From NCBI RefSeq assembly GCF_012163145.1, contig NZ_JAAVTX010000005.1, positions 372,001-436,000 of the forward strand: a DNA stretch of 64,000 nucleotides, given 5' to 3'. The DNA is from Falsiroseomonas frigidaquae. Its GTDB lineage: Bacteria > Pseudomonadota > Alphaproteobacteria > Acetobacterales > Acetobacteraceae. The translations under genes were made by a program, and so were the position numbers. Below the pieces are notes generated by a model. It was not told where the DNA came from, did no database searches, and worked only from the letters and a program-made list of their open reading frames with translations. Positions 1-64,000 of the stretch are shown here, piece by piece (the first letter of the stretch is position 1; every line of letters starts with the position of its first letter).

Positions 1-723
1 CGGCTGACGCTGAACCACGCCCGCCCGCTGCTGCCCGCGCCGCACCAGATCCTGGACGAGCTCTGGCGCAGCACCGCCACCCTGCCCGTCACCTCTCGCC
101 GCAGCCTGGTGCATCATGCCTGGGTGACGCTCTCCGCCGCGCTGGTGGGCTTCGGCATGGGCACGGCCATCGGCGTGCTGCTGGCCGTCGCGGTGGTGCA
201 TGTCCGCGCGCTGGAACGCAGCCTGATGCCCTGGATCGTCGCCTCCCAGGCCGTGCCGGTGCTGGCGCTGGCGCCGATCGTCATCGTGGCGCTCGGCGCC
301 ATGGGGCTGGAGGGGCTGCTGCCCAAGGCCATCATCGCCGCCTATCTGTGTTTCTTCCCGATCGCCATCGGCATGGTGAAGGGGCTGCGCGCGCCGGATG
401 CCATGGCGCGGGACCTGATGCGCACCTGGTCCGCGACCCAGGCCCAGGTGTTCTGGAAGCTGCGCCTGCCGGCCTCCCTGCCCTATCTGTTCGCCGGGCT
501 GAAGGTGGCGATGGCCGCGGCGGTAGTCGGCGCCATCGTGGCCGAATTGCCGGCCGGCGCGCAGGCGGGGCTGGGGGCGCGGCTGCTCGCGGGATCCTAT
601 TTCGGCCAGACCATCCAGATCTGGGCGGCGCTGGTGGCGGCGGCCATCCTCTCCGCCACGCTGGTCGGCCTGCTGGGGGCCGCGGAGCGCCTGGTGGCAC
701 GGCGCATGGGGGCACGGGCGTGA
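1..723 (+). CDS. ABC transporter permease, NitT/TauT/Ssu type (5' end outside window)
   Basis: Inner-membrane permease of an ABC importer. The reading frame is already open at base 1, so the N-terminus lies upstream of the window. Several hydrophobic helices are visible, and the BPD_transp_1 EAA-type cytoplasmic loop is clear (ARDLMRTW, then LRLPASLPYLFAGLKV), the site where the ATPase docks. It ends in a GTGA overlap with a second permease, which implies translational coupling and a two-permease channel. The ATPase gene is expected just upstream and is not in view. The substrate cannot be read from the permease; the neighbouring ring-opening amidohydrolase, amidase and nucleobase permease suggest an N-heterocycle (inference). 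Confidence 0.9.
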   Translation, partial: RLTLNHARPLLPAPHQILDELWRSTATLPVTSRRSLVHHAWVTLSAALVGFGMGTAIGVLLAVAVVHVRALERSLMPWIVASQAVPVLALAPIVIVALGAMGLEGLLPKAIIAAYLCFFPIAIGMVKGLRAPDAMARDLMRTWSATQAQVFWKLRLPASLPYLFAGLKVAMAAAVVGAIVAELPAGAQAGLGARLLAGSYFGQTIQIWAALVAAAILSATLVGLLGAAERLVARRMGARA

Positions 724-1637
724 CGGCGCTGCTGGCACTGGCCGTCGCCGCAGCCTTCGCGGCGCTGATCGCGGCGGTGCATGGCGGCGCGGCGGGCGCG
801 GCGGTCTGGGCCGGCGTGGTCCTCGCCACGGGCCTTGCCGCTTGGCTGGTGCAGCGCCTGGGCGATGCGCCGGAGCGGGGCCTGGCCGCGCTCGGCGCGC
901 CACTGGCCTTCGGCGCCACGGTGCTGGCCTTGTGGGAAGTGCTGGTGGTGGGCCTGGCGGTGCCCATGGTGCTGCTACCGGCACCCTCCGCCATCGCCGC
1001 GCGGTTCTGGCTGGCCGCGCCGATGCTCTGGGGCGATTTCACGCAGACCTTCCTGAAGGCCGTGCTCTCCGGCTATGCCATCGGCTGCGGGGCGGGCTTC
1101 GGGCTGGCGCTGGTGGCGGACCGCGTGCCCTTTCTGCGGCGCGGATTGCTGCCGCTCGGCCATCTGGTGGCGGCGCTGCCGGTGGTGGGCATCGCGCCGA
1201 TCCTTGCGATGTGGTTCGGCTTCGATTGGCAGTCCAAGGCCGCGGTCGTCGTCGCCATGACCTTCTTCCCGATGCTGGTGAATACCGTGGCGGGCCTGGC
1301 CGCCGCCGGCGCGCTGGAGCGCGACCTGATGCGCAGCTACGCCGCCAGCCCTGGCCAGACGCTGTGGCTGCTGAAGCTGCCCGCCGCCCTGCCCTTCATC
1401 TTCACCGCGCTGAAGGTCAATGCGCCGCTGGCGCTGATCGGCGCCATCGTCGCCGAGTTCTTCGGCAGCCCGACGCAGGGCATGGGTTTCCGCATCACGA
1501 CCGAGGCGGCAAAGCTCGCCCTCGACCTGGTCTGGGCGGAAATCGTTGTAGCGGCGGTTGCCGGTTCGGCATTCTACGGGCTGGTCGCGCTGGCCGAGCG
1601 CGCAGCCACCTTCTGGCACCCCTCGGCCCGCCCATGA
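720..1637 (+). CDS. ABC transporter permease, second channel subunit
   Basis: Second BPD_transp_1 permease, 305 residues. The GTG start at 720 overlaps the upstream stop (GTGA). An extra hydrophobic N-terminal segment of about 90 residues precedes the usual core. The EAA loop is present (ERDLMRSYAAS, then LKLPAALPFIFTALKV). It resembles its upstream partner in the core, as expected for a heterodimeric channel. The stop overlaps an upstream in-frame ATG of the binding-protein gene, so the three genes are one transcription unit. Systems with paired permeases and an NMT1-like receptor include pyrimidine-precursor and riboflavin importers; which one applies here is unknown. Confidence 0.9.
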   Translation: MTALLALAVAAAFAALIAAVHGGAAGAAVWAGVVLATGLAAWLVQRLGDAPERGLAALGAPLAFGATVLALWEVLVVGLAVPMVLLPAPSAIAARFWLAAPMLWGDFTQTFLKAVLSGYAIGCGAGFGLALVADRVPFLRRGLLPLGHLVAALPVVGIAPILAMWFGFDWQSKAAVVVAMTFFPMLVNTVAGLAAAGALERDLMRSYAASPGQTLWLLKLPAALPFIFTALKVNAPLALIGAIVAEFFGSPTQGMGFRITTEAAKLALDLVWAEIVVAAVAGSAFYGLVALAERAATFWHPSARP

Positions 1638-1654
1638 AAAGCAGGAGAGACACG

Positions 1655-2662
1655 ATGCGACGAAGCATTCTGGCCGGGCTGGTGGGCCTCGGCCTGCTGG
1701 CGGGTGCCGCGGCGGCTGAAGCCCAGGCCCAAGGGGTGGAGCGCGTCACGCTGCAATTGAAGTGGGTCACCCAGGCGCAGTTCGCCGGCTACTACGTGGC
1801 GCAGGCGCGCGGCATGTACCGGGCCGCCAATCTCGACGTCCGCATCAATGCCGGCGGGCCGGATATCGCCCCGCCGCAGGTGATGGCCGGTGGCCGCGCC
1901 GATGTGGTGGTGGAGTGGATGCCCGCCGCGCTCGCCAGCCGCGAACGCGGCGTGCCGCTGGTGAATATCGCGCAGCCCTTCAAGCAATCCGGACTGATGC
2001 TGACCTGCCGCGCCGAGACCGGCATCCGCACCCCGGCCGATCTGCGCGGCCGGACGCTGGGCGTCTGGTTCTCCGGCAATGAATACCCGTTCCTCGCCTG
2101 GATGGCGCGGCTGAACCTGCCGACCAATGGCACGCCGCAGGGCGTGCGCGTGCTGCGCCAGGGCTTCAACGTGGACCCGCTGCTGCAGCGCCAGGCCGAT
2201 TGCGTCTCCACCATGACCTACAATGAATACTGGCAGGTCATCGATGGCGGCTTCCGGCCGGACCAGCTCACCGTCTTCCGTTATGCCGACCAGGGCGTGG
2301 CGACGCTGGAGGATGGGCTGTACGTGCTGGAGAACCGGCTGAGCGACGCCGCCTTCGTCGCCCGCATGGGCCGCTTCGTGCGCGCCTCCATGCAGGGTTG
2401 GGACTGGGCGCGGCAGAACCCGGATGCGGCGGCGGCCATCGTGCTGGACAACGACGCCTCCGGCGCGCAGACGGAGGCGCATCAGCGCCGCATGATGGCT
2501 GAGATCGCCAAGCTGCTGGACACCACCGGCGGCGGCCGCCTGGACCCGGCGGATTACGAGCGCACGGTGCAGACGCTGCTGTCCTCGGGCGGCGAATCCC
2601 CCGTGATCACCCGTGCGCCGACCGGCGCCTGGACGCATGCGGTGGTGGACGCGGCGCGCTGA
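1655..2662 (+). CDS. ABC transporter substrate-binding protein, NMT1/THI5-like
   Basis: Periplasmic receptor of the importer, 335 residues. An N-terminal signal peptide (MRRSILAGLVGLGLLAGA, cleavage near AEAQAQ) is followed by the NMT1/THI5 signature LQLKWVTQAQFAGYYVAQ. The family includes ThiY (formylaminopyrimidine) and RibY (riboflavin) receptors, which bind ring compounds (established knowledge). An ATG at 1634 is in frame, but GGAGAG at 1643-1648 is correctly spaced for the ATG at 1655 and the signal peptide starts there. It is the last gene of the transport unit and converges on the ring-opening amidohydrolase only 6 bases away. Confidence 0.88.
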   Translation: MRRSILAGLVGLGLLAGAAAAEAQAQGVERVTLQLKWVTQAQFAGYYVAQARGMYRAANLDVRINAGGPDIAPPQVMAGGRADVVVEWMPAALASRERGVPLVNIAQPFKQSGLMLTCRAETGIRTPADLRGRTLGVWFSGNEYPFLAWMARLNLPTNGTPQGVRVLRQGFNVDPLLQRQADCVSTMTYNEYWQVIDGGFRPDQLTVFRYADQGVATLEDGLYVLENRLSDAAFVARMGRFVRASMQGWDWARQNPDAAAAIVLDNDASGAQTEAHQRRMMAEIAKLLDTTGGGRLDPADYERTVQTLLSSGGESPVITRAPTGAWTHAVVDAAR

Positions 2663-2668
2663 AGCGGT

Positions 2669-3736
2669 TCAGACAGCGCGGGCGAAGACGCAGACCAGGC
2701 CGCCACCCGGCGGCCCCTGATGCTCCGCCCCGCCACTGACAAAGACCTGCCCTTGGCCGGCGACACTGGCCACGATGGCGCCCAGGGCACCGCGCAAATG
2801 GCGCTGCGCATCCAGGTCCGTATCGCCCAGCATGGTATGGCGCGCACCGCGGATGGCGCCGGATTTCTCGGGCTCGCCCTTTGCCAGCACGCCGAGCACG
2901 CGCGCCCTTTGCGCGACAGGCACGGCGGGCGCGGCCGGAAGCCCTGCGGCATGAAAAGCAGCGACGACGCCATCCAGGTCCAGCAGATCCGCCATCGGCG
3001 CCACGCCCGCCGTCAGGCCCGGCGCCCAGCCATCGGCATGGCCGAAAACCAGCACCTCATTCGCCGTCACCTCGATGCCGGAGGAGATGCTGGCGCGGTT
3101 CGAATACTTGAGCAGATCGCGCAGCAGATCGTCCTCCGTCCCGTCCGGGATGTCGCCGAGCGCACGGCCGACGCCGAAGGCCGCGGCGGCGCGGGACAGG
3201 GCCATCAGAAGCCGTGGATCGCCGCTGCGGGCCTCCGGCCCAGGCGCCTGGGCACAGGGCGCCTTGACCTGCACCAGCACCACATCCTCCGCGCGCGTAA
3301 TGCCGGCATCCGCCATGGCATCGCGTACTGCCCGCGCGACCAATTCGATCTGCGCCTCGCGCCCGATATCGGCAGCGGGCGTGGGCGCGCTGAAGGCGGT
3401 GCCCAGCGCCAGACCGCGCGGGCCGGCAGCGGCGCGATCCACGGCGAAGACCAGGTAGTGCGGCGATAGCGCGCCCTCCGTCCCGCCAGACAGCACGCAG
3501 GGAATTCGCCCGGCGAGCGCCGCCAAGTCTTCGCCCGTCGCGCGTGACAGCAGCAGCATCAGCGACTGCGTGAAATAGCCACGGGTGAAGTCGTTCAGCC
3601 CGCCATTGCCCTCGGTCTTGCCGATCACCGCGCGGATCTCCGCGGCGCGGACCTCGCCGCGATCGATCAGCGCCGCCAGGGCCGAGAGGTCGCCCGGATG
3701 GGCCATGGGCAGGCGGTGGATGGCAAGGTTCGGCAT
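2669..3736 (-). CDS. ring-opening amidohydrolase (cyanuric acid hydrolase/barbiturase family)
   Basis: Hydrolyses one amide bond of a cyclic imide ring such as cyanurate or barbiturate. The 355-residue length matches the family (about 360). The three internally repeated domains each keep their Ser/Lys elements: GKTEGNG near residue 40 and LSGGTEG near 83; VQVKAP and NRASISSGIEV in the middle; AKGEPEKSG, RHTMLGDTD and VSGGAEHQGPPGGG near the end. A longer open frame runs upstream to 3907, but family alignment supports starting at MPNLAIHRL. It is divergent from the FAD monooxygenase with 66 bases between starts. Cyanurate versus barbiturate specificity cannot be decided by eye. Confidence 0.9.
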   Translation of the reverse strand: MPNLAIHRLPMAHPGDLSALAALIDRGEVRAAEIRAVIGKTEGNGGLNDFTRGYFTQSLMLLLSRATGEDLAALAGRIPCVLSGGTEGALSPHYLVFAVDRAAAGPRGLALGTAFSAPTPAADIGREAQIELVARAVRDAMADAGITRAEDVVLVQVKAPCAQAPGPEARSGDPRLLMALSRAAAAFGVGRALGDIPDGTEDDLLRDLLKYSNRASISSGIEVTANEVLVFGHADGWAPGLTAGVAPMADLLDLDGVVAAFHAAGLPAAPAVPVAQRARVLGVLAKGEPEKSGAIRGARHTMLGDTDLDAQRHLRGALGAIVASVAGQGQVFVSGGAEHQGPPGGGLVCVFARAV

Positions 3737-3802
3737 GCCGCGAGCATACTGCCTCTGGCGCGCCGATTGCACCGGCTTGCGCGGATTCTGGGGCGGCACT
3801 TC

Positions 3803-4945
3803 ATGCGGATCGGCATCATCGGCACCGGCGTTGCGGGCAGCCTGCTGGCGGAAGGCCTGCAGGGCTTCGACGTCACAGCCTTCGAACGTGTGGCACCCGG
3901 CGATCAAGCGGAATCCGGCACCGGCCTCAATATCGGTCCTAATGCGCTCAAGGCGCTACGCCTGCACATGCCGGCGCGCCATGCGGCCCTGCGCGCGGCC
4001 TCGCTGCCCTGGCAGCGCTGGTTCGTGGACCTGGCCGATGGCACGCGGCTGTTCGACCTGGACATGCTGGCGGTGGCGGAGGAGCCGGGCGTCCGTATTC
4101 GCTGGTCTGAACTCTACCGCCTGCTGCGTGAGCCCCTGGCCGGATTCACGCGCCATGGCCATGCGCTGGAGGCGCTCGAGGAAGATGCGGCAGGCCGCCT
4201 TGTCCCAGTATTCCGCACCGCGGATGGCCTGCGGCGCGATGGCGGCTTCGACCTGCTGGTCGGCGCCGATGGCCGCTACAGCCGGCTCAGAGCGCTGGCG
4301 GCGGGGGAACCACCCGCAACGCTGCTCGGGGTCTGCATCTGGCGGCTGCTGGTGACCGATGCGGCGGACTGCCCCTATGATGATTACGGCCAGTGGTTCA
4401 ATGGCAATGCGCGGCTGCTGTCCTTCCGTGTGCCGGGCGGCGCCGTCTACATTGCGGGCACCTTCCCCCTGCCTGCGGATGAGCGAATTCCAGAGGCGAT
4501 GAAGACAGGTGTGGCGCAGCGTGCCCTGTTCACGCCGAAGACGGGCGCGCCCTGTGCTGCCGTCGCCTGGATGCTGGCGAAGATCGACCAGCATGTGGCG
4601 CAGATTCATTGGGCCCGGTCCGCGGTCGTACCAGTCCTGCGACACGCGCTGGATGGGCGCGCCCTGTTCCTCGGTGATGCGGCGCAGGCGATGGTGCCCA
4701 CACTTGGCCAGGGGGCGACGCAGGCGGTGGAATGTGGCGTGGTGGCCGCACGCGTTCTGCGGGCCGGCGGCGACGCGGCGGCGGTCGCGGCTGCGCGGGA
4801 TTCGCGTGTGGCCTTTGTTCGCGACTTCTCCATGGCGGCGTCCGACACGCTGCTGCCGCCAGCAGACGTGGTGGCGGGCACGCGCCGCAAGATGCAGCCG
4901 GAATTCCTCAACCGGCTGCGGCAGCTCTACACAGAGGTGGATTAG
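3803..4945 (+). CDS. FAD-dependent monooxygenase (aromatic/heterocycle hydroxylase type)
   Basis: Flavoprotein hydroxylase of the PHBH/salicylate hydroxylase/HpxO class, 380 residues. It has an N-terminal Rossmann motif GIIGTGVAGSLLAEGL, a mid GADGRYSRLR (DG motif), and a second FAD motif FLGDAAQAMVPTLGQGATQ. The start is the ATG beside the N-terminal nucleotide fold; the frame extends further upstream without homology. The family hydroxylates aromatic rings or urate-like heterocycles using NAD(P)H. Divergence from the ring-opening amidohydrolase suggests it prepares a substrate for ring opening (inference). Its stop overlaps the tail of a degraded gene on the other strand. Confidence 0.85.
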   Translation: MRIGIIGTGVAGSLLAEGLQGFDVTAFERVAPGDQAESGTGLNIGPNALKALRLHMPARHAALRAASLPWQRWFVDLADGTRLFDLDMLAVAEEPGVRIRWSELYRLLREPLAGFTRHGHALEALEEDAAGRLVPVFRTADGLRRDGGFDLLVGADGRYSRLRALAAGEPPATLLGVCIWRLLVTDAADCPYDDYGQWFNGNARLLSFRVPGGAVYIAGTFPLPADERIPEAMKTGVAQRALFTPKTGAPCAAVAWMLAKIDQHVAQIHWARSAVVPVLRHALDGRALFLGDAAQAMVPTLGQGATQAVECGVVAARVLRAGGDAAAVAAARDSRVAFVRDFSMAASDTLLPPADVVAGTRRKMQPEFLNRLRQLYTEVD

Positions 4946-5266
4946 TGCCCGGACCCGTGCACGAAGCGATTCTCCAGCAGCAGGAAGGCGAGGTTCAGCA
5001 GGTGGCCGAGAGCACCCGCCACGAAGATCAGCGCAAGGGAAAACGCAGCCGTGCCTGCCCACCAGGATCTGCGGCAGCGCCTCCCGGATCAACACGTCCA
5101 CCAGGATCGGGGCCCGGGGAATGTCCATGATGCGGGCAGCCAGTACGCCGGTTCGGCGCACATTGATCATGCCATAGCGGCGTTGAACAGGTTGACCAGC
5201 CTGGCGCCGAAGGCGGTCACCGCGATCTTCGTGCCCTCTCCGGATAGGTACTGGGCACAAGGCGCC
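4942..5266 (-). pseudogene. degraded ABC permease relic (BPD_transp_1 family)
   Basis: This 400-base gap between two genes is not empty. Read on the minus strand in three successive frames, it yields pieces of a NitT/TauT permease: YLSGEGTKIAVTAFGARLVN, then after a frameshift ARIMDIPRAPILVDVLIREA followed by LPQILVG, then after a second shift a last membrane helix ending LLNLAFLLLENRFVHGSGH and a stop at 4942-4944. The order and the LPQILVG hallmark match the EAA loop and C-terminus of this family, but the segment between them is missing. Frameshifts plus an internal deletion make it a dead gene. Boundaries are approximate; the assignment is by eye. Confidence 0.65.
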
Positions 5267-5369
5267 GCTTCCGGAGACGGCGCATAGACGGCGCCACATG
5301 ATTGACAGGGTCTCGCGCTGACGCGCCCCATCAGATCGGATCATGGCACGGACAAGGAACGACATCAGC

Positions 5370-6626
5370 ATGACCGACATCCCGGCCCTGCTCGAGCGCA
5401 TCGCAAAGCATGATGGGGCGATCGGCGCCTTCTGGCAGGTGGATGCGACAGGCGCCCTTGCCACGCCGCCGCGTGGCGAGGGCCCGCTGCGCGGGGTTGC
5501 CATCGGCATCAAGGACAATGTCGACGTCGCCGGGTTGCGGGCCACAGGCGGCATCGCGGCCTTCCGTGACGTGGTGGCGACGCGGGACGCGCCCTGCGTA
5601 CGGGGGCTCCGCGAGGCAGGGCTGGTGATCCTCGGCAAGCTGGCGATGCATGAGGGCGCGCTGGGCGCGACGACGGATACGCCAGGCTTCGGCCGCTGCA
5701 TGAACCCGCTGCGTGCGGGCTTCACGCCCGGAGGCTCCTCCGGCGGCTCCGGTGCCGCGGTTGCGGCCGGCTTCGTGCCGCTCGCCGTGGGAACGGACAC
5801 GATGGGCTCCGTCCGCATACCCGCCGCCTATTGCGGCGTCACCGGTCTGAAGCCGACGCGCGGCCTGATCGGGCGCAGCGGCGTGGTGCCCCTGTCGCCG
5901 ACGCTCGATCATGTCGGCGTGCTGGCGAGCACGCCGCGGCTGGCCGGGCTCGCGCTTCAGGCGATGGCGGCGGATGACCCGGCAGACCCCGCCTGGCGCC
6001 CTGCGCCAACCGGCTGGCAAGCGGTTCCGGATGGGCCGCCGCGGCTGGCAGATCTGCGGATCGGCCTGCCGGAGCCCGTCCTGGCCGCGACGATGGAGCC
6101 GGTCCTGCGCGCCGCTTGGTTGGCGGCGGCCGCACGGTTACGCGCAGCGGGCGCGACAGTGGAGCCGGTGGCGATGCCGGAATGGGACCCCGGCGCCGCC
6201 CGCCGCGCCGGGCTGCTGCTGCTGGAGGCGGAAGCCGCCGTGCTGCATGCGGCGCTGATCGACGACCCGGCGGCGGCCAGCCCCGATTTCCGTTCCGCGC
6301 TGGCCTATGGCCGCGATGCAGGCACGGCGCGGCTGGTGCGCGCCCTGTTCCGCCTGGAGGAGGTCAAGGCGGCAACGGTGCGGGCGCTCGACCGGTTCGA
6401 CCTTCTTCTGATGCCCACCGCGCCGCAGCGCGCCTTTGCCCATGGCAAACCTGCGCCGGTGGATCAGGCGGATTTCACAGCCCTCGCCAATTTCGCCGGC
6501 CTTCCGAGCATCGCTCTGCCATGGCCCGCGGAGGATGGCGGCCTGCCCGCCTCGGTGCAACTCGTCGGCCACCCCTATGCCGAGGCGCTGCTGGTGGGCG
6601 TGGCGGAGGCGCTGGACGGAGCGTGA
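5370..6626 (+). CDS. amidase-signature family hydrolase
   Basis: Cytoplasmic amidase of about 418 residues. The Ser-cisSer-Lys triad is visible: Lys in GIKDN (about residue 48), cis-Ser in GGSSGGSGAA (about 124) and nucleophile Ser in DTMGSVRIPAA (about 147). The family includes AtzE (1-carboxybiuret hydrolase), ureidomalonase and allophanate hydrolases, which act directly after ring-opening amidohydrolases (established knowledge). That makes processing of the ring-opened product the likely role here (inference). An in-frame ATG at 5343 is possible; the ATG at 5370 has AAGGA about 11 bases upstream. No AtzG-like small partner gene was seen. Confidence 0.85.
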   Translation: MTDIPALLERIAKHDGAIGAFWQVDATGALATPPRGEGPLRGVAIGIKDNVDVAGLRATGGIAAFRDVVATRDAPCVRGLREAGLVILGKLAMHEGALGATTDTPGFGRCMNPLRAGFTPGGSSGGSGAAVAAGFVPLAVGTDTMGSVRIPAAYCGVTGLKPTRGLIGRSGVVPLSPTLDHVGVLASTPRLAGLALQAMAADDPADPAWRPAPTGWQAVPDGPPRLADLRIGLPEPVLAATMEPVLRAAWLAAAARLRAAGATVEPVAMPEWDPGAARRAGLLLLEAEAAVLHAALIDDPAAASPDFRSALAYGRDAGTARLVRALFRLEEVKAATVRALDRFDLLLMPTAPQRAFAHGKPAPVDQADFTALANFAGLPSIALPWPAEDGGLPASVQLVGHPYAEALLVGVAEALDGA

Positions 6627-6716
6627 GGCGCGGGCCCGGCCCGCGGCGCAAGCCTGCCCGCACGGCGAGCCCCAAGTCTCTACAATCATAGCCCTGGAAG
6701 CTAGGGTCGGGCTGAA

Positions 6717-8027
6717 ATGCAGCAGCCGGAGTCGTCCCGCATGGATCGCTTCTTCGAACTCACCGCGCGGGGCACGACAACCCGCACCGAGATCCTCGCG
6801 GGCCTCGCGACCTACCTAACCATGGTCTACATCGTGGTGGTCAACCCCTCGATCATGGCTGCAGCGGGCATCGACCCGGGGGCGGCCTTCGTCGCAACCT
6901 GCCTGGCGGCCGCCATCGGCAGCCTGCTGATGGGGCTGCTGGCGAATTTCCCCATCGCGCTGGCGCCGGGGATGGGGCTCAACGCCTATTTCGCCTTTGC
7001 TGTCGTCGGTGGCATGGGCATTCCCTGGCAGGTAGCGCTCGGCGCCGTCTTCGTCTCCGGCCTGCTGTTCTTCCTGGTCTCCGTCCTGCGGATCCGGGAA
7101 TGGCTGGTAAACGGCATCCCGATGTCGCTGAAGCTGGGCATTGCCGCGGGCATCGGCTTCTTCCTGGGCCTGATCGGACTGCGCGGCATGGGCGTGGTGG
7201 TCGACAATCCGGCAACACTGGTGGGCCTCGGCCCGCTTTCCACGCCGGCCACGCTGATCGCCTGCGGCGGCTTCGTGCTGATCGCGGGGCTGGTGGCGCG
7301 CGGTGTAACCGGGGCGATCGTGATTGGCATCCTCATCACCGCCGCGGCCGGGCTGCCTTTCGGACTGACGGAATTCCACGGCATCGCCTCCCTGCCCCCC
7401 TCCCTGGCACCGACCTTCCTGCAGATGGACATCGCCGGGGCGCTCGGCATCGGTCTGGTCGGGATCGTCTTCACCTTCTTCCTGGTGGATCTGCTGGATA
7501 ATACCGGCACGCTGATCGCCACCACGCACCGGGCAGGCCTCATGAACCGCGACGGGTCCGTGCCGCGGCTCGGTCGCGCACTGATGGCGGATTCGGGGGG
7601 CGCGATGATGGGCGCGGCGCTCGGCACATCCACCACCGTCTCCTATATCGAGAGTGCCGCCGGCATCCAGGCCGGCGGGCGCACCGGCCTGACGGCGGTG
7701 ACGGTGGCAGGACTGTTCCTGCTGACCCTGTTCCTGGCCCCGCTGGCCGGCTCCATCCCCGGCTTCGCCACGGCGCCGGCGCTGGTCTTCGTCGCCTGCC
7801 TCATGGCCAAGGGGCTGCAGGACCTGGCATGGGACGACACCACTGAATACCTGCCGGCGATCCTGACGGCGCTGGCGATGCCCTTCACCTTCTCCATCGC
7901 CACCGGGATCGGCCTCGGCTTCCTCAGCTATGCGCTGGTGAAAACCCTGGCCGGCCGGGCGGGGGAGGTGCATGGCGCGGTCTGGCTGCTGGCTGCGCTG
8001 TCGGCGGTGAAGTTCGCCCTCGGCTGA
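6717..8027 (+). CDS. NCS2 family nucleobase permease (AzgA-like)
   Basis: Inner-membrane proton symporter, 436 residues, about 12-14 membrane segments. AzgA/PbuG-subfamily signatures are present: TEILAGLATYLTMVYIVVVNP at the N-terminus, APGMGLNAYFAF, and in the second half FTFFLVDLLDNTGTLIA and LGTSTTVSYIESAAGI. Known members take up adenine, guanine or hypoxanthine. It follows the amidase by 90 bases, which places a second ring-compound transporter in this block. Substrate is inferred at subfamily level only. Confidence 0.9.
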   Translation: MQQPESSRMDRFFELTARGTTTRTEILAGLATYLTMVYIVVVNPSIMAAAGIDPGAAFVATCLAAAIGSLLMGLLANFPIALAPGMGLNAYFAFAVVGGMGIPWQVALGAVFVSGLLFFLVSVLRIREWLVNGIPMSLKLGIAAGIGFFLGLIGLRGMGVVVDNPATLVGLGPLSTPATLIACGGFVLIAGLVARGVTGAIVIGILITAAAGLPFGLTEFHGIASLPPSLAPTFLQMDIAGALGIGLVGIVFTFFLVDLLDNTGTLIATTHRAGLMNRDGSVPRLGRALMADSGGAMMGAALGTSTTVSYIESAAGIQAGGRTGLTAVTVAGLFLLTLFLAPLAGSIPGFATAPALVFVACLMAKGLQDLAWDDTTEYLPAILTALAMPFTFSIATGIGLGFLSYALVKTLAGRAGEVHGAVWLLAALSAVKFALG

Positions 8028-8036
8028 GGCGGCGGG

Positions 8037-8396
8037 TCAGGCGGCGGGGGGTTCCCGCCCGTCCGGCGCCACGCCGGCCCGCTCCAGTTCCGCCTGCAGG
8101 TGTCCTGTCAGCATCAGCCACGCCATGCGAAAGTCGCTGGCGAGCGACCACAGGGGGTGGCCGAAGGTGGCCGGCCGGTTGCCCTCGATGAAGAGATGGG
8201 AGGTCCATGCGGCGCCATAGCCGACCAGGACCGCCACCAGCACCAGCCACAGCGGCCCGGCCAGCAGCCCCCAGGCCAGCAGCACCAGGGCCGCCAGGGT
8301 CCCGCCGACATGGATCGTCCGGGTGCGCGGTGCGGCGTGCTGGCGCAGATAGTGAAGCCAGAAGGCCTCATAGCTTTGCAGGCGCGGCGGGTTCAT
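8037..8396 (-). CDS. Mpo1-like protein (DUF962)
   Basis: Small membrane protein, 119 residues. It has the DUF962/Mpo1 pattern: FWLHYLRQHAAPRTRTIHVGG, two hydrophobic segments, then HLFIEGNRPATFGHPLWSLASDF. Yeast Mpo1 is an iron-dependent dioxygenase in alpha-oxidation of 2-hydroxy fatty acids, and the conserved histidines are retained here. Bacterial function is largely unassigned. It converges on the nucleobase permease gene with 9 bases between and probably belongs to neither flanking pathway. Confidence 0.85.
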   Translation of the reverse strand: MNPPRLQSYEAFWLHYLRQHAAPRTRTIHVGGTLAALVLLAWGLLAGPLWLVLVAVLVGYGAAWTSHLFIEGNRPATFGHPLWSLASDFRMAWLMLTGHLQAELERAGVAPDGREPPAA

Positions 8397-8486
8397 GGCC
8401 TGGCCATAACAGAGCGCAGCGCTCGTACCGCTTCACGTCTCGGTTTAGGCTTCCCCTGCCGTCGCAGCTTAGCCACCCTGTGCACG

Positions 8487-10106
8487 ATGCAACTGCCGAC
8501 AGCCCTGACCCCGCTCCGCCATCCCGCCTTCCGGCTGCTCTGGTTCGCGAACCTGTGCAGCAACACCGGCATGTGGATGCAGAACACCGGGGCCGGCTGG
8601 CTGATGACCTCGCTCGCTCCCTCGCCCCTCATGGTCAGCCTGGTGCAGGTGGCGAGCCTGCTGCCGGTGTTCCTGCTGGCGCTGCCAGCCGGGGCGCTGG
8701 CGGATATCGTGGACCGACGGCGCTACCTGATCCTGGCCCAGGCGTGGATCGCCTGCGCCGGCGCGCTGCTGGCCGTGCTCGCCTGGACCGGCAATCTCGG
8801 CGCCTGGGGGTTGGTCGGGCTGACCTTCTGCATCGGCATCGGCACCGCCATGAATTCCCCGGCCTGGGCGGCGACAACGCCGGAGACGGTGCCACGCCAG
8901 GATCTGACCGGTGCCATCGTGCTGAACGGCATCGGCTTCAACCTGTCCCGCACGGTCGGGCCGGCGATCGGTGGCTTCACCGTTGCGGCGGCCGGGGCGG
9001 AGGCGACCTTCGCGCTGAACGCCCTGTCCTTCCTGGCCGTCATCGTCGCCCTGCTGGTCTGGAAGCGGGAGGCGCCGCGCGCCACCCTGCCGAAGGAGCA
9101 TTTCCTGTCCGCGATCCGCGCCGGGCTCGGCTACACCCGGGCGAGCCCGGTGCTTCGCGGGGTGATGCTGCGCGGCTTCGTCTTCTTCCTGTTCGCGGCG
9201 GCACTTTGGGGCCTGCTGCCGCTGCTGGTGCGCCAGCAGCTAGGCCTGGGCCCCGAATGGTTCGGCATCATGCTGGCGGGGATGGGCGTCGGTGCGGTGG
9301 GCGCGGGCCTTCTGCTGCCGTCGCTCCGTGGGCGACTGGACCGCGGCGGGACGGTAACCGTGGCTGCGGTCATCACCGGCGCGGCGTTGATCCTGCTGGG
9401 CCAGGCACAGCACTGGGCTGTGGCATTGCTTGCCATGCTGCTCTACGGCGTCGGCTGGCTGGCCGGGGCTTCCACCCTGCAGGCAAGCGCCCAGCTCTCC
9501 GTTCCGAGCTGGGTGCGGGCGCGGGCGATCGGGATCTACCAGCTTGTGACCTTCGGCGGCCTGACCCTGGGCGCGGGCTTCGGCGGCTACGGCGGCGAAG
9601 CCTTCGGGATCGGGCCCGCGCTGGGCCTCTCCGGGCTGTTGTGTGCGGGCGGCGGCCTGCTGGTGCGGCGCTACGCCATCGAGCCGCCGGCTGCGGAGAC
9701 CGCCGCCCTGGCAGCGGACGCGCCCGTTCCCGCCGTGCCGACGCCCGAACCTGCCGCCCCCTCCCTCGCCCAGTTGCTGAACGAGGAAAGCGGACGGGTG
9801 CTGGAGGTGGTGCGCTACCGCATCGCGGCCCGGGACCGGGCCGCCTTCCTGGCCGCGATGGCGGCCTGCCGCCAGGTGCGGCTGCGGAGCGGCGCACAGG
9901 GGTGGCGGCTGTATGAGGATGTCGCCCATCCGGACCGCTGGGTGGAATTGTGGCTGATGGACAGCTGGACCGAACATCTGCGGGAGGAAGGCCGGATGAC
10001 CGAATGGGATCGCAGCGTGCTGGCCCGCGCCGCCGCCCTGCATGGCGGCCCGGCCGCACCCGAAGCGTCGCGCTACCTGAATGTCATGCCGGGATTGCTT
10101 TCCTGA
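8487..10106 (+). CDS. MFS exporter, MFS_3 (enterobactin-exporter-like), with C-terminal soluble domain
   Basis: Major facilitator of 539 residues. The first 400 residues are twelve membrane helices with family features FRLLWFANLCSNTGMWMQNTG, the DRRRYL loop after helix 2, and SRTVGPAIGG. The last ~110 residues form a soluble tail (VVRYRIAARDRAAFLAAM to YEDVAHPDRWVELWLMDSW) resembling an antibiotic-biosynthesis-monooxygenase-like ferredoxin fold, as in many DUF894/MFS_3 members. Start chosen at MQLPTAL because family homology begins there; no strong ribosome site is seen. Substrate unknown. Confidence 0.85.
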   Translation: MQLPTALTPLRHPAFRLLWFANLCSNTGMWMQNTGAGWLMTSLAPSPLMVSLVQVASLLPVFLLALPAGALADIVDRRRYLILAQAWIACAGALLAVLAWTGNLGAWGLVGLTFCIGIGTAMNSPAWAATTPETVPRQDLTGAIVLNGIGFNLSRTVGPAIGGFTVAAAGAEATFALNALSFLAVIVALLVWKREAPRATLPKEHFLSAIRAGLGYTRASPVLRGVMLRGFVFFLFAAALWGLLPLLVRQQLGLGPEWFGIMLAGMGVGAVGAGLLLPSLRGRLDRGGTVTVAAVITGAALILLGQAQHWAVALLAMLLYGVGWLAGASTLQASAQLSVPSWVRARAIGIYQLVTFGGLTLGAGFGGYGGEAFGIGPALGLSGLLCAGGGLLVRRYAIEPPAAETAALAADAPVPAVPTPEPAAPSLAQLLNEESGRVLEVVRYRIAARDRAAFLAAMAACRQVRLRSGAQGWRLYEDVAHPDRWVELWLMDSWTEHLREEGRMTEWDRSVLARAAALHGGPAAPEASRYLNVMPGLLS

Positions 10107-10169
10107 GGGATGCAACGCGGCCGCATGTCGCTACGTTATGGCGCGACGCAACAGCAATGGAGACACCCC

Positions 10170-10664
10170 ATGGCGAAGTCCGCTCCCAAGAACCGCAACG
10201 ACCTGCAGGACAATGCGAAGGCCACCTCCATCGAGGTGCTGCAGGCCTGCCTGACTGACAGCATCGACCTCTACAACACGACGCGCCAGGCACATTGGAA
10301 CGTCAAGGGCCCGAACTTCCACGGCCTGCACCTGATGTTCGAGACGTTCTACAACACGCTTGCAACCGATATCGATGAGCTGGCGGAGCGCCTGGTGCAG
10401 CTCGGCGGCACCGCGGTCGGCGCCAGCCAGGACGTCGCCGCCAAGACCCGACTGGCGGCCTATCCGGCCGAGATCAAGCTCGGCTCCGAACATGTCGCGG
10501 CGCTGACCGACCGTTATGCCGCCCTGGCGAAGTCAGTGCGCGAAGGCATCGACGACACCGACGAGGCGGGGGACGCCGATACGGCGGACATCCTGACCGG
10601 CGTTTCGAAGAATCTCGACAAGGCGCTGTGGATGCTCGAGGCCTCCGGCACCACCGACCGCTGA
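10170..10664 (+). CDS. dps: Dps family DNA-protecting ferritin
   Basis: Stationary-phase/stress mini-ferritin, 164 residues, forming a 12-mer that oxidises and stores iron and shields DNA. Ferroxidase ligands sit in QAHWNVKGPNFHGLH (His about 42) and TDIDELAERL (Asp/Glu about 67-71). The N-terminus MAKSAPKNRNDLQ is basic, as in DNA-binding Dps proteins. GGAG lies 7 bases before the ATG; an upstream in-frame ATG at 10110 lacks such a site. Transcribed alone. Confidence 0.93.
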   Translation: MAKSAPKNRNDLQDNAKATSIEVLQACLTDSIDLYNTTRQAHWNVKGPNFHGLHLMFETFYNTLATDIDELAERLVQLGGTAVGASQDVAAKTRLAAYPAEIKLGSEHVAALTDRYAALAKSVREGIDDTDEAGDADTADILTGVSKNLDKALWMLEASGTTDR

Positions 10665-10683
10665 GGCGGAAATCGCCGCACGG

Positions 10684-10705
10684 CCAAGCGCCGCCGGCGC
10701 TTTGG
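10684..10705 (+). terminator. possible hairpin terminator after dps
   Basis: A GC-rich stem CCAAGCGCC / GGCGCTTTGG with a 3-base loop and one bulged base lies 20 bases past the dps stop. There is no clean T-run after it, so the call is weak. Confidence 0.35.
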
Positions 10706-10758
10706 TTGTGCGGCGCGCCTTCGGCCGCTATCTTCCGGCCGGATTTCGAGAACACAGC

Positions 10759-12771
10759 ATGAACGACCTGTTCAAGGCCAGCCGCGCCCCTAAGCCGCCG
10801 GCGAAGGCGGCTGCGGCCGTGACACCCGCTGCGGCTCCCTCTGAGTATTCTGCGAAGGACATCGAGGTCCTTGAGGGGCTGGAGCCGGTGCGCCGGCGGC
10901 CGGGCATGTATATTGGCGGCACCGACGAAAACGCCCTGCACCACCTGGCATCCGAGATCCTGGACAACGCCATGGACGAGGCGGTGGCCGGGCACGCGGA
11001 CCGCATCGACGTCACCCTCGAGGCCGGCAACTGGTTGACGGTGCGCGACAATGGCCGTGGCATTCCGGTTGACCCGCATCCGCGCTTCCCGAAGCTCTCG
11101 GCGCTGGAGGTGATCCTCACCACCCTGCACTCAGGCGGCAAGTTTTCCGGCAAGGCCTATGAGACCTCGGGCGGTCTGCATGGCGTCGGCTCCTCCGTGG
11201 TGAATGCGCTGGCGGAGCGGCTGGAGGTGGAGGTGGCGCGCGACCGTACCCTGTTCGCCCACGCCTTCGAGCGCGGCAAGCCGATGCAGAAGCTGAAGAC
11301 CGTCGGGCCGGTGCACAATCGGCGCGGAACGCAGATTCGCTTCAAGCCGGACCAGGAGATCTTCGGCAATCAGGCCTTCAGCCCTGCCCGTCTGCACCGG
11401 CTATGCCGATCCAAGGCCTATCTGTTCCGCGGCGTGGAAATCCGATGGGCCTGCGACGCGGAACTGGTCGCGGGGACGGAGACGCCGGCCCAGGCGGTGC
11501 TGCACTTCCCGGGCGGTCTTTCCGACTTCCTTGCTGCCTCCACCGAAGGACGCAGCCCTGTCGTCTCGAGCCCCTGGGCCGGCGAGGCAACCTTTCCCGA
11601 GGGGGCGGGCCGTGTGGAATGGGCGGTGACCTGGCTGGAGCAGGGCGATGGCTTCCTATCCACCTACGCCAACACCATCCCGACCCCGCAGGGCGGCACG
11701 CATGAGGCCGGGCTTCGCGCCGCCCTGGTGAAGGGCCTGCGCGCCTATGGCGAGTTGAAGAAGGAGCGGCGGGCGGCGAATGTCACGGCGGAGGATCTGC
11801 TCGGCGGCTTGGCCGGCATGCTCTCCGTTTTCGTGCGCGACCCACAATTCCAAGGCCAGACCAAGGACCGCCTGACCAGCCAGGACGCGGCGCGGCTGGT
11901 TGAAGCGGCGCTACGCGACAATTTTGACCATTGGCTGGCAGGTGATCCCGGGCGCGCGGACAATCTGCTGGCCTGGTGCATCGAGCGCGCAGAGGATCGC
12001 ATCCGTCGGCGCGAGCAGAAGGAGACGCCGCGGAAATCGGCCACCCGCAAGCTGCGCCTGCCGGGCAAACTCGCGGACTGTTCCCGTGAAGGCGTGGATG
12101 GAACCGAGCTGTTCCTCGTGGAAGGCGATTCGGCCGGCGGCTCCGCCAAGCAGGCGCGGGACCGGGAGACGCAGGCAGTGCTGCCGCTGCGCGGCAAGAT
12201 CCTCAACGTCGCCAGCGCCAGCGCCGACAAGCTGCGGCAGAACCAGGAACTGCGCGACCTGATCGAGGCGCTGGGCTGCGGCGCCGGCGACCGGTTCGAG
12301 ATCGGCCGGCTGCGCTATGGCCGCATTGTCATCATGACGGACGCCGATGTGGATGGCGCGCATATCGCCGCGCTGCTGATGACCTTCTTCTACAAGGAAT
12401 TGCCGGAGCTGGTGCGCCAGGGCCGCCTGTTCCTGGCTCAGCCACCGCTGTTCAGGCTGCAGGCACAGGGCAAGACGGTCTATGCCCGCGATGACGCGGA
12501 TCGCGAGCGACTGCTCAAGAAGGAATTCAAGGCCAACCAGAAGGTCGATGTCAGCCGGTTCAAGGGTCTCGGGGAGATGCCGCCGGCCTCCCTGAAGGAG
12601 ACGACGATGGACCCGAAGCGCCGCACGCTTCTCCGCGTGGTGCTGCCAACGTCGCAGATTGCGGAGACGTCGAACCTGATCGAGGCGCTGATGGGTCGCC
12701 GCCCGGAGTTGCGCTTCCGCTTCATCCAGGACAATGCGGCAAAACTGGATGAGGAGGCGGTGGACGCCTGA
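10759..12771 (+). CDS. parE: DNA topoisomerase IV subunit B
   Basis: ATPase subunit of topoisomerase IV, 670 residues, which decatenates daughter chromosomes together with ParC (not in the window). The GHKL ATPase domain shows EILDNAMDEAVAG, DNGRGIPV and GGLHGVGSSVVNALA. The TOPRIM domain shows LVEGDSAGGSAKQ and the metal-binding MTDADVDGAHIAALL. The C-terminal motif RFKGLGEMPPASLKETTMDP is typical of ParE. The start is the ATG before NDLFKAS; the first ~40 residues are an Ala/Pro-rich extension. Confidence 0.95.
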   Translation: MNDLFKASRAPKPPAKAAAAVTPAAAPSEYSAKDIEVLEGLEPVRRRPGMYIGGTDENALHHLASEILDNAMDEAVAGHADRIDVTLEAGNWLTVRDNGRGIPVDPHPRFPKLSALEVILTTLHSGGKFSGKAYETSGGLHGVGSSVVNALAERLEVEVARDRTLFAHAFERGKPMQKLKTVGPVHNRRGTQIRFKPDQEIFGNQAFSPARLHRLCRSKAYLFRGVEIRWACDAELVAGTETPAQAVLHFPGGLSDFLAASTEGRSPVVSSPWAGEATFPEGAGRVEWAVTWLEQGDGFLSTYANTIPTPQGGTHEAGLRAALVKGLRAYGELKKERRAANVTAEDLLGGLAGMLSVFVRDPQFQGQTKDRLTSQDAARLVEAALRDNFDHWLAGDPGRADNLLAWCIERAEDRIRRREQKETPRKSATRKLRLPGKLADCSREGVDGTELFLVEGDSAGGSAKQARDRETQAVLPLRGKILNVASASADKLRQNQELRDLIEALGCGAGDRFEIGRLRYGRIVIMTDADVDGAHIAALLMTFFYKELPELVRQGRLFLAQPPLFRLQAQGKTVYARDDADRERLLKKEFKANQKVDVSRFKGLGEMPPASLKETTMDPKRRTLLRVVLPTSQIAETSNLIEALMGRRPELRFRFIQDNAAKLDEEAVDA

Positions 12772-12808
12772 CGGGCCGCACCGCCTCCTCAACCAGCGCT
12801 TCTACCCA

Positions 12809-12848
12809 CGCGCCGCTTGCGCGTTTTCACCCGCGCGCCGCTTGCGCG
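12809..12848. repeat. 15-bp direct repeat pair
   Basis: CGCGCCGCTTGCGCG occurs at 12809-12823 and again at 12834-12848. The second copy encodes the final residues of the lipoprotein on the minus strand; the first lies beyond its stop. It looks like a short local duplication. Confidence 0.6.
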
Positions 12849-13435
12849 ATGCCGACCACGAATGGCTGCGGGTCGACCGGTCGGACCTGCCGCGCCGGTG
12901 ATGTGACCTGCACCTTCAGGAAGCGTCCCGCCGCCTCGCCGAGGCACAGCAAGGTCTGCAGCTGGGTGCGGCCATAGGTGCCGCTCAACTCGATGCACTG
13001 CAGCGGCGCCTGGCCAGGGATGGGGAGCACGGAGCGGACGCCCTCGGTGAACTCCTGGCTGGTGCGCCCTTCCGCCACCGCCATCGCATCCCGCACCGCC
13101 TGGAGGAACTCGCCCTGGATGGTGCTGGAGGTGATGTCGGACGGCACCAGGCGCTGGCCGCGATCATAAAGGCTGACGGTGGAAACCGCGCTGCGGGCCG
13201 GGCCAGCGTAATCCACGGCGACCCCGAAACCCGGCCGCTCGCGTTCATGCCAGTTGGTTTCGCCGCGGGTGAAGTCCGCGACGCTTTGCGGCAGGCGGCT
13301 TGCCGCCTGCTCAAGGCTCGGCCGGTCACCCGGCCGGCCTGTCGTCGAAAGCCCGGCGCCGCCCGGCGCCTCGGCGCAGCCCGCGATCAATCCGATCAGC
13401 AGGGCGCCGAGTACCGGAACCGCGCGCCGCCTCAT
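12827..13435 (-). CDS. putative lipoprotein of unknown function
   Basis: 202 residues with a lipoprotein signal: basic MRRR, hydrophobic stretch, lipobox LIAGC, so probably anchored at the outer side of a membrane. The mature part is soluble, with a mid-region TVSLYDRGQRLVPSD and two cysteines in PLQCIELSGTYG and TLLCLGEAAG that may pair. No family was recognised. Its ATG overlaps the TerC gene stop (ATGA), so the two are co-translated. The context gives no specific role. Confidence 0.7.
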   Translation of the reverse strand: MRRRAVPVLGALLIGLIAGCAEAPGGAGLSTTGRPGDRPSLEQAASRLPQSVADFTRGETNWHERERPGFGVAVDYAGPARSAVSTVSLYDRGQRLVPSDITSSTIQGEFLQAVRDAMAVAEGRTSQEFTEGVRSVLPIPGQAPLQCIELSGTYGRTQLQTLLCLGEAAGRFLKVQVTSPARQVRPVDPQPFVVGIAQAARG

Positions 13436-14226
13436 TCGCGGCTCCGGCGCGCCACGTGCCGGGTGAGGTCCACCATGAGGGTGGCGACCACGGCAAGCAC
13501 CGCGACATGCATGACGGTCGCCAGCACCCAAAGGCTGACCGGGAAGACGCCCGGAAGCGCCATCCAGCCCAGCGGCAGGAACAGGTAGCCGTAGGCCTGC
13601 GGCACATTCTCGGCCACCTGGTGGGTGCCCTCGAAGATCATGTTGATGGCGACGTAGAGAATGACGAGCAGGCCGACCCAGGCGATCCAGCGATGCTTGT
13701 CCAGCAGGCGAGCGATCAGCGTCGCGGCGACACCCATCAGCACGACCGAGAAGGCCAGGCCGATGATCATGATGTAGGGATGGTCCTTGGCCGCACCGGC
13801 AACCGCCAGCACGTTGTCCAGGCTCATCGACACGTCGGCCACCAGGATCTGAATGATCGCCTGCTTCAGCGTCTTGCGCGGCGGGCCCGAGCCCTCCTCG
13901 CCCTCAAGCGCCTCGACGCCCTCGGTCTCATGCGAGCCGCCATGGCGAAGCTCGCGGTACATCTTCCAGCAGACCCAGAGCAGCAGGACGCCGCCGGCCA
14001 GCACGATGCCGACGATCGAGAGCAGCTGCACGGTGATGGAAGCGAAGGCGATGCGCATGACCGTGGCGGCAATGATGCCCCAGAAGATCGCCTTGCGACG
14101 CTGGTCGGCCGGCAGACCCGCGGCCGCCATGCCAACGACGATGGCATTATCGCCCGCCAGGACGATGTCGATGAACAGAACCTGTCCGAGGGCGACGAGC
14201 TCCGGCCCGTATGAAGAAAAATCCAT
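13432..14226 (-). CDS. TerC family membrane protein
   Basis: 264-residue integral membrane protein of the TerC superfamily, which is linked to tellurite resistance and, for several members, Mn2+/metal export. Two repeated acidic helices carry the family motif: VLFIDIVLAGDNAIVVGMA near the N-terminus and ILVADVSMSLDNVLAVAGAA near residue 140, where Asp/Asn pairs would bind metal in the membrane. The loop between the halves is acidic and Glu/Gly rich. It heads a two-gene unit with the lipoprotein. The start is the ATG before DFSSYGPEL. Confidence 0.9.
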   Translation of the reverse strand: MDFSSYGPELVALGQVLFIDIVLAGDNAIVVGMAAAGLPADQRRKAIFWGIIAATVMRIAFASITVQLLSIVGIVLAGGVLLLWVCWKMYRELRHGGSHETEGVEALEGEEGSGPPRKTLKQAIIQILVADVSMSLDNVLAVAGAAKDHPYIMIIGLAFSVVLMGVAATLIARLLDKHRWIAWVGLLVILYVAINMIFEGTHQVAENVPQAYGYLFLPLGWMALPGVFPVSLWVLATVMHVAVLAVVATLMVDLTRHVARRSRE

Positions 14227-14258
14227 GTCTCGGTGCATCCATCCCGCTTGCGGCCGCG

Positions 14259-14289
14259 CTAATGCCATGCGGAGCGGGAGACTTGTCAA
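14259..14289 (-). promoter_or_regulatory. candidate sigma-70 promoter of terC
   Basis: On the minus strand a perfect TTGACA (14284-14289) lies about 60 bases upstream of the TerC ATG, with a poor AT-bearing -10 candidate (CATTAG region) 18-20 bases on. The -35 is convincing; the -10 is not. Confidence 0.4.
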
Positions 14290-14344
14290 CCGCCTGCTCG
14301 CCGCGCCATGACACATGCACCCAATCGCGCATGGAATTCGGTCA

Positions 14345-15676
14345 ATGGTCCCCCGCTACAGCCGGCCCGAGATGGTCGCCATCTGGTCGCCGGAGACCCG
14401 CTTCCGGATCTGGTTCGAGATCGAAGCCCTGGCGGCGGAAGCCATGGCGGAGCTTGGCACCATCCCCGCCGGTGCCGCCGAGGCCATCCGGCGTGGCGGC
14501 GCGGCGAAGGTCGCCGATATTACCGCCGCCGACCTGGAACGCATTGACGCGATTGAGCGGGAAACGCGGCACGACGTCATCGCCTTCCTCACCTGGCTTG
14601 GCGAAGGCATTGGGCCAGAGGCGCGATTCGTCCACCAGGGCATGACCAGCAGCGACGTGCTCGATACCTGCCTGGCGGTGCAGATGACCCGGGCGGCGGA
14701 CCTGCTGATCGCCGATGTCGATGCACTGCTGGAAGCGCTGCGTGCGCGGGCGGAGGAATTCCGCCACACCCCCACCATCGGCCGCTCGCACGGCATCCAT
14801 GCCGAGCCCACCACCTTCGGCCTGAAGCTGCTCGGCCACCTGGCGGAGTTCCAGCGGCACCGCGCCCGGCTGGTCACAGCCCGCGCCGAGGTTGCCACCT
14901 GCGCCATCAGCGGGCCGGTGGGCACCTTCGCCAGCGTCGATCCGCGGGTCGAGGCGCATGTCGCGGCCCGGCTCGGCCTGGCGGTCGAGCCGGTTTCGAC
15001 CCAGGTGATCCCGCGCGATCGCCACGCCGCTTTCTTTTGCACCCTCGCCGTGGTGGCGAGCGGCGTCGAAAGGCTGGCGACCGAGGTGCGCCACCTACAG
15101 CGGAGCGAGGTGCGCGAGGCGGAGGAATTCTTCCACGCCGGCCAGAAGGGCAGCAGTTCCATGCCCCACAAGCGTAACCCGGTGCTGAGCGAGAACCTCA
15201 CCGGCCTAGCGCGTCTGGTGCGCGGCTACGCCATGCCGGCGCTGGAGAACGTGACCCTCTGGCATGAGCGCGACATCAGCCACAGCAGCGTGGAGCGGGT
15301 GATCGCCCCCGACGCGACCATCACCCTGGACTTCGCGCTGATGCGCCTGACCGGCATGATGGCCAAGCTGACAGTATACCCCGAACGCATGGCGGAGAAC
15401 CTGGCGGGCCTCGGCGGCGTCGTGCATAGCCAGAAGGTGCTGCTCGCGCTGACCCAGGCCGGGCTGAGCCGCGAGGCGGCCTACGCCGCGGTCCAGCGCG
15501 CGGCCATGGCCACCTGGCGGGCGCTGGGCAAGCCGGACGCCAAGGACTTCCGGAGCAACCTGCTGGCAGATCCGGAGGTTTCCAGCTGCATGGATGCATC
15601 GGCGCTGGAGGCGGCGATGGACCCGCAGCGGGACTTCATCCATGTGGACAACACTTTCGCCCGCGTCCTTGGATAG
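14345..15676 (+). CDS. purB: adenylosuccinate lyase
   Basis: Cleaves adenylosuccinate to AMP and SAICAR to AICAR, giving fumarate, in purine synthesis. 443 residues, usual length. Signature regions of the fumarase/aspartase superfamily: HQGMTSSDVLDT, GRSHGIHAEPTTFG (catalytic His), and the C3 loop GSSSMPHKRNPVLSEN near residue 275. The ATG at 14345 fits the family N-terminus MVPRYSRPEMVAIWS; a longer start at 14315 is not needed. The remaining purine genes follow about 1.4 kb downstream on the same strand. Confidence 0.96.
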   Translation: MVPRYSRPEMVAIWSPETRFRIWFEIEALAAEAMAELGTIPAGAAEAIRRGGAAKVADITAADLERIDAIERETRHDVIAFLTWLGEGIGPEARFVHQGMTSSDVLDTCLAVQMTRAADLLIADVDALLEALRARAEEFRHTPTIGRSHGIHAEPTTFGLKLLGHLAEFQRHRARLVTARAEVATCAISGPVGTFASVDPRVEAHVAARLGLAVEPVSTQVIPRDRHAAFFCTLAVVASGVERLATEVRHLQRSEVREAEEFFHAGQKGSSSMPHKRNPVLSENLTGLARLVRGYAMPALENVTLWHERDISHSSVERVIAPDATITLDFALMRLTGMMAKLTVYPERMAENLAGLGGVVHSQKVLLALTQAGLSREAAYAAVQRAAMATWRALGKPDAKDFRSNLLADPEVSSCMDASALEAAMDPQRDFIHVDNTFARVLG

Positions 15677-15775
15677 GCGTAGTGGTCACGCGGGTGTCAT
15701 CGCGCAAGCCAGAGACTGCCCAGGTACCGCCACAAGGGGAGCCTAGATAAGGCTCGACGAAAGGGAGGTTGCATG

Positions 15776-16111
15776 ATGGGTTTCCGCGCCCTGCTTATTC
15801 CCATGGCTGTCGGTGCAGTCTTGCTTCTGGCAGGAGAACCGGCACCCGCTGCGGCGGAGGTAATGGCGCAGGCCAAGCTGGATGCGCCGCTCCTTCTTGT
15901 CGACGGGCGGCATCGCGGCCGGGGCTACGGTCACCGTCATTGGCGCGGCCCGCCGCCACGCCACTATGCGCCGCGCCCTCGACACTACAGGCCGCCCCCG
16001 GTCTACTATGCGCCGCCGCCCGTGTATTACGCGCCTCCGCCGCGCTACTACAGGCCGCCGCCTCGGTACTATAGCCCGCCGCCGGGGGTGGGGCTTTACT
16101 TCCGCTTTTGA
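15776..16111 (+). CDS. small secreted Pro/Tyr-rich repeat protein
   Basis: 111 residues with a signal peptide (MGFRALLIPMAVGAVLLLAG, Ala-rich cleavage region). The mature part is basic, then low complexity: HRGRGYGHRHWRGPPPRHY followed by tandem PPPVYYAPPP-like units to the end, closing in GVGLYFRF. A strong GGGAGG at 15763-15768 is spaced 7 bases from this ATG (an adjacent ATG at 15773 is also in frame). Function unknown; such proteins are common in the alphaproteobacterial envelope. A second one lies at 30007-30372. Confidence 0.75.
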   Translation: MGFRALLIPMAVGAVLLLAGEPAPAAAEVMAQAKLDAPLLLVDGRHRGRGYGHRHWRGPPPRHYAPRPRHYRPPPVYYAPPPVYYAPPPRYYRPPPRYYSPPPGVGLYFRF

Positions 16112-16141
16112 TGGAACGACCAGACCCTTGTGCGCTGCCCC

Positions 16142-16882
16142 GTGTGCACGGTGATCATCTTGCGGCGCCCAGGCCATACCTGGCCGCTGCTCATCGCCGC
16201 GAACCGCGACGAAAGATTGGATCGGCCCTGGCTGCCGCCGGCCGCGCACTGGGCTGACCAGCCCGGCATCGTCGGCGGGCTGGATACCATGGCGGGCGGT
16301 ACCTGGCTGGCCCTGGGAAACAGCGTCGCCTGTGCCGTTCTCAACCGCCCCGGAAGCCTGGGCCCAGCCGCAGGCAAAGCCTCGCGCGGTTCGCTTCCGA
16401 TCCGCGCGGCAGGGGCATCCAACGCCGCCGAGGCTGCGACGGCCATTGCCGCCCTGGATTCGGCGGCCTGGCGCCCCTTCAACCTGGTGATCTCGGATTC
16501 CAGATCGGCCTTCTTCCTGCGCGGCACGGGGATGGGGCACCCGGCAGTGGTCGAACTCGGCGCCGGCCTGACCATGGTGACGGCGCACGACCCCAATGAT
16601 CCAACCAGTCCGCGCATTCGCCGGCACCTGCCACGCTTTGAAGCCAGCCCGCCACCCGATCCGGAACGGGGCGACTGGACGGCCTGGGAGTCGTTGCTGG
16701 CCGATTCAGACCATGGCGAGGCGGGTATCGCGGAGGCGCTGCGGATACCGCCCGTGCAGGGGTTCGGCACGGTTTGCGCCAGCCTCATCGCGTTCGGGGC
16801 CGCCGGCGCACGTCTTTGGCGCTTCTGCCCGGCCCCGCCCGGCAGCGCACCCTACGAGGACGTTGCACTTCCCCCGGCCTGA
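16142..16882 (+). CDS. NRDE/TANGO2 family protein
   Basis: 246 residues. The family (DUF833, NRDE motif) begins Met-Cys-Thr with Cys2 as a potential N-terminal nucleophile. Here the GTG at 16142 gives M-C-T-V-I-I-L-R-R-P followed by PLLIAANRDERLDRPW, so this start is preferred over the upstream GTG at 16130, which would bury the Cys. Other family pieces: GGLDTMAGGTWLALG and ACAVLNRPGS. Eukaryotic TANGO2 affects haem and lipid handling; the bacterial biochemical role is unknown. It lies between purB and purC but shows no link to purine synthesis. Confidence 0.83.
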   Translation: MCTVIILRRPGHTWPLLIAANRDERLDRPWLPPAAHWADQPGIVGGLDTMAGGTWLALGNSVACAVLNRPGSLGPAAGKASRGSLPIRAAGASNAAEAATAIAALDSAAWRPFNLVISDSRSAFFLRGTGMGHPAVVELGAGLTMVTAHDPNDPTSPRIRRHLPRFEASPPPDPERGDWTAWESLLADSDHGEAGIAEALRIPPVQGFGTVCASLIAFGAAGARLWRFCPAPPGSAPYEDVALPPA

Positions 16883-17038
16883 TACCCTCATCTGATCCAG
16901 GCGCAACACGGACCCTCCGCCGTGACGTGGCGGTTCGCGGCCCGCCCTGCTATAGCACCGGCAGATACCGGGCCGCCGCGGCCTGTCGTCCTGCGCGCCC
17001 GCTCCATGGGCGCGCGGCAGTCGAGGAGTTTCAGCACC

Positions 17039-17803
17039 ATGGCGCGCCGCCGTCAGCTCTACGAGGGCAAGGCCAAGATCCTGTTCGAGGGCCCTGAACC
17101 GGGCACCCTGGTGCAGTACTTCAAGGACGACGCCACCGCCTTCAACGCGCAGAAGAAGGGCACGATCACCGGCAAGGGCGTGCTCAACAACCGCATCAGC
17201 GAATACCTGATGATGAAGCTGGCGGAGATCGGCATCCCGACCCACTTCATCCGCCGGTTGAACATGCGCGAGCAGCTGATCCGGGAGGTGGAGATCATTC
17301 CCCTCGAGATCGTCATCCGCAACGTTGCCGCCGGCAGCCTGGCGACACGGCTCGGGATCCAGGAAGGTACGCGGCTGCCGCGCTCCATTCTTGAGTATTA
17401 TTACAAGAACGACGCCCTCGGCGATCCGATGGTGTCCGAGGAACATATCACCTGCTTCGGCTGGGCTGCGACCCAGGACCTGGACGACATGGTCGCCCTG
17501 GCGCTGCGCGTGAACGACTTCCTGACTGGCCTGTTCCTCGGCGTCGGCATCACCCTCGTCGACTTCAAGCTGGAATTCGGCCGCCTCTACGAGAATGACG
17601 AGATGCGGATCGTCCTGGCCGATGAGATCAGCCCGGATAATTGCCGCCTGTGGGACGTCCACACGGGTGAGAAGATGGACAAGGACCGCTTCCGCCGCGA
17701 CCTCGGCAAGGTCGAGGAAGGCTACCAGGAAGTCGCCAAGCGCCTCGGTATCCTGCCCGAGGCCGGCGTGCGGGACATGAAGGGTCCGGAGACGGTGCAA
17801 TGA
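17039..17803 (+). CDS. purC: SAICAR synthetase
   Basis: Joins aspartate to CAIR in purine synthesis, using ATP. 254 residues. Signatures: [18 protein letters not shown] at the start, [14 protein letters not shown], the substrate loop [16 protein letters not shown], and LVDFKLEFG then [12 protein letters not shown] for metal and nucleotide. The open frame extends upstream but family homology begins at this ATG. The stop overlaps the purS start (ATGA), so the two are translationally coupled. Confidence 0.96.
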
Positions 17804-18039
17804 GGGCACGCGTGACCATCATGCCGAAGACGGGCGTTCTGGACCCGCAGGGCAAGGCCATCGGCCACGCCCTTGGGTCCCTCGGCTTCGCCGGGGTAGG
17901 CGAGGTTCGCGCCGGCAAGGTGATCGAGCTGGAACTCTCCGAGGCCGATCCCGCCAAGGCCCGGGCCGTGGCGGAGGAGATGGCGCGGCGCCTGCTGGCC
18001 AATACCGTGATCGAATCCTTCAAGGTCGAGCTCGCCTAG
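17800..18039 (+). CDS. purS: FGAM synthase subunit PurS
   Basis: 79-residue subunit that bridges PurL and PurQ in the three-part FGAM synthase found in alphaproteobacteria, Gram-positives and archaea. It has the typical beta-alpha-beta layout: [57 protein letters not shown] overlap with purC. The presence of purS agrees with the short form of PurL downstream. Confidence 0.95.
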
Positions 18040-18045
18040 CCTCCC

Positions 18046-18273
18046 ATGGTGAAGGTCTCGCTCCTCGTCATGCTGGTGCTGACGGTCCTCATCGCGATGG
18101 GCCTGCGCTGGCGCGAGCAGCGCATGCCGGCGGTGGCGCAGCAGAAGCGGCCGGGACTGATGGCGCGCGGCAAGAAGGGCCTGGACCGATGGGTGACGGC
18201 GGCGGCGCTGGCCACGGTGGTGACCTTGTTCGTCGCCGGCGGCCTGCACTGGATCCGGATCTGGCTGGAATAG
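18046..18273 (+). CDS. small membrane protein between purS and purQ
   Basis: 75 residues, two predicted membrane helices (KVSLLVMLVLTVLIAMGL and VTAAALATVVTLFVAGGLHW) separated by a basic loop containing GLMARGKKGLDRW. It starts 6 bases after purS and reads in the same direction, so it is almost certainly on the purine transcript. No family was recognised. A role in purine synthesis is not implied; it could be a hitchhiking envelope protein. Confidence 0.7.
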   Translation: MVKVSLLVMLVLTVLIAMGLRWREQRMPAVAQQKRPGLMARGKKGLDRWVTAAALATVVTLFVAGGLHWIRIWLE

Positions 18274-18285
18274 CCGGCACTGGTG

Positions 18286-18462
18286 ATGCAGGAGCTGTTC
18301 GAGCTGCTGGTCGATATCTGCACCCGGCTCGGCAAGCTGATCCTGCGGCCGCTGGGCCTGCCGTAGCTGCTGGGTTCCGTCTACGGCATCGTGGCCTGGC
18401 TGTTCGGGCTGTTCAATTTCCTGGCCATCCTGGCCGGGCTGATCCTCTGGGTATTCTGGTGA
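18286..18462 (+). pseudogene. small membrane ORF interrupted by an in-frame amber codon
   Basis: From the ATG at 18286 the frame reads MQELFELLVDICTRLGKLIL then RPLGLP and hits TAG at 18364-18366. The same frame continues with a convincing membrane helix (GIVAWLFGLFNFLAILAG, ending LILWVFW) and a TGA at 18460-18462, 4 bases before purQ. One base change (CAG to TAG) would explain it. It may be a recent nonsense mutation, a sequencing error, or two unrelated bits; uninterrupted it would be a 58-residue protein. The strong hydrophobic continuation favours a broken gene. Confidence 0.5.
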
Positions 18463-18466
18463 CACC

Positions 18467-19165
18467 ATGAAATCCGCGATCATCGTCTTCCCGGGCACCA
18501 ACCGCGAGCGCGACATGGCAATCGCCCTGGAACGCGCCAGCGGCCGCAAGCCGGCCATGGTGTTTCACCTGCAGGATGCCCTGCCGCCCGGGACGGACCT
18601 GGTGGTGCTGCCGGGCGGCTTCAGCCATGGCGATTATCTGCGCTGCGGCGCCATGGCGGCGCAGTCGCCCATCATGCGCGCGGTGCGGGATTTCGCGGAA
18701 CGAGGCGGCCTGGTGCTGGGCGTCTGCAACGGCTTCCAGATCCTGACCGAGGCCGGGCTGCTGCCCGGCGCCCTGCTGCGCAACGCGACGCTGCGTTTCC
18801 TGTCCATGGATTGCCACATGCGGGTGGAGCGGGCCGATACGCCCTTCACCAGCCATTGGCAGAAGGGCGCCGTGTTCCGCTCCCCCATGGCGCATGGCGA
18901 TGGCAACTACTTCTGCGATGACGAGACCCTGGCTCGCCTGAATGGCGAAGGGCTTGTCGCCTTCCGCTACGCAACGCCGGAGGGTTCCATCACGCCCGCC
19001 GCGAACCGCAACGGCGCGCGCGACAATATCGCCGGCATCCTCTCCCCCACCCTCCGCATCTGCGGGCTGATGCCGCATCCGGAGGATCTGGTGGACCCGC
19101 TGATGGGCGGGACGGATGGGCTGCCGCTATTCACCAGCCTGCTCGATTCGCTCGCCTCCGCCTGA
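18467..19165 (+). CDS. purQ: FGAM synthase glutaminase subunit
   Basis: Class I glutamine amidotransferase that supplies ammonia to PurL. 232 residues. Catalytic Cys in [17 protein letters not shown] (about residue 86) and the His-Glu pair in LMPHPEDL (about 202-204); oxyanion region [12 protein letters not shown]. It is separated from purS by two small membrane ORFs, which is unusual since purS and purQ normally abut. purL follows after 55 bases. Confidence 0.95.
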
Positions 19166-19220
19166 GCCGAGCCCACCCTACGCCCCCTCCGTCGAGAACG
19201 GCCCCGGAGCCCCCGCCGCA

Positions 19221-21427
<2,207 letters not shown>

Positions 21428-21428
<1 letters not shown>

Positions 21429-21661
21429 TGGCGATGGATTCGGCGGAAATTGCGGCCCTCATCAAGGCCGCCCTACCCGATGCCGTGGTGACGATCGAGG
21501 ATTTGGCGGGCGATGGCGACCATTACGCCGCAACCGTGGTCTCCTCCGCCTTCAAGGGCATCAGCCGCGTGAAGCAGCACCAGATCGTCTACGCCGCTCT
21601 GCAGGGCCGAATGGGCGGTGCGCTGCACGCCCTGGCGCTGCAGACCTCCGCCCCCGATTGA
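21428..21661 (+). CDS. bolA: BolA family protein
   Basis: 77-residue BolA-like protein. It has the BolA fold signature with the C-terminal [30 protein letters not shown], including the invariant His used to coordinate a [2Fe-2S] cluster with a CGFS glutaredoxin. Translationally coupled to purL (TGATG). The glutaredoxin partner follows directly, the classic alphaproteobacterial purL-bolA-grxD arrangement, suggesting a role in iron-sulfur handling and iron signalling. Confidence 0.93.
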
Positions 21662-21690
21662 CGAACCTTCTCGACCAGGGACCGACCGCC

Positions 21691-22029
21691 ATGAGCAACC
21701 CCGTTTTCGACCAGATCCAGTCCGAAATCTCCGCCAACCCGGTGGTGCTCTACATGAAGGGCACACCGGTTTTCCCGCAGTGCGGCTTTTCCGCACGCGT
21801 GGTGCAGATCCTTTCCCACGTCGGCGTGCCCTTCAAGGGCGTGAACATCCTGGAAGACCAGGAACTTCGCGAGGGCATCAAGGCCTTCGCCAACTGGCCC
21901 ACGATTCCGCAGCTTTACGTGAAGGGCGAGTTCGTCGGGGGCTGCGACATCGTGACGGAGATGTTCCAGTCCGGCGAGCTGCAGACGCTGCTGGAAGACA
22001 ACGGCGTCATGCCGAAGGCAACGGCCTGA
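21691..22029 (+). CDS. grxD: monothiol glutaredoxin, Grx4 family
   Basis: 112 residues. The monothiol active site CGFS is in [14 protein letters not shown], preceded by YMKGTPVFP, with the glutathione-binding [19 protein letters not shown]. These proteins carry and deliver [2Fe-2S] clusters with glutathione and pair with BolA, encoded immediately upstream. An in-frame TTG at 21658 would overlap bolA; the ATG at 21691 gives the normal family N-terminus. Confidence 0.95.
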
Positions 22030-22052
22030 CGCTGCACGCCTGATCCGGCCCG

Positions 22053-22934
22053 GTGGCGCAGCAGGCGACCGGCGGACAGGTGGAGCGGGACGCAAGCGGC
22101 GGTGGGCAATTACTGGTCGATGGCCGGCCCGCCTTTGCTTTTCTGGCTGAATCGGGCCGGATGGCCTTTGCGCTCAGCCTGCCGATTGTCCGTCTGGACT
22201 GGGCCGGTGCCAGGTCACTGAAGTTTCTGAGACTTGTGCGGTCGGAGGCGGTGCTGGACCTGCCCCTGGGCATGGATGGCACCCAGCTTCCCACCTGCCC
22301 GCCGCTGCAAGCTGCTGCAGGACGAGCTGTTCTGATCGCTGAGCTCGAAGACGCTCGTGCGGAGCTGGAAAGCCGCATCATGTTTCTCAGCGGCGATTCG
22401 CGTCCAAAGGACGCGCATTTCGGCCCGTTGGTCCGTCGTTCCCTCGCCCCATTCTTTACGCGGACCTTCCAGACCGAGGGTGAGCAATCCGACATTCCAC
22501 CGGACCAGGCCCTGCCGCGCAGCTTTACCGAGCGCCAGAACTGGTTGAGGCAGGTGCTCGAGAGCTCCGCCGACCCGGGCCGCCTGATCCTGGTGGGACG
22601 ATCCTCGGGGGCTCGAGTTGCAAGTACCGTGGCCGACCTGCGTCCGGTCCGCGGTCTGGTGTGCCTCGGCTACCCGTTCCGTCAGCCGGAGCGGCGGGAT
22701 GACCCCGGGCGCTACAGTCACCTGCGGCATCTTCGCACACCGAGCCTGATCATCCAGGGTAGCCGCGATGCCTATGGCGGCGCCGATATTGCAGACCGCT
22801 ACGCTCTCGGCCCCAACACACAGGTCGTCATCCTAGACACCGACCACGGCTTCCGCATGGAAACCGCAGGCTGGGACCGGGTGGGGCGGGAGATCCTGCT
22901 GTTCCTGGGGCACTGCTACGCCGTTCCGGCATAA
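22053..22934 (+). CDS. alpha/beta hydrolase (KANL3/Tex30-like C-terminus) with unknown N-terminal half
   Basis: 293 residues from a GTG start. The last 125 residues look like a small alpha/beta-hydrolase domain: LILVGRSSGARVASTVAD (nucleophile Ser near 184), LVCLGYPFRQPERRDD, TPSLIIQGSRDAYGG (acid near 237) and LDTDHGFR (His near 264), the Tex30/KANL3 pattern. The first ~150 residues match nothing I recognise. They do contain YxxP-free, charged sequence with a Cys-Pro pair. The true start is uncertain. It lies 23 bases after grxD but is weakly linked to it. No substrate is proposed. Confidence 0.6.
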   Translation: MAQQATGGQVERDASGGGQLLVDGRPAFAFLAESGRMAFALSLPIVRLDWAGARSLKFLRLVRSEAVLDLPLGMDGTQLPTCPPLQAAAGRAVLIAELEDARAELESRIMFLSGDSRPKDAHFGPLVRRSLAPFFTRTFQTEGEQSDIPPDQALPRSFTERQNWLRQVLESSADPGRLILVGRSSGARVASTVADLRPVRGLVCLGYPFRQPERRDDPGRYSHLRHLRTPSLIIQGSRDAYGGADIADRYALGPNTQVVILDTDHGFRMETAGWDRVGREILLFLGHCYAVPA

Positions 22935-22945
22935 CCGATCCAGCC

Positions 22946-22978
22946 AACAAAAAAGGCGGGGTCCAGTGGACCCCGCCT
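22946..22978 (-). terminator. rho-independent terminator of rpsD
   Basis: A perfect 11-bp stem (22954-22964 with 22968-22978) and 3-base loop lies 26 bases past the rpsD stop. Read on the minus strand it is followed by TTTTTTGTT, a proper U-tract. This is the strongest intrinsic terminator in the window. Confidence 0.9.
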
Positions 22979-23003
22979 CGATAGCGTCGGCCGACTGGCC
23001 GGA

Positions 23004-23621
23004 TCAGCGCGAGTAGAACTCGACCACCAGGTTCGGTTCCATCTGCACCGGATACGGCACATCGCTCAGCTTCGGCGCGCGCAGGATGCGGCCGCGCATC
23101 GCGCGATGATCGACCTCGATGTATTCCGGCACGTCACGCTCGCCGGACTGCGCGGCATCCAGGACGCAGGTGAGCTGCTTCGACTTTTCCTTCACCTCGA
23201 TCACGTCCGTGTCCTTCACCAGGTAGGACGGGATGTTGAGGCGCTTGCCGTTGATCAGCACATGGCCGTGGTTCACGAACTGCCGCGCGGCGAAGGGCGT
23301 CACCGCCAGCTTCATGCGGTAGATGATGGTGTCCAGCCGGCGCTCCAGGATCTCGATCAGGTTCTCCGAGGTGTCGCCCTTCCGGCGCACGGCTTCCTCG
23401 TAGTACTTGCGGAACTGCTTCTCGCCGATGTTGCCGTAGTAGCCCTTCAGCTTCTGCTTCGCCATCAGCTGCACGCCGAAGTCGGTCGGCTTCTGCTTAC
23501 GGCGCTGCCCGTGCTGGCCGGGGCCATATTCGCGCTTGGCGATCGGGGACTTGGCGCGGCCCCAGAGGTTCACACCGAGGCGGCGGTTGATCTTGTACTT
23601 GCTTTCTGCGCGCTTGGTCAT
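23004..23621 (-). CDS. rpsD: 30S ribosomal protein S4
   Basis: 205 residues; primary 16S rRNA binder that nucleates assembly of the 30S body. Family hallmarks: [19 protein letters not shown] at the N-terminus, [34 protein letters not shown], and the S4 RNA-binding domain [20 protein letters not shown] and [23 protein letters not shown] is well spaced from the ATG. It is a stand-alone gene, as usual in alphaproteobacteria, with a clear promoter about 160 bases upstream and an intrinsic terminator. Confidence 0.98.
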
Positions 23622-23779
23622 GCGCTTCTCCTGCCCGGCACCCTTTGCGGGCTACCGGTTCTTGCTTGTGCCGGCACCCTTGGGGCATCGCGGCGGGTTG
23701 TCCCGGTAGGCCCGAGGCCAGCATGGCTAAGGGCGGGCGCAGGCCCCGAAGGCCCGTCCGCGTTCCCGGAAGTGCCGGC

Positions 23780-23809
23780 GCTATAGAAGCGCGGACGCCG
23801 GCTTGTCAA
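23780..23809 (-). promoter_or_regulatory. sigma-70-type promoter of rpsD
   Basis: On the minus strand TTGACA (23804-23809), an 18-base spacer, then TATAGC (23780-23785). It is the best promoter match in the window and implies a leader of about 150 bases before the rpsD ATG. The leader contains CCGGCACCCTT twice, at 23635-23645 and 23671-23681. Confidence 0.8.
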
Positions 23810-23838
23810 ACCGCCCCCGCCGCCCCTACTCCCCGGCC

Positions 23839-24042
23839 ATGGTCACACGCGAAGACATCCTGATCCTCGGCCTCAGCGCCGGCGTCGTCGGCAGCCTGGT
23901 CGGCGGCATGATGCTCGGCATCGGCATGGGGCTGGTCATCGGCGGGCAGCATCTCGGCTGGCTGCTGCTGTTGCCGGCAGCCCCGGTGGCGGGGCTGATC
24001 GGCTATGTACAGGCGCGCCGGTTGGCCAAGCGCCTGAGTTAA
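23839..24042 (+). CDS. small two-helix membrane protein
   Basis: 67 residues. After MVTREDI come two hydrophobic segments rich in Gly (GVVGSLVGGMMLGIGMGLV and LGWLLLLPAAPVAGLIGYV) and a basic tail QARRLAKRLS, so probably both ends face the cytoplasm. Many GxxxG spacings suggest helix packing. No family recognised. It converges on the Bug receptor gene: the two stops share the palindrome TTAA at 24039-24042. Confidence 0.6.
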   Translation: MVTREDILILGLSAGVVGSLVGGMMLGIGMGLVIGGQHLGWLLLLPAAPVAGLIGYVQARRLAKRLS

Positions 24043-25013
24043 TCCGGCGTGATACCCGCGGCCCGGATCAGATCAGCCTTGTAGGCCAGGTCCTGCTGCA
24101 GGAAGGCTGCCGTGGCCTCAGGCGTGGCGGCGTGCACCGTATATCCCGAGGTCACCAGGTGCCGGTCGCGCACTTCAGGCGTCGCCATGGCCGCCGCGAT
24201 GTCGCGCTGGATACGGGACAGCAGGGCGGGCGGCGTCCCGGCCGGGGAGAAGGCGCCAAACCAGGTGCGCGGGTCGATATAGCCGAAGCCCGTTTCGTCC
24301 AGCGTCGGCACCTCCGGCAGCGCCTCGAACCTCGTTGGCCGGCCCACCGCGAGCGCCCGCAGCGTGCCCGCCCGGATATGCGTCGCGCCGGAGGCAATGC
24401 CGGCCAGAGTCATCTGTACCTCCCCCGCCACGGTGGCCAGCACCGCGGGGGTCAGGCCGCGATAGGGCACGTGCACCATCTCGATCCGCTCGCGCGCCAT
24501 CAGGCTGCCGAAGCAGAGATGCGGCTGGCTGGCATTGCCGTAGGAGCCGAAGTTGAACTGCCCTGGGGCTACCCGCGCGGCGGCGACCAGTTCCGCCATG
24601 CTCCGTGCGCCAACCGACGGATGCACCAGCACCATCTGGTGCACATCAACCAGCAGGCTCACCGGCGCCAGGTCCTTCATCGGATCGAAGGGCAGGCCAC
24701 GGATCAGATGCGGGTTGGAGGTAATGGAGTTGTCGGCGGTGATCAGCAGCGTGTGGCCATCCGGCGGCGCCTTGGCCACCAGGTCCGTGCCCGGCACGGT
24801 GGATCCGCCGGGCCGGTTGTCCACCACCACCGGCTGCCGCCAGGCCGCCTGCAGCCGATCCGCCAGCGCACGCGCCAGCGCATCCAGCCCGCCACCCGGC
24901 GGAAAGGGCACCACGATCCGCACCTGCCGGGTCGGGAAGTCTGCCGATTGTGCGCGGGCGACGGCAGGCGCGGCCACGGCGGCGGCGAGAAGATGGCGGC
25001 GGGACAGACGCAT
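24039..25013 (-). CDS. Bug family (TctC) tripartite tricarboxylate-type receptor
   Basis: 324-residue periplasmic solute receptor. A Tat-like signal (RLSRRHLLAAAVAAPAVARAQS) is followed by the Bug pattern FPTRQVRIVVPFPPGGGLDALAR, VVVDNRPGGSTVPGTDLVAKAPPDG and LAPVSLLVDVHQMVLVHPS. No TctA/TctB membrane genes are nearby, so it is an orphan, as most Bug proteins are in these lineages. Ligands of this large family vary (carboxylates, amides, vitamins) and cannot be assigned here. It follows an alpha/beta hydrolase by 2 bases. Confidence 0.9.
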   Translation of the reverse strand: MRLSRRHLLAAAVAAPAVARAQSADFPTRQVRIVVPFPPGGGLDALARALADRLQAAWRQPVVVDNRPGGSTVPGTDLVAKAPPDGHTLLITADNSITSNPHLIRGLPFDPMKDLAPVSLLVDVHQMVLVHPSVGARSMAELVAAARVAPGQFNFGSYGNASQPHLCFGSLMARERIEMVHVPYRGLTPAVLATVAGEVQMTLAGIASGATHIRAGTLRALAVGRPTRFEALPEVPTLDETGFGYIDPRTWFGAFSPAGTPPALLSRIQRDIAAAMATPEVRDRHLVTSGYTVHAATPEATAAFLQQDLAYKADLIRAAGITPD

Positions 25014-25015
25014 GG

Positions 25016-25879
25016 TCAGGCTCCGAAGAAATGCTTTCGGAGAAGGTCCAATGTCCTGGCCGGCGCTTCAAGCTCCGGCAGGTGCCCGACCCCGGCCGGT
25101 GAGACGAATTCGGCGCCGGGGATGGCCTCGGCGATCAGGCGCCCGACCGTCTCCGGCGGGTTCACCGCATCCTCCGCGCCGCTGATGCAGAGCGTCGGCG
25201 CGCGGATCTGCGCCGCGAAATCGGCTATGACGTCCACCTGGTCCGTGCAGCGGGCCGCCTGCAGCAACCCTTGCGGATGCGTGGCGGCCACCATGCCCTC
25301 GACCAATTGCCGTACCGCTGGGCCGGCACCCGGCGCCACCAGCTTGTCCGACCGCGTGCGCGCGAGGGCGACCGCGCCGCCGGCCACGCTGGCCTTCCGC
25401 ATCGCCAGCATCGCGGCACGACCCTCCTCTCCCTTCCAGCGCTGGCCGCGGGAGGTGCCCATCATCACCAGCTTGGCCACTCGCGTGGGATGCCGCGCTG
25501 CCAGGCAGGCGCCGAGCATGGAGCCGAAGGATGACCCGGCGATATGAACCGGCCCCTGCACGCCCAGCGCATCCAGCAGCGCCAGCGCCACCGCCGCATA
25601 GGCCTCAGGCGCCGGCGCCTCGGCCGTAAAATTGTCGGACAGGAAATAGCCTGGAGCATTCCACGCGATCACCCGCGCCCGATCGGACAGGCCAGACAGG
25701 GAAAAGCGCCAGCCCATGCTGTTGGCGCCAATGCCGTGCAGGCACAGGATCGTCTCCGGCCCCTCCCCCGCTTCCATGTAGGACATGCGCGGACCTTCCA
25801 GGCCGAGCGCCGCGGCGTCCACCTCGCAAAAGCGCGGGTCGGGCAGCGGCGGAACCGGCGTACCGTCCGGATGGATCAT
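25016..25879 (-). CDS. alpha/beta hydrolase
   Basis: 287 residues, alpha/beta-hydrolase fold. HGIGANSMGWRFSL forms the oxyanion region, the nucleophile elbow is GSSFGS (Ser about 117), the acid is in ISGAEDAVNPPET, and the His is in VGHLPELEAP. It resembles esterases and meta-cleavage-product-type hydrolases. The ATG overlaps the trmJ stop (ATGA). With the downstream Bug receptor it may handle an imported ester or amide (inference only). Confidence 0.85.
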   Translation of the reverse strand: MIHPDGTPVPPLPDPRFCEVDAAALGLEGPRMSYMEAGEGPETILCLHGIGANSMGWRFSLSGLSDRARVIAWNAPGYFLSDNFTAEAPAPEAYAAVALALLDALGVQGPVHIAGSSFGSMLGACLAARHPTRVAKLVMMGTSRGQRWKGEEGRAAMLAMRKASVAGGAVALARTRSDKLVAPGAGPAVRQLVEGMVAATHPQGLLQAARCTDQVDVIADFAAQIRAPTLCISGAEDAVNPPETVGRLIAEAIPGAEFVSPAGVGHLPELEAPARTLDLLRKHFFGA

Positions 25880-26718
25880 GGGCTGTCCTTCCGTGATTCC
25901 TCATGCCAGGGCGGCAGCGGATCTTCGGCGGGAAAGCGGCCGCGCTGCATCCGGCCGGTGGACAGCTCCGTCACCACGCCGTGCAGCGTGCGCAGTTCCT
26001 GTTCCGTTACCTCGCCGCGCTGGAACCAGTGGCGCAGGTTGCGGACCATGCCCGGTCGCTTGGGCGGGTTGTGCAGGAAGCCGGAGGCATCCAGCTCCGC
26101 CACCAGCCGGCTCAGGAAGTTCTCCAGATCCCCCTTGGTCGCAACCGGCGTGCCGTTTGTCAGGAGCTGGCGCGGCGGGGTCGTCTCGGCGGTCATCCAC
26201 CACTCATAGGCCAGGATCATCACGGCCTGCGCCAGGTTCAGCGAGGTGTGCTGCGGGTTCAGCGGGTAGCGGACCAGCGTGTCGCAATGCGACAGATCCT
26301 CCGCCTCCAGCCCCGCGCGTTCCGGCCCGAACAGCACCGCAGCGCGCAGGCCACGGCCGTTGATCTCCCGCAGATCGGCCGCCGCCGCACGCGCGTCGCG
26401 CAGCGGCACGATGACATGCCGCGGCCGCGGACAGGTGCCCATCACCCGATGGCAGTCGGCAATGGCGGACGGTACGTCCGGGAAGACCTGCGCCGCGTCG
26501 AGAATGGCATCGGCGCCCGAGGCCGCGGCATAGGCGTTGGGCTGCGGCCAGCCATCGCGCGGCGCCACCACGCGCATGTGGAACAGCCCGCCATTGGCCA
26601 TGGCCCGCGCCGTCGTGCCGATGTTCATGGCCATCTGCGGCCGCACCAACACCACGATGGGGCTTTCGCCCGGCGACGGGGTCAGGGCCGCCCGGCCATC
26701 CTCCCGACCACCGGTCAT
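25876..26718 (-). CDS. trmJ: tRNA (Cm32/Um32) 2'-O-methyltransferase, TrmJ type
   Basis: SPOUT methyltransferase, 280 residues. The deep-knot core is visible: [39 protein letters not shown] (SAM loop) and [21 protein letters not shown]-terminal helical extension (about 100 residues) is typical of TrmJ rather than the short TrmL. It modifies position 32 of certain tRNAs. ATGA overlaps on both sides couple it to the DUF305 gene upstream and the hydrolase downstream. Confidence 0.87.
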
Positions 26719-27095
26719 CGGGATGGCGTTCGAGCGAGGAAAGCGCGGAGCATGGCAATCTCCGCCTCCTGAGCCCGAATCACGGCCTCGGCCAGCTGGC
26801 GCATCTCCGGGTCGGTGCCGTGGCGAAGCTGGATCCGGGCCATGTCGATGGCGCCCTGGTGGTGCGGGATCATGCCGGCGGCGAAGTCACGGTCGGCATT
26901 CCCGGAATAGGGAATGCTCATGTCCCGATGCATCCGTTCACTGGCGGCACGGAATTCCCGTGTGCTCGCAGGTTCTGTGTTGCGCTGCTGCGCACCCGGG
27001 GCCGCGTGCTGACCATGATGCTGGTGGCTGTTCTGGGCGAAGGCGGGTGCGGTCAGCACCAGGGAAAGCGCCGTGGCGATGGCGAGGCGGGGCAT
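26715..27095 (-). CDS. DUF305 secreted protein
   Basis: 126 residues with a signal peptide ([20 protein letters not shown]), then a His-rich stretch [12 protein letters not shown] and the DUF305 core: [20 protein letters not shown] followed by [16 protein letters not shown]. The HHQGAIDMA motif is the family signature, and DUF305 genes are often found with copper or other metal resistance. The long upstream open frame overlaps cysS and is not used; this ATG begins the signal peptide. Confidence 0.88.
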
Positions 27096-27162
27096 GTCGG
27101 ATCCTCCGGTTGATGGGCCGGAGGGCTCGATAGAACCTTCCCCCAAGGGGAAAGCAAGCAGA

Positions 27163-28557
27163 TCACGCACGGCGCCAGCTCGTACCCTGCGGCCCGTCCT
27201 CCAGCAGGATGCCCTGGGCAGCCAGATCCTGCCGGATCCGATCCGCCTCCGCCCAATCCTTCGCCTTGCGCGCGGCGAGTCGCGCGGCGATGGCGGCTTC
27301 GATCGCCTCCGCATCGCCGGCCGCCCCACGGAACCAGGTTTCCGGGTCCGCGGCCAGCAGGCCGAGCAGCGCACCGCAGGCCAGGATGCGGCCCTTCAGA
27401 TGGGCCAGACCCGCCTCGGACCCCTGGGCCAGCCGGTCATTCACCGTGGAGACCAGATGGTGAAGGGTTGCCAGGGCCAGCGGCGTGTTCAGATCATCCG
27501 CCAGCGCCTGCTCAAAGGGCGGCGCCTCAACCTGATGCGGCGTGTCGCCCTGCTCTGCCTCTATCGTCGCCAGCTTGGCCAGCGCCCGATAGAAACGGTC
27601 CAGTTCCCGCCGCGCCTCCTCCAGCGCCGCCTGGCTGTAATCCAGCGGGGCGCGGTAATGGGTGCGCAGCAGCAGCAAGCGGAACGCCTCACCGGCCCAG
27701 GGGCCGTGGCGCAGGATGTCCTGCACGGTCAGGAAGTTGCCAGCCGACTTAGCCATCTTCTCCCCATCCACCAGCAGCATGCCGTTGTGCAGCCAATAGC
27801 GGGCGTAGTGGCTGCCCGGGAAGGCACACAGGGATTGCGCCACCTCATTCTCGTGGTGCGGGAACATCAGGTCGGCGCCGCCGCCATGAATGTCGAAGTC
27901 AGGCCCGAACTGCTTCCAGGACATGGCGGAGCATTCAATGTGCCAGCCCGGCCGCCCGCGGCCCCAGGGGCTGTCCCAGCCTGGCTGCTCCGGCGTGGAG
28001 GGCTTCCACAGCACGAAATCGCCCGCATCACGCTTGTAAGGCGCCACCTCGACCCGCGCGCCTGCCAGCAATTCATCGGGCGACCGACCGGACAGGGCGC
28101 CGTATTGCGCAAAGCTCGCGACGGAAAACAGCACATGCCCCTCGGCCGCATAGGCGTGGCCATTGGCGACGAGCCGTTCGATCAGCGCCACCATCTCGGG
28201 GATGCTGCCGGTCGCGGTCGGCTCCACATCCGGTGGCAGCACGCCGAGTGCCGCCATGTCGCGGCGGAACTCGGCGGCGGTGCGGGCGGTCAGCGCCTCG
28301 ATCGTCTCGCCGCTCTCCCGCGCCCGATCGATGATCTTGTCCTCGACATCGGTGATGTTGCGGGCATAGGTCAGGCGCGGATAAGCCTGCCGAAGCAGCC
28401 GCGCCAGCACATCGAACACCACGTTGGGCCGGGCATTGCCCAGATGCGCAAGGTCATAGACGGTCGGACCGCAGACATACATGCGAACATGCTGGTCATC
28501 GATCGGCACGAACCGCTCCTTGCGGCGGGTCGCGCTGTTGTGGAACTGGATATCCAT
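27163..28557 (-). CDS. cysS: cysteinyl-tRNA synthetase
   Basis: Charges tRNA-Cys. 464 residues. Zinc-site Cys in [18 protein letters not shown], which also contains the HIGH-type motif (HLGN); second zinc ligands in HIECSAMSW and [19 protein letters not shown] variant in [12 protein letters not shown]. The ATG at 28557 begins MDIQFHNS; an in-frame TTG at 28572 would overlap gltX. Only 4 bases separate it from gltX, so the two synthetases are co-transcribed. Confidence 0.96.
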
Positions 28558-28561
28558 GGAG

Positions 28562-29896
28562 CTAGCCTGCAACGGCCTGCAGCAGGCGCTTCAGCGCCCG
28601 CTCGCGGCCGATCAATGGGAGGAAGACCTTGAGGTCGGGGCCGTGGTCCTCGCCCGTCAGGGCGCGACGCAACGGCAGGTACAGCGCACGGCCCTTGCGG
28701 CCGGTGCGGGTCGACAGCTCCGACGTCCATGCAGGCCAAGTGGCCTCATCCCACGGCTCCTCGGGCAACGTCTCAGTGGCAAGACGGAGAAGTTCCGCGT
28801 CAGCCGCCTCGCTCAGCGGCACGATACCACCGGAGACAATCTCCCACCAATCGCGGGCTTCGCGCAACAGATCAAGGTTGCCTCGCACCGCCAGCCAGAA
28901 ATCCTCCCCCGCCCCCTCCGGTAGCCGGTCGCGTACTGCCTCGAAAGGCAGCGCGTGCAGCCAGCGGCGGTTGAGTGCGAGAAGCTGCCTGGTGTCGAAG
29001 CGCGCCGCGGATTTGGACACGCGCCGCAGATCGAAATCCGGAACGAGATCGGCCGGCATGGCCGCCACGGGATCCGCCGAGGTGCCCAGCGCCGCCAAGT
29101 AGCCGACCAGCGCCGCCGGCTCCACCCCATCCCGGCGCATCTGCCGCAGCCCGACACTGCCGGTCCGCTTCGAGAGCGGCCCGCCATCCGCATCCGTCAG
29201 CAGCGGCAGATGCGCAAAGCGGACACGGCGGGGATCGCCTCCGAGGGCCGCGAAGATATCGAGCTGGATCCCCGTATTGGTCACATGGTCCTCGCCCCGG
29301 ACGATGTCGGTGATGCCCGTCTCCAGGTCATCGACCACGGAGGTGAAGGTATACAAGAAACTGCCATCGGCGCGGATCAGCACGGGGTCCGACAGGCTCG
29401 GCAGCTTCACGCTGCGACGGCCCAGCACCCCATCCTGCCATTCCACATGGCCGCCAGAAAGCTTGAAGCGCCAATGCGGCGTCTTGCCGTTGGCGATGGC
29501 GCGGGCGAGTTGATCCGCCGTCATCTTCAGTGCCGCACGGTCATACAGCGGCGGCTTGCCCTGGCGGGTCCGCTGTTCCCGCTTGAAGGCCAGTTCCTCC
29601 TCCGTCTCCAGGCAGGGGTAGAGGTGGCCGGAGGCCTTCAAGCGTTCCGCGGCGGCGGCGTAAAGCGCCAGCCGATCGGACTGGCGGGCGAATTCGTCCC
29701 AGTCCAGGCCGAGCCAGCGCAGATCCTCCTCGATCGCCTGCGCGTATTCGGGTCGGGAGCGTTCGGTGTCGGTGTCATCGAGACGCAGCAGGAATCGGCC
29801 CGCATGGTGCCGGGCAAGGCACCAGTTGGCGATGGCGATACGGGCGTTGCCGACATGCAGCAGGCCGGTGGGGGACGGGGCGAAGCGGACTTTCAT
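28562..29896 (-). CDS. gltX: glutamyl-tRNA synthetase
   Basis: Charges tRNA-Glu (and tRNA-Gln where GatCAB is used). 444 residues, at the short end for the family and like the second GluRS (GltX2) of many alphaproteobacteria. Class I motifs: VRFAPSPTGLLHVGNARIA (HIGH region) and GGPLSKRTGSVGLRQMRRDG (KMSKS region). The ATG chosen begins right before the conserved VRFAPSPTG. An upstream extension to 29968 lacks homology. Confidence 0.95.
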   Translation of the reverse strand: MKVRFAPSPTGLLHVGNARIAIANWCLARHHAGRFLLRLDDTDTERSRPEYAQAIEEDLRWLGLDWDEFARQSDRLALYAAAAERLKASGHLYPCLETEEELAFKREQRTRQGKPPLYDRAALKMTADQLARAIANGKTPHWRFKLSGGHVEWQDGVLGRRSVKLPSLSDPVLIRADGSFLYTFTSVVDDLETGITDIVRGEDHVTNTGIQLDIFAALGGDPRRVRFAHLPLLTDADGGPLSKRTGSVGLRQMRRDGVEPAALVGYLAALGTSADPVAAMPADLVPDFDLRRVSKSAARFDTRQLLALNRRWLHALPFEAVRDRLPEGAGEDFWLAVRGNLDLLREARDWWEIVSGGIVPLSEAADAELLRLATETLPEEPWDEATWPAWTSELSTRTGRKGRALYLPLRRALTGEDHGPDLKVFLPLIGRERALKRLLQAVAG

Positions 29897-30006
29897 CAGG
29901 TGGGCACAGGAACGGCAAATGGCGTCACAAGGCAAGGCGCCCGATACACTTCGCCCCATTCCAGCCACCGCCGGGGTGCTAATGTTTCCGGGTAAGGAGA
30001 CTTCCG

Positions 30007-30372
30007 ATGGTCAAGCTTCCTGCAGCGATCTTTGCCGGCGTGCTGGCGTTCGGCGCCCTTGCGTCGCAACCGGCGCTGGCCGATTGGCGGTACCGCGGCC
30101 ACCACCACCATCGCTACCACTACCACAATAACGGCGCGGCCGTGCTGGGAGGCGCGCTACTGGGACTGGGGGTTGGAGCCGCATTGGGTGCGGCACTTGC
30201 CCCGCCCGCGGTGGTCTACGCGCCACCACCGGTCGTGTATTACCCGCCGCCGCCAGTCTACTGGGCTCCGGTGCAGCAGGCGCCGATCTATGCGGCCCCG
30301 CCGTCTGCCTATCACTACGCTCCGCCCGCGCCGGTGTATTCGCCACGTTCCTATGACGGCGGCTGGAAGTGA
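30007..30372 (+). CDS. secreted His-rich and Pro/Tyr-rich protein
   Basis: 121 residues. A signal peptide (KLPAAIFAGVLAFGALASQ, cleavage ALA) is followed by a His/Tyr patch DWRYRGHHHHRYHYHNN, a glycine-zipper-like hydrophobic stretch AVLGGALLGLGVGAALGAAL, then a PPPVVYYPPPPVYW-type tail. AAGGAG lies just upstream. The layout resembles small alphaproteobacterial envelope proteins with a His cluster that could bind metal. It is a distant analogue of the 15776-16111 protein in its tail, and unknown in function. Confidence 0.75.
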   Translation: MVKLPAAIFAGVLAFGALASQPALADWRYRGHHHHRYHYHNNGAAVLGGALLGLGVGAALGAALAPPAVVYAPPPVVYYPPPPVYWAPVQQAPIYAAPPSAYHYAPPAPVYSPRSYDGGWK

Positions 30373-30379
30373 CGAGGCG

Positions 30380-30802
30380 CTAGGCTTCGCTTTCCTCTTC
30401 CCCGTCTTCGTCATCCTCGTCGCGGCGAGGGTCAATGATGCGCCAATTGCGCTCTTCGGCATCGGTTGCCGGGCGCGCCGCGAATTCGGCCAGTTCATTT
30501 GCGCTGCGCCAGGCATCCTCGCCAGCGCCCTGCACCTCGGCATCCTCGCCGAAGGTACCCCAGGCCTCCATCACCGCGCGGGCATCCATCCCCTGTCCGC
30601 GGCAGATATCGACCGAATCCCGCACATAGCGCCGTGCAAATGCGTTGGCGTGGGCCACGGTGCCGAAGCCACGCACCACCTCCACAGGCTCCGACCCGTT
30701 GGCGCCTGACAGGTCCAGGATCCGGACCTCCAGCCCCTCGACCTGCCCGAGCACCTGACGGGCGAAGATCGGGTCCTCGTTCCCCTCATCATGGTCACTC
30801 AT
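30380..30802 (-). CDS. acidic protein of unknown function, coupled to nadE
   Basis: 140 residues, soluble, strongly acidic: the C-terminus RRDEDDEDGEEESEA is almost all Asp/Glu. The core contains FGTVAHANAFARRYVRDSVD then ICRGQG, reminiscent of small conserved Rhodospirillales proteins, but no family was recognised. The ATG overlaps the nadE stop (ATGA). Its acidic tail could mediate binding to basic partners (speculative). Confidence 0.65.
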   Translation of the reverse strand: MSDHDEGNEDPIFARQVLGQVEGLEVRILDLSGANGSEPVEVVRGFGTVAHANAFARRYVRDSVDICRGQGMDARAVMEAWGTFGEDAEVQGAGEDAWRSANELAEFAARPATDAEERNWRIIDPRRDEDDEDGEEESEA

Positions 30803-32463
30803 GCGATCAGCCCGGAAAAGCCGTTGGTCAAAGGGTAGCGCCGGTCGCGCCCGAAGGCGCGGGGCGTGATCTTCACCCCAGGCGGCGCCTGGCGGCGCTT
30901 GTACTCGGCACGATCCAGCATGCGCCAGATCCTCAACACCGTGGCGCGGTCATGCCCCTGGGCGACCAGCGTGTCCACATCCAGTTCCCGCTCCACAAGT
31001 CCCTCCAGGATCGCATCCAGCACCTCATAGGGTGGCAGAGTGTCCTGATCGGTCTGGTCGGGCTTGAGTTCCGCAGAGGGTGGCTTGGTTATCACGCGCT
31101 CCGGCATCACCGCCCCGCGCGGCCCGAGCGCATCCAGCGGAGTATGGTCGTTGCGCCAGCGCGAAAGGGCGAAGACCGTCATCTTCCAGACGTCCTTCAA
31201 GACTGAATAGCCACCGCACATGTCGCCATAGAGCGTCGCGTAGCCGGTGCTCATCTCCGACTTGTTGCCGGTGGTCAGCAGCATGTCGCCGAACTTGTTG
31301 GACAGTGCCATCAGCGTCACGCCGCGCAGACGAGACTGCAGGTTTTCCTCGGTGGTATCGGCTGGCAGGTTCCCGAAGGCGGGCGCCAGCATACCCTGCA
31401 TCGCGGCCATGGCCGGCCCGATTGGGATGCTCTCGTAACGGATGCCCAGCAGCTTTGCGCAGCGCTCCGCATCATCCAGGCTGTCGCGGGAGGTGTAGGG
31501 CGAGGGCAGCATCACCGCCCGCACCCGGTCCGGCCCCAGCGCGTCGGCCGCGACCGCGGCCGACAGCGCACTGTCGATGCCGCCCGAAAGGCCCAGCACC
31601 ACACCGGGAAAGCGGTTCTTGTTCACGTAGTCCCGCAGGCCGAGCATCATGGCGCGGTAGATCTGCTCCAGCGGCGGCATCGCTGGCGGCACCGGCTGTG
31701 GCGCGCAAACCCACCCCTGTGGCCCGCGCGACCAATCCGTGATCGCCAGCCTTTCCTCGAACATCGGCAGTTGCACCGCGAGGCTGCGGTCGCCATTCAG
31801 TACGAAGGAAGCGCCGTCGAAGACCAACTCATCCTGGCCGCAGATCTGGTTGAGGAAGACGAAGGGTAGCCCCGTCTCCACCACTCGGGAGACGGCAAGC
31901 TGCACCCGGGTGTCCTGCTTCGCCGCCTCGAAGGGGGACCCGTTGATGCTGATCAGCATCTCCGCGCCGCTTTCCAGCAGCGTCTCACTGACCGCGGGGA
32001 ACCACCAATCCTCGCAGATCATCAGGCCGAGGCGCACGCCGCGGAAGGCCACCGGCCCCGGCGCCGGGCCGGCGATGAAGACGCGCTTGTCGTCGAACAC
32101 GCCATAATTCGGCAGTTCGTGCTTCGCCCGTCGGGCCAGGATACGGCCGCCTTCCAGCACGAACAGCGCATTATGCAAGCGGCCACCGTCCCGCCAGGGA
32201 CCACCGACAACGATGCCCGGCCCGCCATCCGCGGTCTCCGCCGCCAGCGCGTCGATCCGCTGCATGCAGGCCTCGACGAAGGCGGGCTTGAGCACGAGAT
32301 CCTCCGGCGGATAGCCGGCGATGGAAAATTCGGGGGTCACCAGCAGGTCCGCGCCCGCGGCGGCGGCCTCGGCCCGCGCTTGGCGAATGCGCGCGGCATT
32401 GGCGTCGAGCGCGCCCTCATGCGGGTTGATCTGGGCGAGCGCGATGCGGAGCCGGTCTGTCAT
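30799..32463 (-). CDS. nadE: glutamine-dependent NAD+ synthetase
   Basis: Final step of NAD synthesis, using glutamine as nitrogen source. 554 residues in two domains. The N-terminal nitrilase-like glutaminase has Glu in LLVTPEFSIAGYPPEDL, Lys in RRAKHELPNYGVFD and Cys near 148 in LGLMICEDWWFP. The C-terminal synthetase has the P-loop VLGLSGGIDSALSAA near 294 and TTGNKSEMSTGYATLYGD. A nicotinate phosphoribosyltransferase 2 kb away on the same strand could feed it. Confidence 0.95.
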   Translation of the reverse strand: MTDRLRIALAQINPHEGALDANAARIRQARAEAAAAGADLLVTPEFSIAGYPPEDLVLKPAFVEACMQRIDALAAETADGGPGIVVGGPWRDGGRLHNALFVLEGGRILARRAKHELPNYGVFDDKRVFIAGPAPGPVAFRGVRLGLMICEDWWFPAVSETLLESGAEMLISINGSPFEAAKQDTRVQLAVSRVVETGLPFVFLNQICGQDELVFDGASFVLNGDRSLAVQLPMFEERLAITDWSRGPQGWVCAPQPVPPAMPPLEQIYRAMMLGLRDYVNKNRFPGVVLGLSGGIDSALSAAVAADALGPDRVRAVMLPSPYTSRDSLDDAERCAKLLGIRYESIPIGPAMAAMQGMLAPAFGNLPADTTEENLQSRLRGVTLMALSNKFGDMLLTTGNKSEMSTGYATLYGDMCGGYSVLKDVWKMTVFALSRWRNDHTPLDALGPRGAVMPERVITKPPSAELKPDQTDQDTLPPYEVLDAILEGLVERELDVDTLVAQGHDRATVLRIWRMLDRAEYKRRQAPPGVKITPRAFGRDRRYPLTNGFSGLIA

Positions 32464-32497
32464 GATCCAGCGAACCTAGGGTCCGCCCCCCACAGGG

Positions 32498-33427
32498 TCA
32501 ACGCGCGCGGGACGGGAACCGCATCACCGTCAGGATCATGCCTGCCGAAACCAAGCCGACGCCCAGAAAGCCGATCGGCCCGAGGGGCTCCCCGAGCAGC
32601 GGCCAAGCGGCCAGAGCCGCCATGCCCGGCACCAGGGCGGTAATTGTGGTGGTGGTCGGCGCGCCCAGCGCCGTCACGGCCCGGGTGAACAGCAGTCCTG
32701 CCAGGACAGTGGCGAAGATGCCCTGGTAGACAAGTTGGTAGAGCGCCGCACCTGCACTGACGGCACCTATGCTGGACGGCAACAGGAACCACCAGATCGG
32801 CAGGTAGATCGGCGCCGACCATAGGGCTATCGACAGCGTCGCCTGCATCGCGCCGATGCCCCAGAGTCGTATCAGCAGCGTGTACACCGCCCAGCAGCAG
32901 GACCCGCCGAGAAACAGCAGGTCGCCTCGCCAGGCTCCCGGATGGGCGCCAAGCGTGTCGCTGGCCAGTAGTCCGATTCCCGCAGCAACCACAGCCAGCG
33001 AGGCCACGCGCCGCCGGGTCCAGGCCTCTCCCAGAAAAGCGACGCCCAGCGCGGCCGTCAGGAACGGCAGGGTGCCCGGCAGCATCACGCCGCCATGGGC
33101 CGCAGGCGCAAGTGTAAAGCCGTGATAGGCGAGGATGGGAAAGCCAAAAGATGCCGCGCCGAGCAGCGCCACCAATCGCAGTGGCGGCAGCCTCGGCAGA
33201 CCGAGCAGGGCCACCAGCGGCACTGCTGCCACGAAAGCTCCGGCATACCGAAGCGCCGCGACATCCCAAGGCGTCAGCGCTTGCTTGGCGGATAGACGGG
33301 AGGAGAGCAGAAATCCGGCCCAGACGAACAGCACTGCAAAGGCGCAGGCATAGCCAATCCGACGTTCCCGCGCCGCGGGGTTCGCGCCCGCTGCCGTGGC
33401 GGTAAGAGGAGGAGCTTCGCCGGACAT
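32498..33427 (-). CDS. DMT superfamily (EamA) transporter
   Basis: 309 residues, ten predicted helices in two EamA repeats (first: FAVLFVWAGFLLSSRLSA to GEAWTRRRVAS; second: GDLLFLGGSCCWAVYTLLI to GEPLGPIGFLGVGL). The family exports amino acids, nucleobases or other metabolites. The ATG at 33427 begins a polar N-terminus; the frame continues upstream antisense to the next gene without homology. It is 34 bases upstream of nadE and could share its transcript. Substrate unknown. Confidence 0.88.
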   Translation of the reverse strand: MSGEAPPLTATAAGANPAARERRIGYACAFAVLFVWAGFLLSSRLSAKQALTPWDVAALRYAGAFVAAVPLVALLGLPRLPPLRLVALLGAASFGFPILAYHGFTLAPAAHGGVMLPGTLPFLTAALGVAFLGEAWTRRRVASLAVVAAGIGLLASDTLGAHPGAWRGDLLFLGGSCCWAVYTLLIRLWGIGAMQATLSIALWSAPIYLPIWWFLLPSSIGAVSAGAALYQLVYQGIFATVLAGLLFTRAVTALGAPTTTTITALVPGMAALAAWPLLGEPLGPIGFLGVGLVSAGMILTVMRFPSRAR

Positions 33428-33481
33428 CGCGTTCAGTCTAATGAAGAACGGACCGATTGCCCATTCAGCGAGGGAGCCCGT

Positions 33482-34516
33482 ATGGCAGCGCCCGAACCCT
33501 TCCTGCCCGGCGACCTTCTGCCGGCCCTGTCCCTGCCGGACGCCAAGGGGGCGCTGTTCGACCTGCAGCACCAGTCGATCGCCGGCCTCTACCGCGTGCT
33601 GATCCTGGGAAACACGCCGGCGGCCGCGCAGATCATGCAGGCGGAGGAAGCGGCGCGCGAACGGCAGGCGCGGATCATCCTCGTCGCCGATGGCAAGACT
33701 GGCATCACGCGTGAGACCGAGGGACCGACGCGGCTCGTCGATGCGGACCGGAAGCTGTTCCTCGGCCTCGGGCTGCCGCAGGGTGGCGTGGCGGTGATCT
33801 CCCCGCGCGGCCGGCTCAGCTTCGCCCAGGCGGGCGACAACGCGCTGAAGGCAGCCCTGGCCGTTCTGCCCGAAACCAGGGCGCCGGTTATCCGGCGCAG
33901 CGGCGCGCCGGTGCTGCTGATCCCGGACGTGCTGGAGCCCGAAATGATCGCAGACATGCTGGCGCATTGGGAGCGTGGGGAGAAACTTCAGGGCCGAGTC
34001 GCAGCCGCAGGTGCCGATACCGGCCTCATCACAGACATCAAGCGCCGCACCGACGTCTTCCTGGACGACCGCACGCTATACGCCGCCTTTCAGCGGCGGC
34101 TGGAACGCCGGGTGCTGCCGGAGATGTGGCGGGCCTTCCGCTTCCGCGCCGCGAGCTTCGAGGCGCCACGCATCGGCTGCTATTCCGCCGAGACCGCTGG
34201 CGGCTTCGGCGCGCATCGCGACAACCGCACGCCATTCACGGCGCATCGGCGCTTCGCCATGAGCCTCAACCTGAACACCGGCACCTATGAAGGAGGCACG
34301 CTGCGGTTTCCGGAGTTCGGGCCCGACTCCTATGAACCCGCAGCCGGTGGCTGCGCCATCTTCTGCTGCGACCTGCTGCATGAGGCACTGCCCGTGACGG
34401 CCGGGCAGCGCTTCGCCATCTTCACCTTCTTTACCGATGCGGAAGGCGCGCTGCAGGAGCGCAAGCTGATTGCTGAAGCCGCTGCGCGCGGCCAGAAGGG
34501 CGTCGAACTGCGGTAG
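33482..34516 (+). CDS. redoxin-like domain fused to 2OG-Fe(II) oxygenase
   Basis: 344 residues. The first ~140 resemble an AhpC/TSA thioredoxin fold (FLPGDLLPALSLPDAKGALF, VAVISPRGRLSF), but no Cys sits at the usual peroxidatic position, so the fold looks catalytically empty. The rest is a prolyl-4-hydroxylase-like dioxygenase: GAHRDNRT holds the His/Asp iron ligands (about 245/247), LLHEALPV the distal His (about 300), and GQRFAIFTFF the Arg for 2-oxoglutarate (about 310). It probably hydroxylates a protein or small molecule. Substrate unknown. Confidence 0.8.
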   Translation: MAAPEPFLPGDLLPALSLPDAKGALFDLQHQSIAGLYRVLILGNTPAAAQIMQAEEAARERQARIILVADGKTGITRETEGPTRLVDADRKLFLGLGLPQGGVAVISPRGRLSFAQAGDNALKAALAVLPETRAPVIRRSGAPVLLIPDVLEPEMIADMLAHWERGEKLQGRVAAAGADTGLITDIKRRTDVFLDDRTLYAAFQRRLERRVLPEMWRAFRFRAASFEAPRIGCYSAETAGGFGAHRDNRTPFTAHRRFAMSLNLNTGTYEGGTLRFPEFGPDSYEPAAGGCAIFCCDLLHEALPVTAGQRFAIFTFFTDAEGALQERKLIAEAAARGQKGVELR

Positions 34517-34517
34517 G

Positions 34518-35687
34518 TCAGCCCTGCCCGCGCCGCCGCGCCCCATTCCGCAGCAGGAACTCGCGGCCGACCTTTACCCGTGGCACGCCATCATAGGCGA
34601 CGATGTCCGCGGTGGCGTAGGTCTCGCTCCAGGCTTCCGGAATGAAGGAACCGGTGCCGACCACATCGATGGGTGCCTTGGCCTCCGCCACCACGCGGCA
34701 TTTGCCGACCCCAAAACCGGATGAAGCGACGATCCGCACCTTGGGGAAGCCCGCCTCGTCCAGCGCCTCCCGAACCCGCCAGATTGCGGCGGCGGAGACG
34801 CCGGTGCCCACCAGGTGCCGAAGCTCCGTCTCACTGCGATAGCGGCGCACGGCCTGCGGCGCATGGCGTTCCAGCACAGCATAGGATTCGCCGGGATCGA
34901 GCCCCTCAAGGAACCGCCCACCATGGGTGTCGAGGCGCACCGCCATCCTGCCGGCTGCCGCGAGTTCCGGGAAACGTTCGCAAACGCCGAGGCTGTCCGT
35001 GATCTCCCGCCCGAAGTAGTCGACCAGAACCGTCAGATCTTCGGCGGGGAAGGTCTCGTGGAACATCTCAGCCGCCCGGACAGTGGATCCGGCATACCCG
35101 ATCAGGGCGTGCGGCATCGTGCCCCGGCCGCGCGCTGCGCCGAACCAATGCGCCGTCGCATCATTGGCATTCCCAATGAATCCTTTGGCCCCTTCCCGCT
35201 GCGCCGCCGCACTGCCGATGGCAGCGGCATAGGCCATCATTTCCTGCATCTCAGCCCCGGCGCAGTGCCGGGCGTCCATGGCAAGGAACGGGACCTGTGG
35301 CAGCTCGACGCACATCTGGTAGGCGTTGTGCGCCGCGACGCACGGCGCGCCGAGCTTCTGCAGCAGGATGGTCTCAAGATCCGCAAGCTGCGCGAATGGG
35401 CCGGACAGATAGAAGATCGGATCGCCTGCGCCGACCCAATCTCCCTCCCGATGCATCAGCTCCACGTCGAAGCGGGTGCCCCGACGTGCGGCGATGGCAT
35501 CCAGCCAATCGGTGGCCAGGCGGGGTGCCGAGATGACCGGGCGACGCAGGAAGACAGCATAGGTCACCCGGCAATCGCCAAACTTCTCGACCACGACACG
35601 CGTGCGATTGAAGTAGCTGTCCGTCCATGCCGGCACGTCGTCCACCGCGGGAGGCAGGGGCCGCCCCGCGGGTGAGATGGCTGTCAC
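34518..35687 (-). CDS. nicotinate phosphoribosyltransferase family protein
   Basis: 389 residues. Converts nicotinate and PRPP to nicotinate mononucleotide in the NAD salvage route. Family features: [16 protein letters not shown] at the start, [36 protein letters not shown], and the phosphate-binding [10 protein letters not shown] near the C-terminus, followed by [10 protein letters not shown]. The GTG start at 35687 overlaps the DAHP synthase stop (GTGA). A longer frame to 35858 would overlap that gene. With nadE it gives a plausible two-step salvage path. Confidence 0.85.
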
Positions 35688-37066
35688 TGCGCCGCCCGGG
35701 CCGGAAGCACCGCGCCGCCCGGGCGGCGCGCCTTCAGCTCCTCGGAAATCAGGAAGGCCAGTTCCAGCGACTGCTCGGCATTCAGCCGCGGGTCGCAGAA
35801 GGTGGCGTAGTTGGCCGCCAAGTCGGCTTCCGTCATCCGGTGCGCGCCGCCCAGGCATTCAGTCACGTTCTGGCCCGTCATCTCCACATGCACGCCGGCC
35901 GGGATGGTCCCCTCCGCGGCGTGGCAGTCGAAGAATCGACGGATCTCGGACAGGATGGAATCGAAGGGCCGCGTCTTGTAGGCCCCCGCCTTCACCGTAT
36001 TGCCGTGCATCGGATCACAGAGCCAGACCACGTTGCGGCCGGCGCGCTTCACCGCCCCCAGCAGGCCAGGCAGCTTGCCCTCCACCTTGTCCGCGCCCAT
36101 CCGGGCGATCAGGGTCAGGCGGCCCTTCTCGTTGGACGGATTCAGGATTTCGGTCAGGCGAACCAGCTCGTCAGCCTCCATGGAGGGGCCGACCTTCATG
36201 CCGATCGGATTGGCGATACCGCGCATGAACTCGACATGCGCGCCATCCGGCTGCCGCGTCCGGTCACCGATCCACAGGAAGTGCGCCGAACAGGCGAATT
36301 GCCGCCCCGGATGAGTGGAAGGCTGGCGGGTCAGCGCCTCCTCGAACGGCAGCAGCAGGGCTTCATGGGAGGTGTAGAATTCCGTCTCCCGCACCTGCGG
36401 CAGGTCGGACATGCCGCAGGCACCCATGAACCGCAGCGTCTCGTCGATCCGGTGCGCCAGGCCCTCATAACGATCAGCAAGCGGGCTGCGGGCGGCGAAG
36501 TCCAGGTTCCATCGATGAACCTCATGCAGGTCGGCGAAACCGCCGGTTGCGAAGGCGCGCAGCAGGTTCAGCGTTGCCGCCGACTGGAGATAGGCGAATT
36601 CCATGCGCGACGGATCCGGGACCCGCGCCTCGGCGGTGAAATCCGGGCCATTCACGATGTCGCCCCGGTAGGACGGCAGTGTGACACCGTCGATCGTCTC
36701 GCTGTCGCTGCTGCGCGGCTTGGCGAACTGCCCGGCCATGCGGCCCAGCTTCACCACCGGAAGCGCCGCTCCGAAGGTCAGCACCACCGCCATCTGCAGC
36801 AGCACCCGGAAGGTGTCCCGGATGGTGTTGGCATGGAACTCGGCGAAGCTCTCGGCACAGTCGCCCCCCTGGAGGACGAAGGCATGGCCATCACCCGCAC
36901 GCGCCAGCTGGGCCTTCAGCCGATCCGCCTCACCCGCAAAAACCAGCGGCGGAAATCGACGGACCTTATCCTCGGTGGCCCGAAGTTGGGCCTGGTTGGG
37001 ATAGTCCGGAACCTGCCGGATGGGCATTGCCCTCCAGCTGTCCGGGGTCCACGCGCGCGCAATCAT
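35684..37066 (-). CDS. class II 3-deoxy-7-phosphoheptulonate synthase
   Basis: First step of the shikimate pathway: PEP plus erythrose-4-phosphate gives DAHP. 460 residues, the plant/actinobacterial type II enzyme. Signatures: [20 protein letters not shown], metal-site Cys near [35 protein letters not shown] and [15 protein letters not shown]. The start fits the family N-terminus [15 protein letters not shown] coupled nicotinate phosphoribosyltransferase follows; there is no evident metabolic link. Confidence 0.95.
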
Positions 37067-37130
37067 TTTTGTCCGTGCTCCACTCCTGACCGCAACCTTA
37101 GCGCCCGGAGCGGGGATGTGAAACTCCAGC

Positions 37131-38519
37131 CTATTCAGCCGCCGCCTGCTGCGGCGGCTGAACGCCCGATTCCCTCGCCCGAGTGCGAAGCGTCACGAAT
37201 TCCTCGGCCGCCGTGGGGTGGATGCCGATGGTGCGGTCGAAGTCGGCCTTGGTAGCGCCCATGCCGACGGCAATGCCGATCCCCTGCATGATCTCCGCCG
37301 CATCCTCCCCCAGCATGTGGGCGCCGAGGACCTTGTCCGTGCGCTGGCAAACAACAAGCTTCATCAGGGTCTTACGACCCTGGCGGCCACTGATGGTGTG
37401 GCGCATGGGGGTGAAGTGGGTGACGAAGATATCCACCGGTCCGCGCGCTGCGGCATCCTGCTCGGAGAGGCCAACGGTCGCGATCGGGGGGTTGGTGAAG
37501 ACTGCCGTGGCGACATTGTCGTAGGAAGCCTTGCGAGGCTTGTTGCCGAACAGCGTGTCCGCCAGCGCGTGGCCGGTCGCCGTCGCCATCGGGGTCAGGT
37601 TGATCCGGTCGATCACATCGCCCAGGGCAAAGATGTTCGGCTGGCTGCTGCGATGTTCCTCGTCGACGACGATGGCACCCGCCGCGTTCATCTCCACGCC
37701 GGCCGCCTCCAGCCCCAGTCCAGCGGTATTAGGACTCCGGCCAGTACAGAAGAAAACGGCGTCCGTCTCACGAATGAAATTGCTGGACATGCCTACCAGC
37801 AGTTGGTTGTCCACGCGGGTAATTCGCGTCGGCGAGACGTCCGGGTTCAGCCGGATGCCCTGGGCGTCAAGTGCTGCCACCGCCGCGGTACGGATATCGT
37901 CGTCAAAGCCGCGCAATGGCAGGGCGGCGCGGTACATCACGTCCACTTCCGCGCCCAAGCCCCGAAGGATGCAGGCGAATTCCAGCGCGATATAGCCGGC
38001 CCCGATGACCACCACCCGCTTCGGGAGCGCCCCCAGGGTGAACAGGTCGTCCGAGATCAGCCCGAGCTCAGCTCCGGGGATATCCAGCCGCTGCGGCGTG
38101 CCGCCGGTCGCGACGAGGATGCGCTCGGCCGTCACCTTCCGGTCGCCCATCTGGATGGTATGGGCATCGACCAGGGTGGCGCGGGCGTCGAAGGTGGTCA
38201 CGCCGTTGCCCTGCAGCAGCTTGCCGTAGATCCCGGACAGGCGCGCCACCTCGGCATCTCGCGCCTTCGCCAATTTGGCCCAGTCATGGCCGCGGACTTC
38301 GATGTCCCAGCCGAAGGCGGCACCGTCCTGCGCCCACTGGCCGTATTCCGTCGCGTTCACCATGATCTTCTTCGGCACGCAGCCGACATTGACGCAGGTG
38401 CCACCCCAGAACCGCTCCTCCGCCACGCCAACCCGGGCACCGTGCGCGGCTGAGACGCGCGCGCACCGGACGCCCGCGGATCCGCCGCCGATGACGAAGA
38501 GATCGAAGTCGTGGGCCAT
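37131..38519 (-). CDS. gor: glutathione-disulfide reductase
   Basis: NADPH-dependent flavoenzyme that regenerates GSH, 462 residues. FAD motif [19 protein letters not shown], redox-active disulfide in [18 protein letters not shown](P) fold [20 protein letters not shown], second FAD motif [18 protein letters not shown], and the interface catalytic His-Glu in [17 protein letters not shown]. It starts 5 bases after gabD, so they share a transcript. It supports the glutathione-using Grx4 encoded elsewhere in the window. Confidence 0.95.
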
Positions 38520-38524
38520 GGTCG

Positions 38525-40003
38525 TCAGGTTCCGATGCCGCCAAGGGCGAGATACTTGATCTCGAGATAATCATCGATTCCGTACTTGGAACCTTCCCGC
38601 CCCAATCCGCTTTCCTTCACCCCGCCAAACGGGGCGACCTCGGTGGAGATGATGCCCTCGTTGATCCCGATGATGCCGGCCTCGATCGCCTCAGCCACGC
38701 GGAAGATGCGGCCGATATCGCGGGAGTAGAAGTAGGCAGCCAACCCAAACTCGCTGTCATTGGCCAGCTTCACCGCCTCGTCTTCCGTCTTGAAACGGAA
38801 CAGCGGCGCGACCGGGCCAAAGGTCTCTTCGCGGAAAACCTGTGCGTTATGTGGCACGTCGGCCAGGATTGTCGGCTGGAAGAAGTTGCCGCCGCGCTCA
38901 TGGCGCTTGCCGCCTGTGACGATGCTGGCGCCCTTGGCGGTGGCGTCGGCGATATGCTCCTCCACCTTCTTCACCGCGTCCGCATTGATCAGTGGGCCCT
39001 GGGTGACACCCGGCTCCATGCCATCGCCGACCTTGAGACCCTCCACAGCAGCCTTCAGCTTCTGGGCGAAGGCATCGAAAACTCCGTCCTGGACCAGAAT
39101 GCGGTTCGCACAGACGCAGGTCTGGCCGGTATTGCGGTACTTGGACGCCATGGTGCCCTGCACTGCCGCATCGAGGTCGGCGTCATCGAAGACGATGAAG
39201 GGCGCGTTGCCACCAAGCTCCATCGACGTCTTCTTGATGGTCGGCGCGCACTGCGCCAGCAGCTTCCGGCCGACCTCAGTGGAGCCGGTGAAGGACAGCT
39301 TCCTGACCATTGGATTCGATGTCAGCTCGCCGCCCGTCTCGCCAGCAGGACCGGTAATGACGTTGCACACGCCTGGCGGCATGCCCGCCCGCTCCGCCAG
39401 CACCGCCAAGGCCAGGGCGCTGAAGGGGGTCTGGGAGGCAGGACGGATCACGCCAGTGCAACCCGCGGCCCAGCCCGGACCAGCCTTGCGGGTGATCATG
39501 GCGGCGGGGAAATTCCACGGGGTGATCGCCGCGAAGACGCCAATCGGTTCCTTCAGCACCAGGATCCGGCGACCCTTTGCGTTCTGCGGGATGGTATCGC
39601 CGTAGATCCGCTTCGCTTCCTCGGCGAACCACTCGATGAAGGATGCCGCATAGGCGATCTCGCCCTTGCTCTCGGTGAGCGGCTTGCCCTGTTCCGCCGT
39701 CATGATGGCAGCCAGGTCATCCGTATTGGCCAGCATCAGGTCGTTGAGCTTGCGGAGGATGGCGGCGCGATCCTTGGCAAGCATGGCGCGCCATCCGCCA
39801 AAGGCCGCCTGCGCCGCCTCGATCGCCCGGCGGGTCTCGGCGGCGCCTAGTGCCGGCACCTCGCCAATCACCTCGCCATTGGCAGGGTTGCGGACGGCGA
39901 TGGTCTTGCCGCTATCCGCCTGAATCCACTTGCCGCCAACGCAGTTTGCCTGCCGGAACAGGTCGGGGTCCTTCAGCGGCAGCTTGCCCGTGACGTCCAG
40001 CAT
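38525..40003 (-). CDS. gabD: NAD(P)-dependent succinate-semialdehyde dehydrogenase
   Basis: Oxidises succinate semialdehyde to succinate, 492 residues. The ALDH catalytic Glu is in SMELGGNAPFIVFDDADL and the Cys in NTGQTCVCANRILVQ, both of the GabD type; the C-terminal FGGVKESGLGREGSKYG is canonical. One oddity: the cofactor-binding Lys of the usual LKPAS motif is Arg here (GVIRPASQTPFSAL, codon CGT), and the preceding stretch GPGWAAGCTG also deviates from GPALAAGCTM. This may alter NAD/NADP preference (inference). Followed by gor. Confidence 0.92.
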   Translation of the reverse strand: MLDVTGKLPLKDPDLFRQANCVGGKWIQADSGKTIAVRNPANGEVIGEVPALGAAETRRAIEAAQAAFGGWRAMLAKDRAAILRKLNDLMLANTDDLAAIMTAEQGKPLTESKGEIAYAASFIEWFAEEAKRIYGDTIPQNAKGRRILVLKEPIGVFAAITPWNFPAAMITRKAGPGWAAGCTGVIRPASQTPFSALALAVLAERAGMPPGVCNVITGPAGETGGELTSNPMVRKLSFTGSTEVGRKLLAQCAPTIKKTSMELGGNAPFIVFDDADLDAAVQGTMASKYRNTGQTCVCANRILVQDGVFDAFAQKLKAAVEGLKVGDGMEPGVTQGPLINADAVKKVEEHIADATAKGASIVTGGKRHERGGNFFQPTILADVPHNAQVFREETFGPVAPLFRFKTEDEAVKLANDSEFGLAAYFYSRDIGRIFRVAEAIEAGIIGINEGIISTEVAPFGGVKESGLGREGSKYGIDDYLEIKYLALGGIGT

Positions 40004-40074
40004 GTCGGCTTTCCTTCCCTCGGTACCCGCCGAAGATAGAACTTCGGCGGACCGATGTCAGGGGCCGAGCAACT

Positions 40075-41898
40075 TCACTCGACCGTCACGCTCTTGGCCA
40101 GGTTGCGCGGCTGGTCCACATCCGTCCCCTTCAGCACCGCGACATGATAGGCCAGCACCTGCACCGGAATGGCGTGCAGGATCGGCGCGGCGAAGGGGTG
40201 CACCGTCGGCAACTCGATCACCCGTTCGGCGAAGCCACGCAAGGCCTTGGCGCCCACCGCATCCGTGAAGGCCATGATCCGCCCGCCGCGGGCCGCCGCT
40301 TCCTGGAGGTTCGACGCCGTCTTCTCGAACAGCGGCCCGCTGGGGCAAAGCGCAATCACGGGCACGGCCGTGTCGATCAGCGCAATGGGGCCGTGTTTCA
40401 TCTCGCCGGCCGGGTAGCCCTCGGCATGGATGTAGGACAGTTCCTTCAGCTTCAGCGCGCCCTCCATGGCGATCGGCATCAGCGCGCCGCGGCCGAGGAA
40501 CAGCACGTCCCGCGCCTTCGCCACTTCCGCCGCCATCGCGCGGATCTCCGCATCCTTCTCCAGGATCAGCGCGGCATGGCCAGGCACTTCGGTCAGCGTC
40601 GAGGCCAGCAGCCGCGCAGTCGCCTCATCCAGCGTGCCGCGGGCGCGGCCGAAGCCGATGGCCAGGCAAGCCAGCAGCGCAAGCTGCGCCGTGAAGGCCT
40701 TGGTCGAAGCCACGCCGATCTCGGGCCCCGCCACGGTCAGCAGCGCGCCGTCGCTTTCGCGCGCCATGCTGCTTTCCGGCACATTCACCACCGAGAGCAC
40801 CTTCTGCCCGCCCTGCTGCAGCAGGCGGAGCGCCGCCATGGTGTCCGCCGTCTCACCGGATTGCGAGACCAGGATCGCCCCCCCCCCTTCGGCCAGCGGT
40901 GGCTCCCGATAACGTAGCTCGCTCGCGACATCGGCATCGACCGGGATACGGGCGAGCTGTTCGATCCAGTACCGCCCGACCTGCGCCGCCAGGAAGGCGC
41001 TGCCGCAGGCGGACATGGTCAGGCGTGGCACGGTGGCGGGATCGAAGGGCAGCGGTGGCAGAGCCACGGCACGGGTCGCGGGGTCCAGATACTGCTGCAG
41101 CGTGTCGCCGAGGACGGCTGGGTGCTCGTGCAGCTCCTTCTCCATGAAGTGCCGGAAATTGCCCTTGCCAACCGCGGCGCCGGAGACCGACGTCAGCCGG
41201 ATGGCCCGCGCCACCGGTTGATCCGATGAATCATGGAAGACGGCGTCGCTGTCGGAGACGACGGCCCAGTCACCTTCTTCCAGATAAGCGATGCGGCGCG
41301 TCAGCGGCGCCAGGGCCAGCGCGTCGGAACCCACGAACATCTCGCCATCGCCGTAGCCGATTGCCAACGGCGCGCCTTGCCTGGCCGCGATCAGCATGCG
41401 TGGGTGGCCGGCGAACATCATGGCCAGGGCGAAAGCGCCATGCACGCGGCGCAGCGCCGCGGCCGCCGCCTGCGCCGGCGTCGCGCCCTGCTGCAGGTGC
41501 CAATCCACCAGCCGCGCGAAAGTCTCGGTATCCGTCTCCGTCTCGAATTCCTGGCCCTTCGCCTCCAGCTCCGCGCGCAGTTCCGCGTGGTTCTCGATGA
41601 TGCCGTTATGCACCACGCTCACGCGCGGCGTGCCGTGCGGGTGCGCGTTGCGTTCCACCGGCGCGCCATGCGTTGCCCAGCGGGTGTGGCCGATGCCAGT
41701 CGTGCCGGACAGCGGCGTACGCTCCAGCACCTCCGCAAGGTTGATCAGCTTGCCTTCGGCCCGCCGCCGATCGATGTGGCCATTGACCAGCGTTGCCACG
41801 CCTGCGCTGTCATAGCCGCGATATTCCAGGCGTCGCAGCGCCTCCAGCAGGCGCGGCGCTGCCGCCTCGCGACCCACGACTCCGACAATGCCGCACAT
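40075..41898 (-). CDS. glmS: glutamine-fructose-6-phosphate transaminase (isomerizing)
   Basis: Makes glucosamine-6-phosphate for peptidoglycan and LPS. 607 residues. Cys2 nucleophile in MCGIVGVVG, EYRGYDSAGVA, glutaminase residues in HTRWATHG and HNGIIENH; two SIS domains with SMSACGSAFLAAQ-type and LVSQSGETADTMAAL; C-terminal HAEGYPAGEMKHGPIAL and NLAKSVTVE. A ten-base G run (minus strand, 40878-40887) encodes the Gly triplet before AILVSQSG. One-base overlap with glmU (TGATG). Confidence 0.97.
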   Translation of the reverse strand: MCGIVGVVGREAAAPRLLEALRRLEYRGYDSAGVATLVNGHIDRRRAEGKLINLAEVLERTPLSGTTGIGHTRWATHGAPVERNAHPHGTPRVSVVHNGIIENHAELRAELEAKGQEFETETDTETFARLVDWHLQQGATPAQAAAAALRRVHGAFALAMMFAGHPRMLIAARQGAPLAIGYGDGEMFVGSDALALAPLTRRIAYLEEGDWAVVSDSDAVFHDSSDQPVARAIRLTSVSGAAVGKGNFRHFMEKELHEHPAVLGDTLQQYLDPATRAVALPPLPFDPATVPRLTMSACGSAFLAAQVGRYWIEQLARIPVDADVASELRYREPPLAEGGGAILVSQSGETADTMAALRLLQQGGQKVLSVVNVPESSMARESDGALLTVAGPEIGVASTKAFTAQLALLACLAIGFGRARGTLDEATARLLASTLTEVPGHAALILEKDAEIRAMAAEVAKARDVLFLGRGALMPIAMEGALKLKELSYIHAEGYPAGEMKHGPIALIDTAVPVIALCPSGPLFEKTASNLQEAAARGGRIMAFTDAVGAKALRGFAERVIELPTVHPFAAPILHAIPVQVLAYHVAVLKGTDVDQPRNLAKSVTVE

Positions 41899-43208
41899 CA
41901 GGCCTTCACTCCCTTTCCGCGAAAGCCACGCCCAGCCTTATTCGCCTGCCGCCCGCGCGCGATGGCCATCGCATCGTCCGGCACATCCTCAGTGATCACG
42001 CTGCCGGCGGCGACCAGCGCTCGCGCGCCCACCCGCACCGGCGCCACAAGCGCCGTATCCGATCCGATGAAGGCGCCGGCGCCGATCTGGGTCCGGTGCT
42101 TGTTCACGCCGTCGTAATTGCAGGTGATGGTGCCGGCGCCGATATTCGCTCCGGCGCCAATCTCCGCGTCGCCGAGGTAGCTCAGATGGTTCGCCTTGGC
42201 GCCTTCTCCCAGCACCGCGGCCTTCAGTTCGACGAAATTGCCGACATGCGCGTGCCGTTCGACCCGCGTGCCAGGGCGCAGCCGGGCAAAGGGGCCGATC
42301 ACGGCGCCGGACCGGACGACGCAGCCCTCCAGATGGCTGAAGGCGCGGATTTCCACCCCATCCTCCAACAGCACATCGGGGCCGAAGACCACGTTTGGAC
42401 CTATGGTGACATCCTGCCCGAGCCGCGTGTCGAAGGCGAAGGTGACGCTTTCGGGTTGGATCAGCGTGGCGCCGGCTTCCATCGCTGCAAGTCGCAGACG
42501 GGCCTGCACCGCGGCCTCGGCGGCGGCAAGCTCGACCCGGCTGTTGATGCCGCGAAGCTCGGCCTCCGGCGCCTCGATCGCCACCACACGCTGACCCGCC
42601 TGCCGCGCCAGGGCGACGATGTCGGTCAGGTAGTACTCGCCCTTGGCGTTTTCGTTGCGGATCGCGCGCAGCCAGCCGAACAGGTCGGCGGCCGGCGCGC
42701 AGATCACCCCGGCATTGCACAACCCGACGGCGCGCTCCTCCGCCGTCGCGTCCGCCCATTCGACGACCCGCTCCACCTCCCCCGCCGCATTGGTCAGCAC
42801 GCGGCCATAGCGCCCGGGCTCGGCGGGCCGCATGGCGACCAGCGCCAACCCCGCACTTCCGCGCGCCGCGGCCAGCCGGCGCAGGGTATCCGGCGTGATG
42901 AGCGGGTTGTCGGCGTAGAGCACCGCCACATCGCCGGCAAAATCCTCCAGCAGCGATGCTGCCTGGAGGGCCGCATGGCCAGTGCCCAGCCGCTCCGCCT
43001 GCACAACCACCGGATGTGGATCAGCTGCGCGCTGCAATTCAGGCATCTCCGGCCCGATCACGACCACGGCCCGGTCGAAGACCTCCGTCGCCGCGGACAG
43101 GATGTGTTGCAGCATCGGGCGGGCCGCGATCGGGTGCAGGGCCTTGGGAAGGCGGGACCGCATGCGGGTCCCGAGCCCGGCAGCGAGGATGACGGCGGCA
43201 ATGTTCAT
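41898..43208 (-). CDS. glmU: bifunctional GlmU (uridylyltransferase/GlcN-1-P acetyltransferase)
   Basis: Converts GlcN-1-P to UDP-GlcNAc, 436 residues. The N-terminal pyrophosphorylase has AAVILAAGLGTRMRSRLPK, GTGHAALQAA and YADNPLI. The C-terminal left-handed beta-helix of hexapeptide repeats includes NFVELKAAVLGEGAKANHLS, GAGTITCNYDGVNKHRTQIG and FIGSDTALVAPV. The ATG at 43208 fits the family start NIAAVILAAG. It precedes glmS, giving two consecutive steps of amino-sugar synthesis in one transcript. Confidence 0.96.
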   Translation of the reverse strand: MNIAAVILAAGLGTRMRSRLPKALHPIAARPMLQHILSAATEVFDRAVVVIGPEMPELQRAADPHPVVVQAERLGTGHAALQAASLLEDFAGDVAVLYADNPLITPDTLRRLAAARGSAGLALVAMRPAEPGRYGRVLTNAAGEVERVVEWADATAEERAVGLCNAGVICAPAADLFGWLRAIRNENAKGEYYLTDIVALARQAGQRVVAIEAPEAELRGINSRVELAAAEAAVQARLRLAAMEAGATLIQPESVTFAFDTRLGQDVTIGPNVVFGPDVLLEDGVEIRAFSHLEGCVVRSGAVIGPFARLRPGTRVERHAHVGNFVELKAAVLGEGAKANHLSYLGDAEIGAGANIGAGTITCNYDGVNKHRTQIGAGAFIGSDTALVAPVRVGARALVAAGSVITEDVPDDAMAIARGRQANKAGRGFRGKGVKA

Positions 43209-43322
43209 GCCCCCCCGGTAATCCGACCTCGCATCGCGCCGCAAGGTGGCGCTGGTCACGTCCCGTTGCGCGGCGTAACGACGACGGCTTGCCGGTGCCG
43301 GCGCGCAGGCTTATCGGGGGCC

Positions 43323-43973
43323 ATGCATCCGATCGCCGTCTTCGACCTCGATGGCACGCTGGTGGACAGCGCGCCAGACCTTCACGCCGCCCTGGATCGC
43401 CTGATGGCGACGCGGGACCTGCCCGGCTTCGCACGAGCGGAGGTGGTCGCAATGATAGGCGATGGCGCCAAGGTGCTGGTGGAACGGGCGCTGGCAGCGC
43501 GCGGCCTGCCCTTCGACCAGCCTGCGCTGGACCACTTTCTCGAAGACTACGGCGCGCATGCCGCAGTGGAGACCGCCCCCTTCGCCGGCATCCGGGATAC
43601 GCTGGAGGCCCTGCTCCAGGACGGATGGCGCCTTGCCGTTTGCACCAACAAGCCGGTTGCGCCAGCGATCACGTTGTTGCGGGAACTCGGCCTGGCGGAT
43701 GGCTTCGCCGCCATCGGCGGCGGTGACTCCTACCCGACCCGCAAGCCAGACCCCGCCCACCTGCTTGCCACCTTGCGCGATGCTGGTGGCAAGGCGGAGC
43801 GCGCGGTGATGATCGGCGACCATCACAACGACATGGCGGCGGCGAAGGGGGCCGGCGTACGCCCGATCTTCGCTGGATGGGGCTACGGACCCGTTGCCAT
43901 GGCGGCGGGCGCGCCAATCGCCATTACTCCAGCCGAGTTGCCGGCGCTATTGGCGACGCTGCGCGACGGCTGA
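43323..43973 (+). CDS. gph: HAD phosphatase, phosphoglycolate phosphatase type
   Basis: 216 residues. HAD motif I VFDLDGTLVDSAPDLHAALD (nucleophile Asp), motif II LAVCTNKP, motif III/IV KPDPAHLLATL and VMIGDHHNDMAAAKGAG. The alpha-helical cap and length match Gph, which removes 2-phosphoglycolate formed in DNA repair or by oxygenation; specificity is inferred. Divergent from glmU with a 114-base gap. The 3' end overlaps the convergent DUF3108 gene by 27 bases. Confidence 0.88.
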   Translation: MHPIAVFDLDGTLVDSAPDLHAALDRLMATRDLPGFARAEVVAMIGDGAKVLVERALAARGLPFDQPALDHFLEDYGAHAAVETAPFAGIRDTLEALLQDGWRLAVCTNKPVAPAITLLRELGLADGFAAIGGGDSYPTRKPDPAHLLATLRDAGGKAERAVMIGDHHNDMAAAKGAGVRPIFAGWGYGPVAMAAGAPIAITPAELPALLATLRDG

Positions 43974-44756
43974 GGCCTCGGCCCGTAGCAGGACCGCCGT
44001 CGCGGTTCCGAACCAGCGGCTCGGCATCTCGATCCTCACCGGGATTGGCGGCGCGCCGGCAAAGGGTGCGGCAATCCAGGCCGTGCCGCGCTGTGGCGCA
44101 GCAGCCTGATCGCGAGGCTGGTCGCGCATGAAGCCAGCCACCAGCCGTCCCTCAAAGCTGCAGCGCAGCGCCTCGCCATGCCAGGCGGCGCGCCAGGGGC
44201 GGATCAACTCTCGTCCATAGGTCGAGATCGCGAAGTCACTCCGACGCCTTCCGTCGTAGACTGGCGCCTGTCCTTCGCAGGCACCACTCCCGGCCACGAT
44301 GCGGGACAGCAGTGCCATCGCCGACAGCGCATCGATCGTGCCGCGCCGCACCTCGACCGGCACCGCTTCCCGCTCCTCGTCATTGGGGGGGACCAGCGCC
44401 TCGACAACCGGGTTCCCGCCCGACCAGCCTAGGACCACCAGCCGGTCCTTCCCCCGCCATACCCCCTGCGAGCGATAGCTGGACGGCAGCGCGCTGCCGC
44501 GGCCCCAGGACCCGGTTGCGCTGGCCACCTGCTCGCCTGAGATAAAGGCTGCAGCGACGCCTCGGGTCCGCATCCGGGTCTCGATACGGTAGCCGGCCTG
44601 GTTGATCTCGAAATCCGCCTCCATCTGCAGCACGGTCATGCCCGCGGCATAGACATCGTAGATGGCGCGAATGGATTCCGCCGCCGCGCCGCGCGGCACA
44701 AGCGTCAGGCCAAGCAGGCCAGCGAGGAACCAGGAGCAATGGCGCATGTCCGTCAT
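43947..44756 (-). CDS. DUF3108 periplasmic protein
   Basis: About 269 residues with a signal peptide (MRHCSWFLAGLLGLTLVPRG, cleavage AAA). The mature part follows the DUF3108 pattern: YDVYAAGMTVLQMEADFEIN, GYRIETRMRTRGVAAAFIS, SYRSQGVWRGKDR, then CEGQAPVYDGRRRSDF and PVRIEMPSRWFGTATAVLL. Proteins of this family are predicted envelope proteins with a beta-rich, lipocalin-like fold and unproven function. Two in-frame ATGs (44756, 44747) are possible. Tail overlaps gph. Confidence 0.82.
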   Translation of the reverse strand: MTDMRHCSWFLAGLLGLTLVPRGAAAESIRAIYDVYAAGMTVLQMEADFEINQAGYRIETRMRTRGVAAAFISGEQVASATGSWGRGSALPSSYRSQGVWRGKDRLVVLGWSGGNPVVEALVPPNDEEREAVPVEVRRGTIDALSAMALLSRIVAGSGACEGQAPVYDGRRRSDFAISTYGRELIRPWRAAWHGEALRCSFEGRLVAGFMRDQPRDQAAAPQRGTAWIAAPFAGAPPIPVRIEMPSRWFGTATAVLLRAEASAVAQRRQ

Positions 44757-44797
44757 ATCGTCCGGGTGCTGCGCTTTCCAAGGACCCGGCGCCCCGC

Positions 44798-44826
44798 TTG
44801 ACACACCCCGTCCCTGGCATTATCCC
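44798..44826 (+). promoter_or_regulatory. sigma-70-type promoter of tRNA-Val
   Basis: TTGACA (44798-44803), a 17-base spacer, then TATCCC (44821-44826). Transcription would start near 44833, eight bases before the mature tRNA. Confidence 0.65.
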
Positions 44827-44840
44827 CCGCACCCCAGGAT

Positions 44841-44915
44841 GGGCGCGTAGCTCAGCGGGAGAGCATCGCCTTCACACGGCGGGGGTCGTAGGTTCAATCC
44901 CTACCGCGCCCACCA
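44841..44915 (+). tRNA. tRNA-Val (anticodon CAC)
   Basis: 75 bases that fold into a full cloverleaf. The acceptor stem GGGCGCG pairs with CGCGCCC, followed by discriminator A and an encoded CCA. D arm GCTC-AGCGGGA-GAGC; anticodon stem TCGCC/GGCGG around loop TTCACAC with anticodon CAC (reads GTG); variable loop of 5; T arm GTAGG-TTCAATC-CCTAC. A promoter lies just upstream. Confidence 0.95.
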
Positions 44916-44984
44916 TCCTGGCTCTCATACAAGATCGTCGCGGAATGCCGGAGGGGCCGATGCCCCCCCGAACACTTCCGCTGC

Positions 44985-45593
44985 TCAGTTCGCCGGCGCG
45001 GCGGACGGAGAGTTGCCTTGCTCGGCAGGGCCACGTTCACCGGCACCGCGTTCACCGGCACCACGTTCGCCGGCACCCCGGTTGTGGTGCTGGCCGTGCC
45101 GCGGACCGCGATGGCGGGGACGGACCTCCTCCCGAGTCAGCGCACCATCGCTGTTCACGTCACGTGCGCGGAACATCGCTTCGGCGAAGGGCCGGATTTC
45201 CTCCAGATTCACCTTGCCGTCGCTGTTCGCGTCGAGAGCGCGGAACATACCCTGGCCATGACGCTCCATGCCGCGGCCGGCGCGGCGATCGGCAGCACCC
45301 GCCCTGCCGCGGCTGCCCATCTGGGTCTCCGCGAAGGCGCGCATCTCCTCAACGGTCACGCCGCCATCACGGTCGGCATCGACCTCCTGGAAACGCGCCT
45401 GGAGCCAGGCCCATCCCTCGTCGCGGCTGACGCGGCTGTCACCGTTCGAATCGGCGCGGGCGAAAGCCTCACCCATGGCGAAGCCGCGGCCCCCGTTGCC
45501 CGGCCCGGGGCCGGGCTGGGCGATGGCCGGCAGCGCACCCGCGACAACGGCCAGTGCGGCACCGGCGAGAATGGCGATCCTCATGGACTTCAT
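44985..45593 (-). CDS. secreted EF-hand protein
   Basis: 202 residues with a signal peptide (RIAILAGAALAVVAGALPA, then IAQPG). Four calcium-binding loops are visible: DSNGDSRVSRDE, DADRDGGVTVEE, DANSDGKVNLEE and DVNSDGALTREE, so it probably binds calcium in the periplasm. The tail is low complexity: basic/His-rich HRGPRHGQHHN, then GAGERGAGERG repeats. Three ATGs are close together; AAAGGAG is spaced correctly only for the one at 45593. Function beyond calcium binding is unknown. Confidence 0.85.
   Translation of the reverse strand: MKSMRIAILAGAALAVVAGALPAIAQPGPGPGNGGRGFAMGEAFARADSNGDSRVSRDEGWAWLQARFQEVDADRDGGVTVEEMRAFAETQMGSRGRAGAADRRAGRGMERHGQGMFRALDANSDGKVNLEEIRPFAEAMFRARDVNSDGALTREEVRPRHRGPRHGQHHNRGAGERGAGERGAGERGPAEQGNSPSAAPAN
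45035..45079. repeat. three tandem 15-bp repeats in the EF-hand gene
   Basis: The unit GTTCACCGGCACCRC occurs three times in a row (45035, 45050, 45065), the last with two changes. It encodes the GERGA repeats on the minus strand; copy number can change without shifting the frame. Confidence 0.85.
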
Positions 45594-45737
45594 CTTCATC
45601 TCCTTTGGCCGGCCCAACACCGGCGGCAGGAGAAAGATGGGGCGTGCCTGCAACAGGCGCGTGTCGAAGCGGGGGGCATCGCGTGAGGAAGCGTAACGCC
45701 CCGTAGCAAGCTCGATGAGACCGCGTGGCGGCTCAAA

Positions 45738-47138
45738 TCAGCCGCGTTCGGGAGTTCCCGGTTCGCCTAAATCCCACCACAGGCCCGCAAAGCTGGCGAT
45801 GCCCTCGCGCGCTGCCGAGATCAGCAGGTGCTCGTCAGGCCCGTGCTGCTTGCAGCCGTTGTAGCTGTGGGGAATCCAGACGAGCGGCACGCCGAGGTGG
45901 TCGACGAAAACATCGCCCGGCAGGCCGCCCGAACTGCTGGGGATGATCTGCACTCGCTTATTGAGCGTCCGTGCGACAGACGCCTGCGCCCAGCCCACCC
46001 AGGGATGATCGGGTGCCGTACGGCTGGCAGGCATCCGGATGAAGGCGTTCTCGATCCGCACATCCTCCAGCCGATGCGCATCCAGATGTGCCCGCAGCGC
46101 GGCCTCGAAGCGATCGGGCTCGGCATCAACCGTGTAGCGGATCTGGCAATGCGCCCGTGCATCCGGCGCCACGGCATTCACCGGATTCTCCGGCCGGCCG
46201 GACACCATGGCAAGGACGATGAAGCTGTTCCAGCCGTAGATCTTCTCGGCGGAGGTCAAGCCGGGTTCACCCCATTGCGGGTCGATCGTCGCGGCGCCGT
46301 CACCGCCACCAACTGGGCAGCCTTCGAGCACGGCCTTCACACGCGGCGGCACGCCCTGCCGCGGCAACCAGTCACGCACCAGGATCTTGCCGTCGCGATC
46401 CATGATGGTGGACAGGGCGTGAGCAAGAAGGATGGCCGGGTCCGTGGTCAGCCCACCCCAATGGCCCGAATGCACGCCACCCTCGCGCAACTTCACCACC
46501 AGGTCGAAATGGTAGGTACCGCGCGTGCCGGTGGCGATCGTCGGCACCTCCGGCTCCACCCGCGGCCCATCGGATGCAATCAATGCGTCTGCAGCAAGTT
46601 CCTTGGCATGCATGGCGATGAATTCCCGCAGGCCCCGCGAACCACGCTCCTCCGCCGTCTCGATCACCAGCTTCACATTGGCACCCAGCCGTCCGCCGCG
46701 CTCCGCCAGCACCGCTTCCAATGCGGCAAGATTGAGAGCGTGCTGCCCCTTGTTGTCGGCGGTGCCGCGGCCGTACCAGCGGCCGTCTTCCCGCGTCAGC
46801 TTCCAGGGCGAAAGCCCCGCGCGCCACTGATCCTCCAGGCCGCGGACCGTGTCGCCATGGCCATACAGCAGCACCGTGGGTCGCGCCGGATCCTCGATAC
46901 GGATCGCGCTGAGAATGGGGCCAAACCCCGGCAGCGGGTTGGGCGATATCGACACTTCGAAGCCCAGCCGCTCCAGCCAAGGCTGCATCGCCTCCCCGAG
47001 ATAGGCAGCCAGCGCCGGCGCGCCGGCTTCCTCCTGCGAGGTCGAAGGCACAGCGACCAGGTCGGAGAGCAACCGCTCGAAGCCGCCATCGTCGAAAAAA
47101 GCCATAGCGCGCCCGACAGCGCCCTCACGCGTGCTCAT
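45738..47138 (-). CDS. M20 family metallopeptidase
   Basis: 466-residue zinc exopeptidase (dipeptidase/carboxypeptidase type). Metal-site His in LLYGHGDTVRG, bridging Asp in GRGTADNKGQHALN, catalytic Glu in IETAEERGSRGLREF, further ligand Asp in ASDGPRVEP, and the distal His in WIPHSYNGCKQHGPDEH. The dimerisation domain includes REGGVHSGHWGGLTTDP. The frame continues far upstream, but the ATG at 47138 precedes the family N-terminus; MAFFDDGG at 47105 is an alternative. Substrate unknown; probably a small peptide or acylated amino acid. Confidence 0.9.
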   Translation of the reverse strand: MSTREGAVGRAMAFFDDGGFERLLSDLVAVPSTSQEEAGAPALAAYLGEAMQPWLERLGFEVSISPNPLPGFGPILSAIRIEDPARPTVLLYGHGDTVRGLEDQWRAGLSPWKLTREDGRWYGRGTADNKGQHALNLAALEAVLAERGGRLGANVKLVIETAEERGSRGLREFIAMHAKELAADALIASDGPRVEPEVPTIATGTRGTYHFDLVVKLREGGVHSGHWGGLTTDPAILLAHALSTIMDRDGKILVRDWLPRQGVPPRVKAVLEGCPVGGGDGAATIDPQWGEPGLTSAEKIYGWNSFIVLAMVSGRPENPVNAVAPDARAHCQIRYTVDAEPDRFEAALRAHLDAHRLEDVRIENAFIRMPASRTAPDHPWVGWAQASVARTLNKRVQIIPSSSGGLPGDVFVDHLGVPLVWIPHSYNGCKQHGPDEHLLISAAREGIASFAGLWWDLGEPGTPERG

Positions 47139-47218
47139 CTGCCCCACGATCCCCAATTCCCGTGCAGCGAAACATGGCGCAGCGCACACCGCCTGTCCAA
47201 CCGGGGCGGATCGCGCTT

Positions 47219-47554
47219 CTATCGCGTGGAGGCTGGCGCGGTGCCGGAGCCGCCGGAGCCCGGCAGGCCGCCGCCCAGCGCCACCGCTGCGGCTATCGGC
47301 AGCAGGAAAGGCAGCGCCCCGGCAGCGAGGCCGGTTCCTGCGGCGGCACCCGCGGTCATCGGGAGAGAGGAGATTTCGACGGCAGAGGCAGCGGGCGACA
47401 CCAGGGGCCGCAGGACCGCCGCGCCACGCGGCGGCACGACCACCGCCACATCCGCACCCACGACGAGGCTCTGCAGGGTCTGCGCCTGCACCCGGCCCGC
47501 GGGCAGCATCAGCATCTGCAAGGCCAGGATCAGGGCTAGGATGGCGCGCGGCAT
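47219..47554 (-). CDS. small secreted protein of unknown function
   Basis: 111 residues. A signal peptide (RAILALILALQMLMLPAG, then RVQAQ) is followed by a hydrophobic Ala/Val-rich sequence with a likely membrane segment (GALPFLLPIAAAVALGGGL) and a Gly/Ser tail. Codon use fits the neighbourhood. No family recognised. It is separated from both the peptidase and the acyl-CoA dehydrogenase, and nothing in the context gives a role. Confidence 0.55.
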   Translation of the reverse strand: MPRAILALILALQMLMLPAGRVQAQTLQSLVVGADVAVVVPPRGAAVLRPLVSPAASAVEISSLPMTAGAAAGTGLAAGALPFLLPIAAAVALGGGLPGSGGSGTAPASTR

Positions 47555-47610
47555 AAGGCCCTTGTAACCTCTCCCGCAATGCGACGTCGCCTCTATTCTG
47601 CGCCGGAAGA

Positions 47611-48765
47611 TCAGCGCCCGAGCAGTTGGCGCGCGATGATCACCCGCATGATCTCGTTCGTGCCCTCCAGGATCCGGTGCACGCGCAGGTCCCGCACGAT
47701 CTTCTCGATGCCATAGTCGGCCAGGTAGCCATAGCCGCCGAGAAGCTGCAGCGCCTCATCCGCCACGCGCGACCCGGTATCGGTGGCAAGGCGCTTCGCC
47801 ATGGCGCAGAAGGCTGCCGCATCCGGCGCCCCAGTCTCCAGCTTGGCACAGGCCCGCCACAGCAGCGTGCGCGCGGCTTCGAGCTCCGTCGCCATGTCGG
47901 CCAGGCGGAACTGCGTCGCCTGGAAATCGACCACCGCCTTGCCGAAGGCCCGGCGGTCACGGGCGTAGGCGATGGCCGCATCCAGCGCCGCCTGAGCGCC
48001 GCCCAGGCTGCAGGCTCCAATGTTCAGCCGGCCACCGTCCAGCCCGCTCATCGCAATGCGGAAGCCCTCCCCTTCCGCCCCGAGCAACGCCTCCGCCGGC
48101 ACCCGCGCCGCCTCGAAGATCACCTGGCGCGTCGGCTGGGCATTCCAGCCCATCTTTCGCTCGTTCGGGCCGAAGCTCAGGCCTGGCGTGTCCTTGGGCA
48201 CAAGCAGGGCCGAGACCCCGCTTGCCCCTGGCACCCCGGTGCGGACCATCGTCAGGTACAGATCAGAGACGCCGGCGCCGCTGATGAACTGCTTGACGCC
48301 ATCGAGGACATAGCCGGCGTTGTCCCGGACCCCACGCGTCGACAGCGCAGCCGCGTCGCTGCCGGCGCCGGGTTCGGTCAGGCAGTAGCTCGCGATCGTC
48401 TCCATCGGGATCAGCCGCGGCAGCCAAGCCTCGCGCTGGGCGGACGTGCCGTAGCGGTCCACCATCCAGGCGACCATGTTGTGGATGGACAGGAAGGCAG
48501 AGATGGTCGGGCAGCCCGTTGCCAGCGCCTCGAACACCACCGCCGCGTCGAGCCGCGTCAGCCCAGCGCCGCCGCTTTCCTCCCGCACATACAGCGCTGC
48601 CATGCCTAGGCCGGCTGCCTCGCGCAGCACATCGACCGGGAAGTGCCGGCGCGCGTCCCAGTCCAGCGCCTGGGGTGCCAGGCGTTCGCGCGCGAACGTC
48701 AGCGCGGTATCGCGCAGCGCAAGGGTTGCCTCGGGCAATTCGAAGCCTGCGGCCTCGTGGGACAT
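47611..48765 (-). CDS. acyl-CoA dehydrogenase, isobutyryl-CoA dehydrogenase-like
   Basis: FAD enzyme of 384 residues that desaturates short acyl-CoAs. Signatures: SYCLTEPGAGSDAAALST, FGPNERKMGWNAQPT, AMSGLDGGRLNIGACSLGGA, and the C-terminal LLGGYGYLADYGIEKIVRDL followed by RVHRILEGTNEIMRV. The RVHRILEG region resembles mammalian ACAD8 (valine catabolism). It lies 21 bases downstream of the indolepyruvate-type oxidoreductase, so the pair could act in amino-acid breakdown: 2-oxo acid to acyl-CoA to enoyl-CoA (inference). Confidence 0.9.
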   Translation of the reverse strand: MSHEAAGFELPEATLALRDTALTFARERLAPQALDWDARRHFPVDVLREAAGLGMAALYVREESGGAGLTRLDAAVVFEALATGCPTISAFLSIHNMVAWMVDRYGTSAQREAWLPRLIPMETIASYCLTEPGAGSDAAALSTRGVRDNAGYVLDGVKQFISGAGVSDLYLTMVRTGVPGASGVSALLVPKDTPGLSFGPNERKMGWNAQPTRQVIFEAARVPAEALLGAEGEGFRIAMSGLDGGRLNIGACSLGGAQAALDAAIAYARDRRAFGKAVVDFQATQFRLADMATELEAARTLLWRACAKLETGAPDAAAFCAMAKRLATDTGSRVADEALQLLGGYGYLADYGIEKIVRDLRVHRILEGTNEIMRVIIARQLLGR

Positions 48766-48786
48766 CAGCCAATCCTCCCGCGGCGA

Positions 48787-51700
48787 CTATAGGCGCGCCG
48801 AAATCTCCTGCCAGCGCTGCCGGACCTGCGCCAGGTTCCGCGCCTTGATCGGCCCGAAGCCCTTGATGCCGGCGGCCGCTTCGGCCAATTCGCAGATCGT
48901 CGCGTGGTTGTTCGGGTCGAGGCGCGGCAGCAGCGTCTCGATCATCCCGCGATACTCTTCGATCAGGGCGCGTTCCATGCGGCGTTCCCCGGTGTGTCCG
49001 AAGGGATCGAGGGGCGTGAAGCGCAGCGCCTTGCCATGGCGCAGCAGCCCCATCGCCTGCAGCATCCAGGGCCCGAAGCGACGCTTGCGCGGCAGGCCTG
49101 TCGCCGAATCGACGCGTGACAGCAGCGGCGGCGCCAGGTTCATTTCGACGCGCGGCGTGCCGGCGAAGGCGGAGGCCAGGCTGTCGCGCCATTCGGGCAG
49201 GCTGTGCAGGCGCGCAACCTCGTACTCATCCTTGAATGCCATGAGCCGGTGCAGCTGCACGGCCACGGCGGTGGCCAGGCGCTGCTCGCCGGGCAGCGCC
49301 ATCTGCTCCGCCTGGCGCACCGTCGCCACGAAATCCGCGTAGCGCCGGGCGTAGCGGGCATTCTGATAGCCGGTCAGATCATCGACGCGGCGTGCAATCA
49401 GCACGTCCAGGCTCTCCGGCTGCGCCGGTTGCACACGTTGATCCGCCAAGGCCGCCTGCCGGCCGAGCGCGAAGGCCGCCAGGTTGCGATCCACCTGGGC
49501 GCCATTCAGCGTGATCGCCTGCCGCAAGGCGTCGGCGCTGATCGGCAACAGGCCGCGCTGGAAGGCCAACCCCATCAGCCAGATGTTGAGGAAGATTGCG
49601 TCGCCCAGCTCCGCCACAACCTCCGACGCTGCCGGCACCGCGACCAGATCGCGACAGACAGAAGCCAGGTTGGCCAGCATCGCCTCCGGCGCGTAGCGCG
49701 TGGAGGGATCCCGCACGAATTGCGCCGTGGGCGAGACATCCGCATTTACCACGGCAGCGGTACGCGCCGGTCCCAGCATCGGCCGCGCATTGCGCCCATG
49801 CGCCACCACCATGTCGGATGCGAGCAGCAGATCCGCCTGGCCAGCACCGATACGGGGGGCCGGAATGCTCGCCTCGTCCAGACCGACGGCCCCAACCCGC
49901 AACTGCACGAAAACCCCGCCACCCTTCTGCGCGAAGCCGAGCGTATCGACGGAGCGCGAGGGCCTGCCGTCCAGATGCGCCGCCATCGCCAGGATGGCTC
50001 CCAGCGCCGTCACGCCCTGCCCCCCGACGCCCGCCACCAGGATGTTCCAGGCGGTCCCGTCCACCAGCGCAGGCAGGACAGGGTCGGCAAGCTCGGCCTC
50101 CGGCACCGCCACGGGCCTGGGACGCGCCGGCTCGGCGCCGACCAGGGTGACGAAGGAGGGGCAGAAGGCCTCGACGCAGGACAGATCCTGGTTGCAGGCG
50201 GACTGGTCGATGCGGCGCTTGCGGCCCCATTCCGTCGCCAGCGGCTCCACCGCGATGCAGTTCGAGACGCGCGAGCATTCGCCGCAATCCTCGCAGACGC
50301 GCGGATTGATCATGGCGCGCCGCTCGGCCCGCGGCGCCGTGCCGCGCTTGCGCTTGCGGCGGCGTTCCGTGGCGCATTCCTGGTCGTAGATCAGGCCGCT
50401 GACGCCCGGATGCTCCCGCAGGCTGCGCTGCACCTGGTCCAGCGCGCTGCGGTGATGGAAACCCACCCCGGCGGGCAGCATCGGATCCCCGCGATGCCGG
50501 TCGGGGTCATCGGCCACGATCTCGATCCGCTCCACACCCTCCGCGCGAAGCTGGGCGGCGATGCGGGGCACGGTGAACTCGCCTTCCACATGCTGCCCAC
50601 CGGTCATGGCGACGGCCGAATTCACCAGTACCTTGAAGGTGATGTTGGCGCGGGCCGCCACCGCCGCGCGCAGCGCCAGGCTGCCGGAATGGGCCCAGGT
50701 GCCGTCGCCGATATTGGCGTAGATGTGCGGCGTGTCGGTGAAGGCCATCTGGCCCAGCCAGGGCACGCCTTCCCCGCCCATTTGCGTAAAGGGCAGGCTC
50801 TCCCGCTCCGGCATCTTGGTGACCAGCCAGTGGCAGCCGATGCCGGCCAGCGCGCGCGAGCCTTCGGGAACGCGGGTGGAGGTGTTGTGCGGGCAGCCGG
50901 GACAGAAGAAGGGATCGCGCGCCGCCAGCGGTTCCGCCGCCAGGCCGTCCAGCTCCTGCAATTCCCGCAGCCGGGCGGCCAGCGCCTCCGTCCGCAGTGC
51001 CTCGGGCAGCAGGGGCGCGAGCGCGCGCAGGATCTGCCCACCATCCAGCTCCGCCAGATCCGACAGCAGGGGCGCGCCGGCCGCGTCCCGCTTGCCCAGG
51101 ATACGCGGCGGCTGCGTGGTACCATACAGCGCATCGCGCAGCTGCGTCTCGAGGAAGGCGCGGCGGTCCTCCACCACCAGGATCTCCTTCAGACCCCGGG
51201 CGAAGCTGCGCGCAGCCTCGGCATCCAGCGGCCAGGCCAGGCCCACCTTCCAGATCCGCAGCCCGTGCCGGCGCGCCATCTCCGGCGTGATGCCGCATTC
51301 GGCGAGCACCTGGCGCAATGTCGCGAAGGCCTTGCCGCGCACCGCGATGCCCAGCCGCGCCTGCGGGCTGTCCATCACGATGCGGTCGAAGCCATTGGCG
51401 CGCGCGAAGGCCAGCACGGCCGGCAGCTTGTACTGGCGCAGCCGCCGTTCCTGGGCCAGGGCGGCATCCGGCAGGCGGATGGACAGGCCATCCGGCGGCA
51501 GGACCACATCCTCCGGCAGCCTCGTCGCATAGCGCGCCAGGTCGATGCGCAGCGTCTGGCTGGCATCCATGGTCTCGGCCACGCATTTCAACCCGGTCCA
51601 GGTGCCGGCGAAGCGTGACAGTGCGATGCCCTTCAGGCCGAATTCCAGCACCTCCGCGACCTCACCCGGGTCGAGCAGCGGGATTTCGAGGTCCTGGAAA

Positions 51701-52194
51701 CTGAACTCGCAGCCGGAGGTGACAGTGGAGGATTTCGCGGACGGGTCGTCGCCGGACAGCGCCAGGACGCCGCCCCGCGGGGCGCTGCCGGCAGAATTGG
51801 CATGGCGCAGAACGTCCCCACTGCGGTCCAGCCCCGGCCCCTTGCCGTACCAGATCCCGAACACGCCATCGTACCGCGCGCCGGGCGAGAGGCCGAGCTG
51901 CTGCGATCCCCAGATGGCGGTCGCCGCCAGATCCTCGTTCAGACCGGGCTGGAAGACGATGTGCGAGTCCTTCAGTCGCGCCGACTGCCGGGCCAGCTCC
52001 AGATCGTAGCCGCCGAGTGGCGAGCCGCGGTAGCCGCTGATGAAGCCTGCGGTGTTCCAGCCGAGCGCCTGGTCGATCTCCCGCCGCAGCAGCGGCAGGC
52101 GGACCAGCGCCTGGATACCGGTGAGCACCACAGGCTCCCCGGCCAGGTTCCAGCGATCCTCCAGGCTGGCTTCAGGGCGCTTCAGGCTGCCCAT
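48787..52194 (-). CDS. indolepyruvate:ferredoxin oxidoreductase family protein (fused alpha/beta)
   Basis: 1135-residue fusion that decarboxylates 2-oxo acids (aryl- or branched-chain) to acyl-CoA. The N-terminal pyrimidine-binding part has GFISGYRGSPLGGYDLEL. The TPP-binding region has FFCPGCPHNTSTRVPEGS, FTQMGGEGVPWLGQMAF and ANIGDGTWAHSGSLALR. A ferredoxin-like segment, CEDCGECSRVSNC plus CNQDLSCVEAFCP, should carry iron-sulfur clusters. The gamma/beta part has LVAGVGGQGVTALGAILAMA. The fused aerobic form is common in Proteobacteria. It is divergent from an Lrp/AsnC regulator, as is typical. Confidence 0.92.
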   Translation of the reverse strand: MGSLKRPEASLEDRWNLAGEPVVLTGIQALVRLPLLRREIDQALGWNTAGFISGYRGSPLGGYDLELARQSARLKDSHIVFQPGLNEDLAATAIWGSQQLGLSPGARYDGVFGIWYGKGPGLDRSGDVLRHANSAGSAPRGGVLALSGDDPSAKSSTVTSGCEFSFQDLEIPLLDPGEVAEVLEFGLKGIALSRFAGTWTGLKCVAETMDASQTLRIDLARYATRLPEDVVLPPDGLSIRLPDAALAQERRLRQYKLPAVLAFARANGFDRIVMDSPQARLGIAVRGKAFATLRQVLAECGITPEMARRHGLRIWKVGLAWPLDAEAARSFARGLKEILVVEDRRAFLETQLRDALYGTTQPPRILGKRDAAGAPLLSDLAELDGGQILRALAPLLPEALRTEALAARLRELQELDGLAAEPLAARDPFFCPGCPHNTSTRVPEGSRALAGIGCHWLVTKMPERESLPFTQMGGEGVPWLGQMAFTDTPHIYANIGDGTWAHSGSLALRAAVAARANITFKVLVNSAVAMTGGQHVEGEFTVPRIAAQLRAEGVERIEIVADDPDRHRGDPMLPAGVGFHHRSALDQVQRSLREHPGVSGLIYDQECATERRRKRKRGTAPRAERRAMINPRVCEDCGECSRVSNCIAVEPLATEWGRKRRIDQSACNQDLSCVEAFCPSFVTLVGAEPARPRPVAVPEAELADPVLPALVDGTAWNILVAGVGGQGVTALGAILAMAAHLDGRPSRSVDTLGFAQKGGGVFVQLRVGAVGLDEASIPAPRIGAGQADLLLASDMVVAHGRNARPMLGPARTAAVVNADVSPTAQFVRDPSTRYAPEAMLANLASVCRDLVAVPAASEVVAELGDAIFLNIWLMGLAFQRGLLPISADALRQAITLNGAQVDRNLAAFALGRQAALADQRVQPAQPESLDVLIARRVDDLTGYQNARYARRYADFVATVRQAEQMALPGEQRLATAVAVQLHRLMAFKDEYEVARLHSLPEWRDSLASAFAGTPRVEMNLAPPLLSRVDSATGLPRKRRFGPWMLQAMGLLRHGKALRFTPLDPFGHTGERRMERALIEEYRGMIETLLPRLDPNNHATICELAEAAAGIKGFGPIKARNLAQVRQRWQEISARL

Positions 52195-52242
52195 GCGAAC
52201 TCTCCCGCTGCAGGTTTCAGACCTTGGAAAGGATGCCCCCGT

Positions 52243-52276
52243 TGCACAAGGGATCTTTTCCGAATTCTGTTGTGCA
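52243..52276. promoter_or_regulatory. inverted repeat, candidate Lrp/AsnC operator
   Basis: TGCACAA (52243-52249) and TTGTGCA (52270-52276) form a perfect inverted repeat with 20 bases between, about 2.5 helical turns centre to centre, in the 111-base gap between the divergent oxidoreductase and Lrp genes. Position and symmetry suit autoregulation plus control of the oxidoreductase. Confidence 0.55.
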
Positions 52277-52305
52277 GCGCCGAAGAATCAGCAGAAACTA
52301 CCGCC

Positions 52306-52761
52306 ATGGACGCGATCGACAGACGGATCCTCCGGGCGCTGGCGCGCAAGGGGAGGCTGACCAACGCCGAACTGGCCGAGGAAGTCGGGCTTTCAGCCTC
52401 CCCCTGCTGGACGCGCGTGCGCCGCATGGAGCAGGCCGGAGTCATCAAGGGCTACGCGGCCATCCTCGACCAGGCCGCGCTCGGCCTGCCTGACACCGTG
52501 TTTATCGAGGTGATGATGGAGCGGCACGACGAGGACAGCCTGCGCCGCTTCGAGGAGGCGGTGCAGGCCATTCCGGAAGTGCTGGAGTGCCATCTGGTAA
52601 CGGGCGAGTACGACTACATGATCAAGGCGGCGGTGGGCGGCACGCTTGGCTACGAACGCCTGCTGCGCGACCGCCTTTACCGCCTGCCCGGCATCCGCCA
52701 CACGCGGAGCAGCTTCGCGCTGCGCCGCCTGAAGCAGGAACTTTCCCCGGTGCCTGGATAA
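52306..52761 (+). CDS. Lrp/AsnC family transcriptional regulator
   Basis: 151 residues. The N-terminal helix-turn-helix is canonical: MDAIDRRILRALARKGRLTN, then ELAEEVGLSASPCWTRVRRM and EQAGVIKGYAAILD. The C-terminal RAM domain binds amino-acid-like effectors: HLVTGEYDYMIKAAVGG and LPGIRHTRSSFALRRLK. It is divergent from the indolepyruvate-type oxidoreductase, so it probably senses an amino acid or 2-oxo acid and controls that gene (inference from context, common for this pair). Confidence 0.92.
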   Translation: MDAIDRRILRALARKGRLTNAELAEEVGLSASPCWTRVRRMEQAGVIKGYAAILDQAALGLPDTVFIEVMMERHDEDSLRRFEEAVQAIPEVLECHLVTGEYDYMIKAAVGGTLGYERLLRDRLYRLPGIRHTRSSFALRRLKQELSPVPG

Positions 52762-52768
52762 AACAGGC

Positions 52769-52945
52769 TCAGTGGCGGGCGGCGTCCTTCGCGTCAAAAT
52801 GCTGCTTGACCTGCAGCAGCGCGAACAGCACCCCGAAGGCGAACAGGGCGAGCCCGAAGACGGACAGGCTGGTTTCCTGCGCAGCCGCTGCCGCGGCAAG
52901 GCCGATGAGGGAGATGATGGCCGAGAGGGCGATGAAGTAGATCAT
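52769..52945 (-). CDS. 58-residue membrane protein at the end of the cbb3 operon
   Basis: Two hydrophobic segments (MIYFIALSAIISLIGLAAAA and SVFGLALFAFGVLFALLQV) joined by AAQETSL, with tail KQHFDAKDAARH. The ATG overlaps the ccoS stop (ATGA), which makes it a genuine coupled gene rather than chance. No family name known to me. By position it may help assemble or stabilise the oxidase (inference). It converges with the Lrp gene, 7 bases apart. Confidence 0.72.
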   Translation of the reverse strand: MIYFIALSAIISLIGLAAAAAAQETSLSVFGLALFAFGVLFALLQVKQHFDAKDAARH

Positions 52946-53103
52946 TGCGGCAAGTCCTTCTTTGGCAGGTCGTCGAACAGGATGCGGGAAGCGGCGCCGT
53001 CGAGGTCATCGTACTGGCGTGCCCGCAGGGTCCACAGGAACAGCGCTAAGCCAAGAAGGCCAAGCAGCAGCGCCATCGGCACCAGCAGGATCAGGGCATT
53101 CAT
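52942..53103 (-). CDS. ccoS: cbb3 oxidase maturation protein CcoS
   Basis: 53 residues. One membrane helix (LILLVPMALLLGLLGLALFL) is followed by the family motif WTLRARQYDDLDGAASRILF and DDLPKK. CcoS/FixS is needed for cofactor insertion into cbb3 oxidase. The start overlaps the ccoI stop by one base and the stop overlaps the next small gene (ATGA). Confidence 0.92.
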   Translation of the reverse strand: MNALILLVPMALLLGLLGLALFLWTLRARQYDDLDGAASRILFDDLPKKDLPQ

Positions 53104-55466
53104 CAGGCAACCTCCTTCCCGGCGCGCAACGCGTTCAGGATGACAATGATCGAACTGCTGGCCATCACCAGCGCCGCAATCAGGGGCGTGACAAAGCCGA
53201 ACACCGCAGCCGGCACCGCGACCACGTTGTAGATCAGGCTGAAGCCGATGTTCTGGAGCGCCAATTTCTGCGCCCGCCTTGCCACGGTGATCGCGTATGG
53301 CAGAGCCGCGAGGCCGTTGCCCCGCAGCACGATGTCAGAGGCCGCCTGGGCAATGTCCGTGCCATTGGCCGGGCTGGCCGACACATGCGCCATGGCGAGT
53401 GCCGCCGCATCGTTGATGCCGTCGCCGATCATCAGCGGCTTCGCTCCTGCGGCGAGCAGTGCGCCAATCCGCTTTGCCTTGTCGGCGGGTGTCGCACGTG
53501 CCTGCCAGGGGCCGATGCCGGTAGCCAGGGCCGCAGCCTCGACCGCCGAGATGGCGTCACCTGACAGAAGCTCCGTCTCCAGCCCCTTGTCCTGCAGCGC
53601 CGCGACCACCTCGGCCGCATCTGCACGCAGACGGTCGCTGAACCGAAACACGACAGGTTCCTGGCCGTGCTGGCGGAGGTACAGGCTCATTCCGGAATCG
53701 GCCGCCTCCGTGACGCCACAGAACGCCGCGCTGCCCAGCAGCAGGTCGCCCCGCTGCAGGCCATATCCCGGCACCTCAATGACGGAGTCCAGTGCAGGCG
53801 CATCCGGGCAGGCTCGGACCAGGGCCTGGGACAACGGGTGCCGGCTGGCGCGCGCCAGGGAGGCTGCGAGCCGCAGCGCCTCTGGCGTCACCGCCTCATC
53901 CGGCAGCAGTTCCGGATGCCCCTCGGACAGGGTGCCCGTCTTGTCGAGCACGGCGTGGTTGGCACTCGCCAGGCGCTCCAGCGCGGTGGGCGATGCCACA
54001 AGAACACCGCGGCGGAACAGCGCACCCACGGCGGCTACCTGGACGGCCGGCACCGCGATCGCCAGTCCGCAGGGGCAGGTCACGATCAGCGCGGCAACCG
54101 CAGGCACCAGCGCCTGCTGCCACGTCACCCCAACGCCGAGCCACCAGCCAAGGAAGGTCGCGGCAGCAACCACGTGCACGATCGGGACGTAGTAGCGCGC
54201 CGCACGATCCGCGATGGATACGAAGCGTCCGCGCCCCTGCTCCGCCCGCTCAAGCAAGCGCCCCAGTGCAGCCAGGGAGCCATCCCGCACTGCCGCCGAC
54301 ACGCGCATGCGGAAGCTCGGCCCCATATTCACCGACCCGGCTGCCAGCGGCTCCCCGGCTGGAACCTGCCTGGGCACCGATTCACCGGTGGTCGCGCCGA
54401 GGTCGAGGACGACGTCCTCCGCGGCGACGCCATCCAGCCGCAGCCGGTCGCCCGAGGCGATCAGCACCAGGTCGCCGGCGCGGATACTCTCGGCGGGAAC
54501 GGACCGCGTCGTTCCGTCTGCGCAGATCAGCGCAACCGAGCCGTCCTGCAGCGCAAGCAGTTCCGCCACCGCCTGCCTTGCACGCCGCCGCATGCGACGG
54601 TCCAGCACGCGGCCCGCCAACAGAAGGGCCAGCAGCGCGGTGGCGCTGTCGAACCAGGTGTAGGGGCCGTTGCGGAAGGCCTCGCTCAGGCTCATCGCCG
54701 TGGTGGCGATCACGCCGAGCGAGACGGCAAGATCCATGTTGGCACGACCAGCGCGCAACGCCTGCCAAGCGGACCGGTAGAACGGCATGCCACCCACCAG
54801 CACGGTCGGCAGCCCGATCAGGGCGGCGAGCCAATGCATCAGCGCGCGCGTCTGTTCGCCCATGTCGCCGCCGACCCAGACGGCGACGGATACGAGCATC
54901 ACGTTCATGGATCCGAAGGCCGCAATGCCCAGTGCTCGCAACAGAGCCTGGCCCTCCGCGTCCTCGTTGGCGCGTAGGCAGGCCGGGGACCAGGGCGCGA
55001 CGCGGAAGCCCAGCTTGGCAACCAGCGCTGCCAAGTCGCGGGCCCTCTCGGCACCTCCGCGCCAGACGATGGTCAACCTGCGGGCGGAGAGGCTTGCGCG
55101 GGCACGCTGCACGTCCGGCTCGGCTGCCAAAGCCTGTTCGACCAGCCAGACGCAGGCACCACAGGTCAGGCCGCTGACCATCAATTCGAGCCGGTGCATG
55201 CCCTCCGCATCCGGAACAGCCATGGCGGCGGCGTCGAAGCTCGGCGGCGCCTCGGGCGGCCGCAAGGTGCCGGCCGCAGTCTCCTGCCGCCGGTAAAAGG
55301 CATCCAGACCCAGCCCGCGCACCAATGCGTGCGCGCCGCTGCAACCGGTACAGCAGAAAGCGCCCTGTCCCGGCGCAAGCGTCGTGCCGCAATGGGCGCA
55401 GTGTCCGCGGGAGAGGTTGATCTGGTCCGGCACGAATCGCTCCCGCAGCGCCGGCTCGTTGGTCAC
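53103..55466 (-). CDS. ccoI: copper-translocating P-type ATPase CcoI/FixI
   Basis: 787 residues; supplies copper for the CuB site of cbb3 oxidase. An N-terminal Cys-rich zinc-ribbon-like segment (CAHCGTTL, CCTGCSG) precedes the heavy-metal domain with CxxC in GLTCGACVWLVEQAL near 102. Catalytic parts: GATTGESVP, the transport motif VTCPCGLAIAVPA near 463, the phosphorylation site LDKTGTLSEG near 506, and MIGDGINDAAAL. The GTG start at 55466 overlaps the ccoH stop (GTGA). Confidence 0.94.
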   Translation of the reverse strand: MTNEPALRERFVPDQINLSRGHCAHCGTTLAPGQGAFCCTGCSGAHALVRGLGLDAFYRRQETAAGTLRPPEAPPSFDAAAMAVPDAEGMHRLELMVSGLTCGACVWLVEQALAAEPDVQRARASLSARRLTIVWRGGAERARDLAALVAKLGFRVAPWSPACLRANEDAEGQALLRALGIAAFGSMNVMLVSVAVWVGGDMGEQTRALMHWLAALIGLPTVLVGGMPFYRSAWQALRAGRANMDLAVSLGVIATTAMSLSEAFRNGPYTWFDSATALLALLLAGRVLDRRMRRRARQAVAELLALQDGSVALICADGTTRSVPAESIRAGDLVLIASGDRLRLDGVAAEDVVLDLGATTGESVPRQVPAGEPLAAGSVNMGPSFRMRVSAAVRDGSLAALGRLLERAEQGRGRFVSIADRAARYYVPIVHVVAAATFLGWWLGVGVTWQQALVPAVAALIVTCPCGLAIAVPAVQVAAVGALFRRGVLVASPTALERLASANHAVLDKTGTLSEGHPELLPDEAVTPEALRLAASLARASRHPLSQALVRACPDAPALDSVIEVPGYGLQRGDLLLGSAAFCGVTEAADSGMSLYLRQHGQEPVVFRFSDRLRADAAEVVAALQDKGLETELLSGDAISAVEAAALATGIGPWQARATPADKAKRIGALLAAGAKPLMIGDGINDAAALAMAHVSASPANGTDIAQAASDIVLRGNGLAALPYAITVARRAQKLALQNIGFSLIYNVVAVPAAVFGFVTPLIAALVMASSSIIVILNALRAGKEVA

Positions 55467-55939
55467 GACGCGATCAGCCGCCGGCGGATGTCGAAGGCGT
55501 CTCCCGCTGCATCGCGGAGCAGCAGCCGAGCCTCCCACTGGCCGGGCAACGGCAGCGCAGCAGGGGCCTCGAACCGGCCCGGCCCAGTCTGCCGGAACGA
55601 CAGCGGCACCTGCGACCCCTCCAGCGGCCTCTGCAGATGGCCCTGCAGCACGCCAGCCACGGGTTGGCCCTGACGATCAACCACCACGACGGAAACGAGC
55701 CCGCCTTCCAGCTTCACCTGCGCCTCCCAGCCCAGCGCCTGCTGACGTGCCGCTTCTTGAAGAACGTGGTTGTAGCTGCGGCCGCGATCGAAGGATTTGC
55801 CGACGGTCACGCCGGTGAAGGTGGACAGGGCAGCAAAGATCAGCCCGCCATTCACGACAACGACCAGCAGCATGCCGCCGACGAAGACCCAGGGGATCCA
55901 GCGGCTGCGGCGCGGATCGGAAGGCATCGCGTGGCTCAT
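55463..55939 (-). CDS. ccoH: FixH family protein
   Basis: 158 residues: a single N-terminal membrane helix (WIPWVFVGGMLLVVVVNGGL) and a periplasmic domain beginning FTGVTVGKSFDRGRSYNHVL, the FixH signature, and ending in an immunoglobulin-like beta-rich part (GQWEARLLLRDAAGDAF). CcoH is required for stable cbb3 assembly and lies between ccoG and ccoI in the standard order. It overlaps both neighbours by 4 bases. Confidence 0.92.
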   Translation of the reverse strand: MSHAMPSDPRRSRWIPWVFVGGMLLVVVVNGGLIFAALSTFTGVTVGKSFDRGRSYNHVLQEAARQQALGWEAQVKLEGGLVSVVVVDRQGQPVAGVLQGHLQRPLEGSQVPLSFRQTGPGRFEAPAALPLPGQWEARLLLRDAAGDAFDIRRRLIAS

Positions 55940-57438
55940 GGCTTCGGTCCCAGGAAGACGCTGTGCGCGGAGGCTGCGATGCGCCCGTCCGAATCATGCA
56001 GCCGGAAGGTTATGTCGATCGATTCGTGGCGGGGCGAGCTATCCGGCTGGGTCACCAGGACGCGCCATTGCGTGATCCCGTCCGGCCGCGTGGTCACCGC
56101 GAAGCGGTTGCCGTCCATCACCTGGCCTTCCTGCACCTGCATGTGCAAAGCCTGAGGCGCCACGATCTCGAGGACCAACGTCGTCACCTCTCGGCCCTTG
56201 TTGGCGATCTTCAGGGTGTAGCCGTTGCGGATGGATCCGTCGGACAGCGTCACGAAAAGAGGCGCTCGGTCCCGCAGCACCGAGAGCGTCACTGCCTCAC
56301 GCAGCAGGAATGCACCGAGCATTACAGCGGCAACCGCGCCGAGCAGTGCGGCGTACAAGACTGTGCGGGGTCGGATGAAGCGCGGTACGCGCCGGGCGGC
56401 CATGCCGGCGGCGAGGCGCGGCGCGCCAGGCGGGACGGCTTTGGCCGCCGCGGTGGAGGCCGCGAGATTCGCCAGCGTCTCAAAGGCAACCAGGCCTTTG
56501 GGTCGCTCCAGTCGGGTCATGATGTCGTCGCAGGCATCGATGCACAGCCCGCATCCGATGCACTCCAACTGCTGCCCGTCACGTATGTCGATGCCGGTCG
56601 GGCAGACATTGACGCAGGCACGGCAGTCGACGCAATCGCCGATACCTTCTTCCTTCCACTTTCCTCGCGGCTCACCGCGCCATTCGCGATAGGTCACGAC
56701 CAGCGAATTCTCGTCCAGCATCGCCGCCTGGAACCTTGGCCAGGGGCACATGTAGGTGCAGACCTGCTCCCGCGCCCAGCCCGCCAGCAGATAAGTGGTG
56801 CCGGAGAACAGGGCGAAGAAGAAGTACACCTCCAGCGAGGCACGACCGGTAAGCACCTCCCACGTCACGGTCGGCGCATCGTTGAAATACATGATCCAGG
56901 CGCCGCCGGTTGCGGCCGCGATCAGTAGCCACGCCGCATGCGTGAGCACCTTCTTGCGGATCTTTGACGGCGACCAGGGCGCCTTATCCAGGCGCATACG
57001 CTCGTTCCGATCGCCCTGTATCTGCCGCTCGACCCACATGAACAGGTCGGTCCAGACCGTCTGCGGACAGGCAAAGCCGCACCAGACCCGGCCGAAAAGA
57101 CTGGTCGCGACGAAGAGCCCGATTGCGCCGAGCACGAGAAGCCCTGTCAGGAAGTAGACCTCCTGCGGCCATATCTCGATGAAGAAGAAGAATAGACGGC
57201 CATTGGCGATATCGACCAGCACCGCCTGGTCGGCGGCACCCGGGCCGCGGTCCCACCTGAGCCATGGCACGATGTAATAAGCTGCCAGGCACAGCGCGAG
57301 CACCACCCACTTCGCCCGGCGTACCGGCCCGGCCACGGCCTTCGGGTACACCTTCTGACGATCGGCATAGAGCGGCTGCACTGCGGGCGTCGGGGCTCCC
57401 GCGGGACGCAGTCGGTCTTTCGGCTGGATGGTGCTCAT
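55936..57438 (-). CDS. ccoG: cbb3 oxidase accessory protein CcoG (polyferredoxin)
   Basis: 500 residues, membrane-bound iron-sulfur protein that reduces Cu(II) for copper delivery to the oxidase. Membrane segments are followed by FGRVWCGFACPQTVWTDLFM, YMCPWPRFQAAM, and two ferredoxin-type clusters in CVDCRACVNVCPTGID and CIGCGLCIDACDDIM. A C-terminal Ig-like domain (IANKGREVTTLVLEIVAP) matches the family. It is 24 bases after ccoP and overlaps ccoH. Confidence 0.95.
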   Translation of the reverse strand: MSTIQPKDRLRPAGAPTPAVQPLYADRQKVYPKAVAGPVRRAKWVVLALCLAAYYIVPWLRWDRGPGAADQAVLVDIANGRLFFFFIEIWPQEVYFLTGLLVLGAIGLFVATSLFGRVWCGFACPQTVWTDLFMWVERQIQGDRNERMRLDKAPWSPSKIRKKVLTHAAWLLIAAATGGAWIMYFNDAPTVTWEVLTGRASLEVYFFFALFSGTTYLLAGWAREQVCTYMCPWPRFQAAMLDENSLVVTYREWRGEPRGKWKEEGIGDCVDCRACVNVCPTGIDIRDGQQLECIGCGLCIDACDDIMTRLERPKGLVAFETLANLAASTAAAKAVPPGAPRLAAGMAARRVPRFIRPRTVLYAALLGAVAAVMLGAFLLREAVTLSVLRDRAPLFVTLSDGSIRNGYTLKIANKGREVTTLVLEIVAPQALHMQVQEGQVMDGNRFAVTTRPDGITQWRVLVTQPDSSPRHESIDITFRLHDSDGRIAASAHSVFLGPKP

Positions 57439-57462
57439 GATTCAGCCCTCGGGCCCTGCCTT

Positions 57463-58335
57463 TCAGTTCTCGCCACCGCCCAGCGCATGCACGTAGACGG
57501 TCAGCATGTTGATGATCGCCGGATCGAGCCGCGGACCCCAGGCAGGCATGACGCCTGCGCGGCTATACGCGATGGTCTGCACGATCGAGGCCTTGTCGCC
57601 GCCATACAGCCAGATGCGGTCAGACAGCCGCGGCGCCCCGACGTCCCGATTACCCTCACCTCGCTCGCCATGGCACGCGGCGCAGTTCTCGGTGAACAAC
57701 TCAGCCCCCCGCCCCGCCGCAGCCACGTCGGTTGCCTGGCCAGCAAGCGACAGGACATATTCCGCCGTGTCCCTGACCTGCGGCAGCGTCAGTACGCCGT
57801 CAGCCAGGAAGCGCGGCATCATGCTGATGCGCTCCTCGTCGCTTTCGCCGGCCCGGACACCGTGGGTGATCGTCGCGCGGATTGCCTCGTGCTGGCCGCC
57901 CCAAATCCAGTCATCGTCGGCCAAGGACGGGAAGCCACCCACCGCGCCCTGGCCGCCTGCGCCATGGCAGCCGGCGCAGTTGTTGGCGAAGGCGATGCGA
58001 CCGCCGGCAATGGCGAAGCCGCGCAGCTCCGGATCATCCGCAATCTGCTGCGGCGTCGCCTCGCGGATGCGGGTCATCATGGGCGCCATCCGCGCCTGTG
58101 CATTACGGGTATCGTCCACCACCGCCTCTCGCGCGATCCAGCCGGTCAGGCCCGTCGCGCCCTGAAAGGGGAAGGCCGGGTAGACGACGACATAGACCGC
58201 GGCGAAGACGATGCAGGCATAGAAGGTGTAGAGCCACCACTTCGGCAGCGGCGTGTTCAGTTCGCGCAGACCGTCCCACTCATGCCCGGTGGTATCCGTG
58301 CCGGTGAGGCTGTCCTTCTCGATCTTGGTAGGCAT
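57463..58335 (-). CDS. ccoP: cbb3 oxidase dihaem subunit CcoP
   Basis: 290 residues. A cytoplasmic N-terminus containing GHEWDGLRELNTPLPKWW is followed by one membrane helix and two cytochrome c domains with CAGCHG (Cys 120/123) and CAACHG (Cys 218/221). Axial Met candidates are in the MMPRFL and VMPAWG regions. It passes electrons from cytochrome c to CcoO. The start is the ATG before PTKIEKDSL; the upstream extension overlaps ccoQ. Confidence 0.95.
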   Translation of the reverse strand: MPTKIEKDSLTGTDTTGHEWDGLRELNTPLPKWWLYTFYACIVFAAVYVVVYPAFPFQGATGLTGWIAREAVVDDTRNAQARMAPMMTRIREATPQQIADDPELRGFAIAGGRIAFANNCAGCHGAGGQGAVGGFPSLADDDWIWGGQHEAIRATITHGVRAGESDEERISMMPRFLADGVLTLPQVRDTAEYVLSLAGQATDVAAAGRGAELFTENCAACHGERGEGNRDVGAPRLSDRIWLYGGDKASIVQTIAYSRAGVMPAWGPRLDPAIINMLTVYVHALGGGEN

Positions 58336-58348
58336 GCGACGGGACTCC

Positions 58349-58516
58349 TCAGTGCCGGCGATCGGAGACGTCTTCACGGAAGGGGATGTCCCCCGCCTGT
58401 TCGAACTCGCGCTTTCGCGCGGGCGCCAGGACGCGGATCAGGATTCCGATGAAGAGAACGAAGAACCAGACCACCCAGAGGGTGGAGAAAAGTGGCTGAA
58501 GGGCGACGAGGTCCAT
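58349..58516 (-). CDS. ccoQ: cbb3 oxidase subunit CcoQ
   Basis: 55 residues: one membrane helix (LWVVWFFVLFIGILIRVL) followed by APARKREFEQAGDIPFREDV, the standard CcoQ tail. CcoQ stabilises the complex, particularly when oxygen is present. It lies between ccoO and ccoP with short gaps (11 and 13 bases), in the canonical order. Confidence 0.92.
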   Translation of the reverse strand: MDLVALQPLFSTLWVVWFFVLFIGILIRVLAPARKREFEQAGDIPFREDVSDRRH

Positions 58517-58527
58517 GTCCGTGCCTC

Positions 58528-59256
58528 CTACTGCTGCCGCACCTGCTCGGGCGTCACGTCGCTGAAGCGAACCAGCGTGCCGAGCATCTGCAGATAGGCA
58601 ACCAGCGCGTCCATCTCCGTCACCACCGCGGCGTTGCCGTCGAAAGTGCCCTGACGGGCGCGGGCGTAGCGTGCGGAGAAGTTGGCCCCGTCCAGGTCTG
58701 GCCTGGCCTGCGCCACCAGGTCGGCACGGGCATTGGCGATCATCTCCGCGGTGTAGGGCACACCAACCGCGGCCTGCGCGCGCAGATGGTCGGCGATGTC
58801 GCCCATGTTCAGCAGCCGGTCCAGGAAGGCGTAGGGCGGCATCACGCTCTCCGGCACCACCGCGCGCGGGCTACGGAGATGTGCAGCGTGCCAGTCATCC
58901 GAGTACCGCCCGCCGACACGCGCAAGGTCTGGCCCGGTGCGCTTCGACCCCCACTGGAAGGGATGGTCGTACATGCTCTCCGCAGCCAGCGAGTAGGCAC
59001 CGTAGCGCTCGAGCTCGTCGCGGAAGGGCCGCACCATCTGGCTGTGGCAGAGGTAGCAGCCCTCCCGCACATAGATGTTGCGGCCGGCGAGTTCGAGCGG
59101 CGTGTAGGGACGCACCCCCTCAACACGTTCGATCGTGCTCTCCACGGTGAACAGCGGCACGATCTGGGCCAGCCCGCCGATAGAGACCGTGATGAGCGTC
59201 AGCACGCCCATCAGGACCAGGTTCTTCTCGATGATGCCGTGATTGAACCAGCGCAT
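58528..59256 (-). CDS. ccoO: cbb3 oxidase monohaem subunit CcoO
   Basis: 242 residues. An N-terminal membrane anchor ([19 protein letters not shown]) is followed by the periplasmic cytochrome c domain with [12 protein letters not shown] (Cys 67/70, His 71) and the conserved [20 protein letters not shown] then WHAAHL. The axial Met lies in SVMPPYAFL. It passes electrons to CcoN. 11 bases separate it from ccoN. Confidence 0.95.
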
Positions 59257-59267
59257 GACAGGCGTCC

Positions 59268-60773
59268 TTATTCGGCAGGTGCGGGAACGGGAGCGGCGAT
59301 GCCGGCCGGCACCGGTGCCGGAACCTCATCGGCCAATTCGTCGCTCGTCACGGTCTTCCACAGGTTGAAGACCATGATCAGTGCGCCGCTCAGGTACAGC
59401 ACGCCGCCCATCATACGGATTACGTAGTAGGGGTGCATCGCTGCCACGCTTTCGATGAAGGCGTATTGCAGGAAGCCCAGCTCGTCATAGGCGCGCCACA
59501 TCAGGCCCTGCAGAATGCCGGAGACCCACATCGCGGTGATGTAGAGGACGATGCCGAGCGTCGCGATCCAGAAGTGCCACGACACCAGCTTCTGGCTGTA
59601 GAGCGCACGCTTTCCCCACAGCTTCGGATACAGCCAGTACAGCGCGCCGAAGGTGATGAAGCCGACCCAGCCCATGGCGCCGGAATGCACATGGCCGATG
59701 GTCCAGTCGGTGTAGTGCGACAGGGCGTTGACCGCCTTGATCGACATCACCGGGCCCTCGAAGGTGGACATGCCGTAGAAGCCGACGGCGGTGACGGAGA
59801 AGCGCAGGCCTGGGTCCGTGCGAAGCTTGTCCCAGGCACCCGAAAGCGTCATCAGGCCGTTGATCATCCCGCCCCAGGACGGCATCCACAGCATCACCGA
59901 GAACACCATGCCCAGCGTCTGCGCCCAGTCAGGCAACGCCGTGTAGTGAAGGTGGTGTGGACCCGCCCAGATGTAGAGGAAGATCAGCGACCAGAAATGT
60001 ACGATCGACAGACGGTAGGAATAGACCGGCCGTTCCGCCTGCTTCGGGATGAAGTAGTACATCATGCCCAGGAAGCCTGCGGTCAGGAAGAACCCGACGG
60101 CATTGTGGCCATACCACCACTGGATCATCGCATCCTGCACGCCGGCTGCCAGGCCATAACTCTTGCCATGGCCGAGCGTGATCGGCAGCGCCAGGTTATT
60201 GACGATGTGCAGCATCGCGACGGTGATGATGAAGGCGAGATAGAACCAGTTCGCCACGTAGATGTGCGGCTCTTCCCGCCGCAGGATCGTGCCGCCGAAT
60301 GCGACCAGGTAGTGCACCCACACCACGGTCAGCCACAGGTCCACGAACCACTCAGGCTCGGCGTATTCTTTCCCCTGCGTCACGCCAAAGACGTAGCCGA
60401 GTGCGGCCGCGACGATAAAGAACTGGTATCCCCAGAACAGGAACCAGCCCATTGGCTCGCCGCCGAACAGGCGGGCGCGGCAGGTTCGCTGCACCACATA
60501 CAGGCTGGTGCAGATCAGCGCATTGCCGCCAAAGGCGAAGATCACGGCGGAGGTATGCACGGGCCGCAGGCGGCCGAAGGTCGTCCATTCGAGATCGAGG
60601 TTCAGCAGTGGCCAAGCCAGCTGCGATGCGATGACGACTCCGACCAGGAAGCCGACCACGCCCCAGAAGACAGTCGCGATCGCGAAGGCCCTGATCGGTG
60701 CCTCCACATACGGCTCGGGCCGCGTAACCGCAGCCGATAGGGCTGGGTTGGCGGCGTAGCCTGCTGCAGCCAT
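59268..60773 (-). CDS. ccoN: cbb3 oxidase catalytic subunit CcoN
   Basis: 501 residues, twelve membrane helices; holds haem b and the haem b3-CuB oxygen-reduction site and pumps protons. Key family regions: [40 protein letters not shown] (metal-site His), [19 protein letters not shown], and [18 protein letters not shown]. It heads the ccoNOQP-GHIS transcript. A perfect FNR/FixK box is centred 91 bases upstream of the ATG, so expression should rise at low oxygen. Confidence 0.96.
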
Positions 60774-60857
60774 GGCAAAACTCTCCCCTGCTCACACCGG
60801 GGTCGCGATCTGGGCGGTGTGGAGAGTGCAGATGACTGCCTATTGATCGCGGCGTCC

Positions 60858-60871
60858 TTGATGCGGATCAA
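60858..60871. promoter_or_regulatory. FNR/FixK-type box upstream of ccoN
   Basis: TTGAT-GCGG-ATCAA is a perfect palindromic match to the FNR/FixK consensus TTGAT-N4-ATCAA. It lies in the 164-base gap between divergent ccoN and the DUF2189 gene. If it acts at -41.5, transcription of ccoN would start near 60823. It could also affect the divergent gene, whose ATG is about 73 bases away. Confidence 0.88.
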
Positions 60872-60937
60872 TTGAGCGGCAGCCTCGGGCCGGTAATCTT
60901 CGGCCGGGATCAACGCCAGGAAGCCAGGGTAAGCCGC

Positions 60938-61735
60938 ATGCAGGACGCCGCCGAACCGATGGCAATTCAGCCCTCGCCGTCGATCCGCCCCCCGCCCTCC
61001 ATCCATGAGGTGCCGCCTGACCGGCCATGGGTCTGGATCGCGGCGGGCTGGAAGGATCTCATGGCCATGCCGCATGTAGGGTTCTTCTATGGCGCTGGCC
61101 TGGTCGTCGCCGGATGGCTGCTGAGCGCCATCCTGCTTCGGGCCGGAGTCGCCTGGGCTGTTTTGCCTGCCACCTCGGGCTTCTTCCTGGTCGCCCCGTT
61201 GCTGGCGGCAGGGCTCTACGAAGCGAGCCGCCGGCGTGAGCGCGGGGAACCGGTCTCCCTTCTTCTGTGCATGCAGGGCTTCCGCCGCAACGGCGCACAG
61301 TTGGCGCTGATGGGCGTAGTGCTGCTGTTGCTGCATCTGTTCTGGATCCGCACGGCCGGCCTGCTTTTTGCGGTATTCTTCGGCCTGGGCTTCTCGCCAG
61401 CCATTGAGACATTGCCCATGGCGATGCTGCGGTCAGACATGCTGCTGCCATTCCTGGTCATCGGGACTGGCCTTGGATTCATCCTGGCCATGATCGCCTT
61501 CTCGATTTCCGTGATCTCCATCCCGATGATGGTGGACCGCGACATCTCGGTCATCGAGGCGATCCTGACCTCGATCCGCGCTACTATCATCAACTGGCGA
61601 GCCATGGCGCTCTGGGCCGGGCTGATCGTGGTCTTCACGGCGATGGCCCTGGTACCCTTCTTCCTGGGGCTTGCGCTTGTGCTGCCGCTGATCGGCCACG
61701 CCACCTGGCACGCCTATCGCGACCTGCTGCGCTGA
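60938..61735 (+). CDS. DUF2189 membrane protein
   Basis: 265 residues. A short Pro-rich N-terminus precedes PWVWIAAGWKDLMAMPHVGF, and then six predicted helices, including GVAWAVLPATSGFFLVAPLL and the conserved ISVISIPMMVDRDISVIEAI. This matches DUF2189, a family of unknown function. It is divergent from ccoN across a shared FNR-type box, suggesting co-expression at low oxygen (inference). ATGs at 60938 and 60959 are both possible. It converges on the RTX gene with no intervening base. Confidence 0.85.
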   Translation: MQDAAEPMAIQPSPSIRPPPSIHEVPPDRPWVWIAAGWKDLMAMPHVGFFYGAGLVVAGWLLSAILLRAGVAWAVLPATSGFFLVAPLLAAGLYEASRRRERGEPVSLLLCMQGFRRNGAQLALMGVVLLLLHLFWIRTAGLLFAVFFGLGFSPAIETLPMAMLRSDMLLPFLVIGTGLGFILAMIAFSISVISIPMMVDRDISVIEAILTSIRATIINWRAMALWAGLIVVFTAMALVPFFLGLALVLPLIGHATWHAYRDLLR

Positions 61736-64000
61736 TCAGAACAGGTCGATATCGCTCGCGCTCAGTTGCCAGGGCGCCAGGCCTACCAGCACCAGTCCGC
61801 CATTACCGAGTGGCAGGAGCGTGCCAGAGGAAATACCGAGGAGCGCTGCAATAACGGCCAAGGACGATGCATAGGTGCTGGCTGGTACCACCAGGCGGTC
61901 CTGGCCGGGCGTAAAGTCCAGCACGGTGTCGATGCCGCCATCGGCATCCAGCAGGAACCTGTCGGGGCCGGCGCCGCCGCCTAGCGTATCGTCACCCAGA
62001 CCTCCCCGCAGGGAGTCCGCGCCCGCGCCACCGAGCAGCAGATTTCCGAGGGTGTTGCCGGTTATCCGATTGGCCAGGCTGTTGCCGAACCCGGAAACAG
62101 CGGCTCCCAGCAGGACGAGGTGTTCGAGATTCGGCGGCAGGGTGTAGCCGCCGCTGGGCAGAACCGCCCATATGGTGTCGGTGCCTGCGCCGAGCTCCTC
62201 AAACACCTGATCGTCGCGCCCATCCAAGAGATAGAGGTCGTCGCCGGTGCCACCGAAGAACCACCCGACCAGCCGATCCGCGGCAGTCCCATCCAGCGTA
62301 TCGGCGCCGCCCCCGCCACGCAGCACGTCGCCCGCACCGAGGCCGGCGCGCAGCAGGTCGTCGCCGTCGCCGGCCTGCAAACGGTCGGAGCCGCCACCGC
62401 CATCGAGCGTGTCCGCCCCTACACCTCCGTCCAGCCTGTCGCTGCCATCGCCACCCTGCAGCAGGTCGTCGCCATCGCCGCCGACCAGCACGTCATCGCC
62501 AACGCCGCCGTCCAGCGTGTCGTGACCGGAACCGCCAGCCAGCAGATCCACGCCGGCCTGCCCCATCAACCGGTCGTTTTCAGCGCCGCCCGCCAGCAGA
62601 TCATCGCCGTCGCCTCCATCCAGCGAATCCGCACCACTTCCACCCAGCAGCAGATCGTCGCCCTCCGCGCCCACGGCCGTGTCGTTGCCCTCATCACCGA
62701 GCAGCATGTCATCACCGGCACCACCAAGGCTCCGGTCGTTGCCGGCACCGCCGAACGCCGTGTCGGCGCCCTCCCCCGCCAGGATTGTGTCCGCCCCGGC
62801 ACCACCCACGAGCGAATCCGCGCCTGCGCCCGCATCAAGCAGGTCATCGCCGATGCCGCCCGAGAGCGTATTGCGCGCTTCATTGCCGTACAGGGTGTCG
62901 TTGCCCACGCTTCCGAATGCGGAAACATCACCGGCACCGGATCTCAACCTGAGCCTTTCGAAATGCTCAGGAAGCGTCATCGTCCAACCGGTCACCAACT
63001 CATCGATGCCTCCCGCCGCCAGTTCGAGCCAAGTGTCCGTCTGGCTCCGAAGCAGGTAGATATCGTTGCCCGCGCCGCCGATCAGGCGGTTACCGCCGGC
63101 GCCTCCGCCATCCAGCGTATCGGCACCATCGCCTCCCACAAGGCGATCAATCCCTTCTCCTCCGTCCAGCAAGTCGTCACCGGCATCACCAAACAGGCTG
63201 TCCGCCCCATCGCCGCCGAATATCCGGTCGACACCGTCGCCGCCGCGGACCGTGTCCGCGTCTGCATCGCCACGCAGCGTGTCACCGCCCGCACCGCCGA
63301 GGAGGCTGTCCGCACCCGCGAGGCCTGAGAGATGATCGTCTCCCGCATGGCCAATCAGCGCGTCGGGGGCGGCGGCGCCCAGCAGGGTATCAGCCAGGAG
63401 TGAGCCGTCCTGCACGGCGAAGGGAGAGGGTGGGCCTGGCGCCAGAACGGTCACAGGGATGCTGAAGCTGGCCAGGTTCCGGCCGTCCGAAACCTCGATC
63501 ATCACCTCGCGCACCGTGCCGCCCAGTCCCGTCAGGTCCACGCCCGGCCGCAGGCGCAATTCGCGGTCCACAATCTCGAACCAGGCCGAATCCGGCCACG
63601 CGACGCTGTACTCGAGCGGCCCATCGGTGTCCGGGTCCGTTGCGGACAGGGTGCCGATCGGTGCGCCGACGTCGTTGGCCAGCACGACACCGCCCGATGC
63701 AAAGACCAGATCCTGCGGCGGGGCGTCATCGACCCCCAGGAGCCGCACGGTGAAGCTATTCGGCAGTGCTCCCCAGCCTGACGACGTCCTGGCGCTGAGG
63801 CCGAAGGTGAATTGCCAATCGTCTCCCCAGTGCTCGGAGTCGAACGCCTGCATGGGCCTGATCGTCATCAGGCGGCTGCCAGTGCTGAAGGTGGAGACGA
63901 AATGGCGCGCATCGCGGCCGGAAAGTGCCGCGGAGGTTATCGCCGGGACGAAGGTGAGGTAGGCGACCCAGTCTCCGCGGATCGCGTTCTCATAGATCGT
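61736..64000 (-). CDS. RTX repeat protein, probably type I secreted (5' end outside window)
   Basis: At least 754 residues; the frame is open to the window edge, so the N-terminus is missing. From the left edge of the protein: a beta-rich region ([18 protein letters not shown]); a cadherin-like segment ([19 protein letters not shown] to [14 protein letters not shown]); about 25-30 calcium-binding GGxGxDxLxG nonapeptides; an interruption with [20 protein letters not shown]; more repeats; and the C-terminal [20 protein letters not shown] with end SASDIDLF, which resembles a type I secretion signal. No HlyB/HlyD genes are in view. Likely an extracellular adhesin or enzyme; catalytic domain not seen. 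Confidence 0.88.
61950..63360 (-). repeat. RTX nonapeptide repeat array
   Basis: Degenerate 27-base repeats encoding GGxGxDxLx units: the main block is about 62290-63360, broken near 62900-63060 by a non-repeat insert ([19 protein letters not shown]), and a short second block is near 61950-62090. In the presence of calcium these fold into parallel beta-rolls. Confidence 0.85.

Follow-up and report, generated by a model that had tools for sequence, protein, structure and literature searches.

The window analyzed here is a 64,000-nucleotide stretch of the Falsiroseomonas frigidaquae genome (contig NZ_JAAVTX010000005.1, positions 372,001 to 436,000), and its left end carries the features collected in Table 1. 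A preliminary description had named an NMT1/THI5-like ABC importer, a ring-opening amidohydrolase, a divergent FAD hydroxylase, an amidase-signature hydrolase, and an AzgA-like permease, and these five identities and their open reading frames were borne out by profile matches (PF00528, PF09084, PF09663, PF01494, PF01425, and PF00860). "Divergent" is the right word for the hydroxylase, a flavin monooxygenase (FMO), because its PF01494 score lies just over the cut-off. The AzgA-like permease was recognized by PF00860 alone, with no NCBIfam family at an E value of 0.001. A decayed permease fragment on the minus strand had gone unmentioned.

Table 1. Features at the left end of the window
Feature	Position	Strand	Supporting match
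ABC-A importer permease 1	1..723	+	PF00528 (BPD_transp_1), 83.4 bits; 5′ end cut by window edge
ABC-A importer permease 2	720..1637	+	PF00528 (BPD_transp_1), 68.7 bits
ABC-A NMT1/THI5-like substrate-binding protein	1646..2662	+	PF09084 (NMT1), 116.5 bits
AtzD-family ring-opening hydrolase, clade B	2669..3736	-	PF09663 (Amido_AtzD_TrzD), 358.2 bits
HpxO-like class A flavin monooxygenase (FMO)	3803..4945	+	PF01494, 23.5 bits vs cut-off 22
ABC-B permease remnant (C-terminal, decayed, frameshifted)	about 4940..5241	-	tblastn matches in two frames
Amidase-signature hydrolase	5343..6626 (start maybe 5370)	+	PF01425 (Amidase), 299.8 bits
NCS2/AzgA-like permease	6717..8027	+	PF00860 (Xan_ur_permease), 156 bits

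The importer genes run across the window edge. The start codon of permease 1 lies upstream of the window, at position 9857 of locus L009, where the gene overlaps that of the importer ATPase, and both adjoin three Mo-hydroxylase subunit genes. Also upstream are genes for a Rieske oxygenase and its reductase and a Gfo/Idh gene, which look like a phthalate-type set and have close matches (81 to 96%) in L043/L226 and L049. We set these three aside as members of the unit described below. They are missing from L048, L050, and L051, where the flank extends past the deoxyribosyltransferase-like gene; the flanks of other relatives end too early to judge.

Recurrence of the left-hand genes

We selected 80 loci by AtzD similarity alone, from Acetobacteraceae, Burkholderiales, Bradyrhizobium, and others, and searched their flanks over 10 kb at most. 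An FMO gene was present in 75 of the 80, at 3 kb or less from the AtzD gene in 71 and at 3.4 to 5.1 kb in four further loci; among loci at least 20 kb long, the count was 64/65. The five loci without an FMO gene are L053, L058, L061, L062, and L113; among them only L061 is a full-length locus, the other four spanning less than 16 kb. A VOC protein gene was found in 56/80 loci, an HpxZ/AtzH-like gene in 22/80, and amidases, mostly of another subtype than the one in the window, in the flanks of 50/80, and a second importer (ABC-B) is frequent beside AtzD and FMO. The Mo hydroxylase is an extension and not part of the core, since it occurs in only 30/80 loci (in two of the 30 as a distant type). 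In Bradyrhizobium it appears again with the NMT1 importer beside AtzD/FMO, in a different gene order, with a large subunit 71 to 74% identical. Permease 2 is 62 to 68% identical in the Bradyrhizobium loci and 90% identical in L049. Relative to L049, dN/dS was 0.051 for the substrate-binding protein, 0.127 for the FMO, and 0.142 for the hydrolase.

The real unit at this locus is window positions 1 to 4945 plus the 4.6 kb directly upstream. The first 5 kb of the window are part of a gene set found widely among bacteria, which seems to oxidize a nitrogen-containing ring and then open it by means of a relative of the enzyme that degrades cyanuric acid. Positions 1 to 4945 are probably the right half of a conserved module for oxidative N-heterocycle degradation. 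Its members are a CODH-like Mo hydroxylase and an NMT1-type ABC importer, together with the AtzD-family ring opener and the HpxO-like FMO. Because the VOC protein had no match in the source genome at an E value of 1e-10 and the ABC-B permease is decayed, the module may be incomplete here.

Co-occurrence across genomes pointed the same way. In a family sample of 249 genomes from 102 genera, an AtzD-family gene was present in 23 of the 26 FMO genomes, compared with 47/249 genomes overall (p = 1.7e-16); the three FMO genomes with no AtzD match were G059, G161, and G186. At the genus level, AtzD was present in 23 of 102 genera, and these include 11 of the 12 genera with an FMO (p = 8e-8). A class sample contained three FMO genomes, one of them the source genome itself, and all three have AtzD, which is present in 22/385. 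This co-occurrence is partly phylogenetic. By identity (45 to 50%), 15 of the 26 FMO genomes carry only an AtzD of the cyanuric acid hydrolase (CAH) type, and the tree places 10 of these in the CAH clade.

The hydrolase belongs to a sister clade of characterized enzymes

The window hydrolase belongs to clade B, the sister of clade A, which holds all four CAHs of known structure. The split had a support of 100 in a quick tree, and in an outgroup-rooted quick tree each clade was single (0.86 and 0.91); AtzD open reading frames shorter than 330 aa were dropped from the input. The 80 clade B rows compared below are not the same set as the 80 loci, and they contain two identical pairs (L056/L171 and L115/L170).

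All three Ser-Lys dyads (K40, K156, K285, S79, S226, and S333, 4nq3 numbering) are kept in the window protein and in 80/80 clade B rows, as are Arg52 and Arg314 in 80/80 rows. Arg188 is kept in the window protein and in 73/80; the other seven rows have Val there and Ala at Glu337, and two of these seven (L115 and L170) are identical. A published criterion for CAH is the presence of arginines aligned with AtzD R194 and R324 (PMC9118981). The window protein has both, and clade B has them in 73/80 and 80/80 rows, respectively. The window hydrolase also scores above the cut-off of the CAH equivalog NF052395 (379.5 vs 360 bits). The published C-terminal CAH motif, SGGXEXQGPXGGGP, departs from this pattern: its final residue (Pro346) is Pro in 30/30 clade A rows and Leu in 80/80 clade B rows, and position 310 is Gln in 80/80 clade B rows. 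Gln in place of Arg188 is described as a mark of barbiturases (PMC4051656), and the window hydrolase has Arg. Six loci contain both clade A and clade B genes, which argues that the two clades do different jobs. A clade B gene is also present in Azorhizobium doebereinerae (L112); a Group V enzyme of Azorhizobium caulinodans is reported to be inactive on both cyanurate and barbiturate (PMC3758960).

The monooxygenase shares key residues with HpxO

The best PDB match of the FMO was 3rp6 (E = 4.4e-14), which differs from 3rp8 at Arg204. With the HpxO model NF033623, the FMO scored 58.6 bits against a cut-off of 500. We aligned the window FMO with 55 others out of 94 found, after dropping open reading frames outside 370 to 420 aa. 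In HpxO numbering, Arg204 is conserved in 55/56 FMOs and Tyr216 in 54/56, and Asp293, a residue that matters in HpxO, is replaced by Thr in 56/56. As a control, we used eight other flavoproteins of the same genome (those of 17 loci that match the FMO profile). Arg204 was found in 0/8, two being gapped there, and Tyr216 in 1/8, in an alignment that is rough because several of the eight are remote.

The amidase and AzgA-like permease probably came to adjoin the module by deletion

The preliminary description placed all five parts in one pathway and asked whether related genomes keep them together. The importer, hydroxylase, and ring opener stand as one functional unit, given the AtzD-FMO linkage and the Bradyrhizobium recurrence, and the left part does stay together in relatives. 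The amidase and the AzgA-like permease do not, as both lie apart from the FMO there. In 11 of the 12 other same-genus genomes examined, the amidase orthologue is the final gene of a different operon; one of these, G095, has no AtzD or FMO match. The exception is G636, with a VOC-amidase-permease arrangement at a contig end. Outside this comparison are G630 (a weak, 356-base amidase match), G635 and G637 (no match), and the FMO locus of G238. In the two collinear relatives the amidase lies about 17 to 18 kb from the FMO and the AzgA-like permease a further 6 kb off; G231 and G639 have this permease about 6 kb from the amidase. Searches of up to 10 kb of flanking sequence at the 80 AtzD loci gave no match to it.

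In our reading, the window amidase was once the final gene of a different operon and is now an orphan. Deletions probably made it and the permease neighbors, not members, of the module. The decayed remnant, 80 to 84% identical in DNA to L043 and L049, would mark a deletion junction, and a second deletion would have brought the AzgA-like permease near. Because its orthologue sits in another operon in relatives, we rejected the idea that within this genus the amidase ancestrally served the module as ureide hydrolase. If the deletions are real, the locus is an example of a tight gene block produced by deletion. It is very unlikely that all five parts form one pathway. The amidase and permease do adjoin the FMO in the same orientation here, and amidases flank many AtzD loci, but the operon context of the orthologue, the absence of the permease from those flanks, and the remnant at the junction speak against that reading.

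Proposed mechanism and alternatives

From the observed gene identities, linkage, clade, residues, and location of the right-hand genes elsewhere in relatives, we infer an order of steps and a substrate class. The NMT1-type importer would take up a ring compound, and the CODH-like Mo hydroxylase would then place an oxo group beside a ring nitrogen. The FMO would hydroxylate the resulting acidic oxo-ring, using Arg204 as in HpxO, and the AtzD-type hydrolase would open the trioxo six-membered ring via its Ser-Lys dyads. The ureido product would then, in other taxa, pass to an amidase and an AtzH-like protein. Our favored substrate, tentatively and as a guess, is a pyrimidine-trione of the barbiturate class, which would receive a hydroxyl group at C5 before its ring is opened.

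One alternative, which we consider rather doubtful, is that the clade B enzyme is another CAH, supplied with cyanuric acid by the FMO; a triazine carboxylate such as oxonate could, for instance, undergo oxidative decarboxylation. The conserved dyads and arginines, the NF052395 score, the FMO genomes with only a CAH-type AtzD, and the loci with both clades are consistent with it. The changes at Pro346 and position 310 are not, the presence of both clades in one locus argues for separate jobs, and the oxonate route is speculation on which a literature search found nothing. Still less likely is a urate-type purine pathway, in which the Mo hydroxylase would yield a urate-like compound, the FMO would hydroxylate it at C5, and the clade B enzyme would open the six-membered ring. 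Retention of Arg204 and Tyr216, the HpxZ/AtzH-like genes, and a gene resembling nucleoside deoxyribosyltransferases that adjoins the Mo hydroxylase in 11/80 loci (all Acetobacteraceae/Roseomonadaceae records) fit such a pathway, but Asp293 is replaced, and two PF00576 (HIU hydrolase family) genes lie elsewhere in the source genome, so that 5-hydroxyisourate would not require another ring-opening enzyme. OHCU decarboxylase had no match in the source genome. The three-fold AtzD site would also suit a trione more than 5-hydroxyisourate.

A broader and rather improbable reading is that clade B and the FMO form a natural, pre-industrial pathway in which the FMO supplies AtzD-fold enzymes with the trioxo ring they open, be it cyanuric acid itself or a 5-hydroxy pyrimidine-trione. 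If so, the Toblerone fold would gain a natural role beyond barbiturate, and FMO genomes with only a CAH-type AtzD would make cyanuric acid as an ordinary metabolite. The natural side of cyanuric acid is now open, since the compound was reported in Paramecium secretions in 2025 (PMC12342508). Across several proteobacterial orders, members of the large sister clade are linked with an HpxO-like oxygenase, which gives the AtzD fold a probable natural setting, and the FMO offers a partner enzyme whose product is identifiable in vitro.

Comparison with known systems

Among the literature matches listed, no title or abstract opening described an AtzD-FMO-VOC module, in a search that left most subscription journals outside. 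The module resembles the atzDGEHF cyanuric acid operon of Pseudomonas sp. ADP in its AtzD-fold opener, to which Burkholderiales loci add amidase, AtzH-like, and LysR genes. It differs in having the FMO, the VOC protein, and in part the Mo hydroxylase, in the sister-clade position of the hydrolase, and in its amidases: the three scored (window, L063, and L115) fall far under the AtzE model cut-off (TIGR02715; 178.4 vs 425.75 bits for the window amidase). Bordetella and Achromobacter are reported to have atzG-atzE/atzH clusters with a monooxygenase and an FMN reductase, in a description that does not mention an AtzD (PMC6219798); by gene description, the shared feature is an AtzH-like gene and an amidase close to a monooxygenase. 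With the oxidative pyrimidine route (barbiturase and ureidomalonase), the proposed pathway would share oxidation, AtzD-fold opening, and an amidase, whereas its opener has Arg instead of the barbiturase Gln at position 188 and an FMO is present. The Klebsiella hpx purine cluster (HpxO and HpxZ) is similar in its HpxO-like FMO and, for some loci, the HpxZ/AtzH-like protein; unlike that cluster, the module has an FMO scoring far under the HpxO model cut-off and an AtzD-fold opener.

Gene content of the window and its upstream flank

The genes named in this block by the preliminary description were confirmed by open reading frame and family searches (see the table). The window starts within the first permease gene of its NMT1-type importer, ABC-A. 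Upstream on the same contig lie genes for three Mo hydroxylase subunits (FAD, 2Fe-2S, and large), followed by the importer ATPase and first permease. These genes are co-directional with the window's second permease and NMT1 binding protein, and their ends overlap or touch. The best model for the large subunit was NF040766 (CODH group 5), at 919.5 bits, below the cut-off of 950. The AtzD-family hydrolase gene is convergent to this series, and the gene for FMO, an HpxO-like flavin monooxygenase, comes next. A deoxyribosyltransferase-like gene, divergent from the Mo hydroxylase, was found in 11 of the 80 AtzD loci compared below. Farther upstream are genes for a Rieske oxygenase with a LigXa_C domain, a ferredoxin reductase, and a Gfo/Idh oxidoreductase, with another resembling dihydroxyphthalate decarboxylase, as judged by eye from its translation; together these look like a separate phthalate-type set.

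Features of the block, its upstream flank (loci L009 and L010), and two loci with distant AtzD-like genes
Feature	Location	Strand	Match or remark
AtzD-family hydrolase	window 2669..3736	-	clade B
FMO	window 3803..4945	+	HpxO-like
Permease remnant, second importer	window 4940..5241	-	decayed
Amidase	window 5343..6626	+	
AzgA-like permease	window 6717..8027	+	
Nucleoside 2-deoxyribosyltransferase-like gene	L009 4746-5345	-	PF05014, 112.1 bits
Phthalate-type genes	L009 480-4111; L010 15484-16476		
Distant AtzD-like gene	L243 1036-2106		39% identical to window protein
Distant AtzD-like gene	L245 1098-2261		33% identical to window protein

The hydrolase and FMO are linked across genomes

We collected loci by similarity to the AtzD protein alone and compared the top 80 of the 84 named loci. 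An FMO of the window kind (39 to 89% identical) was present in 75, within 3 kb in 71, and in 64 of the 65 loci at least 20 kb long. The flanks also held a VOC-fold protein (56/80), a second ABC importer (50/80), an amidase of any subtype (50/80), a LysR regulator (34/80; two distant, 27 to 30%), a Mo hydroxylase (30/80; 28 close and two distant, 29 and 37%), an AtzH-like protein (22/80), and ABC-A (17/80; one distant, 31 to 33%). One AtzH-like protein from these loci scored 207.6 bits against an HpxZ cut-off of 135, and His18, His89, and Glu135 of the VOC protein, presumably a metal-binding triad, were kept in 34/34 aligned sequences. Bradyrhizobium has the same module parts in a different order, with the Mo large subunit 71 to 74% and the importer ATPase 72 to 75% identical. 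FMO was not found at twenty loci with the other AtzD type, a subset of the family matches searched over 8-kb flanks where the contig allowed.

Among 249 genomes of the family, F. frigidaquae included, the AtzD family occurred in 47 and FMO in 26, and 23 of these 26 had both (Fisher p 1.7e-16, with phylogeny and genome size not fully controlled); AtzD was not found in G059, G161, and G186. By genus, 11 of 12 with FMO had AtzD (p 8e-8, phylogeny again not fully controlled). The window-type hydrolase was present in eight of the 23; the other fifteen had only the cyanuric acid hydrolase (CAH) type by identity (45 to 50%), and the tree placed ten of these in the CAH clade. Of 18 loci that have FMO but lack the window-type hydrolase, 8 carried VOC (34% identical in one case), 4 the second importer, and 3 a different Mo hydroxylase. 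In a class-wide sample of 385 genomes, AtzD occurred in 22 and FMO in F. frigidaquae and two others, all three with AtzD.

The amidase and AzgA-like permease probably adjoin the module through deletion

We compared the first 14 kb of the window with Roseomonas oleicola and Falsiroseomonas tokyonensis. Positions 1 to 5030 are collinear with both; there follow 226 bases of the permease gene from the second importer, split over two frames, then a jump of ~17 to 18 kb to the amidase and ~6 kb further to the AzgA-like permease, after which collinearity resumes. A long amidase match was present in 12 of 15 other same-genus genomes searched. In 11 of these the amidase is the last gene in its direction and is preceded by genes for a PaaK-like ligase and for MmgE/PrpD- and CaiB-like proteins; an acyl-CoA dehydrogenase-like gene was seen as well in five (these names, and "TRAP" for a nearby transporter gene, were read by eye from translations). 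One of the 11, G095, has the amidase in this setting although AtzD and FMO were not found there. The twelfth genome, G636, has VOC, amidase, and permease at the end of a contig and looks like an intermediate. In F. frigidaquae the VOC gene had no match at E 1e-10. Because of the decayed permease remnant and the gene order shared by the relatives, we infer that deletion in the F. frigidaquae lineage, rather than insertion in the other genomes, formed the block. The proposed linkage of NMT1 importer, flavin hydroxylase, and AtzD-fold ring opener stands; the amidase and AzgA-like permease, also proposed as members, do not belong to the module and most likely came to adjoin it by deletion.

Residues of the hydrolase and FMO

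A quick tree of 110 proteins separated clade A (30 rows), which includes the enzymes with solved structures (Moorella, TrzD, Azorhizobium, and AtzD), from clade B (80 rows), which includes the window protein, with a support of 100. When two distant relatives served as outgroup, clades A and B were each single (0.86 and 0.91). The split is valid for this sample, in which most of clade A comes from a single family and the clade B rows were picked by similarity to the window. The dyad residues, Arg52, Arg314, and Glu230 (4nq3 numbering) are identical in all rows, and Arg188 is kept in 73/80 clade B rows. The last Pro of the published CAH motif is Leu, and position 310 is Gln, in 80/80 clade B rows; positions 55, 78, 189, 227, and 315 likewise differ in most. 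In the Azorhizobium structure, the Thr at position 310 contacts a water above the bound ring. We read the kept dyads and Arg residues, together with the changed positions, as pointing to an altered substrate of the same general shape. Six loci (L089, L103, L105, L108, L051, and L104) contain both clades, which suggests two ring openings, successive or parallel. Roseomonas-type clade B hydrolases at L057, L064, L069, L070, L087, L115, and L170 (the last identical to that of L115) carry Val at the Arg188 position and Ala in place of Glu337, and may represent another substrate change; VOC and the second importer were not seen at these loci. A third, distant AtzD-like group (L243 and L245) has a STGCEG motif and an ending of GGGL or GGGI.

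FMO is distantly related to HpxO (match to 3rp6, E 4.4e-14). HpxO Arg204, which we take to be the residue that activates urate, aligned with FMO Arg204 in 55/56 sequences, and Tyr216 with Tyr216 in 54/56; Arg204 is the very residue at which the deposited entries 3rp6 and 3rp8 differ. Among eight other F. frigidaquae flavoproteins matching the FMO profile, as a control, Arg204 occurred in none (a gap in two) and Tyr216 in one. Since HpxO Asp293 is replaced by Thr in 56/56 FMOs, we do not claim FMO as a urate hydroxylase.

Selection, downstream capacity, and relation to known routes

Pairwise dN/dS, with one relative each, was low for AtzD (0.142), FMO (0.127), the amidase (0.227), and the permease (0.203), although most of this history may be older than the deletion and so is no proof that the module works today. 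An allophanate hydrolase-type match (526.1 bits, above the cut-off) lies ~47 kb upstream of the window, with one stop within the aligned stretch and its C-terminal part matched separately. Elsewhere the genome has three AtzH-like genes; it also has two HIU hydrolase-family genes, and no match to OHCU decarboxylase was found in it. The linkage of the NMT1 importer with a flavin hydroxylase and an AtzD-fold enzyme for ring opening is unusual, and we regard the module as a new variation on N-heterocycle catabolism with a putative substrate class.
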